From a virus, in IMG/VR virus record IMGVR_UViG_3300006076_000026, positions 1 through 24,513 of that record: a DNA stretch of 24,513 nucleotides. The stretch is one strand, 5' to 3'. Positions 1 to 24,513 of this stretch are shown here, piece by piece. The notes beneath the pieces are model-generated. The model was not told where the DNA came from. It did no database searches and saw nothing but the letters and a program-made list of their open reading frames with translations. The position numbers were made by a program, and so were the translations under genes. Within the stretch, counting starts at the first letter, position 1. Each line of letters opens with the position of its first letter.

Positions 1-385
1 TTCTGCTGTCTCCTTTAATGAACATTTCATATCCACTTTTATAGTCAGCTTTACCATCAAATATATATCTATTTTTATTTCCAAAATGTTCTTTAATATG
101 TAATAGACCTTCTGTCATAATAGTCGATAATCCATTAACATCTATATATTTAGGTTTATATTCTACTAATTCATAATCAACATATTTTAATATTTCTTTA
201 ACCATTAATATTCTTTGTGATTTACTTAATTTTTTACTGTCATTAGCAAAAGATATATCATTAATAGAACAATTATCTTTTAATTTTACACCACAAATAT
301 ATAATGACCCTGCGAAATTGCCCCTTCCACATTCATCAACTCCCACTACATTATTGTTATATTCTGTATCTAGTTCTTTTAACAT
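1..385 (-). CDS. rnhB: Ribonuclease HII, partial (C terminus beyond window edge)
   Basis: RNase HII cleaves the RNA strand of RNA/DNA hybrids, including single ribonucleotides, and could remove primers during phage replication. The gene starts at an ATG (complement of 383-385) preceded by an AAGGAAA ribosome site and runs off the left edge after 128 residues. Residues 15-26 (GVDECGRGNFAG) match the family signature G-[IV]-D-E-x-G-R-G-x-x-A-G, with catalytic Asp17 and Glu18. Lys51-Lys52-Leu53 fits the conserved D-S-K-x-L segment, and Asp110 in YIFDGK is the expected third acidic residue. The visible end (IKGDSR) fits the K-G-D segment before the A-A-S-I-x-A-K-V motif, which lies outside the window. 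T4 itself uses an unrelated FEN-type RNase H, so a type 2 enzyme here is notable. It is divergent from the endonuclease VII gene. Confidence 0.9.
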   Translation of the reverse strand, partial: MLKELDTEYNNNVVGVDECGRGNFAGSLYICGVKLKDNCSINDISFANDSKKLSKSQRILMVKEILKYVDYELVEYKPKYIDVNGLSTIMTEGLLHIKEHFGNKNRYIFDGKADYKSGYEMFIKGDSR

Positions 386-403
386 TTTCTTTTTCCTTTT
401 TAT

Positions 404-411
404 TATAAATA
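404..411 (+). promoter_or_regulatory. T4-type late promoter box upstream of endonuclease VII
   Basis: Exact TATAAATA, about 40 bases upstream of the endonuclease VII start codon. T4 late promoters consist of this single -10-like octamer. In DNA this AT-rich the octamer will also arise by chance several times per strand in the window, so its position in front of a late-type gene is the main support. Confidence 0.5.
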
Positions 412-452
412 AATTATATAGAAAAAATACTTAATATAAATGAAGGATATAA

Positions 453-989
453 ATGAATAAAGAAATAATAAAATTTAAACAATTAAACAATTCAGACATC
501 CCAGAAGTAAGAGAGCAGATTTTAAAAGAGCAAAATGGTTTATGTGTTTTATGTGGAGATGAAATTACAGAAAAAACTGGTATTTCACTAGACCATCAAC
601 ATAGAACAAAATCATCTATTATAGGTGAGAATGGAGGTGGACTTATTAGGGGTGTGCTTTGTAGAAGATGTAATGTATTTGAAGGAAAGATATGGAATAA
701 TAGTAAGCGTTTTGGTTTAAATGATAACTTAAGTAATTGGCTTAGAACTCTAGCTGATTATTTAGATAAAGAAAATTATCCATTAATACATCCTAGTGAA
801 AAACCTCAACCTAAAAAACTTTCAAAGAAAAACTATAATAAATGCAAAAAATTATACGATAATGAAGAGTTTATACCTAAAAGGAAAAATCAAAAGAAAA
901 AACCTTTTCCTGATTATCCTAAAAGTGGAAAGCCAACTAAGATATTAATTGAACTATTTAATAGATTTGAAGTAGCATTATATAATTAA
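453..989 (+). CDS. 49: Recombination endonuclease VII (Holliday-junction resolvase, gp49-like)
   Basis: Endonuclease VII cuts Holliday junctions, Y-branches and mismatched DNA so that replicated, recombined phage DNA can be packaged. The 178-aa protein carries the zinc site Cys31-x2-Cys34 and Cys70-x2-Cys73, with the beta-beta-alpha nuclease motif between them: Asp47-His48-x-His50 in ISLDHQHR and Asn74 in RGVLCRRCN. These correspond to the zinc cysteines, Asp40 and Asn62 of T4 endonuclease VII, so the enzyme looks active. Length is close to T4 gp49 (157 aa) with a basic C-terminal extension (residues about 115-155 rich in Lys/Pro). The start has an AAGGAT-type ribosome site, and a TATAAATA box lies upstream. 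A wider HNH reading is possible, but the C-x2-C / DHxH / RGxLCxxCN arrangement is specific. Confidence 0.95.
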   Translation: MNKEIIKFKQLNNSDIPEVREQILKEQNGLCVLCGDEITEKTGISLDHQHRTKSSIIGENGGGLIRGVLCRRCNVFEGKIWNNSKRFGLNDNLSNWLRTLADYLDKENYPLIHPSEKPQPKKLSKKNYNKCKKLYDNEEFIPKRKNQKKKPFPDYPKSGKPTKILIELFNRFEVALYN

Positions 990-1005
990 AACTATTAATT
1001 ATATA
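979..1005. terminator. AT-only hairpin between convergent genes
   Basis: Perfect 11-bp inverted repeat (979-989 with 995-1005) around a 5-base loop. It covers the stop codon of the endonuclease VII gene and ends just before the stop of the converging 105-aa gene. All stem pairs are A-T, so it is a weak hairpin; position is the main argument for a bidirectional terminator. Confidence 0.45.
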
Positions 1006-1006
1006 T

Positions 1007-1324
1007 CTATTTTGCTCTAATATCATCAATAGCCTTTTGTACTGATAACTCTCTTTCCTTTTCACCAATATTTTTACCATTAAATTTATATATGGTGATA
1101 TTTGATATTTTATCATCAATTTCATAGTAATTACCTATACCATCTTTATTAGTGACTTTATAACCTTTTTTATATTTTCTTATATTCAATTGTACAGGCC
1201 ATACTCTTCTTTGGATTATAAATTTTAAAACTTTTAGGCCATTACCATCTTTTTTTAATTTTAATAATTTAGAGTAATTTTTATTCTCATATGCTTCATT
1301 TATATATTTTTTAAATATTTTCAT
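1007..1324 (-). CDS. Small basic protein with a T4 internal-protein-like capsid-targeting N terminus
   Basis: Hypothetical 105-aa, strongly basic protein. I recognise no domain in the body (residues 12-105). The first 11 residues, MKIFKKYINEA, follow the pattern of the capsid-targeting sequence of T4 internal proteins IPI-IPIII (MKTYQEFIAEA): M-K-x-aromatic-x-x-aromatic-I-x-E-A. In T4 this peptide carries the protein into the prohead core and is cut by the gp21 protease after the Glu, so cleavage after Glu10 is predicted. A gp21-type protease is encoded at 22349-23224. A small, Lys-rich body also suits a DNA-associated protein injected with the genome. The ribosome site is AAGGATC, the class used by several non-structural genes here. 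The gene converges on endonuclease VII. The coding call is good; the internal-protein role is inference. Confidence 0.75.
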   Translation of the reverse strand: MKIFKKYINEAYENKNYSKLLKLKKDGNGLKVLKFIIQRRVWPVQLNIRKYKKGYKVTNKDGIGNYYEIDDKISNITIYKFNGKNIGEKERELSVQKAIDDIRAK

Positions 1325-1416
1325 TTATGATCCTTATAGTATATATAATATATTATATCTACATTTATCTTTATATTAGCTTAAATACAATAAATATATT
1401 ATATTATTCTGTATTA

Positions 1417-1424
1417 TATAAATA
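1417..1424 (+). promoter_or_regulatory. Possible distal late promoter of the fibre module
   Basis: Exact TATAAATA about 130 bases upstream of the 136-aa gene. If used, the transcript would begin with the long hairpin at 1440-1519; the nearer copy at 1518-1525 would give a transcript without it. The surrounding sequence is nearly pure A+T, so a chance match is quite possible. Confidence 0.3.
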
Positions 1425-1439
1425 TTATTATAAAAATAA

Positions 1440-1519
1440 TATAATCGCTATCCTAAACTATTATAGGAATTGTAATAGATGAACACATATCTTTATAATA
1501 GTTTAAGATAGTGATTATA
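1440..1519. repeat. Long imperfect inverted repeat directly upstream of a late promoter
   Basis: Arms 1440-1465 and 1494-1519 pair over 26 positions with only one mismatch (C1453/A1506) and one G-U (G1447/T1512). The innermost 12 pairs (1454-1465 with 1494-1505) are perfect. The 28-base loop contains a further small AGAT/ATCT pairing. The right arm ends inside the TATAAATA box at 1518-1525. It lies between a minus-strand gene start and the first fibre gene, so it may be a regulatory hairpin or a barrier between transcription units. Confidence 0.8.
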
Positions 1520-1525
1520 TAAATA
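1518..1525 (+). promoter_or_regulatory. Late promoter of the fibre module
   Basis: Exact TATAAATA 27 bases before the ATG of the 136-aa gene, with an AAAGGGAGAG ribosome site in between. Its first two bases overlap the right arm of the 1440-1519 inverted repeat. Confidence 0.6.
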
Positions 1526-1552
1526 TATATAAAATAAAGGGAGAGTTATAAT

Positions 1553-1963
1553 ATGGCAAATAAAAATATTAAAGATTTAAAAATAAAAGAAATTGAATTA
1601 TTTAGAAATGGTGAAAGAGCCAATGAAGATAATCTTAATAGACCTATAAAACAGTTAAGAGATAATCAAAAGTCAATAACTTCTGTAATAGAAGATATTA
1701 AAAAAGTTTTAGATTCAGGAGATGTAAATTTAGATGAACTCAAAGAAATAGCTGATAAGGTAAAAGAGTTCCAAGCTATTCTTAAAAGTAATGATGAAAA
1801 TTTTGATTCTATACAAGAGATAGTAAATCAATTGAAAAATACTAAAAAACAAGTGGATAATGAGCATAATACAGCTGGTGAGCATATTTATGTAGATAGA
1901 AAAAACAAAACTAAATATAGATTTTTTGTTGAAGATGACACAATTAAATTAGAGGAGGTTTAG
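1553..1963 (+). CDS. Probable tail-fibre-associated structural protein, coiled coil
   Basis: A 136-aa protein of uncertain role, first gene of a late fibre operon. The N terminus has a pattern seen in phage fibre and baseplate accessory proteins: a short beta segment then FRNGERANEDNLNRPIKQL (residues 17-35). Residues 36-100 are heptad-like helix, including two related stretches (LDELKEIADKVKEF and FDSIQEIVNQLKNT) of the L-x-x-L-x-E-I-x-x-x-I-K type common in fibre shafts. The C terminus (residues 110-136, EHIYVDRKNKTKYRFFVEDD) looks like a small beta hairpin. It is followed after one base by the 722-aa fibre gene, whose strong AGGAGG site lies inside this gene's end, which suggests translational coupling. 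The protein may trimerise and attach the fibre. Function is inferred from context and low-complexity patterns only. Confidence 0.75.
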   Translation: MANKNIKDLKIKEIELFRNGERANEDNLNRPIKQLRDNQKSITSVIEDIKKVLDSGDVNLDELKEIADKVKEFQAILKSNDENFDSIQEIVNQLKNTKKQVDNEHNTAGEHIYVDRKNKTKYRFFVEDDTIKLEEV

Positions 1964-1964
1964 G

Positions 1965-4133
1965 ATGAGCAAAAAAGTATTAAGTTTTGGCAATAACAAG
2001 GCTATTCATAGTGACATTGAAAAAACATTTTCACAAAGATTATCAGATGCAAAAGGAGTAAGTGATTTTAAAGGTAAACTACAATTAAAAGGTTTAGATG
2101 TAGCAACTCAACAATATGTTTTAGATAAATTAAAAAATTTAGATGGTTTAAATGTAGCTACTAAAGAATATGTTGAAGCTAAAATATTAGGACTTGATTT
2201 AGATGGTTTTGATTTTGAAGAGATTAAAAAGAAAACTTTAGACCTTATAAAAATCAATTATAATAACTTAGATGGCACAAGAACATATAATTTTATTGGA
2301 GATGGTAAAACTACTAAATTCAATTTTTATAGTAGAGGTACAGATATTGCAGTATTTATTGAAGGTATTAAAATTAATAAATCTGAGTTTACAGTTAATA
2401 TCAACGAAAAAACTCAAGTTGCTAATAGTATTACTTTTCATAAAGCTCCTCAAGATGGAGATGAAATTTCTTGTCTAGCATTTGGTGGATTAGATGTTTA
2501 TAGTAAAAAAGAAGTTGATGATCTTATAAATGATATTAAACCTGAAATGTCAGGAGATGAAATTTATAATAAAATAAAAAGTAAATTTGCTACTAAACAA
2601 GAACTAAAAGATGCTATTTTGAATGTGAGTACTGTTAAAGGTAAGCCTATCGCTTCAGAAAATTATGTTGATCAACAAATTTCTGCTATTAATGGTAATG
2701 TAGAGAAAAATATAGAAATAGCACAAGAATATTCTTTTGTATCAGATGGTAAAACTAAAACTTTTGTATTTCCATTCTTAGGGACAGGTTTTTCAGTTTT
2801 CATAGATGGTATTAAAATACAAGAAGATGATTTTATATCAAATTTTAACAAAAATACTAAAATAGGTAATTCTATTACATTAAAACAAGTACCTGCAGAA
2901 GGTTCTTTAATAGATTGTATATCTTATGGTAGAGGTGGAAATTTATTCACTAAAGATGAGGCTAGGAAAAACTTTGTATCTAAAGATGAAGCGAATAAAA
3001 TGTTTTCACAAGCTGTAGATGCAGATGGTAAAAAAATAGCAACTGAAGAATATGTTAATAAAAAAGTAGGTAGTTTAAGTGAATTAAATGTTGCTACTAA
3101 AAGTTATGTGGACAAAGAAATATCTACTATACCTTTTAAATTTAAAGGTAGAAAAATAGCTTCAGAAAATTTTGTAAATGATAGTTTATCTTCACTTACT
3201 ATTACAAAAGATACTGAAACTTTTGCTAAAAATTATACTTTTACAGGAGATGGTAAAACTAATAAATTCAATGTTATTTTTGCAGGAAATGGTATAAATG
3301 TTTTTGTAGACGGTATTTTGATTGATCCTGCAGAATATATTTTACATAGTAATTCAGAACATATAGGAGAGAGTATAGAACTAGAAAACACTCCTAAAGA
3401 AGGAGATACTATTACTATTTCAGTTTTTGGGGCTGGTAATGTATATTCAAGAACAGAAAATGATAAAGTATTTGTTAAAAAAGAAGATGTAAGACAAGCG
3501 CTAGAAGTAGCTGCAGGCGATAAAATAGCAACTGAAAAATATGTACAAGGTACAATTAATAAAGTTGAAAACAATGTAAATCTTACACATAGTTATTCTT
3601 TTATAGGAGATGGTAATAAGAAAACTTTTAGTTTCAGTTATATTCCTGAAGCAGTTCATATCTTTGTAGAGGGAGTTCTTGTTAAAGAAGATTCATATAC
3701 TAAAAATATTAGTAAAACTACAGGATTAGGTACTTCTATTACTTTAGAAAATGCACCAACAAAAGAAGATGAAATTGTATGTATCGCTTATGGTGGAGCA
3801 GATGTTTATAGTAAAACTCAAGCAAATAATAAATTTGTTCAAAAAGATGCTTATAAAAAAATAGCTAAAGATTATACAGCCTTAAGCGGAGATTATATTT
3901 TAGCAGATACAGCTAAAAATGGGGCTTTTAAAGTAACAATAAACTCTAAATTACCTGAATTTACCAAAATAAAAATTCTGGATGTAAAATCTAATTTTGA
4001 TAAAGATAATTTAATATTAACAGTATCGGGTTCAGATACTATTATGGGTTCAAGTGATGATTATAAATTATCTATAGCAGATGAATTTGTAACATTATTA
4101 AAAGTGGATAATGATTGGAGAGTAATCTCTTAG
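1965..4133 (+). CDS. Modular tail-fibre protein with four beta-domain repeats
   Basis: A 722-aa fibre. It has four copies of a roughly 73-residue domain starting at residues 108, 256, 424 and 544, each with Y-x-F-x-x-D-G-x-x-x-x-F near its start, F-[IV]-[DE]-G in the middle and a G-rich end near V-Y-S. The linkers carry eight copies of a short motif, [IV]-A-[TS]-x-x-[YF]-V (for example VATQQYV, VATKEYV, IASENYV, IATEKYV), the shaft motif common in trimeric phage fibres. Residues about 632-722 form a distinct C-terminal domain (YTALSGDYILADT to WRVIS) of a kind that often ends fibre and spike proteins. No protease or lyase signature is visible. It is co-transcribed with the 136-aa gene and followed by a hairpin. 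Receptor contact or a connector role for the next, larger fibre are both possible. Confidence 0.88.
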   Translation: MSKKVLSFGNNKAIHSDIEKTFSQRLSDAKGVSDFKGKLQLKGLDVATQQYVLDKLKNLDGLNVATKEYVEAKILGLDLDGFDFEEIKKKTLDLIKINYNNLDGTRTYNFIGDGKTTKFNFYSRGTDIAVFIEGIKINKSEFTVNINEKTQVANSITFHKAPQDGDEISCLAFGGLDVYSKKEVDDLINDIKPEMSGDEIYNKIKSKFATKQELKDAILNVSTVKGKPIASENYVDQQISAINGNVEKNIEIAQEYSFVSDGKTKTFVFPFLGTGFSVFIDGIKIQEDDFISNFNKNTKIGNSITLKQVPAEGSLIDCISYGRGGNLFTKDEARKNFVSKDEANKMFSQAVDADGKKIATEEYVNKKVGSLSELNVATKSYVDKEISTIPFKFKGRKIASENFVNDSLSSLTITKDTETFAKNYTFTGDGKTNKFNVIFAGNGINVFVDGILIDPAEYILHSNSEHIGESIELENTPKEGDTITISVFGAGNVYSRTENDKVFVKKEDVRQALEVAAGDKIATEKYVQGTINKVENNVNLTHSYSFIGDGNKKTFSFSYIPEAVHIFVEGVLVKEDSYTKNISKTTGLGTSITLENAPTKEDEIVCIAYGGADVYSKTQANNKFVQKDAYKKIAKDYTALSGDYILADTAKNGAFKVTINSKLPEFTKIKILDVKSNFDKDNLILTVSGSDTIMGSSDDYKLSIADEFVTLLKVDNDWRVIS
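2286..3815 (+). repeat. Four intragenic protein-domain repeats in the 722-aa fibre
   Basis: The repeat units lie at about 2286-2504, 2730-2948, 3234-3449 and 3594-3815. They are clearly related at protein level (shared D-G-K/N, F-I/V-D/E-G and G-[AGR]-[DGN]-V/L-[YF]-[ST] positions) but divergent at DNA level, so this is an old duplication and not a recent tandem expansion. Spacing is uneven because linkers with different numbers of A-T-x-x-Y-V motifs separate them. Confidence 0.85.
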
Positions 4134-4137
4134 AAAA

Positions 4138-4170
4138 TTTTTTAAGTCCTAAAATAAGGACTTAAAAAAA
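4138..4170. terminator. 13-bp hairpin after the 722-aa fibre gene
   Basis: Six T residues followed by AAGTCCT (4138-4150) pair perfectly with AGGACTT followed by A residues (4157-4169) around loop AAAATA. It starts four bases after the fibre stop codon, as a terminator or 3'-end stabiliser would. There is no U tract after the stem on either strand, so it is not a canonical intrinsic terminator. Confidence 0.55.
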
Positions 4171-4207
4171 TATCATAACATATCGCGACATAGTATATAT
4201 ATAAAAA

Positions 4208-4215
4208 TATAAATA
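4208..4215 (+). promoter_or_regulatory. Late promoter of the large fibre gene, distal
   Basis: Exact TATAAATA about 240 bases before the ATG at 4455. I see no exact octamer closer to the gene, so the transcript should start near 4222 and carry a leader of roughly 230 bases, very long for a T4-like late gene. Confidence 0.55.
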
Positions 4216-4221
4216 CTATTA

Positions 4222-4454
4222 AGATTAAAAAGAATATATTATATATTTTTTTAATTGGTTTAAAATTGAGATAGAGATACCCGTGAGGATTCCTTAAAAA
4301 GTCTCGACATTAAAAAATAAAAATATGTTTGAATAACTTTCCCTAAGTAAAAACTTCAAACAACGACTTATTATTGTCAAATATTTATATTTAATGGTAG
4401 GTGCTCTATATAGGGCTTAATATTAAAAAAATAAAAACAAAGGAGAAATAAATA
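4222..4454 (+). ncRNA. Long structured 5' leader of the large fibre gene
   Basis: No ORF fits this gene-free stretch. Visible pairings in order: a near-perfect hairpin at the predicted 5' end (ATTAAAAAGAATATAT with ATATATTTTTTTAAT, about 4224-4254); GAGAT (4268-4272 or 4274-4278) with GTCTC (4301-4305) enclosing CCCGTGAGGA and an AGGA/TCCT mini-hairpin; GTTTGAA/TTCAAAC enclosing an ACTT/AAGT hairpin (about 4328-4364); and GCTC/GGGC around 4403-4415. The islands of G+C contrast with the AT-rich surroundings. The last 20 bases are unstructured A-rich sequence with an AAAGGAG ribosome site. No known riboswitch or group I core is recognised. The role is unknown; translation timing or mRNA stability is plausible. 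Confidence 0.5.
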
Positions 4455-7400
4455 ATGGCAAATTATACAAGAAAACCGAATTATCACTTTAAAAGTAAAC
4501 ATTCTGTAGGTATTGATAAAGTACCAGCAGGTAGAATGGTAATCGTAGAGGACTTTGAGGGTGATGGTTCAATGGAAACTAAAACTTTCATCAAGAAAGA
4601 CCATGGAGCTAATTCAAAAATTACAGCTAGTACAACAATCGGTGATGCTCTTCAAACAACAGGACTTAAAAGTAATGTTTTAGTAGAGGCAAATAATACA
4701 AATATTGTTATGAATTCAATGATGACTAAGGCTGAGTTTGATAAAATAGCTGAGGCTAATAGAGATAAATTCGCTGGTAGTGGTGTTATAAATTACGGTT
4801 TATATAGTTCTATTAATGTTAGTGAAGATTTATGGGTTAGACATACTACATCTTGGCCAGGAACAAATAGCTTAGTTTTAGGATATCCAGAAAACTGTTG
4901 TTATAGAAAATCAGGTCGTGGTACTAAACAATATCCTAAATATAATGTTAATGGGAATGAGATTAAACTAGCAGAACTTAACTGGGGAGATGGTACTTTT
5001 GCTACTGGTGGAGTATTTAAATTCGCAGAGGCTTCAGGAATGATTCCAGCTATTACAGATAGTACAAAAGCACCAGCTATGAAACAAGGTGATATGACTA
5101 TTTTGAAAGATTTGAAAAGAAACTTCGTTCCTCATGTGGCAAGTAGTGATGATATTATACATAACTGGACCAATAATGGTACTACTGAAAGAGCAAATAT
5201 CACTAAAGTTGATAATAAAATTGTTAAAGTACAAAATAAATCAGGCAAGCAGTGGGGTTATTTGGCTACTAACATAAGTGGTAAAGATAATTATGTAAAA
5301 CTTATTAAAGGAGTAAAATATGAAATATCTTTTACTTTAACAGAAACAAATGATGGAATGAAGTTTGGTACTTGGAGTACAGGCAATAATAATTTTCGAG
5401 GAGTTGTTGGTGAAAATAAAGTTATATATACTCCTAATAGAAATGAAGACAGATTACATTTTTATGTTCAAGCTGGAGATAATGATAGTTATTTTAAAAT
5501 AGATGTAACTACTATTTCCATTAAACAAGCTCAGGAATCTCCTATCGTAGCTCTTCAAGATATAGATGCAGGTGATATTAAAAATAACTGTACTCATTTT
5601 GAAGCTAGAAGTTCTGTTTCAAGACAAGACTTAGTATTTTTAGAGACATGGCACGAAGATATTTCTGAAAAAGGAATAGTATATCCATTTGGTAATGTTC
5701 AATACAGAGGTGGAGATGTACACGGTTGTAAAGGAATTATCGATGGTAGTTTTGAGGGGGCTGATAGTTATTCATTATTCGGTAACTGGCAAGAACCTGG
5801 AGCATTAGTTGGTAGAGGTTATCCTTGGGAAGCAATGTCATTGGCAGAAAAAACTGCTTTTGTAGGAAATAAAGATAATAATATTTACGTAGATGGTTCT
5901 AAAATAATTCAAGTAAGATATAGAATAAGAGTTATTAAAGGTATAAATAATAAATGGCATAATGTACTAGCAAACAGTTCTTCAAACTCTCTAACGGCTC
6001 AATCATCAGGAAATTGGAATGTTAATGCTAAAGGTAAATCATGTGTAGTGCCTGTTTATAATGAAGATATATCTTCAAGTTGGTCAGCTAAATTTATGAC
6101 TAAAGGACATGGTATAGATGCCACTTATGCCGATTTAGGTTTATTTGCAATGGAGACAGGAACAGATAATGACGCAGTACAGGTAAAAATTCAAAAAGAA
6201 GCAGGAGCAATAGTACAAGCACTTCCAATAGCACTTGTTCAAAGAAGAAACTCAGGTGTTTGGCATGAAACTTTCAATCCAGAAGGTACAGCTAGGGTTT
6301 ATTATGATGGTAAAGCAGTAATATCTTATTTAGCACCAGAAGGTATTATTAAATCAACTGCAGATTGTTTTGATCATAATCTAATTGCTACTATTGATAT
6401 TACAGATCCTACTAATGCTAGTAGATTAGTTAATCTTGATGATGGTACAGATGATGCAAGTAAATATAAAGCAACAGGTACTATGTTATCTAAAATGTCA
6501 GGTAGACCAGATGGACTATATTCAGATGAAGTTAATGAAAGAGATGTTGAAGATTTAAGAATGTCAGCTCACAAGAAAACTTATGAAGAAATATTAGATG
6601 AAGCTACTACAAATGCTATAAATGGTAAAGTTAGAGGTAAAGAAACTACTAAAGAACTTATATTAAATTATACTGTTGACTCAAAACATTCAACATCAGG
6701 TAGTGGTTGGTATATTTATTGTGATAAAAATAACTTAAACTTGGAAGTAACTCTTGATAAACATAATTTAATAAATATCGATCGAAGAAATTGGACAAGT
6801 GATTTACTTTCTAGAGGTACTTTAGGTGAAAAAACTACAGCTATTATATATCATGAAGATGTTGGTTATGAAACATTTGGTTCATTTTATGCTGGAAATT
6901 ACTATTTTGGATGTTCTCATTCTGAAGATAGAAGTAAATTAAGTAAATTTGCTAATAAAAAAGGCGTAAGAATTATGGTATTTTCATCATTATATAGTAA
7001 ATATACACAAAATAATACATCTATAGCTTGTGATATTATTGGTGATCCTCGTAAACTTAAAACTAGAATTACTTTAGACATTAAAAGTGATGCTGTAGTT
7101 AAAATTACAAATAATCAATATGTATTATGTTCGGATAATAGTAGCAATGGTGGTAGAAAAGGTTATTACTATAGAAAAATTGGCGGAGATATAGAAAGTA
7201 TTCACACTAATAGTGGAGATGGTAAGCCTAATGAAGAAGGCGGACATATAGATTTCAGTGATGACCATGTATGGATTGAGTTATCTAATAAGGGTGAACT
7301 TGGTGGTTATAGAAAAGAATGGATGGAAAAAGGTATAGATGGTATCCCTCTTTTATATGATGAAAATGGTGAAAATTTATTACCTATAAATTTTGATTTA

Positions 7401-8678
7401 AGAGAAATAACTTATGCTAATAATACAGGTAAATGTTCTAATACTAGATTATCAAAAAGACTAAGACACGCTAAAACTATAGTTATTTTAGATGGTGAAG
7501 GTAATACAGTTAAGACATATACGAAATTTCTTGGAAATGGTCATGGTAATGATGGTGAGTATTGGGCAGTAGGTATGGATAGTGGCCATATTAATGAACA
7601 AGGATATAATCCTATTAAAAATACAGTTATATTTGACTGGGATCAATTAGAAAAATTCGTTACTAATGCTTTAGACTTTGCGATTATTAAAGTATATTAT
7701 GAAACAAAAGCTAACTTCTTAGAAATAGCTAATTTTGCTAGAGCAAAAGCTTCTAATACTGTAATAGTAGATAAAAGACATGATTCAGCAATGGTACCTA
7801 TGCTAATTAATAAAGTTCCTCAAGGAAGATATGCTGATACTTCTTTTAAAAGATTTAGTAATGTTTCTTTAGGAGTTGCTAATACTCAAGGAATAATATC
7901 TACTTCACATTTAGAAAATAATGGTTATCCTATTAATATTGGATCAGATTTAGCTACTGAAAATTTTGGTTGGGATTCTTTAGTAAATCCTGTTAAATAT
8001 TTACCTTTCTTAACTGAAGCTGATTCAAAAGCTAGAGTACAGTTTATATTTAAGGAATTAAAATTTGATAGTCAGACTAAATATAGACTACCAAGAGATG
8101 GTGTTTATGCTAATGGTCAATATGTTGGAGGACATCACCGTTCTTATACAGTAGCTGTATTTGATAAAGATGGTAACTATTCAGAAGTAAGAAGTTTCGA
8201 TGTTTATGGAAATAATGGTAATGGTAGACAAAACTTTAAAGATTTTGTTAAAAATATTCCTGTGGGTTCAATTGTTGCTGTTTCTACTTGGGATGAACCA
8301 GCTAATGGTAGAGATGATGAACATAAAAAATTAATGGAATCAATTGGTGCTACTAGAGCTATTTTAGATAGTTTTAATCATAGAAGTTCTTATGCTTTAA
8401 TAGGTATAAAAGGTAGTGATAAAGGTACTATGCTTGAAGAGAGATATTCTCCTAGATACCAAGCAGGTATAGTTATAAGTTATACAACTGGTGATAATAC
8501 TATTAAAGTTGTTTCAGATAACTTTGAAAATAAAGATATTTTCTTTAAAAATACTGGTTCTTGGGGAGATGATAATAAATTTCAAGTAAGGAATAAAATA
8601 TCAACTTTAACAGATGATAATGGTAATAAAGTTCTATATGGTCAAAAATATATGAACATTAATTATTTTATAAAATAG
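4455..8678 (+). CDS. Large tail fibre / receptor-binding protein with ILEI/FAM3-like modules
   Basis: At 1407 aa this is the longest protein in the window. Residues about 222-360 look like a beta-sandwich carbohydrate-binding module (a W-T-N-N-G-T start, G-V-K-Y-E-I-S-F-T core). Residues about 395-420 carry FLETWHEDISEKGIVYPFG, a pattern I associate with large phage fibres. The C-terminal third holds three modules with the same rhythm. The last (about 1230-1342: VAVFDKDG, SFDVYG, VGSIVAVSTWDEPANG, RSSYALIGIKG) matches the ILEI/PANDER (FAM3) fold, seen in carbohydrate-binding contexts. The others begin near 790 and 1004. A terminal beta domain follows. Size and position recall Gp047, the flagellin-glycan-binding protein of Campylobacter phage NCTC 12673, but homology was not tested. 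The start has an AAAGGAG site. The fibre call is firm; the glycan receptor is inference. Confidence 0.85.
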   Translation: MANYTRKPNYHFKSKHSVGIDKVPAGRMVIVEDFEGDGSMETKTFIKKDHGANSKITASTTIGDALQTTGLKSNVLVEANNTNIVMNSMMTKAEFDKIAEANRDKFAGSGVINYGLYSSINVSEDLWVRHTTSWPGTNSLVLGYPENCCYRKSGRGTKQYPKYNVNGNEIKLAELNWGDGTFATGGVFKFAEASGMIPAITDSTKAPAMKQGDMTILKDLKRNFVPHVASSDDIIHNWTNNGTTERANITKVDNKIVKVQNKSGKQWGYLATNISGKDNYVKLIKGVKYEISFTLTETNDGMKFGTWSTGNNNFRGVVGENKVIYTPNRNEDRLHFYVQAGDNDSYFKIDVTTISIKQAQESPIVALQDIDAGDIKNNCTHFEARSSVSRQDLVFLETWHEDISEKGIVYPFGNVQYRGGDVHGCKGIIDGSFEGADSYSLFGNWQEPGALVGRGYPWEAMSLAEKTAFVGNKDNNIYVDGSKIIQVRYRIRVIKGINNKWHNVLANSSSNSLTAQSSGNWNVNAKGKSCVVPVYNEDISSSWSAKFMTKGHGIDATYADLGLFAMETGTDNDAVQVKIQKEAGAIVQALPIALVQRRNSGVWHETFNPEGTARVYYDGKAVISYLAPEGIIKSTADCFDHNLIATIDITDPTNASRLVNLDDGTDDASKYKATGTMLSKMSGRPDGLYSDEVNERDVEDLRMSAHKKTYEEILDEATTNAINGKVRGKETTKELILNYTVDSKHSTSGSGWYIYCDKNNLNLEVTLDKHNLINIDRRNWTSDLLSRGTLGEKTTAIIYHEDVGYETFGSFYAGNYYFGCSHSEDRSKLSKFANKKGVRIMVFSSLYSKYTQNNTSIACDIIGDPRKLKTRITLDIKSDAVVKITNNQYVLCSDNSSNGGRKGYYYRKIGGDIESIHTNSGDGKPNEEGGHIDFSDDHVWIELSNKGELGGYRKEWMEKGIDGIPLLYDENGENLLPINFDLREITYANNTGKCSNTRLSKRLRHAKTIVILDGEGNTVKTYTKFLGNGHGNDGEYWAVGMDSGHINEQGYNPIKNTVIFDWDQLEKFVTNALDFAIIKVYYETKANFLEIANFARAKASNTVIVDKRHDSAMVPMLINKVPQGRYADTSFKRFSNVSLGVANTQGIISTSHLENNGYPINIGSDLATENFGWDSLVNPVKYLPFLTEADSKARVQFIFKELKFDSQTKYRLPRDGVYANGQYVGGHHRSYTVAVFDKDGNYSEVRSFDVYGNNGNGRQNFKDFVKNIPVGSIVAVSTWDEPANGRDDEHKKLMESIGATRAILDSFNHRSSYALIGIKGSDKGTMLEERYSPRYQAGIVISYTTGDNTIKVVSDNFENKDIFFKNTGSWGDDNKFQVRNKISTLTDDNGNKVLYGQKYMNINYFIK

Positions 8679-8699
8679 AGGCTATAAGCTCAAACTTAA

Positions 8700-8724
8700 A
8701 TAAGATAGGTATATCCTATCTTAT
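8700..8724. repeat. Hairpin abutting the late promoter of the 291-aa gene
   Basis: Ten-bp perfect inverted repeat (8700-8709 with 8715-8724, loop TATAT) between the large fibre and the 291-aa gene. Its right arm overlaps the TATAAATA box at 8722-8729. It could end upstream transcription while the promoter restarts it. The same hairpin-next-to-promoter layout occurs at 1440-1525. Confidence 0.7.
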
Positions 8725-8729
8725 AAATA
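8722..8729 (+). promoter_or_regulatory. Late promoter of the 291-aa gene
   Basis: Exact TATAAATA, 20 bases before the ATG at 8750, followed by an AAAAAAGGAGA ribosome site. The predicted leader is short. Confidence 0.6.
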
Positions 8730-8749
8730 AATAAAAAAGGAGATACAAT

Positions 8750-9625
8750 ATGACAACATATACATATAAAATAGATGAAGAAACAGGTTTAATTAGAAAG
8801 GATATTAAAGAGACTTACCCAGACCTTAATATCTTAGATAGAGGACTCGATGGTAAAAGAAGTACTGCTCTTATTAAAAAGCAATATGATAAAGCACTTC
8901 AAGGTAAAGCAGAAGAACCTATAGTAATAATCGAAGAAAAATGGTTTGCTACTCAGCAAAAAATTGAGTCTTTGATAAAAGAAAAAAAAGATTTAGAAGA
9001 TAAACTAAATGGTGTTGAAGAAGTAGTTGATGAAGAAACTGGAGAAGTAATCACTGAAGCAGTTGAAAAAGAAACTGATGAGACTAAAATAGAAAGTATG
9101 AAAGAAAGATTAGAGGTTATTTCAGGAAAAGAAGAAAGTTACTTTACTGATGAAGGTAAACTAAGATATAAAACTGTCCCTGGTGAACTTCAGGATACTA
9201 TAGATGAAAGAGAAAAAATGGAAGAGAAAGATGAATTTCTTAAAGCATATAGAGGAGTAGAAACTGATGCTGTTAGACCTGTTCCTGTAATCCAAAAAAT
9301 ATCAAAAGAGAAAACTAAAGCTTTAATAGCTCATGAAAGAGACCTTAGAGTAAGAAATGCTGAAGATTCAATTGCAGATATTGCTAAAATGGTATCACTA
9401 TCATTTAGTGTTGTTGCTGTCCTTTGGAACTTTTTATCTGATGATGATAAATCAAAATTACCATCAGAGCAAAAAGATCTTATAGATTATGCAGTTCTTA
9501 AATTCTCTCAACTAGATACACGAGCAGATGACCAACTTAAAGAAGAAGGTGCAAAACTTGTAGATAAACTATTTGAAAGAGAAAATGAAATCGCTAAAAT
9601 CGTAAAAGAAGTTAAAGCTGATTAA
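8750..9625 (+). CDS. Late structural-type protein of unknown function, coiled coil
   Basis: A 291-aa, acidic, Lys/Glu-rich protein that I do not recognise. Residues 1-60 look like a folded N-terminal domain (TYTYKIDEETGLIRKDI). Residues about 62-125 form a long charged helix interrupted by a short insert, EEVVDEETGEVITEAVEKET. Residues 214-229 are a hydrophobic stretch (MVSLSFSVVAVLWNFL) that is either a buried or membrane-active helix. The rest is helical. It follows the large fibre with its own late promoter and good ribosome site, so it is expressed late and probably linked to the fibre, as an attachment protein, chaperone or virion component. The hydrophobic stretch leaves a membrane role open. 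No catalytic motif is visible. Confidence 0.75.
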   Translation: MTTYTYKIDEETGLIRKDIKETYPDLNILDRGLDGKRSTALIKKQYDKALQGKAEEPIVIIEEKWFATQQKIESLIKEKKDLEDKLNGVEEVVDEETGEVITEAVEKETDETKIESMKERLEVISGKEESYFTDEGKLRYKTVPGELQDTIDEREKMEEKDEFLKAYRGVETDAVRPVPVIQKISKEKTKALIAHERDLRVRNAEDSIADIAKMVSLSFSVVAVLWNFLSDDDKSKLPSEQKDLIDYAVLKFSQLDTRADDQLKEEGAKLVDKLFERENEIAKIVKEVKAD

Positions 9626-9631
9626 TTTTTT

Positions 9632-9658
9632 ATTATAATCCCTTTTAGGGATTATAAT
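9632..9658. terminator. Convergent hairpin terminator
   Basis: A 12-bp perfect stem with three G-C pairs (9632-9643 with 9647-9658, loop TTT) sits between the 291-aa gene and the converging 912-aa gene, whose stop codon lies inside the right arm. A short T-rich run follows on the + strand. A bidirectional terminator is the simplest reading. Confidence 0.65.
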
Positions 9659-12390
9659 TTATGACTATAATATGATATTCTCTCATCTAATCTATATTTA
9701 GCATCACCCTTTCTTTTTATATAACCAATACTTTTTATATACTTTTTAAATTTTGTACCTGCATTTATTTTTTCATCTATTTGCCTGATATCTTTTTCAG
9801 AATAGGAATTTTTTAATTTTATTTTAGAACTTAATAAACTTAAATATTTCAAGAAATTTATATACCCTTTATTTTGTAAAGAGCTAATATCATTGGATAC
9901 ACTTTGAGATAATAAAAATAAACTATATTCCTGAGATTGCATAGCTTTATTATTTATTCTTAATTTACTTATATAAGATAAAAATTTAAAATTACTTTTT
10001 ATTTGTTCTTCAACAATTTCTTTTAATTCTTCTTCAGTTAATTTTTCTTTAAATTTTTTCTGTATTTCACTTACCAAAAGATTCATTTTTTCAACTTCAC
10101 TAAGTTCAGTAGATTTACTCTTTAAAATCTCAATCTCTTGCTCATTAAAATCACTAGAACTCCAATCTTTTATTACTCTCATTTTCTCTTTAATTTCAAT
10201 TTCTTTTATATTTTTCTTCACTTTTTGAAGATTATAAGAACTTTCTTCCTCATTTATATAAACATCATTTGAAAATTGACAATTTAATAAAATTTTAAAG
10301 GCATTAGCATGATTATTCCTAGTAATATTATAAAAAGCTTCAATTTTATTAACATATTTTGCTAGTTCTGTTAGCCTTAAATTACCTGTATTGAAGTCCA
10401 TCTCTATTAAAAGGGTAGCACTTTTATTATTATAAAAAGTACTAATATTTTTTTCAGCTATAGTATTAATACTTTTTATGTCAGTATCCATATAAAATTG
10501 TCTCTCCTCAAGAAAATAATGTATTTCTTGAGCTTTTCTACTTCTTTTGATCATTTGAAGAGAGCTAATTACATCTGTACTCATTCCAGAATCATAATGA
10601 AAGTGTTTTTTAATATTATTAAGATTACTAACACCTACTGTTAAAGTAGGACTATATAAAATAACATCATATGATTTATGATATTCTTCTTTAAATTTTT
10701 CATAAATTAAATTTCTTGTATGTTCAGGAGTCTCAGCATTAAGCATAATTACTTTTACTCCTGCTTTTTTTAATTCATAATTCACTGTTTTCATAATATC
10801 ATTACTAGTGAAAGAACAACTTATCTTTTCTTTTGAATTAGTTTCTAATAATTTACTATTTTCTATAATAGTTTTAATAAATTTTTCTTTGTGTTTATAT
10901 TCTATCAATTTAATATTATCTTTATAATTATTATCAATCATTCTAATGTCCCTGTTTTCAAAAAATATATCTTCAAAACCAGTTAGAAAGGCATCAGCTA
11001 CCATTACCTTTTTAGTTTTTAATAGTATCATAAATTTAGCAATATTAATATTTGAATTTTCAGTTAAATTACTTCTATGATGAAATAATAATGAAATAAA
11101 TTCATCTAATATAACTATATCATATTTCGCAATATCAAATCTATGGAGACTGTCAAACTGTACCACCAGACTTTCTTTTTCTTTCCATGCTTCCATATCT
11201 CTATACCACATCACTCCATATTTTTCAGAAAAATCCTTAGCCACTGATACCCTATTAGATATAATAATAACTTTTTTATTTCTTTTATGAGCCTCTTCAA
11301 TACAAAGAGAAACAGCATTAGATTTAGCTGTACCCATAGGAGATTTTAGCTTTAATATAGAATTACTTTTATCATCCAGAAAATTATTAATAGTATTTAT
11401 TTTTCTTTCATCAGTAAAATCTAAATATCTTTCATTATATAATGTATATTCTTTATATTTAGAAGTATTATTGACTATTAATTGTCTCTTTTGTTCTATT
11501 TTGGTTTTATCTTTTAACCATAATTTACCCACTTCGGTATCTTTTAAAATATTAAATATACTTATACTTCTATCTTTGTTAGGATGGTTCATAACTAATG
11601 GCTGACTACTAAACCAAAAGAAACCTCCAGGAGTTTTTACTTCAGAAAAATGTTTAAAATTAATACTGCCATTTGTATTTAAAGAGTTTTTAATAGGAAA
11701 ATATCCTAATTCAGAGAAAATCTTTATACACTCATCAATGACATCATTATTATAAATTAAATCTAGTTCATACTCATCTCCATAACTTTTCTTAATATTT
11801 TCTATATAGATATTTTTACCAGTTATTTTTACACCATCTTCTTTATAATATATAACACTACCAGAATTTGTTGGAGCTTGATAAGATTGTATAGATGCCA
11901 TACTTCTATCTACTTTACATTTTTCTCCTAATTCGGCTTGTATTTTTAATAATACAGCAATAATAGTTTCTTCAGTATTCTCAATATTTACTCTTATAAT
12001 ACCTTTTATATTAAAATTATCCTTACCATTCCAGCTTCTTGACTTACCTAATATACAACTATAATTATTTTTCTTAAAGTATTCTATCACTTCAAAATAA
12101 TCTTCTTTATTATGTATTTTGTCAAGGTCGAGGACTATATTTTTTATTTTATTATACTTATATTTAGATAATTCATCTTGATTTCTTTCCATATAAGTAG
12201 GCTCAGATAAATTTAATGGCTGGGATAAAACAAAATTAGTTTTCATCGAACTAAAAGCTTCTTTTAATGTAGAAGTCTCTATATTAGCAAAGATATGTTT
12301 TTTATTATATGTTTTTGAATAGGCCACTTTAGGGTCAGATTTTATTTCTTTAGCATTAAATAATGTTAATTGAATTTTACTTTGCTTCAT
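9652..12390 (-). CDS. SF2 helicase, replication-origin-binding-protein type, with possible primase-like N terminus
   Basis: A 912-aa replication protein. Residues about 345-640 are an SF2 helicase of the herpesvirus origin-binding-protein kind: P-loop SPMGTAKSNAV (350-360), IIISNR (375-380), Walker B IVILDEF (425-431), SPTLTVGVSN, and the motif VI region SLQMIKRSRK with its paired arginines. The P-loop reads GTAKS where GTGKT or GSGKT is usual. The N terminus (about 50-200) has IVLDLD (Asp88, Asp90), KSRSW (116-120) and VDRS (Asp161), spaced like the acidic motifs of archaeo-eukaryotic primases, but the motif II histidine seems absent (KGIIRV). The C-terminal third is helical and Lys/Glu-rich. 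It would act in replication initiation with Dda upstream. The ribosome site is AAGGAAA. Helicase is confident; the primase domain is tentative. Confidence 0.82.
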   Translation of the reverse strand: MKQSKIQLTLFNAKEIKSDPKVAYSKTYNKKHIFANIETSTLKEAFSSMKTNFVLSQPLNLSEPTYMERNQDELSKYKYNKIKNIVLDLDKIHNKEDYFEVIEYFKKNNYSCILGKSRSWNGKDNFNIKGIIRVNIENTEETIIAVLLKIQAELGEKCKVDRSMASIQSYQAPTNSGSVIYYKEDGVKITGKNIYIENIKKSYGDEYELDLIYNNDVIDECIKIFSELGYFPIKNSLNTNGSINFKHFSEVKTPGGFFWFSSQPLVMNHPNKDRSISIFNILKDTEVGKLWLKDKTKIEQKRQLIVNNTSKYKEYTLYNERYLDFTDERKINTINNFLDDKSNSILKLKSPMGTAKSNAVSLCIEEAHKRNKKVIIISNRVSVAKDFSEKYGVMWYRDMEAWKEKESLVVQFDSLHRFDIAKYDIVILDEFISLLFHHRSNLTENSNINIAKFMILLKTKKVMVADAFLTGFEDIFFENRDIRMIDNNYKDNIKLIEYKHKEKFIKTIIENSKLLETNSKEKISCSFTSNDIMKTVNYELKKAGVKVIMLNAETPEHTRNLIYEKFKEEYHKSYDVILYSPTLTVGVSNLNNIKKHFHYDSGMSTDVISSLQMIKRSRKAQEIHYFLEERQFYMDTDIKSINTIAEKNISTFYNNKSATLLIEMDFNTGNLRLTELAKYVNKIEAFYNITRNNHANAFKILLNCQFSNDVYINEEESSYNLQKVKKNIKEIEIKEKMRVIKDWSSSDFNEQEIEILKSKSTELSEVEKMNLLVSEIQKKFKEKLTEEELKEIVEEQIKSNFKFLSYISKLRINNKAMQSQEYSLFLLSQSVSNDISSLQNKGYINFLKYLSLLSSKIKLKNSYSEKDIRQIDEKINAGTKFKKYIKSIGYIKRKGDAKYRLDERISYYSHKL

Positions 12391-12445
12391 TAATTTCCTT
12401 TTTATAATTATATTATAAAGTTCTTAATTAAAGTTTAAATTATAA

Positions 12446-12453
12446 TATTTATA
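12446..12453 (-). promoter_or_regulatory. TATAAATA box upstream of the 912-aa gene (possibly chance)
   Basis: TATAAATA on the minus strand about 55 bases before the start codon of the 912-aa gene. A replication helicase would normally be expressed early, and the 81-base gap is nearly pure A+T, so chance is a serious alternative. Confidence 0.25.
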
Positions 12454-12471
12454 TTATTCTCTATATGAAAA

Positions 12472-12735
12472 TCATTTATATATTTTCAATTTACCTTTTT
12501 CAAAATAAGCATAAGCTTTATCATTTATCATAATATATAATATATTTTCTTTTACAAACCATTGTAGTTTAGTATCATCTTCAAAATATATACAGTCAGT
12601 GATTTTACCATCTTTTATAATAGCATCTATAATGTTATTATAAAATAATTCTACCTCTCCACCAGATTTTTTTTGGAGTTTAATAAATTCTATTATGCCT
12701 TCAGGTAATTTTTCATTTGTTATTAAGTCTTTCAT
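12472..12735 (-). CDS. Hypothetical protein, 87 aa
   Basis: Small unrecognised protein between the Dda helicase and the 912-aa helicase, transcribed with them. It begins MKDLITNEKLPEGIIEF. Residues about 28-87 alternate short beta strands (EVELFYNN, ITDCIYFEDD, LQWFVKENILYIMIN, KAYAYFEKGKLKIY), which suggests a small all-beta fold. The two Cys/His residues usual for zinc sites are absent. The start is supported by an AAAAAGGATAAAAG ribosome site of the same kind as its neighbours. Position between two replication helicases suggests an accessory early role, but no function can be assigned. Confidence 0.7.
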   Translation of the reverse strand: MKDLITNEKLPEGIIEFIKLQKKSGGEVELFYNNIIDAIIKDGKITDCIYFEDDTKLQWFVKENILYIMINDKAYAYFEKGKLKIYK

Positions 12736-12778
12736 CTTTTATCCTTTTTATATAATTATAACATATTAAGTCTTAAAA

Positions 12779-14140
12779 CTATATTAAAATATGAATTTCA
12801 TTTTTACTTCTAGTTGTAGCCACATAAAAAAGTCTTAATAGAGTTTCATCGTCTAAATAACCTAAATCAGATAAATCTACCCATATATGTCTATATGAAC
12901 TTCCCTGAAGTTTGTGCACAGTACTGGCAAACTGTGGTCTAACTTTAATGAATATTCCCAGTAGCTCATAATACATTTTCCAATTCATTCTATTTTTTGT
13001 TTTAATAGCATTTAATCTTAATAATTCACAAGCATTTTCATAATCATCTTTAGAACTTTTATGTAACATATTAAATTGTCTATTATCTTCAGTTATACAC
13101 TTATAACCTTTAAAGATTTTTCCCTTAAAATCAAAATCTGTATAATGACTTTCTTTAAGTTTTACTATTTCAGAATTAATGAATGAATTTTGTCCATAAT
13201 TAAAATCTTCTTGGGTACTTTCTTGTATTACAAATAAATCCAAAGGATGAATATCAGGAACTGTTCCATCAGGCATCTTAGTGTAATAATTTCTTATTTT
13301 TTCATTATAAATATTAACATTTTTATTAGTAAAAGTGGCTATACAATCATCATCTTTACCCAATCTATCTTCTTTAATAAAAGTTGTAATAAATTCCTTT
13401 TTTGTATTATAGAAATGAATTTTATTATGAACTTTTTTATCTCTCTCATTAACCAACCAATTAAAAAGTTCATATTTAGTATTTCTTTGTTTAATCATAT
13501 TTCTAATAGTTCCAACAAAATCTATAGTTTCCATATCTTTCTGTCTTAATACTTTAGTTAGTGAATAATGATTAATTTTATCATTATCATAAATAGCGTG
13601 TAAATTATGTAAATTGCTATCATCAACAGGACCTAACTGATATAAATCACCTATAAAAAGAAATGATTTTACTCTATGATTACTATACATTTCTTCCTTG
13701 ATAAATTTAAACATATTATGGCTTATCATAGAACTTTCATCGTTAATAACTATATCAAAATGTTCAAGACTGATAGGTGACTTTTTTCTTTTATCAGTTT
13801 CTCTTTTAAATTTTCTCTCACCTGTCTCAGGATTAATTTCTCCTGGTTTTAAAGCAAGAAAAGAATGTAATGAGGCATATTTTAAATTCCTATTATTTAT
13901 ATTAATAGTATTTTTTATTACTTTTACTGCTTGATGTGTAGGACTTGTTATACATATTTTCCATCCATTTTTTAGTAGCTCTTGCACTATATATTTCACC
14001 AAAGTGGTTTTTCCTGTCCCGGCTGCTCCAGCTAAACTTATAAAGCTATTTTCAGAGAATATATCTCCATTTTTAACTTCATTTAAATGGTCTATTATTT
14101 TGTCTTTAGCATTATTTTGTTCATCAGTTAGTTTTATCAT
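12779..14140 (-). CDS. dda: Dda-type DNA helicase (SF1B, 5' to 3')
   Basis: Dda is the T4 helicase that unwinds DNA 5' to 3', clears proteins ahead of forks and helps start replication. At 453 aa this is close to T4 Dda (439 aa). All SF1 motifs are visible in order: I LAGAAGTGKTTL (36-47), Ia ITSPTHQAVK (64-73), II INDESSMI (132-139), III FIGDLYQLGPV (162-172), IV LTKVLRQ (194-200), V TVHKLQGSSY, and VI FYVATTRSKNEIHIL at the C terminus. The Walker A lysine and the DE of motif II are intact, so it should be active. RecD/TraA-like relatives are the only close alternative. It heads a minus-strand group with the 87-aa and 912-aa genes (short gaps, AAGGAT ribosome sites), likely an early replication operon. 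Confidence 0.93.
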   Translation of the reverse strand: MIKLTDEQNNAKDKIIDHLNEVKNGDIFSENSFISLAGAAGTGKTTLVKYIVQELLKNGWKICITSPTHQAVKVIKNTININNRNLKYASLHSFLALKPGEINPETGERKFKRETDKRKKSPISLEHFDIVINDESSMISHNMFKFIKEEMYSNHRVKSFLFIGDLYQLGPVDDSNLHNLHAIYDNDKINHYSLTKVLRQKDMETIDFVGTIRNMIKQRNTKYELFNWLVNERDKKVHNKIHFYNTKKEFITTFIKEDRLGKDDDCIATFTNKNVNIYNEKIRNYYTKMPDGTVPDIHPLDLFVIQESTQEDFNYGQNSFINSEIVKLKESHYTDFDFKGKIFKGYKCITEDNRQFNMLHKSSKDDYENACELLRLNAIKTKNRMNWKMYYELLGIFIKVRPQFASTVHKLQGSSYRHIWVDLSDLGYLDDETLLRLFYVATTRSKNEIHILI

Positions 14141-14180
14141 TAATTATCCTTATATATGTATAATTTTATCATAATTTTAC

Positions 14181-14912
14181 TTAAAAAACATATAATCCTA
14201 ATGGCTCCATCAAATTCATTATCTCTTCTTCAGCTTCTTGTATCATAGTCTCACCTTTTGACTGCATATCAGCGTAATTTAGTTCACTACCATTAACAAG
14301 TTGTGAAGCATATTTTCCTAGATTGGTGGCTAATTGTTTCCAAGCATGTCCTTCTGCTAGTTTTTTTATTAAAAAATTATCAAATATAGGGTCTATTTCT
14401 TGAGGCTCATAATCTTGTGATATTTCTAATAGCATTACACTTGATGTGGGTTTTTCAAATAATGTAAGAGTATTAGTGTGTGTATTATAATCCCAGTTGG
14501 GAGTAATATCAAAAATACTTCTCAAAGTGCTCATTTTGGCCATTCTTTGAGTCATTGATTGAATATCTATATTAGATACATTATCAAGTAAATTTAAGGA
14601 TATAGGATTCATAGCTAAGGTATACCCTGCAGGAATATTTATGAAAGTGCTATATACCGAAGAGCATTTTAAATTAGTAACAGCTTGTGTTCTATAAGGT
14701 AATTTATACTCGAGATGGCCCTCTTCAAGTTCTACCAATAATGTACTATTTATACACCCATCATAAGCATAATAAGCAAACTTATCTATAGCTTTATAAA
14801 TTATATCTTCCATTTGTTCATCGGTTATTTCTACTCGTAGAACTGGTGCACCAAGTCTTCTATAAATATAATCTTTTAATTTTTCTTCAGTATTGATTTT
14901 TTTTCTTGCCAT
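14181..14912 (-). CDS. 13: Neck / head-completion protein, gp13-like
   Basis: Gp13 helps form the neck that closes the filled head and receives the tail. The 243-aa protein has the gp13 N-terminal signature at residues 11-52 (KLKDYIYRRLGAPVLRVEIT, then DEQMEDIIYKAIDKFAYYAYDG), close to T4 LKDVILRRLGAPIINVELT followed by a similar helix. T4 gp13 is longer (309 aa), so internal loops appear shortened. The C-terminal helix (about 205-243, QSKGETMIQEAEEEIMNLMEPLGLYVF) also resembles the T4 ending. The ribosome site AGGGAG is of the structural-gene class. It follows the 159-aa gene by 14 bases in a minus-strand late operon fired from 15425-15480. No gp14-like gene is adjacent, unlike in T4. Confidence 0.85.
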   Translation of the reverse strand: MARKKINTEEKLKDYIYRRLGAPVLRVEITDEQMEDIIYKAIDKFAYYAYDGCINSTLLVELEEGHLEYKLPYRTQAVTNLKCSSVYSTFINIPAGYTLAMNPISLNLLDNVSNIDIQSMTQRMAKMSTLRSIFDITPNWDYNTHTNTLTLFEKPTSSVMLLEISQDYEPQEIDPIFDNFLIKKLAEGHAWKQLATNLGKYASQLVNGSELNYADMQSKGETMIQEAEEEIMNLMEPLGLYVF

Positions 14913-14926
14913 AAATTTAATCTCCC

Positions 14927-15406
14927 TTATTCTTCTGTTTCTATTCTAACATCAGTTTCTAATTTTTTATAATCTTCATTAATATCTTCTAGGACATCCT
15001 CTATTTTTTCAATAATTTCTTTATCTTCTTTAATAAGCTTTTTTATTTTTTCATTATCTTCTTTAATATCTTCATTAATATCTTCTAGGACATCCTCTAT
15101 TTCCTCAATAATTTCATTATCTTCTTTAATAATATTACTTACTTTTACACTTGATGTCTCATTCTTTTCGTGTTTCTTCCTAACATCTTCTTTTTCAACA
15201 AATTCTGTTATGGGGTCTTTTATAAAAACATGATTAGCTAAAAAAGAGTTTAATCCTTTTACCTCACCTATTCTCACAAAATATTTAGGATAAGCCTTAG
15301 TATAAGCATCTTCATGTACTTCTTCATCTTTTTTAAAAGTTTTAACTCTACCCATAAGGTTTAAATCTATATAAGATTTTTTTATATTTACTCTATATTT
15401 TATCAT
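14927..15406 (-). CDS. Acidic structural-type protein with internal coiled-coil repeat
   Basis: A 159-aa protein of unknown function, first gene of the minus-strand neck operon. Residues 1-70 look like a small beta domain with VHEDAYTKAYPKYFVRI (30-46), a polar-then-K-x-x-P-x-x-F-x-x-I pattern. The 93-aa protein at 18277-18558 has a similar pattern (IDDNSPLVKAKPELFII), and both then run into charged tails. Here the tail is a very acidic coiled coil with a repeat: KEDNEIIEEIEDVLEDINED (94-113) and KEDKEIIEKIEDVLEDINED (126-145), 32 residues apart. Position and late promoter suggest a head, neck or connector component. It is shorter than T4 gp14 and not obviously related. Confidence 0.72.
   Translation of the reverse strand: MIKYRVNIKKSYIDLNLMGRVKTFKKDEEVHEDAYTKAYPKYFVRIGEVKGLNSFLANHVFIKDPITEFVEKEDVRKKHEKNETSSVKVSNIIKEDNEIIEEIEDVLEDINEDIKEDNEKIKKLIKEDKEIIEKIEDVLEDINEDYKKLETDVRIETEE
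14972..15132. repeat. 65-bp near-identical direct repeat inside the 159-aa gene
   Basis: Copies at 14972-15036 and 15068-15132 differ at only three positions and lie 96 bp (32 codons) apart, so the frame is kept. It encodes the duplicated acidic coiled-coil block. The near identity at DNA level points to a recent in-frame duplication that could expand or contract. Confidence 0.9.
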
Positions 15407-15424
15407 TAAGTGTCCTTTTTACTT

Positions 15425-15432
15425 TATTTATA
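15425..15432 (-). promoter_or_regulatory. Proximal minus-strand late box of the neck operon
   Basis: TATAAATA on the minus strand, about 19 bases before the ATG at 15406. The leader would be only about 12 bases but still includes AAAGGAC as ribosome site. The palindromic box at 15469-15480 is an alternative start. Confidence 0.4.
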
Positions 15433-15450
15433 ATTTTTTAAAAAATTATA
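15429..15450. repeat. Perfect 22-bp AT palindrome
   Basis: The sequence 15429-15450 (TATAAT, T5, A5, ATTATA) equals its own reverse complement. It lies in the divergent intergenic region between the neck operon and the sheath and overlaps the minus-strand box at 15425-15432. It could be a hairpin in the minus-strand leader or a protein-binding site. Confidence 0.8.
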
Positions 15451-15468
15451 TATTATCTCTCTAAATAA

Positions 15469-15480
15469 TATTTATAAATA
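15469..15480. promoter_or_regulatory. Bidirectional palindromic late promoter (neck operon / sheath)
   Basis: TATTTATAAATA is a perfect 12-bp palindrome holding TATAAATA on the + strand (15473-15480) and on the minus strand (15469-15476). It separates the minus-strand neck operon from the + strand sheath gene. A start about 7 bases downstream on the + strand falls near 15487, exactly where the structured sheath leader begins. Confidence 0.6.
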
Positions 15481-15486
15481 ACTTTA

Positions 15487-15638
15487 GACAAGGTGAATAT
15501 GAGATAACTTGATTAACTATTTTCCGAGGAATTTAGGTCTCCCAAGCGTTCTTTTGGTATTTATGAACTTAAAAATCTCATATCTTGTACTTTTAAAATA
15601 CTAGTGTATATAAAAAATCATACACGAGGAGAAATAAA
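15487..15638 (+). ncRNA. Structured 5' leader of the tail-sheath mRNA
   Basis: From the predicted transcript start, ACAAG plus ATATGAGAT (15488-15492, 15497-15505) pairs with ATCTCATAT plus CTTGT (15575-15583, 15584-15588). This gives 14 pairs with one 4-base bulge and closes a domain of about 70 bases. Inside lie CCGAGGA (15524-15530), GTCTC (15537-15541) and a CCAA/TTGG hairpin (15542-15557). GAGAT (15501-15505) could pair with GTCTC instead of the closing ATCTC strand. A second hairpin, GTGTAT/ATACAC (15604-15609, 15620-15625), ends directly against the GAGGAG ribosome site. The GAGAT / CCG-AGGA / GTCTC order recurs in the leader at 4222-4454. No known RNA family is recognised. Confidence 0.55.
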
Positions 15639-17951
15639 ATGGCAATGATGTCCCCAGGAGTTGAGGTCAATGAGATTGACTTATCGATAGTAGTACCACA
15701 GTTAGGAAATTCAACAGCATGTTTTGCAGGAGTATTTGAAAAAGGGCCAAGTGATAAATATCTTTTAATCACTAATGTAACTGATTTAATCAAATACTAC
15801 GGAAAAGTTACTAATGAGAATTATAACGATTGGTTCCAATGCTATAACTTTTTGCAATATGCAAATAAACTATTAATTTCAAGAGCAGTTGATGCTAATG
15901 GTACATATAAAGGTACTGGAAATGAAGTATATGCTATTAATGAATTAGGTAAAGTTGAAGTTACTTCAGAGCCTAAACTTATTCAAGTAGGTAGTATTAT
16001 TAAATTTGATGAAAATAAAGAACAGGAATATAAAGTTTCTGGAATTGAAGCTCCTGTTGAAGCAGTGGCTCAAGTAGATACTATTACAGTTAATTCTGTT
16101 AATACTGATGATGTTTTTACGGTAGAAAATAGAGGACAAGAAGTTTCTTATACTGCAGTTGATGGAGATACCACTCACGATGTAGCTGTTAATCTAGGTA
16201 GTAAAATAGAAGATATTGACACTAATGCTACTAATGTTTCAGTTACTGATAATGTTATTACAGTTACAGCATCTATAGCAGGTGTAGCTATGGAAAATGT
16301 TATTAAAGCAGGAGATATGACTTTAGCAAATGAAGTTGCAAATGTACCTGGTGAGTCTTATGAGCTAGTTTTTGAAGATATTAATGGTGAAAAAGTAGAT
16401 TTTAGCGCTACTGATGTTAATGGTAATACAATTTCAGGAGCTTATGTAGGTAAAGAGCTTTATGTTAAATTTTCAGCTATGAATGCTTTAGTTTGTGCTG
16501 CTCAAGAAGGAGCTACTAGAAAAACAGCTGCTGATTTAAAACCGGAATGTCTATTTATTCCAAATGAAGAACAATATGAAGTACAAGAAATGAGTATTCC
16601 GGTTACCGGAAATTCAAAACTTAAGTTTATGGCTAAATCTTCAGGTAAAGAAATGAATGGTATAGAAATAGCTATAGGTAGAGAAGCTGATTTTGCTAGT
16701 GGTAAAACTACAGTATTTAGAGGACTTGTTATTAATGATTTCTTTGAAACTAAACCTTTGGATTCAAAAAGAGAGATTGCTATCCTTATTAGACATCAAG
16801 GAAAAATTACAGGTTCTTATATAGTTTCTTTAATTCCAGGTTCTAAAGATTATAGAAATAAATCTAATTATATTGAAGATATTATTAATAAATATGATGA
16901 ACTATTATATGTTAAAGATAATACTGCTATTTCTGCTATGCCTAATAGTTGTCTTTATAAATCTGCTGAAATTGATTTACAAGGTAATGTTATTACTCCA
17001 GCAGTAAATAATATTCTTTATACTTCAAATGGTGGAGATGGTTTTATTAGTGTAGGTGATATTCAAAGAGCTATGGGTTCTGTTAAAGAAAATACTATTT
17101 TCGGTAACAAAGAAGAATTAGATGTTGATATAGTAATAGCAAATGAGCAAGCTCGTGTTGCAGCAGGTGAATTGGCTTCTAATAGAGCAGATTGTATCGC
17201 TTTTATCGGAGCAAGATTTGAAGATGTTGTAGGTTTACCTTCAGCTAAAATCGTAGAAAATCTTATTAATGATGTAATGAATGGTGAATTAAATAGTGGT
17301 AATACTGCTAATAGTTTTAATGCATTCTTTGGAAATTACAAACAACAATACGATAAATTTAGTGATAAAACTAGATGGATTTCAGTGGCAGGAGATGTAG
17401 CTGGTCTTAGAGCAAGTACAAATACTAAATTAAATACTTGGTGGGCTTCAGCTGGTCTTGATAGAGGTCAAATTAAAAATGCTTTAAAAATCGCTTTTAA
17501 TCCTAACTTAGGACAAAGAGATTTCTTATACAAAAATAAAATTAATCCAATAGTAAGTTTCCCTGGTCAAGGAAATGCAATCATTTGGGGTCAAAAAACT
17601 TTACAAAGTAAAGCAAGCGCATTTGATAGAATTAATGTTCGTGGTTTATTTAATACATTAGAGAGAGCAATCTCAAGAATGGCAAAATATTACCTATTTG
17701 AATTTAATGATGAAATTACAAGAAATAGATTTGTTGGTACTATTTCTCCTTTCCTAGAAGGAGTAAAATCAGGTAGAGGTGTTTATGATTTTTATGTTAG
17801 ATGTAATGAAGAAAATAATACTCCTGATGTAATTGATGCTAATAGATTTATTGCGGATATTGCAGTGAAACCTACTAGAGTGGCAGAATTTATTACTCTA
17901 AACTTTGTTGCTGTAGGAACTGGAGTTGAGTTTAACGAAATATTCGTTTAA
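15639..17951 (+). CDS. 18: Contractile tail sheath protein, gp18-like
   Basis: The sheath polymer contracts to drive the tail tube into the host. The 770-aa protein begins with the typical sheath N terminus (MSPGVEVNEIDLSIVVP, then TACFAGVFEKGP at 27-38). The C-terminal third is classic gp18: RWISVAGDVAGL, WWASAGLDRGQI, NPNLGQRDFLYKNKINPI, GNAIIWGQKTLQ, INVRGLFNTLERAI, NRFVGTISPFLEGVKSGRGV, ending TLNFVAVGTGVEFNEIFV. T4 gp18 is 659 aa. Much of the extra length is an inserted domain at about residues 143-238 (VDTITVNSVNTDDVFTVENR to VTVTASIAGVAM), a beta domain of a type common on phage virion surfaces, presumably exposed on the sheath exterior. It has a strong ribosome site (GAGGAG), a structured leader and a bidirectional late promoter. 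No gp19 tail-tube gene follows, unlike in T4. Confidence 0.96.
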   Translation: MAMMSPGVEVNEIDLSIVVPQLGNSTACFAGVFEKGPSDKYLLITNVTDLIKYYGKVTNENYNDWFQCYNFLQYANKLLISRAVDANGTYKGTGNEVYAINELGKVEVTSEPKLIQVGSIIKFDENKEQEYKVSGIEAPVEAVAQVDTITVNSVNTDDVFTVENRGQEVSYTAVDGDTTHDVAVNLGSKIEDIDTNATNVSVTDNVITVTASIAGVAMENVIKAGDMTLANEVANVPGESYELVFEDINGEKVDFSATDVNGNTISGAYVGKELYVKFSAMNALVCAAQEGATRKTAADLKPECLFIPNEEQYEVQEMSIPVTGNSKLKFMAKSSGKEMNGIEIAIGREADFASGKTTVFRGLVINDFFETKPLDSKREIAILIRHQGKITGSYIVSLIPGSKDYRNKSNYIEDIINKYDELLYVKDNTAISAMPNSCLYKSAEIDLQGNVITPAVNNILYTSNGGDGFISVGDIQRAMGSVKENTIFGNKEELDVDIVIANEQARVAAGELASNRADCIAFIGARFEDVVGLPSAKIVENLINDVMNGELNSGNTANSFNAFFGNYKQQYDKFSDKTRWISVAGDVAGLRASTNTKLNTWWASAGLDRGQIKNALKIAFNPNLGQRDFLYKNKINPIVSFPGQGNAIIWGQKTLQSKASAFDRINVRGLFNTLERAISRMAKYYLFEFNDEITRNRFVGTISPFLEGVKSGRGVYDFYVRCNEENNTPDVIDANRFIADIAVKPTRVAEFITLNFVAVGTGVEFNEIFV

Positions 17952-17981
17952 TCATTAAAGATTACTATAAGTAATTTTTTA

Positions 17982-18015
17982 AAAATTAGATATAACAAAA
18001 GTTATATCTAATTTT
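17982..18015. terminator. Terminator hairpin after the sheath gene
   Basis: A 15-bp perfect inverted repeat (17982-17996 with 18001-18015) around an AAAA loop, 30 bases after the sheath stop. The right arm ends in TTTT on the + strand, and the mirrored strand has a TTTTT run, so it suits a bidirectional terminator between convergent units, though with few G-C pairs. Confidence 0.65.
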
Positions 18016-18155
18016 AACATATAGTATATAAAATTTTAAGAGTTTAATTTAGCTTTTTAAAAGCACTATTAACTTTCATATAAATATTCTTATTCAAAAT
18101 ATCTTCAAAGAACATTCCATCATAATCAATATTCTTTTATTGAAATTTCATTTGT

Positions 18156-18242
18156 TTTTAGTATAGTTATGTTGTATTTTGATATTTTTAATGAGGGAAT
18201 TTATCTTAAGCCCTTATCCCTCATAGTAATTATACTATAAAA
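18156..18242. repeat. Large imperfect hairpin in the gene-poor gap between sheath and the 93-aa gene
   Basis: The gap 17952-18276 has no convincing gene. It holds the terminator at 17982-18015 and this element: outer arms 18156-18169 and 18227-18242 pair with one bulge and one G-U, and an inner G-C-rich stem ATGAGGG/CCCTCAT (18191-18197, 18218-18224) closes a 20-base loop. It may be the terminator of the minus-strand 93-aa gene or a small structured RNA. Confidence 0.55.
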
Positions 18243-18276
18243 GATATTAAAAGGAACTTAAATTATATAGAATTGT

Positions 18277-18558
18277 TTATTTTCTACTTTTTCTTTTTGG
18301 TTTTTCTTCAGTAGTTTCTTCAACATCTAATGCTGCAACAGGTTCTTCAATTAATAGCTCTTCCTTAGGCTCTACTTTAGGTTCCACTTTTTTAGTGGCT
18401 CTTTTTTGTTTTGGTTTTACTTCTTTTTTAGTTTCAATTATAAATAATTCAGGTTTAGCTTTAACTAAAGGACTATTGTCATCTATAAAATTTCCCTTAA
18501 TTAATTCAAAACTTGAACCTCCAAAAAATACTTGTGTATCATCTATTATTATTGCCAT
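18277..18558 (-). CDS. Small late-type protein with charged tail
   Basis: A 93-aa protein of unknown function, alone on the minus strand between sheath and portal, where T4 has gp19 on the same strand as its neighbours. Residues 1-41 form a compact N-terminal piece (VFFGGSSFELIKGNFIDD then NSPLVKAKPELFIIE), a pattern I associate loosely with small head or connector proteins. Residues 42-93 are a low-complexity Lys/Pro/Glu/Val tail (KVEPKVEPKEE) ending in a basic KRKSRK. The start is supported by an AAAAAGGAGA ribosome site of the structural class. The bidirectional late promoter at 18578-18595 faces it. The protein shares the P-x-x-F motif and charged tail with the 159-aa neck-operon protein. 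A virion role is likely but unproved. Confidence 0.72.
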   Translation of the reverse strand: MAIIIDDTQVFFGGSSFELIKGNFIDDNSPLVKAKPELFIIETKKEVKPKQKRATKKVEPKVEPKEELLIEEPVAALDVEETTEEKPKRKSRK

Positions 18559-18577
18559 TACTATCTCCTTTTTATTT

Positions 18578-18595
18578 TATTTATAAATATTTATA
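18578..18595. promoter_or_regulatory. Bidirectional palindromic late promoter (93-aa gene / portal)
   Basis: TATTTATAAATA at 18578-18589 is the same perfect palindrome as at 15469-15480, with TATAAATA on + (18582-18589) and minus (18578-18585). A second minus-strand TATAAATA lies at 18588-18595. It separates the minus-strand 93-aa gene (start 18558) from the + strand portal gene (start 18616), so both would be late. Confidence 0.6.
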
Positions 18596-18615
18596 AATTA
18601 AAAGGTAAAATAATA

Positions 18616-20130
18616 ATGAAAAATAAAAATTTAATAATGGAAATGTTGGAGAAACCATTTCTATCGAAGCAAGAGCAGCCTGAAAACTTATCAAGTTATC
18701 CTGAAGAGGAAAATATACAACAAAAATTAGATGATATTATTCCAGTGGGTTTTTTAGATAGTGCTAGCACTAATATATATAGTGGTATAGGTTCTAAAAA
18801 AATAAAAAATACTCAGATGCAAAATGAGTTAATAAAGACTTATAGAAGAATTGCCGCTACGGCAGAGGTGGATAATGCTATAAGTGAAATTATTGACGAG
18901 GCTATTTTTTCTCCAGGAAGTACTGAAATTATTGATATGGATTTTACTAATGATATTCCACAAGAAGTAAAAGATACTTTAGCCAAAGAACTAAAAAACA
19001 TTACTAGGAAAATACGACTCGATAAAAATATTTATTCGATGTTTTTAACTTTTTATATAGACGGACAATTAAATATCCACTGTGCTTATAATAATACGAA
19101 TACTACTTCAGGTATTGAAAAATTGAGTATTTTAAGTCCATTTGGTTTAAATTTTAATTATGATAAAAATATATGGGAATATACAGATTTATCCCATAAT
19201 ACACAACAATTTGCAAAAAATACTAATGAAGTAAATAAAACTTTTTCACGAGAAGAAATTATTAGGATTGATTCAGGAATTTATAATGAAAATTTAATAT
19301 TAAGTAATCTGCATAATGCTATTAAACCAGCTAATATGTTGAATACATTAGAAGATATGCTTATACCAATGAGATTTTCTAGGTCTGTATCAAGAAGAGT
19401 TTTTAATGTGGATGTTTCCAATCTTAATAATAAAAAAGCAGAAGAAGTTATGAGAAAAAATCAAGCCAAATTTAAGTATGATAAATTTTATGATTTGGAA
19501 AAAGGAACTATTAGTAACCAACAACATATTTCTTCTCTTACAGAAGATTATTGGTTTCCTAATAGAGGAGGAGAAAAGGGTACCACTGTTGATACAATTG
19601 ATGAGACAGGTAACTTGGGAGAACTAGGAGATGTTCTTTATTTTAAAAGAAAATTATATAGTGTTCTTAAAATACCTACAAATAGAATTAATGATGATCA
19701 ACCAAGTAGTGCCGAATTTGATTTTGATACTACAAGTATCAATAGAGAAGAGGTAAAATTTTTTAACTTTATTACAAGATTAAGAAATCAATTTTTAGAA
19801 CTTTTTTATGAGTTACTTAAAAGAGAAGTAATTTCAAAAGGTTTGGCCACTGAAGAGGACTGGGAAGAATTAATACCAAATATGAAAATAAAATTCGTTT
19901 CTGAAAATAGATTTTTTGCTAAGATGGCTCAGGAAGAATTAAGTAATTCAATTGATATGTTTAATAATATAGAAGAGTTAATTGGTAAATATTATTCATA
20001 TGAATATGTATATAAAAAAATATTAAAAATGAGTGATGAACAAATATCTGAAATGAATGAACAAATAAAGAAAGAAAAAAATAATCCTCTATATGCTCAT
20101 TTATTTTCAAATGATGATAAATCATGGTAA
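18616..20130 (+). CDS. 20: Portal vertex protein, gp20-like
   Basis: The dodecameric portal nucleates the prohead and is the channel for DNA packaging and ejection. I start it at 18616 (MKNKNLIMEML), which has AAAAGGT upstream and lies after the late promoter. An in-frame ATG at 18532 would add a Tyr/Ile-rich stretch that is untranslated DNA overlapping the promoter. The 504-aa product is close to T4 gp20 (524 aa). Diagnostic segments: LIKTYRRIAATAEVDNAISE (from about residue 71), MRFSRSVSRRVFNVDVSNL, EDYWFPNRGGEKGTTVDTID (from 310) and LYFKRKLYSVLKIPTNRI, all typical gp20. The C terminus is acidic and helical (MSDEQISEMNEQIKKEK). It opens the head operon: portal, core, protease, scaffold, capsid. 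Confidence 0.96.
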   Translation: MKNKNLIMEMLEKPFLSKQEQPENLSSYPEEENIQQKLDDIIPVGFLDSASTNIYSGIGSKKIKNTQMQNELIKTYRRIAATAEVDNAISEIIDEAIFSPGSTEIIDMDFTNDIPQEVKDTLAKELKNITRKIRLDKNIYSMFLTFYIDGQLNIHCAYNNTNTTSGIEKLSILSPFGLNFNYDKNIWEYTDLSHNTQQFAKNTNEVNKTFSREEIIRIDSGIYNENLILSNLHNAIKPANMLNTLEDMLIPMRFSRSVSRRVFNVDVSNLNNKKAEEVMRKNQAKFKYDKFYDLEKGTISNQQHISSLTEDYWFPNRGGEKGTTVDTIDETGNLGELGDVLYFKRKLYSVLKIPTNRINDDQPSSAEFDFDTTSINREEVKFFNFITRLRNQFLELFYELLKREVISKGLATEEDWEELIPNMKIKFVSENRFFAKMAQEELSNSIDMFNNIEELIGKYYSYEYVYKKILKMSDEQISEMNEQIKKEKNNPLYAHLFSNDDKSW

Positions 20131-20138
20131 ATTTAAAA

Positions 20139-20146
20139 TATAAATA
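20139..20146 (+). promoter_or_regulatory. Late promoter of the small core gene
   Basis: Exact TATAAATA, 28 bases before the ATG at 20174, in the short gap after the portal stop. An AAAGGAT ribosome site follows. Confidence 0.55.
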
Positions 20147-20173
20147 AATATAAAATAATAAAGGATAAAAACA

Positions 20174-20371
20174 ATGAGAGAAGTATTAAACCACATAGAG
20201 AAAAAAGAATTTAGTGAATTTGCTGATAAAGTGAGAACTAGCCTTAATGATAAATTAAGAAATAATCCTATCATTAAAAATAAAGCTCAAGAACTAACTA
20301 ATCTACAAAATATGAAAAATATTTTTGCTAAAATATCTCCTAATATAAGCACAGAATACAAGGAAGATTAA
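20174..20371 (+). CDS. Small prohead core protein (gp67/gp68 position)
   Basis: A 65-aa, mostly helical, basic protein directly after the portal. T4 places the core proteins gp67 and gp68 between genes 20 and 21, so position argues for a prohead core component. The sequence (MREVLNHIEKKEFSEFADKV, a stretch of charged helix, then LTNLQNMKNIFAKIS) has the short-N-terminal-helix and Q-N-M-K-N-x-F-A layout I associate with small core proteins of T4-like phages, but it is too short for a firm assignment. Gp67 of T4 is acidic while this is basic, so gp68 or a lineage-specific core protein may be the closer analogue. It is expected to be cut by the gp21 protease. The homing endonuclease gene follows after 69 bases. 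Confidence 0.75.
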   Translation: MREVLNHIEKKEFSEFADKVRTSLNDKLRNNPIIKNKAQELTNLQNMKNIFAKISPNISTEYKED

Positions 20372-20422
20372 GTAATATTAATCAATATTAAGTAATATTA
20401 AGATATAATTAGTATTACTTAA
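20368..20422 (+). promoter_or_regulatory. Repeat/hairpin element enclosing a near-consensus late box before the homing endonuclease
   Basis: The 14-mer TTAAGTAATATTAA occurs twice (20368-20381, 20388-20401). The complement of its first ten bases, TATTACTTAA, lies at 20413-20422, giving a perfect 10-bp stem with 20388-20397 or an alternative stem with the first copy. The 15-base loop holds TATAATTA (20404-20411), one base off the late consensus. A transcript from that box would lack the left arm, while read-through mRNA would form the hairpin just before the AAAAGGAT ribosome site. Such hairpin-embedded late promoters are known for T4 homing-endonuclease genes. Confidence 0.5.
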
Positions 20423-20440
20423 TACCTCAAAAGGATAAAA

Positions 20441-22216
20441 ATGATAGATAAAATTAAGGAAAAACTATATCTTAATAACAATTCTCTAACCATAACAAAA
20501 AAATCACTAAAAGAATTATCACTTTCTGCAGAAAAATGTTATCAAATATATTATAATTATGTGAAATGTCCAAAATGTAAATTTATAAGTTTTTCCAAAG
20601 GATATCAATCTTGTATATGTCAGTTTAATAATGAAAAAGAGTTTTATGAGTCATTAAAGGATAAAAATGGTTTTATACAGGGTAGTATATATAAAAAATA
20701 TAATTTAAATAAGGAAAAAGTGCAAAGGGTTCTTCAGGATTTTCCAAAATGTAAAATATGCGGTGATAATGCTTTATTTACTAATTCAGCTTTTAAATCG
20801 TATTGTATAAAACATAAAAGTGAATATAGAAGTTATGTGCACAAAAATTTATCTAAAGAAAAAAAAGAAAAAATTATTCAAAAAAGAAAGGAAACTTGTC
20901 TTAAAAAATATGGAAATGAATGCTCTCTAGCCTCTGAAGAAAATAAAGAAAAGGCTAAAAAAACTAAAAAAGAAAGATATGGCAATGAAAACTATTGTAA
21001 CCTTGAGAAAATCAAAAAAACTAAAAAAGAAAGATATGGCAATGAAAACTATTGTAATTCTGAGAAAGCTAATAAAACTAAAGAACAAAAAAGTGAACTA
21101 AAAAAGAAAGAATATAGAGAGAATTTATCTAATTCTAGAATAAATTTCATAAACTCAAAAAGAACTAATATAAGTGATATTAATGAGAAATATTTTAGAG
21201 ATAATTTTATTAAAAATAATAAGTTTCTCTTTAAAGAGTGTCAAGAATATACTAATATCCCCACTAGCACCTTAAATTATCTAAAAAAGGAATTTCATAT
21301 ATCAGAAAATAATATGTCTAACAATGAAACAATTGAAGATAAAATAAATAAAATATTTAATAATTCTTTTATTTTAAGAAATAGAAATATTATCTCTCCC
21401 TTAGAACTAGATTTATACTCAAAACAACATAATTTTGCTATAGAGTATAATGGTCTTATATGGCATTCTTATGGTAAATCTAAACATTCTATGTTTAATA
21501 ATTATAATGAAGAAAACTATAATAGACATTTAGATAAAACTATATTATGTGAAAATAAAGGTATTCAATTATTCCATATATTTGAAAATGAATGGTTAGA
21601 TAAAAATAAAAAAAGTATATGGATTTCTATTATAAGAGATAAATTAAATAAAAATAAAAAAATAGGAGCAAGAAAATGTACCATTAAAGAAGTTCCCACT
21701 AAAGAAGCTAAAGAATTTATTAATAAAAACCATATGCAAGGATATACTAATGCTAAAATAAAAATAGGTCTTTATTATAATAATATTTTAGTCTCTATAA
21801 TGACATTTAGTAAACCTAGATTTAATAAAAATGTAGAACAAGGTGAGTATGAACTTATAAGATTTTGTACTAAAAAGAATATTACTATACAAGGTGGAGG
21901 GTCTAAGATACTTAAGTATTTTGAAAAAACTTATAAACCTAAATCTTTAATTAGTTATGCTAATAGAAGATGGAGTACAGGTAATTTTTATATTAAAGTA
22001 GGTTTTACTTTTATAAAAGATACTAAACCTAATTATTTTTATTTTAGACCAGGAGAAAATATATTATATAGTAGAAATATGTTTCAAAAACATAAATTAA
22101 GTAATATATTAGAAAATTTTAATCCTAATTTAACCGAAAGTGAAAATATGTATAATAATAATTATAGAAAAATATATGATTCAGGAAATAAAAAATATAT
22201 TAAATATTATACATAA
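20441..22216 (+). CDS. Free-standing Hef-like homing endonuclease
   Basis: A 591-aa selfish endonuclease that would cut phage genomes lacking the gene and be copied in by repair. Domains: two zinc-finger-like Cys clusters (C43-x2-C46 with C58/C60; C104-x2-C107 with C122/H125). Then comes a DNA-contacting repeat region (about 150-215) with three units of K-K-E-R-Y-G-N-E-x-Y/C type. A helix-turn-helix-like stretch follows (about 255-285). The catalytic domain (about 305-560) contains Glu322-Leu-Asp324, Glu335-x-Asn337-Gly338 and Trp341-His342-Ser343, then HLDKTILCENKGIQLFHIFENEW, typical of Vsr-like/PD-(D/E)xK homing enzymes. It sits between the small core gene and gp21, breaking a T4-conserved order, and uses an AAAAGGAT ribosome site unlike its late neighbours. 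The frame is intact. The target is probably a neighbouring gene. Confidence 0.88.
   Translation: MIDKIKEKLYLNNNSLTITKKSLKELSLSAEKCYQIYYNYVKCPKCKFISFSKGYQSCICQFNNEKEFYESLKDKNGFIQGSIYKKYNLNKEKVQRVLQDFPKCKICGDNALFTNSAFKSYCIKHKSEYRSYVHKNLSKEKKEKIIQKRKETCLKKYGNECSLASEENKEKAKKTKKERYGNENYCNLEKIKKTKKERYGNENYCNSEKANKTKEQKSELKKKEYRENLSNSRINFINSKRTNISDINEKYFRDNFIKNNKFLFKECQEYTNIPTSTLNYLKKEFHISENNMSNNETIEDKINKIFNNSFILRNRNIISPLELDLYSKQHNFAIEYNGLIWHSYGKSKHSMFNNYNEENYNRHLDKTILCENKGIQLFHIFENEWLDKNKKSIWISIIRDKLNKNKKIGARKCTIKEVPTKEAKEFINKNHMQGYTNAKIKIGLYYNNILVSIMTFSKPRFNKNVEQGEYELIRFCTKKNITIQGGGSKILKYFEKTYKPKSLISYANRRWSTGNFYIKVGFTFIKDTKPNYFYFRPGENILYSRNMFQKHKLSNILENFNPNLTESENMYNNNYRKIYDSGNKKYIKYYT
20957..21057. 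repeat. 44-bp exact direct repeat in the homing endonuclease gene
   Basis: Copies 20957-21000 and 21014-21057 are identical over 44 bases, 57 bp (19 codons) apart, so the frame is kept. They encode two consecutive KKTKKERYGNENYCN units. A more diverged unit precedes them (KKYGNECS). This is a recent in-frame duplication in the DNA-binding part. Confidence 0.92.
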
Positions 22217-22247
22217 TTATAATCCTATATCTACCTCCTAAAATTCA

Positions 22248-22284
22248 CAATACTTATTATATCCTATAAATATAATAAGTATTG
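22248..22284. repeat. 15-bp perfect hairpin containing a TATAAATA box, followed by seven C
   Basis: CAATACTTATTATAT (22248-22262) pairs perfectly with 22270-22284 around loop CCTATAA. TATAAATA (22265-22272) spans loop and right arm. It is followed at once by C7 (22285-22291), striking in this genome. It lies 31 bases after the homing endonuclease stop and upstream of gp21. It could end the endonuclease transcript, stabilise its 3' end, or be a cruciform around a late promoter. Confidence 0.7.
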
Positions 22285-22321
22285 CCCCCCCTCAATTAAT
22301 ATTACCCTATATAAAAATTAA

Positions 22322-22329
22322 TATAAATA
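22322..22329 (+). promoter_or_regulatory. Late promoter of gp21
   Basis: Exact TATAAATA, 19 bases before the gp21 ATG, with AAAAGGAGA as ribosome site. Together with 22265-22272 it would keep gp21 transcription independent of the inserted endonuclease. Confidence 0.6.
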
Positions 22330-22348
22330 CTATAAAAGGAGAAGTTAA

Positions 22349-23224
22349 ATGAAATTAATTATAGAAGATGCCGTAGCTTTGGATGGCTCTGTTGAAGAAG
22401 AACTTAATGAGTCTTCAGGAATAACAGAAAGAAATTATTATTTGAGTGGTATTTTCAGCACACCCGAAAAGAAAAATAGAAATGGTAGAGTATATCCTAG
22501 ACATATATGGGAACGAGAAGTGAGTAATTATCAAAAGGAAATAAAAAATAAAACTGTTAATACATTAGGTGAATGGCAACATCCACCTAGAAGCACTGTA
22601 GACCCTATGAAAGCAGTTATGAGAATTACAGAGCTAAAAATAAAAAGTGATGGAAATGTATGGGGAAAATGTAAAATCCTTAATAATAATAGTCCTGAAA
22701 CGAATGCTATTAAAGGACTCATTAAGGAAGGTATCAAAATAGGTATTTCTACAAGAGGAGTTGGTAAAGTGTCTTCTACAGGAGTTGTTGAAACTTATAA
22801 AATGATTACTGCCGATTTAGTAGATATGCCAAGTGACTATAATGCTTCATTAGATGGTATTGTTGAAGGAGTAGAATTTATAAATGGAGTCGCTCAAGAT
22901 AAAGAATATACAATTGATGAAGCCACTGGTTGTGTAGGAGAAGCTTGTAATATACTTAATATTAATGAATCTGAGAATGAAGGTGAAGATAAAGTATGCC
23001 CTATTCAAGCAAAAATAGATGAAAGTTTAATGAATTTTAAAAAAGAAATCTATTCAGATATTAACATTTATTTAGAAGAAGCTTTTAAAGAACAAGATGT
23101 TAAAAGAGAAGAATTAATTGAAGGTATTAATGACTTTTTAGAGATTAATTTAATAAGAGAAAATGTATCTTCAGATGAAGATACAGCCAGATTATTACTA
23201 AATGCTATAAAAGAGAAGATATAA
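22349..23224 (+). CDS. 21: Prohead maturation protease, gp21-like
   Basis: Gp21 is the serine protease inside the prohead that digests the core and trims gp23 after [IL]-x-E-type sites during maturation. Residues 30-60 (YYLSGIFSTPEKKNRNGRVYPRHIW) are the usual start of the fold. The catalytic histidine fits His78 in LGEWQHP and the serine Ser134 in IGISTRGVG, the two sites expected for T4 gp21 and herpesvirus-like proteases. ADLVDMPSDYNASL (about 154-167) is the typical strand after the serine. The acidic C terminus (about 195-291) probably binds the scaffold and may be autocleaved. Length is 291 aa versus 212 in T4, the extra being mostly C-terminal. It lies in T4 order before gp22 and gp23, with its own late promoter. 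Confidence 0.95.
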   Translation: MKLIIEDAVALDGSVEEELNESSGITERNYYLSGIFSTPEKKNRNGRVYPRHIWEREVSNYQKEIKNKTVNTLGEWQHPPRSTVDPMKAVMRITELKIKSDGNVWGKCKILNNNSPETNAIKGLIKEGIKIGISTRGVGKVSSTGVVETYKMITADLVDMPSDYNASLDGIVEGVEFINGVAQDKEYTIDEATGCVGEACNILNINESENEGEDKVCPIQAKIDESLMNFKKEIYSDINIYLEEAFKEQDVKREELIEGINDFLEINLIRENVSSDEDTARLLLNAIKEKI

Positions 23225-23227
23225 ATA
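23220..23227 (+). promoter_or_regulatory. Late promoter of gp22 overlapping the gp21 stop codon
   Basis: Exact TATAAATA whose centre is the TAA stop of gp21. The start would be near 23234, giving a leader of about 120 bases that contains the two hairpins at 23284-23333. Confidence 0.5.
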
Positions 23228-23283
23228 TTATTAACTTATATATAATTATACAGAATATATACTATATATAAAAAAGGTAAAAA

Positions 23284-23333
23284 GTTATGGGCGAAATACC
23301 CATAACAACTATAATTTTTATCGATAAAAATTA
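23284..23333 (+). ncRNA. Two consecutive hairpins in the gp22 leader
   Basis: First, GTTATGGG (23284-23291) and CCCATAAC (23299-23306) form a perfect 8-bp stem with loop CGAAATA. Second, 23312-23333 is a perfect 22-bp palindrome centred on ATCGAT. Only 20 bases separate them from the ATG, with AGGAGAG as ribosome site. The G-C-rich stem is notable in this genome. They may tune scaffold expression or stabilise the mRNA end after processing. Confidence 0.65.
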
Positions 23334-23353
23334 AATTACACAGGAGAGAAAAA

Positions 23354-24070
23354 ATGAAACAAATCTTAGAAAGTTTAGATATTTCTACAGAAATTAAAAA
23401 TGAACTATCAGAATCATTTGATAAAGCTGTTTTAGTAGAGGCTGTTAAATTAGCTGAATCTAAAGAAGAAGCTTATGAAGAATATATGGTGGAACAGCTT
23501 AAAACTATTAAAGCTGAACTAGAAGATACTTTGGATGCCTATCTTGAAAAAGTTGTAGAACAATTCCTAGAGGATAATAAATTTGCAATTGATGAGTCTA
23601 TCAAATCTGAAAAATATGAGGCTGTTCTTGAAGGTTTTAATTCTTTGATGATTGCTACAGGTGTAGAAATTGCTCAAATCGCTGAAGCAAAAGAAGAAGA
23701 GGAACGAGAAGAAGATAACTCTGACCAAATAGCTGAAGCTAATAATATGGCTGATAAATTAATGAGTGAAAATATAGCTCTAAAAGAGAAAAATGCTGAA
23801 TTACTTAAAACTGGTCTTATTAAAGAAGTTGCTGAAAATATGACTCCTTTACAAAAAGATAAATTTTATAAATTAGCTAAAATAGTGGAATTTGATGCTT
23901 CAGAGCCTTTAGATTTTATTAATAAATTAGATGTTCTATCTGATTCTATTAGCAATGATAAAATAACTGAAAGTAAAACTATTACTGAGAGTGTACAAGT
24001 TACTAGAACGGCTCAAGATACTACTCAAACTGATGGTAAATATGTACCTAAAGCTGGTCACTTATTTTAA
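23354..24070 (+). CDS. 22: Prohead core scaffolding protein, gp22-like
   Basis: Gp22 is the main scaffold around which the capsid assembles; it is degraded by gp21 before DNA packaging. The 238-aa protein sits in T4 order between gp21 and gp23, is acidic and almost wholly helical, and has the gp22 hallmark LEKVVEQFLEDNKFAIDESI (about 63-82). Long charged coiled coil follows, then MTPLQKDKFYKLAKIVEFD (about 162-180), typical of gp22 C-terminal regions. There is an acidic cluster EEEEREEDNSD near 112-122 and a Thr/Ser-rich end. T4 gp22 is 269 aa. Several L-x-E/I-x-E sites suit digestion by gp21. Expected high expression fits its own promoter and structured leader. Confidence 0.92.
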   Translation: MKQILESLDISTEIKNELSESFDKAVLVEAVKLAESKEEAYEEYMVEQLKTIKAELEDTLDAYLEKVVEQFLEDNKFAIDESIKSEKYEAVLEGFNSLMIATGVEIAQIAEAKEEEEREEDNSDQIAEANNMADKLMSENIALKEKNAELLKTGLIKEVAENMTPLQKDKFYKLAKIVEFDASEPLDFINKLDVLSDSISNDKITESKTITESVQVTRTAQDTTQTDGKYVPKAGHLF

Positions 24071-24093
24071 TAAGTGATATAGTATATAAAAAA

Positions 24094-24111
24094 TATAAAT
24101 AAATATAAATA
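24094..24111 (+). promoter_or_regulatory. Tandem late promoters of the major capsid gene
   Basis: Two exact TATAAATA boxes (24094-24101, 24104-24111) ten bases apart, one helical turn, upstream of gp23. The next 27 bases hold an AAAGGAG ribosome site. Doubling fits the most strongly expressed virion gene. Confidence 0.6.
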
Positions 24112-24138
24112 AATAAAAATACAAAGGAGAATTAAAAA

Positions 24139-24513
24139 ATGGAACTATTAACAGAAAAATATGAGGATTTATTAGAATCTAAAAAAATGCCAGCTATACC
24201 TGCAGGAGAAAAACCTAATATAGCCCTTTTACTTGAAAATCAAGCAATTGAAGAAACAAGACTTATGACAGAAGGAACAGTATCAAATGATGTTGCTCAG
24301 TTTACACCAATCTTTATGCCTTTGGCAAGAAGAGTTCAACCAGCACTTATTGCTAACGAATTAGTTGGAGTTCAACCACTTACAAATCCTACAGGATTTA
24401 TTTACTCTTTACATTTCAGATATACTGGTATGGGAGCAAATGCTGCAGATAAAACAGGTGGTAGAATTTCACCAGTTAAAGGTGGTCAAATTATTAAAGT
24501 AAATGTTACTGGT
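24139..24513 (+). CDS. 23: Major capsid protein, gp23-like, partial (C terminus beyond window edge)
   Basis: Gp23 forms the hexamers of the head shell. Only the first 125 residues are in the window. The N-terminal part (1-45, MELLTEKYEDLLESKKMPAI to RLMTE) is the prohead delta domain removed by gp21. In T4 the cut follows FLTE; here the matching place is after Glu45 in RLMTE|GTVSND, though LLENQAIEE offers other sites. The mature start follows the T4 pattern: FTPIFMPLARRVQPALIANELVGVQPLTNPTGFIYSLHFRY corresponds to T4 GPAVMGMVRRAIPNLIAFDICGVQPMNSPTGQVFALRAVY. The delta region is shorter than the 65 residues of T4. Tandem late promoters lie upstream. Confidence 0.95.
   Translation, partial: MELLTEKYEDLLESKKMPAIPAGEKPNIALLLENQAIEETRLMTEGTVSNDVAQFTPIFMPLARRVQPALIANELVGVQPLTNPTGFIYSLHFRYTGMGANAADKTGGRISPVKGGQIIKVNVTG

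Follow-up and report, generated by a model that had tools for sequence, protein, structure and literature searches.

The ILEI/FAM3 (GG) domain is on record in FAM3, POMGnT1, TMEM2 and phage gp35 (PMC10276149, citing earlier work). Arg129, Asp179 and Arg207 form the sugar contacts of POMGnT1, and the domains of FAM3C, FAM3A and C. elegans Fam3L2 keep this triad and bind sugars (PMC9802357). GlcNAc was bound by the triad-bearing FAM3C and Fam3L2, but not by Fam3L1, in which two of the three residues are missing (PMC9802357). The same triad argument has been made for TMEM2, where domain 1 has the triad and domain 2 lacks it (PMC10206443).

Among phages, the domain is known from the gp35 hinge connectors (phrog_1154) of the long tail fibre of T4-like phages. 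The protein described here, P0001, has a domain of the same family. However, unlike gp35, it is a 1407-residue fibre of another family with the ILEI domain near its C-terminus. While the GG/ILEI domain of phage gp35 was already known, the host protein and the insertion site are new here.

The fibre gene and its surroundings

The window, meaning the whole stretch of DNA analysed, comprises the 24,513 bases of a virus record. Its T4-like genes encode a tail sheath, portal, head maturation protease, major head protein, endonuclease VII and Dda-like helicase. The closest relatives of the sheath are those of Vibrio phage Va1 and Campylobacter phages, with approximately 40-44% identity. The following ORF very probably encodes a large tail fibre of this T4-like myophage.

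4455..8678, + strand: large fibre-like ORF, 1407 aa (P0001); phrog_14489 match E 4.7e-67, with similar proteins in Vibrio and Pseudoalteromonas phages

An earlier note on this DNA had proposed that the C-terminal part of the fibre contains three related ILEI-type modules (modules 1, 2 and 3 below), forming a triplicated lectin array. The peptides it quoted were all located in ORF 4455-8678, at residues 794, 1007, 1231, 838, 1075, 1272, 1101 and 1301, and these positions are exact or no more than 4 residues off the figures given.

Two other genes of the window deserve mention. The upstream 722-aa ORF (1965-4133) has four diverged repeats (YxFxGDGKTxxFxF...VFVDGIxI), with DNA copies at 2286, 2730, 3234 and 3560-3629, and several IATEEYV-like motifs; it is probably another fibre-type structural protein. 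A homing endonuclease (20441-22216; phrog_3339, E 1.7e-114) with tandem KKERYGNENYCN motifs lies between the portal and head maturation protease genes.

When the neighbouring 912-aa helicase gene was used as query, no relatives were found. The 17 capsid-gene relatives of the phage, mostly fragments, contained no ILEI domain and no fibre match except one 84-aa ORF. This ORF, on a related phage contig (L019 1477-1728), matches fibre residues 7-80 (E 1.4e-7). The N-terminus of the fibre may therefore be joined to other fibre ends elsewhere or survive as a broken gene.

The ILEI domain of module 3

8145..8417, + strand: ILEI/FAM3 (GG) domain, module 3, residues 1231-1321; PF15711 profile match

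The Pfam ILEI profile (PF15711), which has a gathering cut-off of 27 bits, matched residues 1231-1321 with 60 bits in the whole protein, 63.9 bits for the segment alone and 65.3 bits in another search. The suggestion that module 3 fits the ILEI/PANDER pattern was therefore confirmed at 60-65 bits, and for this module an ILEI-type domain in a phage fibre was confirmed as well. A phmmer comparison of module 3 with PDB sequences found FAM3A and FAM3C, and a profile built from six phage relatives also matched FAM3B and the POMGnT1 stem. By profile homology, module 3 is a true ILEI/FAM3 domain. Like the POMGnT1 stem and FAM3A, B and C, it has the ILEI/GG domain with similarly spaced R/D/R positions, but POMGnT1 and FAM3 are eukaryotic secreted or Golgi proteins and are distant from module 3 in sequence (19-24 bits by phmmer). 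The single-sequence structure model of residues 780-1407 was poor (pLDDT 34, low confidence), so it is sequence homology that supports the predicted ILEI fold of module 3.

The closest phage relatives of module 3 are ILEI domains in proteins of Klebsiella, Burkholderia, Acinetobacter, Vibrio and Bacillus G phages. Unlike P0001, these are other tail proteins or hypothetical proteins. Two near-identical ILEI domains are present in Vibrio phage Marilyn gp57 (L033 45-2396). Burkholderia phage SURPRISE13_088 (L035 1354-2616) contains two diverged copies, and the following gene encodes a third. These two are real phage ILEI arrays, unlike P0001. Furthermore, a 4846-aa open frame (L049/L050) in a genome of the order of P. 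denitrificans has an ILEI domain scoring 52 bits, the sole one in 394 genomes. Viral contigs contained no match to a degenerate-DNA pattern designed for ILEI.

Modules 1 and 2 and the fibre family

If the fibre carried three ILEI-type lectins in a row, modules 1 and 2 would be very diverged copies of the domain. The "same rhythm" described for the three segments was at the level of chance: the Smith-Waterman scores of modules 1 and 2, 1 and 3, and 2 and 3 were reached by 391, 772 and 65 of 1000 shuffles, respectively. A Pfam search at E up to 1 gave no match for modules 1 and 2. A phage ILEI profile was grown to 20 domains and, when run on P0001 with all filters off, detected one domain and no second. 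The score of this profile on residues 729-900 (module 1) was reached by 670 of 4999 shuffles, and that on residues 1060-1215 (module 2) by 1357 of 1999. Repeats among the three modules were not found at the DNA level either, and no counterpart of the triad was seen by eye in modules 1 and 2. The profile search that the earlier note had called for thus upheld module 3 and went against modules 1 and 2. The note had set differing predicted folds of the segments as one refuting condition; at the level of sequence, the three segments do differ from each other.

The fibre family accounts for both segments. It is represented in Vibrio and Pseudoalteromonas phages and on a Pseudoalteromonas denitrificans contig. 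Eighteen further loci were taken from IMG/VR with the family alignment, and body and core profiles were built from the relatives. P0001 has the body, C-terminal core and WGDD tail in that order, in common with the phrog_14489-type fibres of Vibrio/Pseudoalteromonas phages. Its parts upstream of the ILEI domain are as follows.

5601..7058, + strand: conserved family body, residues 383-868, including module 1; profile of relatives, 235.8 bits
6822..7028, + strand: module 1, residues 790-858, flanked by the RGK and DIIGDP landmarks of the family; without ILEI signal
7032..7049, + strand: DIIGDP motif, residues 860-865, family landmark
7059..7451, + strand: approximately 130 residues (869-999) from DIIGDP to LSKR; alignment and Pfam
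7452..8075, + strand: module 2, residues 1000-1207, the family's C-terminal core with an extended hairpin, not ILEI

The match to the body profile stops at DIIGDP, which has a counterpart in most relatives (WVDIIGxPExI). The module 1 sequence itself is weakly family-like, its family-profile score being reached by 25 of 4999 shuffles, and its assignment to the family therefore depends on its position and the exact motif. The stretch from DIIGDP to LSKR is about 130 residues long here vs. about 25 in the relatives. No match to residues 869-999 was found, Pfam included, and the stretch is a second lineage-specific insertion.

The C-terminal core profile matched residues 1077-1395 with 38.9 bits, treating the ILEI domain as a single large insertion, and gave 44.3 bits (E 2.7e-12) on residues 860-1407. 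On residues 1060-1215 alone, without the C-terminal tail, the match was weak at 16.0 bits and was reached by 0 of 1999 shuffles. The LSKR, NDGEYW, IKNT, YYETKANF, PMLINKV and VKYLPFLTEAD segments of module 2 aligned in register with 17 relatives. In the later half that modules 2 and 3 had been said to share, the module 2 stretch (NTVIVDKRHDSAMVPMLINK) is the ...GNRLxxSLxxxIG stretch of the fibre family.

Relatives of these segments were also sought elsewhere. Scans of viral contigs with P0001 and with 6780-8090 gave no relatives of modules 1 and 2. By tblastn against phages, module 2 had matches only at E about 5 and module 1 had none. Nor did modules 1 and 2 have a match in 394 genomes from the order to which the Pseudoalteromonas relative belongs.

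The core of a relative (L055) was modelled with 18 aligned sequences. The block pLDDT was 77-92 over residues 1-90, and this part consists of beta strands and one short helix (8-14). Comparison with the PDB gave weak Ig-like matches, the best listed having Z 3.2 over 68 residues with an rmsd of 3.7, and Foldseek found no PDB match at E 0.001 or better. In the viral fold library there were seven matches at E 0.001 or better, of which the sole named one is a Vibrio VspSw_1 protein of the same fibre family. A FAM3 chain was not among the matches listed in these searches, which is no proof of absence. The modelled structure thus lends no support to a FAM3 fold for the core and does not disprove it.

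Read by eye, and in a model of low confidence, the order of strands and helix in module 2 resembles that of module 3. However, neither module 1 nor module 2 gives an ILEI profile signal or has a visible triad, the match of module 2 is to the fibre core, and the confident part of the relative's core is modelled as mostly beta. A row of three lectins is extremely improbable, and three ILEI copies were rejected on the basis of the shuffles, the ILEI profile and the fibre-core match of module 2. As judged from the alignments and profiles, modules 1 and 2 are ordinary fibre parts and not lectins, and the proposed triplicated array was not borne out.

The insertion slot

8076..8549, + strand: insertion with the ILEI domain, residues 1208-1365; relatives' profiles and alignment
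8550..8669, + strand: conserved C-terminal tail, residues 1366-1405 (NTGSWGDDNKFQ..., SWGDDNKFQ...), 40 aa

The insertion follows the last core strand (FKELKFDS, residues 1200-1207) and precedes the tail, which is 55% identical to that of the P. denitrificans protein. In relatives L038, L052-L055 and L059 the slot is empty, and in L056-L058, L060-L064, L066 and L068 it is occupied by approximately 70 unrelated residues. Unlike P0001, none of the 29 phrog_14489-type relatives examined (0/29) has an ILEI domain. Judged by eye, the insert ends (GIVISYTTGDNTIKVV...SWGDD) in a similar way to some 70-residue inserts, such as that of L064 (GEIVSFTTGNVIG...SWGDD), and the ILEI domain may thus have taken the place of part of one. 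Taken from the alignment, the architecture is very probably that of a single ILEI domain in a variable slot of the fibre. A more tentative suggestion is that the slot is a cassette site for exchanged receptor-binding domains, which here would hold a FAM3-type lectin reading a host glycan via the Arg-Asp-Arg site of POMGnT1.

Sugar-contact residues and the role of the domain

8139..8141, + strand: R1229, equivalent of POMGnT1 R129; alignment (PMC9802357)
8292..8294, + strand: D1280, equivalent of POMGnT1 D179; alignment (PMC9802357)
8382..8384, + strand: R1310, equivalent of POMGnT1 R207; alignment (PMC9802357)

The equivalents of Arg129, Asp179 and Arg207 are all present in module 3; the POMGnT1 numbering was inferred from FAM3 alignments and the matching coordinates of chain 5ggj. 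All three residues are found in 14 of the 20 phage ILEI domains, module 3 too. The triad is absent from the ILEI domains of T4 gp35, which lacks all three residues, and Pantoea phage Phynn gp35; P0001, unlike T4 gp35, keeps it. The T4 gp35 region (L027 301-1332) scores as a degenerate ILEI domain, and the gp35 proteins of 44RR, POP12 and Cronobacter Invicta keep the triad.

A sugar-binding role is favoured because the triad is kept in module 3 and in most of the phage domains, and this role has about an even chance of being correct. In the account that best explains the data as a whole, and that is reasonably probable, the fibre body and C-terminal core belong to the Vibrio/Pseudoalteromonas phage family, with a single ILEI domain inserted near the C-terminus. 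Displayed at or near the end of the fibre, the domain would use R1229, D1280 and R1310 to bind a sugar on a surface, and each chain would thereby contribute one lectin contact to host recognition. A flagellar sugar, which had been named as a possible target, finds no support here.

The main rival casts the ILEI domain as a structural joint, a hinge or packing module without sugar binding, as in T4 gp35. Such a role is conceivable since T4 gp35, annotated as a hinge connector, and Phynn gp35 have the domain without the triad, and the conserved tail that follows the domain in P0001 could be the true tip. However, the triad of module 3 is intact, and the slot varies among the relatives, as expected of recognition rather than of a fixed joint. 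A purely structural role is less probable.

FAM3 proteins are chiefly known for signalling as secreted proteins. The insert might be a generic decoration with a non-sugar ligand such as a protein receptor, and in the literature searched no glycan ligand was reported for any phage ILEI domain. This explanation is improbable, and most phage copies keep the sugar triad, which argues against it.

Significance

The tempting interpretation of the fibre as a triplicated lectin is corrected by this analysis, and a site at which a fibre family takes in foreign domains is revealed. Should the triad of the inserted ILEI domain bind sugar, phage adhesins would have a ligand site in common with a human family of glycan-binding domains. 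Furthermore, the contrast with the degenerate copy in T4 gp35 would then offer a ready comparison of the lectin and structural uses of one domain.
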